Source: Peptococcaceae bacterium BRH_c23
Lineage (GTDB): Bacteria > Bacillota_B > Desulfitobacteriia > Desulfitobacteriales > Desulfitobacteriaceae
Length of the DNA: 5,115 bases
Direction: 5' to 3'
NCBI GenBank assembly: GCA_000961805.1
Contig: LADV01000017.1
Location: 1-5,115 of the forward strand
In this document: in pieces, positions 1-5,115 of the stretch
How the letters are laid out: each line of letters opens with the position of its first letter
How positions within the stretch are numbered: position 1 is the stretch's first letter
The notes under the pieces: model-generated
What the model was told of the DNA's origin: nothing
The model's input: the letters and a program-made list of their open reading frames with translations, nothing else
Databases searched by the model: none
Translations under genes and position numbers: made by a program

Positions 1-1
1 G

Positions 2-43
2 CCTGGTCTTTTTCCTGTAAAACCTGGTCTTTTTCTTGCAGGG
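2..43. repeat. 21-bp tandem repeat coding coiled-coil heptads
   Basis: Two diverged copies of a 21-bp unit occupy 2-22 and 23-43; the first 12 bases of each copy are identical. In the minus-strand frame each unit encodes one heptad, LQEKDQ plus one residue. The array may continue beyond the left edge. Such repeats extend a coiled coil by slippage without breaking the frame. Confidence 0.6.
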
Positions 44-169
44 TCTGCGTTCGTTCATTGACCGCTTGCCTGAGTTCCTGTTTGGTCATTCCCTCGATAT
101 CCATATCAATGATGAATTGCGCCCGTTCCTCCTTGGGGATCCCTAAAAGAAGCACCGCCTGGCTGTAGT

Positions 170-197
170 TCAAATTCGGATCCGGATCCGAATTTGA
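170..197. repeat. perfect 28-bp palindrome
   Basis: The sequence from 170 to 197 equals its own reverse complement, with no spacer; the centre is GGATCCGGATCC. It lies in the linker part of the DUF3102-like fragment, coding a run of Ser-Asp-Pro-Asp-Pro-Asn. It has no T-run and is not an obvious terminator. It could be chance expansion of GGATCC units or a binding or recombination site. Confidence 0.8.
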
Positions 198-253
198 GGA
201 GGTAGGCTGTCCGGCTCCGGCGGAATCTCGGTTTGATTATGATATCGTAATAA

Positions 254-457
254 AAAGATCTGGAACAATTGGAGCGTTATTTGAACCAGAAGATGGTTGA
301 TCGTTCATATTACGCATGGTGCTTTTGGTCAGCATTTTTTGGGTACTCTTCTATGCCGAAAAAGTATGTCGATTCATTATTTAATGGCTGGAGTAAGAAG
401 AAAATTGAGGCAGTACGAAGCAGAATGACCGATATCCAGTTACAACTATTTCACTAA
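254..457 (+). pseudogene. unrecognised protein, C-terminal fragment
   Basis: The frame is open from just after a TAA at 251-253 to a TAA at 455-457. It reads DLEQLERYLNQKMVDRSYYA and continues through an aromatic-rich segment (AWCFWSAFFGYSSMPKKYVD) to a helical charged tail ending LQLFH. The composition looks like genuine protein: mixed amphipathic helices, with Trp, Tyr and Phe clustered. The only candidate start near the front is the TTG at 269, which has no convincing ribosome binding site, so this is more likely the 3' end of a larger lost gene than a complete 62-residue gene. It points rightward, convergent with the BREX remnant, and its last 12 bases overlap the minus-strand frame at 446-535. 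I do not recognise the family. Confidence 0.4.
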
Positions 458-535
458 AACTATACACTGGTCTAAATTTTCCCCAGCTTTCTTACAGGCT
501 AATTTAATAGCCCTATTTTCTGATTCATAGAACAT
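446..535 (-). CDS. small hypothetical frame after brxL (29 aa) or gene remnant
   Basis: A minus-strand ATG at 533-535 opens a 29-codon frame beginning MFYESENRAIKLACKKAGEN and ending CIVLVK before a TAG. AGAGG lies about 10 bases upstream, which is longer than ideal spacing. The same frame stays open back to the second of two tandem TAG codons that end brxL, so upstream residues such as LGRGC could also belong to a truncated gene. The composition is protein-like, and the position suggests the gene that once followed brxL, cut off near 450 by the junction with the plus-strand fragment. The family is not recognised, and it may not be expressed. Confidence 0.3.
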   Translation of the reverse strand: MFYESENRAIKLACKKAGENLDQCIVLVK

Positions 536-568
536 TACATTACATCCTCTACCTAAAGTAATTTCCTA

Positions 569-1099
569 CTACTCCACTCCCAAAGCCTTAAACACCGCAT
601 CTTCCGGACTTTGATAAAACGCCATCTGAAACTTCGCAAAGAGTTCTGATGGAACGGTGGCAATATCCGTGGCCGATGCCATTGGAAGTAATACTTTCTT
701 GGCTCCAGCATCAAAGCACACTTGCAACGTGTTGGCTAACTCTTCTACTTTATTGATGGTGCCACCGAGACTCATAGAACCCAATACGACTAACTGACTT
801 TGAGGAGGTTTCCCCATAGCTCCAGAACACATCGCGATAAAGGCTGTCAACGTCAGCTCAGGGGTCATGCCGATGCCTTGGATATCTTGAACATACAGCA
901 GGTAATCCTTGGTCTTAGTGCTTATCGAACCGCTGATGCTCCTACTATTGGCTTTAAAATAATTAAACGCAGTCAGGGTGTTTTCTTTGGCTTCCCTGCT
1001 GTTTCCAAGCCCAGATCTCTCAAATTTTCCAGATCCGGTCACGACTTCCGTTTCAATCTTATACACTCCGATCATCCCGGAATCCCCGCGACCAAAGCT
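569..1099 (-). pseudogene. brxL: brxL remnant: C-terminal Lon-like domain
   Basis: BrxL is the AAA+ and Lon-like protein that ends type 1 BREX operons. Only its C-terminal part remains: about 175 codons of a protein usually near 680-700 aa. The segment from IGVYKIETEV through KANSRSISGSIST, YLLYVQDIQGIGMTPELTLT, VVLGSMSLGGTINKVEELAN, FDAGAKKVLLPM and the tail SPEDAVFKALGVE follows the BrxL C-terminus closely. The AAA+ module, Walker motifs and N-terminal DNA-binding part are gone. The layout resembles a Lon proteolytic fold, but no Ser-Lys catalytic pair is evident. The frame is open from after a TAA at 1100-1102, and the ATG at 1073-1075 has no clear ribosome binding site and is probably an internal methionine. 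The 5' end is fused out of frame to the start of pglZ. Two TAG codons end the gene in tandem (569-571 and 566-568). Confidence 0.85.
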
Positions 1100-1244
1100 T
1101 TACCTCACCTAATTCCAGCTCATCGACGACCTCTTGGAAATCCCCATCAGCATCGTACCAAAAGATGATCTGCCGTTGGGCCCCGTCTCGACACGGTGCC
1201 TGAAATTTATCGGTCAGGGCTGCATTTATCTGGTCATGATTCAT
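1059..1244 (-). pseudogene. pglZ: pglZ (brxZ) remnant: N-terminal 61-codon frame
   Basis: PglZ is the alkaline-phosphatase-superfamily protein of BREX, normally about 850 aa. This frame starts at ATG 1242-1244 with an AGGTG ribosome binding site about 6 bases upstream. It reads MNHDQINAALTDKF, then RQIIFWYDADGDFQEVVDEL and GEVKLW, which matches the start of type 1 PglZ (MN-DQI--AL, IIFWYD-DG-F--DELEL). After LW the reading runs into sequence that is brxL in another frame and stops about ten codons later. The whole phosphatase domain is missing. It follows the nested ATPase-HNH block, as expected for the pglX-pglZ boundary of a type 1 operon. A stable product is unlikely. Confidence 0.78.
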
Positions 1245-1328
1245 GGTTTCACCTACTATTTCTATACATTAATCATAAGGCTACAGCCTTAAACTTGGGA
1301 TACGCCTGATTCCTCTCCGCCCATTCAT

Positions 1329-1688
1329 CTAATCCCCCAAGTTTTTGTCAAAGACCTTATCCAGAAGTAATTCATCCGTTTTAATAATGGGATTGTTATT
1401 CAGTTTTCCATCGATCATATACTTATCCACATAAAAGAATTCTTCACCACAGACATGCTTTTGCGGCACTATTGAGTCACAGAGCTCTCTGATTTTGTCA
1501 AACTGTCTTTCTCTTTTCAAACCATTTAACCTGTCCATAAACAGGTTCACAAAGTTAATCTTTTTGACGAACTCTTGAGGTAAAGTGTATCTAAATGTTT
1601 CTTTCAAGAACTCACAACTCTCGACTTGATTAAGGGTTGAATAGTGCTGGTACCACTTCTTTGAATTCTCCAATAGTTCTACAGACAA
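1329..1688 (-). CDS. hypothetical protein, 119 aa, third gene of the nested block
   Basis: The frame starts with TTG at 1686-1688, with AAAGGTG about 10 bases upstream; an in-frame TAA lies just before, so no earlier start is possible. It encodes a helical, charged protein (LLENSKKWYQHYSTLNQ, FLKETFRYTLPQEFVKKINF, NLFMDRLNGLKRERQFDKIR, EFFYVDKYMIDGKLNNNPII) with no signal peptide or membrane segment. The alternating helices around FDKIRELCDSI resemble a TPR-like helical repeat, but I do not recognise the family. It lies downstream of the HNH gene and before pglZ, so it may be part of the same defence cassette. The frame ends at DKNLGD. One extra G in the G run at 1334-1338 would carry it on through GLDEWAERNQAYPKFKAVAL to a TGA at 1273-1275, so the annotated end may be a frameshift or a deletion scar. 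Confidence 0.6.
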   Translation of the reverse strand: MSVELLENSKKWYQHYSTLNQVESCEFLKETFRYTLPQEFVKKINFVNLFMDRLNGLKRERQFDKIRELCDSIVPQKHVCGEEFFYVDKYMIDGKLNNNPIIKTDELLLDKVFDKNLGD

Positions 1689-1773
1689 TATTGTTTCACA
1701 CCTTTATATGGAATATGATTCCTTCAGTCCCTAAATCCACTAAACTTGCCACCCATCCTCCTAGACCATTTTA

Positions 1774-2417
1774 TTAAAGCTTGTCAGCAAATGTATTCAT
1801 CAAAAATGGATATCCCCAACTCTTTGACATTGATTTTTAATATCTTTAAAATCTTCTACAGCACCGGCTTTTACTGCTATTCTTAGCAATTCCTTTAATT
1901 TATTAACAATATCTCTACGACGTTCGATCAAACCCTCTCTATTTAGGCCAGTATGTTCGATTGTGGTTTTTGCCCTCAAATCGTTATTAATAGACAGTAT
2001 TTTCGCCGTTTCTATATCTATTTCTAAGTAATTCTTTATCTCATCGAATGTTGGGTTTAAAATTGGATTTTCGTCATCCCATTTATCCCCTTTATATTTT
2101 TTGCTATTACACACTTCGCAAGAATAATTGAGATTACACCATTCAAAACATAGGTGTGGAAATTTACTTTTAGGCATTAAATGTTCTATTCTTTCAAACA
2201 CCTGAACCCCAATTGGGGATTCACAAAAACAACACTGCCCCTCAAACATTTCATGTAATGTTTATTTGACATCTTCTTGTCTATATTTATCTACGAATTT
2301 TTGCGGGATATCATTAAACGTACTATGTTTCGGAACTTCCGCTAACAGGTCAACAGTCCATTTTTTTGCATTTTTCTTTAGGCTTTCTGGTTGTGCCAAC
2401 CTATCTACTTTGTGCAT
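1774..2417 (-). pseudogene. HNH endonuclease (PtuB-like), broken by a stop and a frameshift
   Basis: The ATG at 2415-2417 overlaps the end of the ATPase gene by 17 bases and has GAGGGA about 8 bases upstream. The first 51 codons (MHKVDRLAQPESLKKNAKKW to KYRQEDVK) run into a TAA at 2262-2264. The same frame then continues TLHEMFEGQCCFCES, RIEHLMPKSKFPHLCFEWCN, NYSCEVCNSKKYKGDKWDDE and NPILNPTFDEI. That is a zinc-binding HNH core: CxxC, the E-H pair, a second CxxC, and NP. It ends at a TGA at 1800-1802 after GDIHF. Adding one A to the A5 run at 1834-1838 instead gives KKSMSKSWGYPFLMNTFADK followed by Leu and a TAA at 1774-1776, a tail more like HNH relatives of this type. An ATPase followed by HNH matches Septu and retron effector pairs. 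An internal ATG at 2247-2249 could restart past the stop but lacks a ribosome binding site. Confidence 0.85.
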
Positions 2418-3744
2418 TTCTCTTCCCTCGTTCCTTTAGGATGTCCTCAATTGAGCCAAGTTCCGCTAATTCAACAGCAGCATCATTTTGGGGAAGATTT
2501 GAATACACATCATCTTTCAATTGATTTAATTTGGTATTTTCTTCATCTGATAATTGGTTTTTGATTTTCTTAAACGACAGCTGTTTGATTTCTTCAAGTT
2601 GTGGTTTTACTTCTGGCGATCTTTCGTCAACTCCCATGAATGTATTCAAAACATCATTTACTCGCCAGCCGTATGGAGATTTTATATATTTAGTATCTAG
2701 CTCAATAATCGGTGTACTAGTATCTGAGTCAAATAGACTTATAATTTTTTTATCCTTACAGGACGCTATGACAACTGGAGAATGGGTAGTCGCAATAAAT
2801 TGAACATATGGAAATGTTTGCATTAGAGCCTCAACAATCCTCCATTGCCATTTCGGATGAATATGTAAATCAATTTCATCAATTAAGACAAGTCCAGGGG
2901 TTTTCTCTGTAACGTCACGTCTTAAATCAGGATTTAGTATGGCCATTCTATAAGCAATATCCGCAACCATTCCAATAAGGCTACGATAACCTGCACTCAT
3001 GAATCTAAGTGGCAAGGCCTCGCCATTGGAAAAATACACAAGTTCTCCTGTCCGCTCATCATAGAAGATGGTACTATTTATATCTGTGTTTTCTAAAACA
3101 CCAATAAACTTACCAACAGCTTTTTTTACTGATTCATATTCAGCAAGTTCTGTTTTTTTCTGATAGGCGATGCGCTCCATTCTCTGACACCAGTTGGTAA
3201 GCATACTAATATTGGACTCGGAAGCCAAACAATGAGTGTAACCTACATTACGCATATAATTTACTGTAAATACATCTTCCCATTTATCTCGTTTTTGCGT
3301 CCACATTCTTCCTGCGCTTTGATAGCTGATAACTGGAAACACATTGTTTTTGTTTTTTGTGAGTGTTGTAGCATATTTGGAAATATTTTTAGTTGTAACC
3401 GTTCTAGTTGTTTTCTTTTGGCTACTTTTGCTTCTATTCCATACAATTTCTTCGTCCGCAAAATCCGCGATACATCTAACTACGGTAGGGGTAAAGTATT
3501 CAATATCGTATGAACCATCACCTACTAAATGGCCTATGCTTCTGACATCGTCAGGTGTGAAATGTATTGTAGTTATACCATCAATCCCAACTATAAATCC
3601 ACCTAATCCAATAGCTATTGCTTCCAACACTGATGTTTTACCCATTCCATTATTACCTATAATTAAGTTGAACTTATTATCAAAATCAAAGGTGTTATGT
3701 TTAATTCCTCTAAAGTTTTCAATGGTAATACTTTTTAAAATCAT
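2401..3744 (-). CDS. AAA/ABC-type ATPase, PtuA-like defence ATPase (447 aa)
   Basis: A complete frame starts at ATG 3742-3744, with a strong AGGGGTG ribosome binding site about 8 bases upstream. It begins MILKSITIENFRGIKHNTFD, typical of SMC/RecF-like (AAA_21/AAA_15) ATPases. Visible motifs are Walker A GNNGMGKTS (residues 30-38), an ABC-like signature MSAGYRSL (249-256), Walker B GLVLIDEID (284-292) followed by the D-loop LHIHPKWQ, and the switch histidine in ATTHSP (318-323). The C-terminus (YGWRVNDVLNTFMGVDERSP and a charged helical tail) resembles the region of PtuA-type and retron-associated ATPases that contacts the HNH partner. No TOPRIM domain is seen, so it is not an OLD nuclease. 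In Septu the ATPase is thought to hold or gate the HNH nuclease. Here it precedes and overlaps an HNH gene. It is visibly more AT-rich than the BREX remnants, fitting separate origin. The family is clear; the PtuA assignment is by context and motif only. Confidence 0.9.
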   Translation of the reverse strand: MILKSITIENFRGIKHNTFDFDNKFNLIIGNNGMGKTSVLEAIAIGLGGFIVGIDGITTIHFTPDDVRSIGHLVGDGSYDIEYFTPTVVRCIADFADEEIVWNRSKSSQKKTTRTVTTKNISKYATTLTKNKNNVFPVISYQSAGRMWTQKRDKWEDVFTVNYMRNVGYTHCLASESNISMLTNWCQRMERIAYQKKTELAEYESVKKAVGKFIGVLENTDINSTIFYDERTGELVYFSNGEALPLRFMSAGYRSLIGMVADIAYRMAILNPDLRRDVTEKTPGLVLIDEIDLHIHPKWQWRIVEALMQTFPYVQFIATTHSPVVIASCKDKKIISLFDSDTSTPIIELDTKYIKSPYGWRVNDVLNTFMGVDERSPEVKPQLEEIKQLSFKKIKNQLSDEENTKLNQLKDDVYSNLPQNDAAVELAELGSIEDILKERGKRNAQSR

Positions 3745-3824
3745 AAAATATCACCCCTCAGTTTAATTACAGACTATGCACCAAGTGCTAATCACCAAGA
3801 CTACATTAACCAATTATTGGCATT

Positions 3825-3853
3825 ATCATTGCGCGCTAGTTTGTCATTCTCAA
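3825..3853 (-). promoter_or_regulatory. candidate promoter for the ATPase-HNH block
   Basis: On the minus strand TTGAGA (3848-3853) is followed after exactly 17 bases by AATGAT (3825-3830), matching sigma-A boxes at five and four of six positions. It lies in the 126-base gap between the pglX remnant and the ATPase and would give a leader of roughly 75 bases. The nested block may therefore have its own promoter rather than rely on BREX read-through. This is a pattern match only. Confidence 0.3.
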
Positions 3854-3870
3854 TCCTTTTAACTCATTCG

Positions 3871-4050
3871 TCAGATCTTCGCCAACACCTTCTGAAACTT
3901 AGCGTAATTGACGACGACCCCGTCATCCAGATCTATCTCAATCTGCTGATCAGCCAGATTATGAATCACTTCGTCATATTTTTTTAGTTCGTCCATCTGT
4001 TTGGTTAAGACTTTCAACCGCTTCGTCGCTTTAGTCTTTTCTTGCGTGTA
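3871..4050 (-). pseudogene. pglX: pglX remnant: C-terminal ~55 codons
   Basis: PglX is the adenine-specific DNA methyltransferase of BREX, normally about 1,200 aa. The minus-strand frame is open from after a TAG at 4051-4053 to a TGA at 3871-3873. It reads KATKRLKVLTKQMDELKKYD, then HNLADQQIEIDLDDGVVVNY and AKFQKVLAKI. The motif ADQQIEIDLDDGV-VNY-KF is characteristic of the extreme C-terminus of type 1 PglX. No start codon or ribosome binding site is evident, and all catalytic methyltransferase motifs are gone. Its 5' end overlaps, in another frame, the end of the brxA frame, so brxA and pglX were joined by a deletion. Its position just before an inserted block and pglZ agrees with operon order. 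Confidence 0.78.
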
Positions 4051-4538
4051 CTATTAATCAAACCCGCCTCAAAGAGTATTATACTATAGACCTGTGACAA
4101 TTTTTTGAGCGTCGATTCCTGCCACCCTGCCACTTTAAGACTTTGTTCTGCTTTATTGTTAAAGAAGATGCAAAAATCCTTAGGTTCTAGTTCCTGCTCT
4201 CCTAGCCGTACTTTTTCCAGATATACTTCTTCTATAAACTCTAGAAATAGCCGATTCGTTTTCATGATCGCTATTAAGGCCACGAGTTTGCTTGTATGGA
4301 GAGAACCTTGAACTAGTAGGTTTAACAGTATTTCATCTAGAACTGCTACTCGCTTAAGCGTTGCACTTAGTAGCTTATCCAGGCTTTTATTTGTGGCGTA
4401 CTGGAACAGGTTTTCGTCAATAATTTTTGCACTGATTTCTACACTAGAGAGCCCTGCTAAGGTTAGTTTGGCGACTTGCTTCAGTTCAACATACAAAAAG
4501 GGCTCACCCGTGAGATTTGCGAAATACTGTGGTACCAC
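4014..4538 (-). pseudogene. brxA: brxA, truncated at the 3' end (DUF1819)
   Basis: BrxA (DUF1819) is the small first protein of BREX operons, reported to bind DNA, and is usually about 190-200 aa. The frame starts at GTG 4536-4538 with GGAAG about 7 bases upstream, and an in-frame TAA shortly before excludes a longer start. Family signatures run in order: NLTGEPFLYVELKQVAKL (residues 8-25), ENLFQYATNKS (42-52), LKRVAVLDEILLNLLVQGSL (61-80), KTNRLFLEFIEEVYLEKVRL (93-112), FFNNKAEQSLKVAGW (125-139) and LSQVYSIILFEAGL (147-160). From about residue 163 the sequence becomes a basic out-of-frame tail, KKRLKRRSG, that is antiframe pglX. The fold is nearly complete, so a product could still be made, but brxB and brxC, which should follow, are absent. 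It is the most intact BREX gene left. Confidence 0.87.
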
Positions 4539-4669
4539 TGCATCACTTCCGATTTAAGCTATATTGGTTATTGTTATCATTCAACCTATTCTTTAAACGA
4601 AATCTCATTTTATTTCCATTTAGTTACAATTATTGTTCTGTATTGAAAACTAACAGTTCTATCACTTGT
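4539..4669 (-). other. AT-rich leader upstream of brxA
   Basis: This 131-base stretch separates the radC fragment from brxA. No protein-like frame is seen. It is rich in A and T, and a brxA promoter is expected here, but no pair of boxes with good spacing stands out; TTGAAT and TATAGC near 4560-4585 are only 15 bases apart. Confidence 0.4.
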
Positions 4670-4801
4670 CTATAATAATCTCTTTTCGGAACAGCTAACA
4701 TACGCTTGTCCTGCAGCAATGATGTGGTCAAGCACAGATATTGAAATAGGTTCTAAGGCAACCTGGATCCTTTTCGTTACTTCAATATCTTGAGGCGAAG
4801 G
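4670..4801 (-). pseudogene. radC: radC-like JAB-domain protein, C-terminal fragment
   Basis: RadC proteins carry a JAB/MPN metalloprotease-like domain and are common on mobile islands; their role in DNA repair is doubtful. The minus-strand frame reads PSPQDIEVTKRIQVALEPIS, then VLDHIIAAGQAYVSCSEKRLL, and stops at TAG 4670-4672. This follows the RadC C-terminus (PS--DIEVTKRL--AG--LGI-VLDHIII----YVSLKEKGLL), though it has drifted: EP for the usual AG, and AAGQ for IGDG. The upstream metal-binding HxHPSGD motif is missing. The frame stays open further upstream, to about 4880, but that sequence (TDTEYCSI) no longer looks like RadC, so the fragment probably begins near 4801. It is not functional. 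It sits between the tRNA side of the island and brxA. Confidence 0.7.
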
Positions 4802-4903
4802 AATACTGCAATACTCCGTGTCCGTCAGCAACGACTGCTCCGACTTCAATGATCTCGGGGAACCAGACTCTCACTCTTCAGTATCTTTTGTGCACTTAAA
4901 GGC

Positions 4904-4939
4904 AAAAAAACACCGAAGACTCGTTTGCACTTTCTTCGG
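4904..4939 (-). terminator. rho-independent terminator, minus strand
   Basis: On the minus strand CCGAAGA (4933-4939) pairs with TCTTCGG (4913-4919) across a 13-base loop and is followed by TG and seven T residues (4904-4910). It would stop leftward transcripts entering from the tRNA side before they reach the radC fragment and brxA. Confidence 0.65.
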
Positions 4940-4971
4940 CATTATCATGTGTCATGGCTATATGAAAATAA

Positions 4972-5000
4972 AAAATAGACCATTCAAAATGGTCTATTTT
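4972..5000. terminator. 13-bp perfect inverted repeat, possible bidirectional terminator
   Basis: AAAATAGACCATT (4972-4984) is the exact reverse complement of 4988-5000, with a 3-base loop CAA. Both strands end the stem with a run of T, so it could terminate transcription in either direction, although the stem is short of G and C. Confidence 0.55.
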
Positions 5001-5013
5001 CTGGTCGGCATTT

Positions 5014-5035
5014 GGTCAAAGCTTGCAGTTTGACC
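5014..5035. repeat. 7-bp inverted repeat
   Basis: GGTCAAA (5014-5020) and TTTGACC (5029-5035) flank the 8-base GCTTGCAG. There is no T-run, so it is not a clear terminator. It lies between the tRNA 3' end and the other hairpins. Confidence 0.45.
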
Positions 5036-5047
5036 TGCCTACCTTAA

Positions 5048-5062
5048 AAGGCTGAAAGCCTT
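5048..5062 (-). terminator. small hairpin just downstream of tRNA-Pro
   Basis: On the minus strand AAGGCT, the loop TTC and AGCCTT form a 6-bp hairpin followed by two further T residues, 9 bases beyond the tRNA CCA end. It is the likely terminator or processing hairpin of the tRNA transcript; the stem is short. Confidence 0.4.
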
Positions 5063-5070
5063 GATATTAC

Positions 5071-5115
5071 TGGTCGGAGCGACATGATTTGAACATGCGA
5101 CCTCTACCACCCCAA
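5071..5115 (-). tRNA. tRNA-Pro(GGG), 3' part; 5' part beyond the window
   Basis: Read on the minus strand from 5115 to 5071 the sequence gives anticodon loop TTGGGGT, anticodon-stem 3' strand GGTAG, variable loop AGGTC, T arm GCATG-TTCAAAT-CATGT, acceptor strand CGCTCCG, discriminator A and an encoded CCA. Counting back from the T stem puts GGG at positions 34-36, which decodes proline CCC. The first T-stem pair is G-U. Positions 1-31 lie outside the window. The 3' end faces the island, the usual geometry of a tRNA integration site. Confidence 0.9.

What the first reader, a model, noticed from the sequence alone, without database searches (positions are those of the whole stretch)
569..4538. 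A type 1 BREX operon collapsed on both sides of a retained nested gene block
Remnants of brxA, pglX, pglZ and brxL occur in correct operon order and orientation, and each keeps only the part consistent with two internal deletions: brxA start and pglX end on one side, pglZ start and brxL end on the other. What survives between them is an ATPase-HNH cassette that is not part of core BREX. The locus was either selected to keep the cassette or is frozen mid-decay. The remnants are recognised from conserved motifs; the history is inferred.
Basis: partly seen in the sequence, partly recalled or inferred. Interest (0 to 1): 0.75.

Follow-up and report, generated by a model that had tools for sequence, protein, structure and literature searches.

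The report
Collapsed BREX operon, broken nested Septu
A bacterial anti-phage operon (BREX) has lost most of its genes through two internal deletions, leaving gene stubs around a second, nested anti-phage system (Septu) that is itself broken, so this is a recent ruin of known parts rather than a new system.

Summary
Minus-strand stubs of BrxA (start), PglX (end), PglZ (start) and BrxL (end) lie in BREX type 1 order and match their families strongly. An intact relative (L126, BrxL end 93% identical) places both breakpoints nearly to the base. About 7.6 kb is missing between brxA and the pglX tail (w4041-4037) and about 3.9 kb between pglZ and brxL (w1095-1092). The two sides of each break share 5 and 4 bp, and both fusions are out of frame. 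The upstream radC is truncated too. The nested cassette is Septu, but not an intact survivor. ptuA is full length; ptuB has a stop at codon 52 and a frame change near codon 193, both absent from the nine full-length relatives aligned. "Kept by selection" is therefore unlikely; "early decay" fits, because the BrxL stub shows no excess amino-acid change. The pglX-pglZ gap is a published hotspot for nested defence genes. I found inserts in 14 of 29 loci, without the window's PtuAB in the gaps searched. Each part is of a known kind. Relic pglX tails in two relatives' gaps are the one fresh lead.

The parts
4670..4804 (-). radC, last 44 codons and stop only; upstream neighbour of brxA in an intact relative
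   Evidence: 87% identity over 46 aligned codons to the 225-aa RadC directly upstream of brxA in L135; NCBIfam RadC 2.1e-9, model residues 169-211 of 212
4014..4538 (-). brxA: native start, about 169 of 199 codons, then a short wrong-frame tail
   Evidence: PF08849 6.4e-55; 80% aa identity to the 199-aa BrxA of L126 over residues 1-169
4037..4041 (-). junction 1: 5-bp tract shared by brxA and pglX; about 7.6 kb missing relative to L126
   Evidence: blastn blocks and base-level alignment
3871..4041 (-). pglX, last 56 codons and stop
   Evidence: PADLOC PglX 8.2e-18; PglX 1123-1180 of 1180; 148 of 171 bases identical to L126
3807..3870 (-). leader between pglX and the cassette, with a promoter-like site (TTGAGA, 17, AATGAT), shared with L126 and with the relic tail of L127
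   Evidence: 17 promoter-like sites found in the window, 13.9 expected, so the site is not significant by itself
2401..3744 (-). ptuA (Septu ATPase), full length, 447 aa
   Evidence: PDLC00298 5.2e-177; 85-90% identity to its five nearest relatives
1774..2417 (-). ptuB (Septu HNH nuclease), broken: in-frame TAA at 2264-2262 (codon 52) and a frame change near codon 193; the native end is in another frame and reaches about 1774
1800..2249 (-). 149-aa ORF from an internal ATG of ptuB, holding the HNH core
   Evidence: PDLC00337 1.8e-34
1329..1688 (-). 119-aa ORF, unknown; possibly the rear of a frame-broken gene starting near 1752 (inference)
1092..1244 (-). pglZ, first 50 codons
   Evidence: PADLOC PglZ 2.2e-13; 80.8% DNA identity to L126
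1092..1095 (-). junction 2: 4-bp tract shared by pglZ and brxL; about 3.9 kb missing relative to L126
569..1095 (-). brxL, last 174 codons and stop (ORF from an internal ATG at 1075)
   Evidence: PADLOC BrxL 4.5e-59; 86% DNA identity to L126

Best explanation
This is the recent ruin of a type 1 BREX island. Shown: a locus that in relatives reads (radC)-brxA-brxB-brxC-pglX-[cassette]-pglZ-brxL lacks here about 7.6 kb (brxA end through most of pglX) and about 3.9 kb (most of pglZ and of brxL), each between short shared tracts, and radC has lost its front. The Septu pair sat in the pglX-pglZ gap, between the two deletions, and so is still there. From known family roles: BREX cannot work here, because BrxB, BrxC, the PglX methyltransferase body, the PglZ body and the BrxL AAA body are missing. 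Inferred: the deletions arose by slippage or microhomology-mediated deletion, and Septu is dead or nearly so, because ptuB is stopped at codon 52 and loses its native C-terminus. At most a 149-aa HNH core could be made from the internal ATG. In a working Septu both the ATPase of PtuA and the HNH motif of PtuB are needed, and tRNA-Tyr is cut on infection (published for an E. coli Septu, PMC13096335, passages seen).
For: Family matches of all four stubs. Four colinear DNA blocks to the intact L126 with jumps at w4041 and w1095. Shared 5-bp and 4-bp tracts and out-of-frame fusions. Truncated radC, with the full gene next to brxA in L135. ptuB stop and frame change, absent from nine of nine full-length relatives aligned. 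P0130, a different sequence, has the same altered C-terminus and starts at the same internal Met. The BrxL stub has 8 and 11 amino-acid-changing differences to L125 and L126, which differ from each other by 12, so there is no excess on the window's branch.
Against: No locus with intact BREX and this same PtuAB in the gap was found, so the ancestor is inferred from relatives with other cassettes. The window's own genome is not held, so reads and neighbouring DNA were not seen. The stop of ptuB was not seen at DNA level in a second strain; P0130 only starts at the same Met. PtuA is open with two changes at 129 columns invariant in 21 relatives, which would also fit a gene still in use.
Confidence: 0.83

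Rival explanations
1. The cassette was kept by selection: PtuA works, and a split PtuB (or the 149-aa HNH core by translational restart) still gives a reduced Septu, while BREX was shed as a burden.
For: PtuA is full length and conserved. The internal ATG at 2249 opens the whole HNH core. P0130 shows the short form in another sequence. PtuA is in 16 contigs of its cluster.
Against: The nine full-length relatives aligned are 213-214 aa and keep both the front and the end. I see no ribosome-binding motif before the internal ATG (by eye). PtuB has two separate lesions. PtuA has two changes at otherwise invariant columns, against 0 or 1 in its five nearest relatives.
Confidence: 0.11
2. Assembly artefact: the two BREX junctions are chimeric joins, and an intact BREX exists in the organism.
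For: The host genome is not held, so read support could not be checked.
Against: Shared tracts of 4-5 bp are far below what usually misleads assemblers (general knowledge). The ptuB damage does not depend on those joins and recurs in part in another sequence. Two independent joins in the same order and orientation would be needed.
Confidence: 0.04
3. The short BREX proteins are a functional reduced set (a mini-BREX or decoys) rather than remnants.
For: The stubs are free of internal stops over about 450 codons.
Against: The fusions are out of frame; catalytic bodies are absent; the BrxL stub's native start is gone; L126, L127 and L129 carry full-length forms of the BREX genes visible there.
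Confidence: 0.02

Closest known systems
BREX type 1 (brxA-brxB-brxC-pglX-pglZ-brxL), as in L126
   Same: Gene order, orientation and sequence of the four stubs; radC upstream of brxA in relative L135
   Different: brxB and brxC absent; brxA, pglX, pglZ and brxL are fragments; it cannot act as BREX
Septu type I (PtuA ATPase and PtuB HNH nuclease)
   Same: PtuA full length; PtuB sequence present, overlapping ptuA by 17 bp at its start; operon order
   Different: PtuB is broken by a stop and a frame change
PARIS pair (ATPase and DUF4435) between pglX and pglZ of the Salmonella BREX (StySA; PMC9009780 passages, PMC11341690 section 6)
   Same: Same insertion place; an ABC-type ATPase with a partner nuclease
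   Different: That BREX is whole in the wild-type strains and the partner is not an HNH protein
OLD-ABC ATPase and HNH pairs in BREX loci (PMC12839542, section 35 part 1)
   Same: An ATPase-HNH dyad embedded in a BREX locus
   Different: The BREX host here is collapsed and the HNH gene is broken; I did not see their supplementary tables, so whether they include Septu of this lineage is unknown

Membership tests
BREX type 1 | Six core genes in the order brxA, brxB, brxC, pglX, pglZ, brxL | tested here: not met
   Four of six are present as fragments in that order; brxB and brxC have no match above noise
BREX type 1 | PglX methyltransferase body | tested here: not met
   Only about the last 57 of 1180 residues remain
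BREX type 1 | PglZ catalytic body | tested here: not met
   Only residues 1-50 of 852 remain
BREX type 1 | Sequence descent from a BREX-1 locus | tested here: met
   Colinear DNA blocks at 79-86% identity to intact L126
Septu type I | PtuA ATPase, complete | tested here: met
   447 aa, PDLC00298 residues 1-422 of 423, 5.2e-177
Septu type I | PtuB HNH protein in one open frame | tested here: not met
   Stop at codon 52 and frame change near codon 193
Septu type I | Infection-triggered tRNA cleavage | not testable with these tools
   Published for an E. coli Septu (PMC13096335, passages); no experiment here
Retron type I-A (Ec78-like) PtuAB | Reverse transcriptase and ncRNA beside ptuAB | tested here: not met
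   None of the window ORFs scanned is a reverse transcriptase, no Rfam match at gathering threshold, and retron PtuA and PtuB models score far below their cut-offs; only the 5,115-bp window was looked at

The most novel reading that the evidence does not exclude
The 3' end of pglX is a seam at which BREX islands trade nested defence cassettes: an incoming pglX with its own downstream cassette recombines into the resident pglX and leaves a short relic pglX tail. Two relatives' loci carry such relics (L066, L127), and the same pglX tail and leader border the Septu block here. Cassettes would then be exchanged, and outlast their host operon, independently of BREX.
Probability: 0.25. Interest if true: 0.5.

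Novelty: new member of a known kind. Interest (0 to 1): 0.3.

Why it matters
It shows, with breakpoints, how a large defence operon falls apart around a nested defence system, and that the nested system need not be a healthy survivor. Surveys that count PtuA or BrxA matches as working systems would miscount this locus. The relic pglX tails in relatives are a concrete, testable trace of how cassettes enter the pglX-pglZ hotspot.

Tried and rejected
Own genome: none held. PtuA in genome contigs: 19 loci, the best 45% identical (best segment); no BREX gene was noticed by eye in the ORF lists of the four loci I printed (L001, L002, L003, L005). PtuA in viral contigs: none. Window against phages and plasmids, megablast: none. 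PtuA by tblastn in plasmids: 102 records, none at 60% identity or more; their surroundings were not looked at. PtuA in Bacillota genomes: 2 of 299 at E<=1e-80, one of them the genome of L002; no BREX gene noticed in the two short loci. The repeat from another centre again gave 2 of 299, and the listed rows are mostly the same genomes. PtuA in 45 genomes of the family of G159: 0 of 45 at E<=1e-60; the tool warns that an empty answer without a positive control shows nothing. I chose G159 after a dsrA search because its 4,926,837-bp contig and 41% GC fit Desulfosporosinus acidiphilus as I recall it; that name comes from no call.

The 119-aa ORF: one protein, itself or nearly so (99%), among 3 candidates; nothing in plasmids; weak Pfam, NCBIfam, PADLOC and PHROG matches taken as noise; a weak phmmer match (E 0.017) to an ORF of L058, not followed; a single-sequence model with mean pLDDT 37, not searched. 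Junction 1 as a DNA pattern in viral contigs: 0. The short BrxL ORFs of G374 and G390:C142 were considered as shared truncations and dropped: both lie at contig ends, and G374 reads on into normal brxL.

Gap count: 33 loci were given to the script; 4 (L060, L065, L068, L128) lacked a visible pglX end or pglZ start, leaving 29. Of the loci fetched, not given: L077-L087 and L090 (other BREX-like lineages, BrxL 38-45% identical to the references) and L088, L089 and L125 (BrxL fragments). Not all insert ORFs were scanned against families: for L059 three of six, for L127 two of three, for L131 one of two. The pairwise identity lines for L127main are out of register and were not used; the alignment in the same call was. 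A 22-bp blastn match in L064 was not counted as a relic tail.
Full report
WHAT IS THERE. Everything of interest lies on the minus strand. Reading 5' to 3': a radC end (w4804-4670), a brxA start (from 4538), a pglX end (4041-3871), ptuA (3744-2401), a broken ptuB (2417 to about 1774), an ORF of 119 aa (1688-1329), a pglZ start (1244-1092) and a brxL end (1095-569). The stubs match their families far beyond chance: BrxA 6.4e-55 in Pfam; PglX tail 8.2e-18, PglZ start 2.2e-13 and BrxL end 4.5e-59 in PADLOC. Intact BREX-1 proteins from Mesobacillus and Ligilactobacillus plasmid records place each stub at the expected end of its protein. BrxB and BrxC give nothing that I take as more than noise (best E 0.30 for BrxB; 0.014 for BrxC, over ptuA).

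HOW IT GOT THAT WAY. The named close protein relatives of the cassette are from Desulfitobacteriaceae and Desulfosporosinus assemblies, so the host is probably of that group (inference). In 45 genomes of one family that I believe to be this one, 7 carry a BrxL relative at E<=1e-30; the three best are 93-95% identical to the stub. One of these, L126, has a complete brxA-brxB-brxC-pglX-[five ORFs]-pglZ-brxL. Its DNA aligns to the window in four blocks: L126 955-1518 with w4594-4031, 9153-9395 with w4041-3807, 14339-14520 with w1273-1092, and 18458-18986 with w1095-567. Taken at the shared tracts, the window lacks about 7,645 bp between the first two blocks and about 3,941 bp between the last two; these sizes are for L126. 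At base level the two sides of each jump share GAAAA (w4041-4037) and TTGG (w1095-1092). Both fusions are out of frame. Such tracts suggest slippage or microhomology-mediated deletion; with roughly 20% DNA divergence from L126, the tract lengths are estimates. Another relative, L135, shows a full radC (225 aa) directly upstream of brxA. The window keeps only the last 44 codons and stop of that radC, 87% identical over 46 aligned codons. So the island is cut in three places, not two.

WHAT THE CASSETTE IS. PtuA and PtuB are the ATPase and HNH nuclease of Septu. PtuA is full length and 85-90% identical to its five nearest relatives. It has two changes at the 129 columns invariant in 21 relatives; those five relatives have 0 or 1 by the same count. 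PtuB is damaged. Codon 52 is TAA where nine of nine aligned full-length relatives have Gln (8) or His (1). From about codon 193 the frame changes, so the native end, still encoded, lies in another frame. A second database sequence, P0130 (149 aa, differing from the window at two residues), has the same altered end and starts at the same internal Met; its upstream DNA was not seen. The 149-aa ORF from the ATG at 2249 holds the HNH core; I see no ribosome-binding motif before it (by eye). The 119-aa ORF found no relative but a near-identical protein. It may be the rear of a frame-broken gene, because a start preceded by a ribosome-binding-like motif lies at 1752 in another frame (inference).

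AGE. The BrxL stub differs from L125 and L126 by dN 0.020 and 0.028 and dS 0.82 and 0.92, that is 8 and 11 amino-acid-changing differences, against 12 between L125 and L126. There is no excess on the window's branch, and the BREX stubs have no internal stop over roughly 450 codons. The BrxA stub has dN 0.116 and dS 0.855 to L126, with no third sequence compared. The collapse is therefore recent compared with the split from these relatives. 'Frozen mid-decay' is right in the sense of 'caught early'; 'selected to keep the cassette' rests only on an open ptuA.

HOW ORDINARY IS A CASSETTE THERE? In 348 Bacillota genomes, 47 have a BrxL-family match at E<=1e-60. I fetched 37 regions from these and 9 from the family search, and added two plasmid records. 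Of 33 loci given to the gap script, 29 show both the pglX end and the pglZ start: 14 have a gap of 343-7,220 bp and 15 a gap of 70 bp or less. Contents recognised among the insert ORFs scanned: Schlafen-type proteins (L056, L075), AAA proteins (L062, and L064 with a PD-(D/E)XK domain), RAMP proteins with an HD-domain large protein (L059), ABC-type ATPases of PADLOC candidate types M07, HEC-01 and HEC-02 with partners where scanned (L126, L127, L131), and a helicase with a PLD-type end (L127). Four of the fourteen (L061, L066, L072, L132) gave no family match other than PglX itself. By blastp no gap held the window's PtuA or PtuB; the one hit, 43 residues of an ATPase of L131 at E 7e-4, is the common P-loop region. 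This hotspot is published. PMC11341690 (section 6 read, other passages seen) reports about 9,000 genomes with pglZ and pglX co-localised and about 7,000 with genes between them, and a PARIS system inside the Salmonella BREX. PMC9009780 (passages seen) describes the ATPase-DUF4435 pair between pglX and pglZ. PMC12839542 (passages, and part 1 of 2 of section 35) reports ABC ATPases paired with HNH and other nucleases in BREX loci. So a nested ATPase-HNH pair is a known kind of thing. I saw no report of Septu inside a collapsed BREX in the listings of my searches, which cover open-licence PMC papers only and show capped lists.

A SIDE RESULT. In two of the 29 loci, both among the 14 with inserts, an extra relic of the pglX tail lies inside the gap: 303 bp at 94% in L066, and 70 bp (24 codons) at 84% in L127. 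In L127 the end of the helicase gene runs straight into the relic tail and then into the leader that the window and L126 share. The simplest reading is that a second pglX with its own downstream cassette recombined in, leaving the old tail. It is a lead, not a proven mechanism, and it is the most novel reading my data allow.

MECHANISM AND VERDICT. BREX from this locus cannot work, because BrxC, the methyltransferase and PglZ are gone. Septu probably does not: in an E. coli Septu both the Walker motifs of PtuA and the HNH motif of PtuB are needed and tRNA-Tyr is cut (PMC13096335, passages seen), and here PtuB lacks its front quarter and its proper end in any single frame. Each part is of a known kind. 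The value lies in clear breakpoints and in correcting the idea of a preserved cassette.

Noticed in passing
L066:5588-5935 and L127:9748-9888: Extra copies of the pglX 3' end inside the pglX-pglZ gap, as if left by recombination that brought in another pglX with its cassette.
   Followed up: partly
L059:7646-14788: Six ORFs between pglX and pglZ, of which two of three scanned are RAMP proteins and the third, 994 aa, has a weak HD domain: looks like a type III CRISPR effector set nested in BREX.
   Followed up: partly
L072:9482-13833 and L074:9736-14809: pglX split into a front piece ending near reference residue 850 and a rear piece, with one (L072) or two (L074) other ORFs between, in two genomes.
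   Followed up: no
L089:9726-10463: A C-terminal BrxL fragment of 245 aa in the middle of a contig, with no other BREX gene recognised nearby by blastp: possibly another collapsed BREX.
   Followed up: no
L001:2609-5370: In an Anoxybacillus contig a RadC-like ORF lies directly upstream of ptuA and ptuB, without BREX noticed; radC also neighbours brxA in L135 and in the window.
   Followed up: no
window 170-197: Perfect 28-bp palindrome (14-nt arms, no spacer) just before a DUF3102-type ORF end at 173-3.
   Followed up: no
window 4970-5002: Terminator-like hairpin with a 15-pair stem upstream of the radC stub; the window has 3 such sites where 3.7 are expected in shuffles, so it may be chance.
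   Followed up: no
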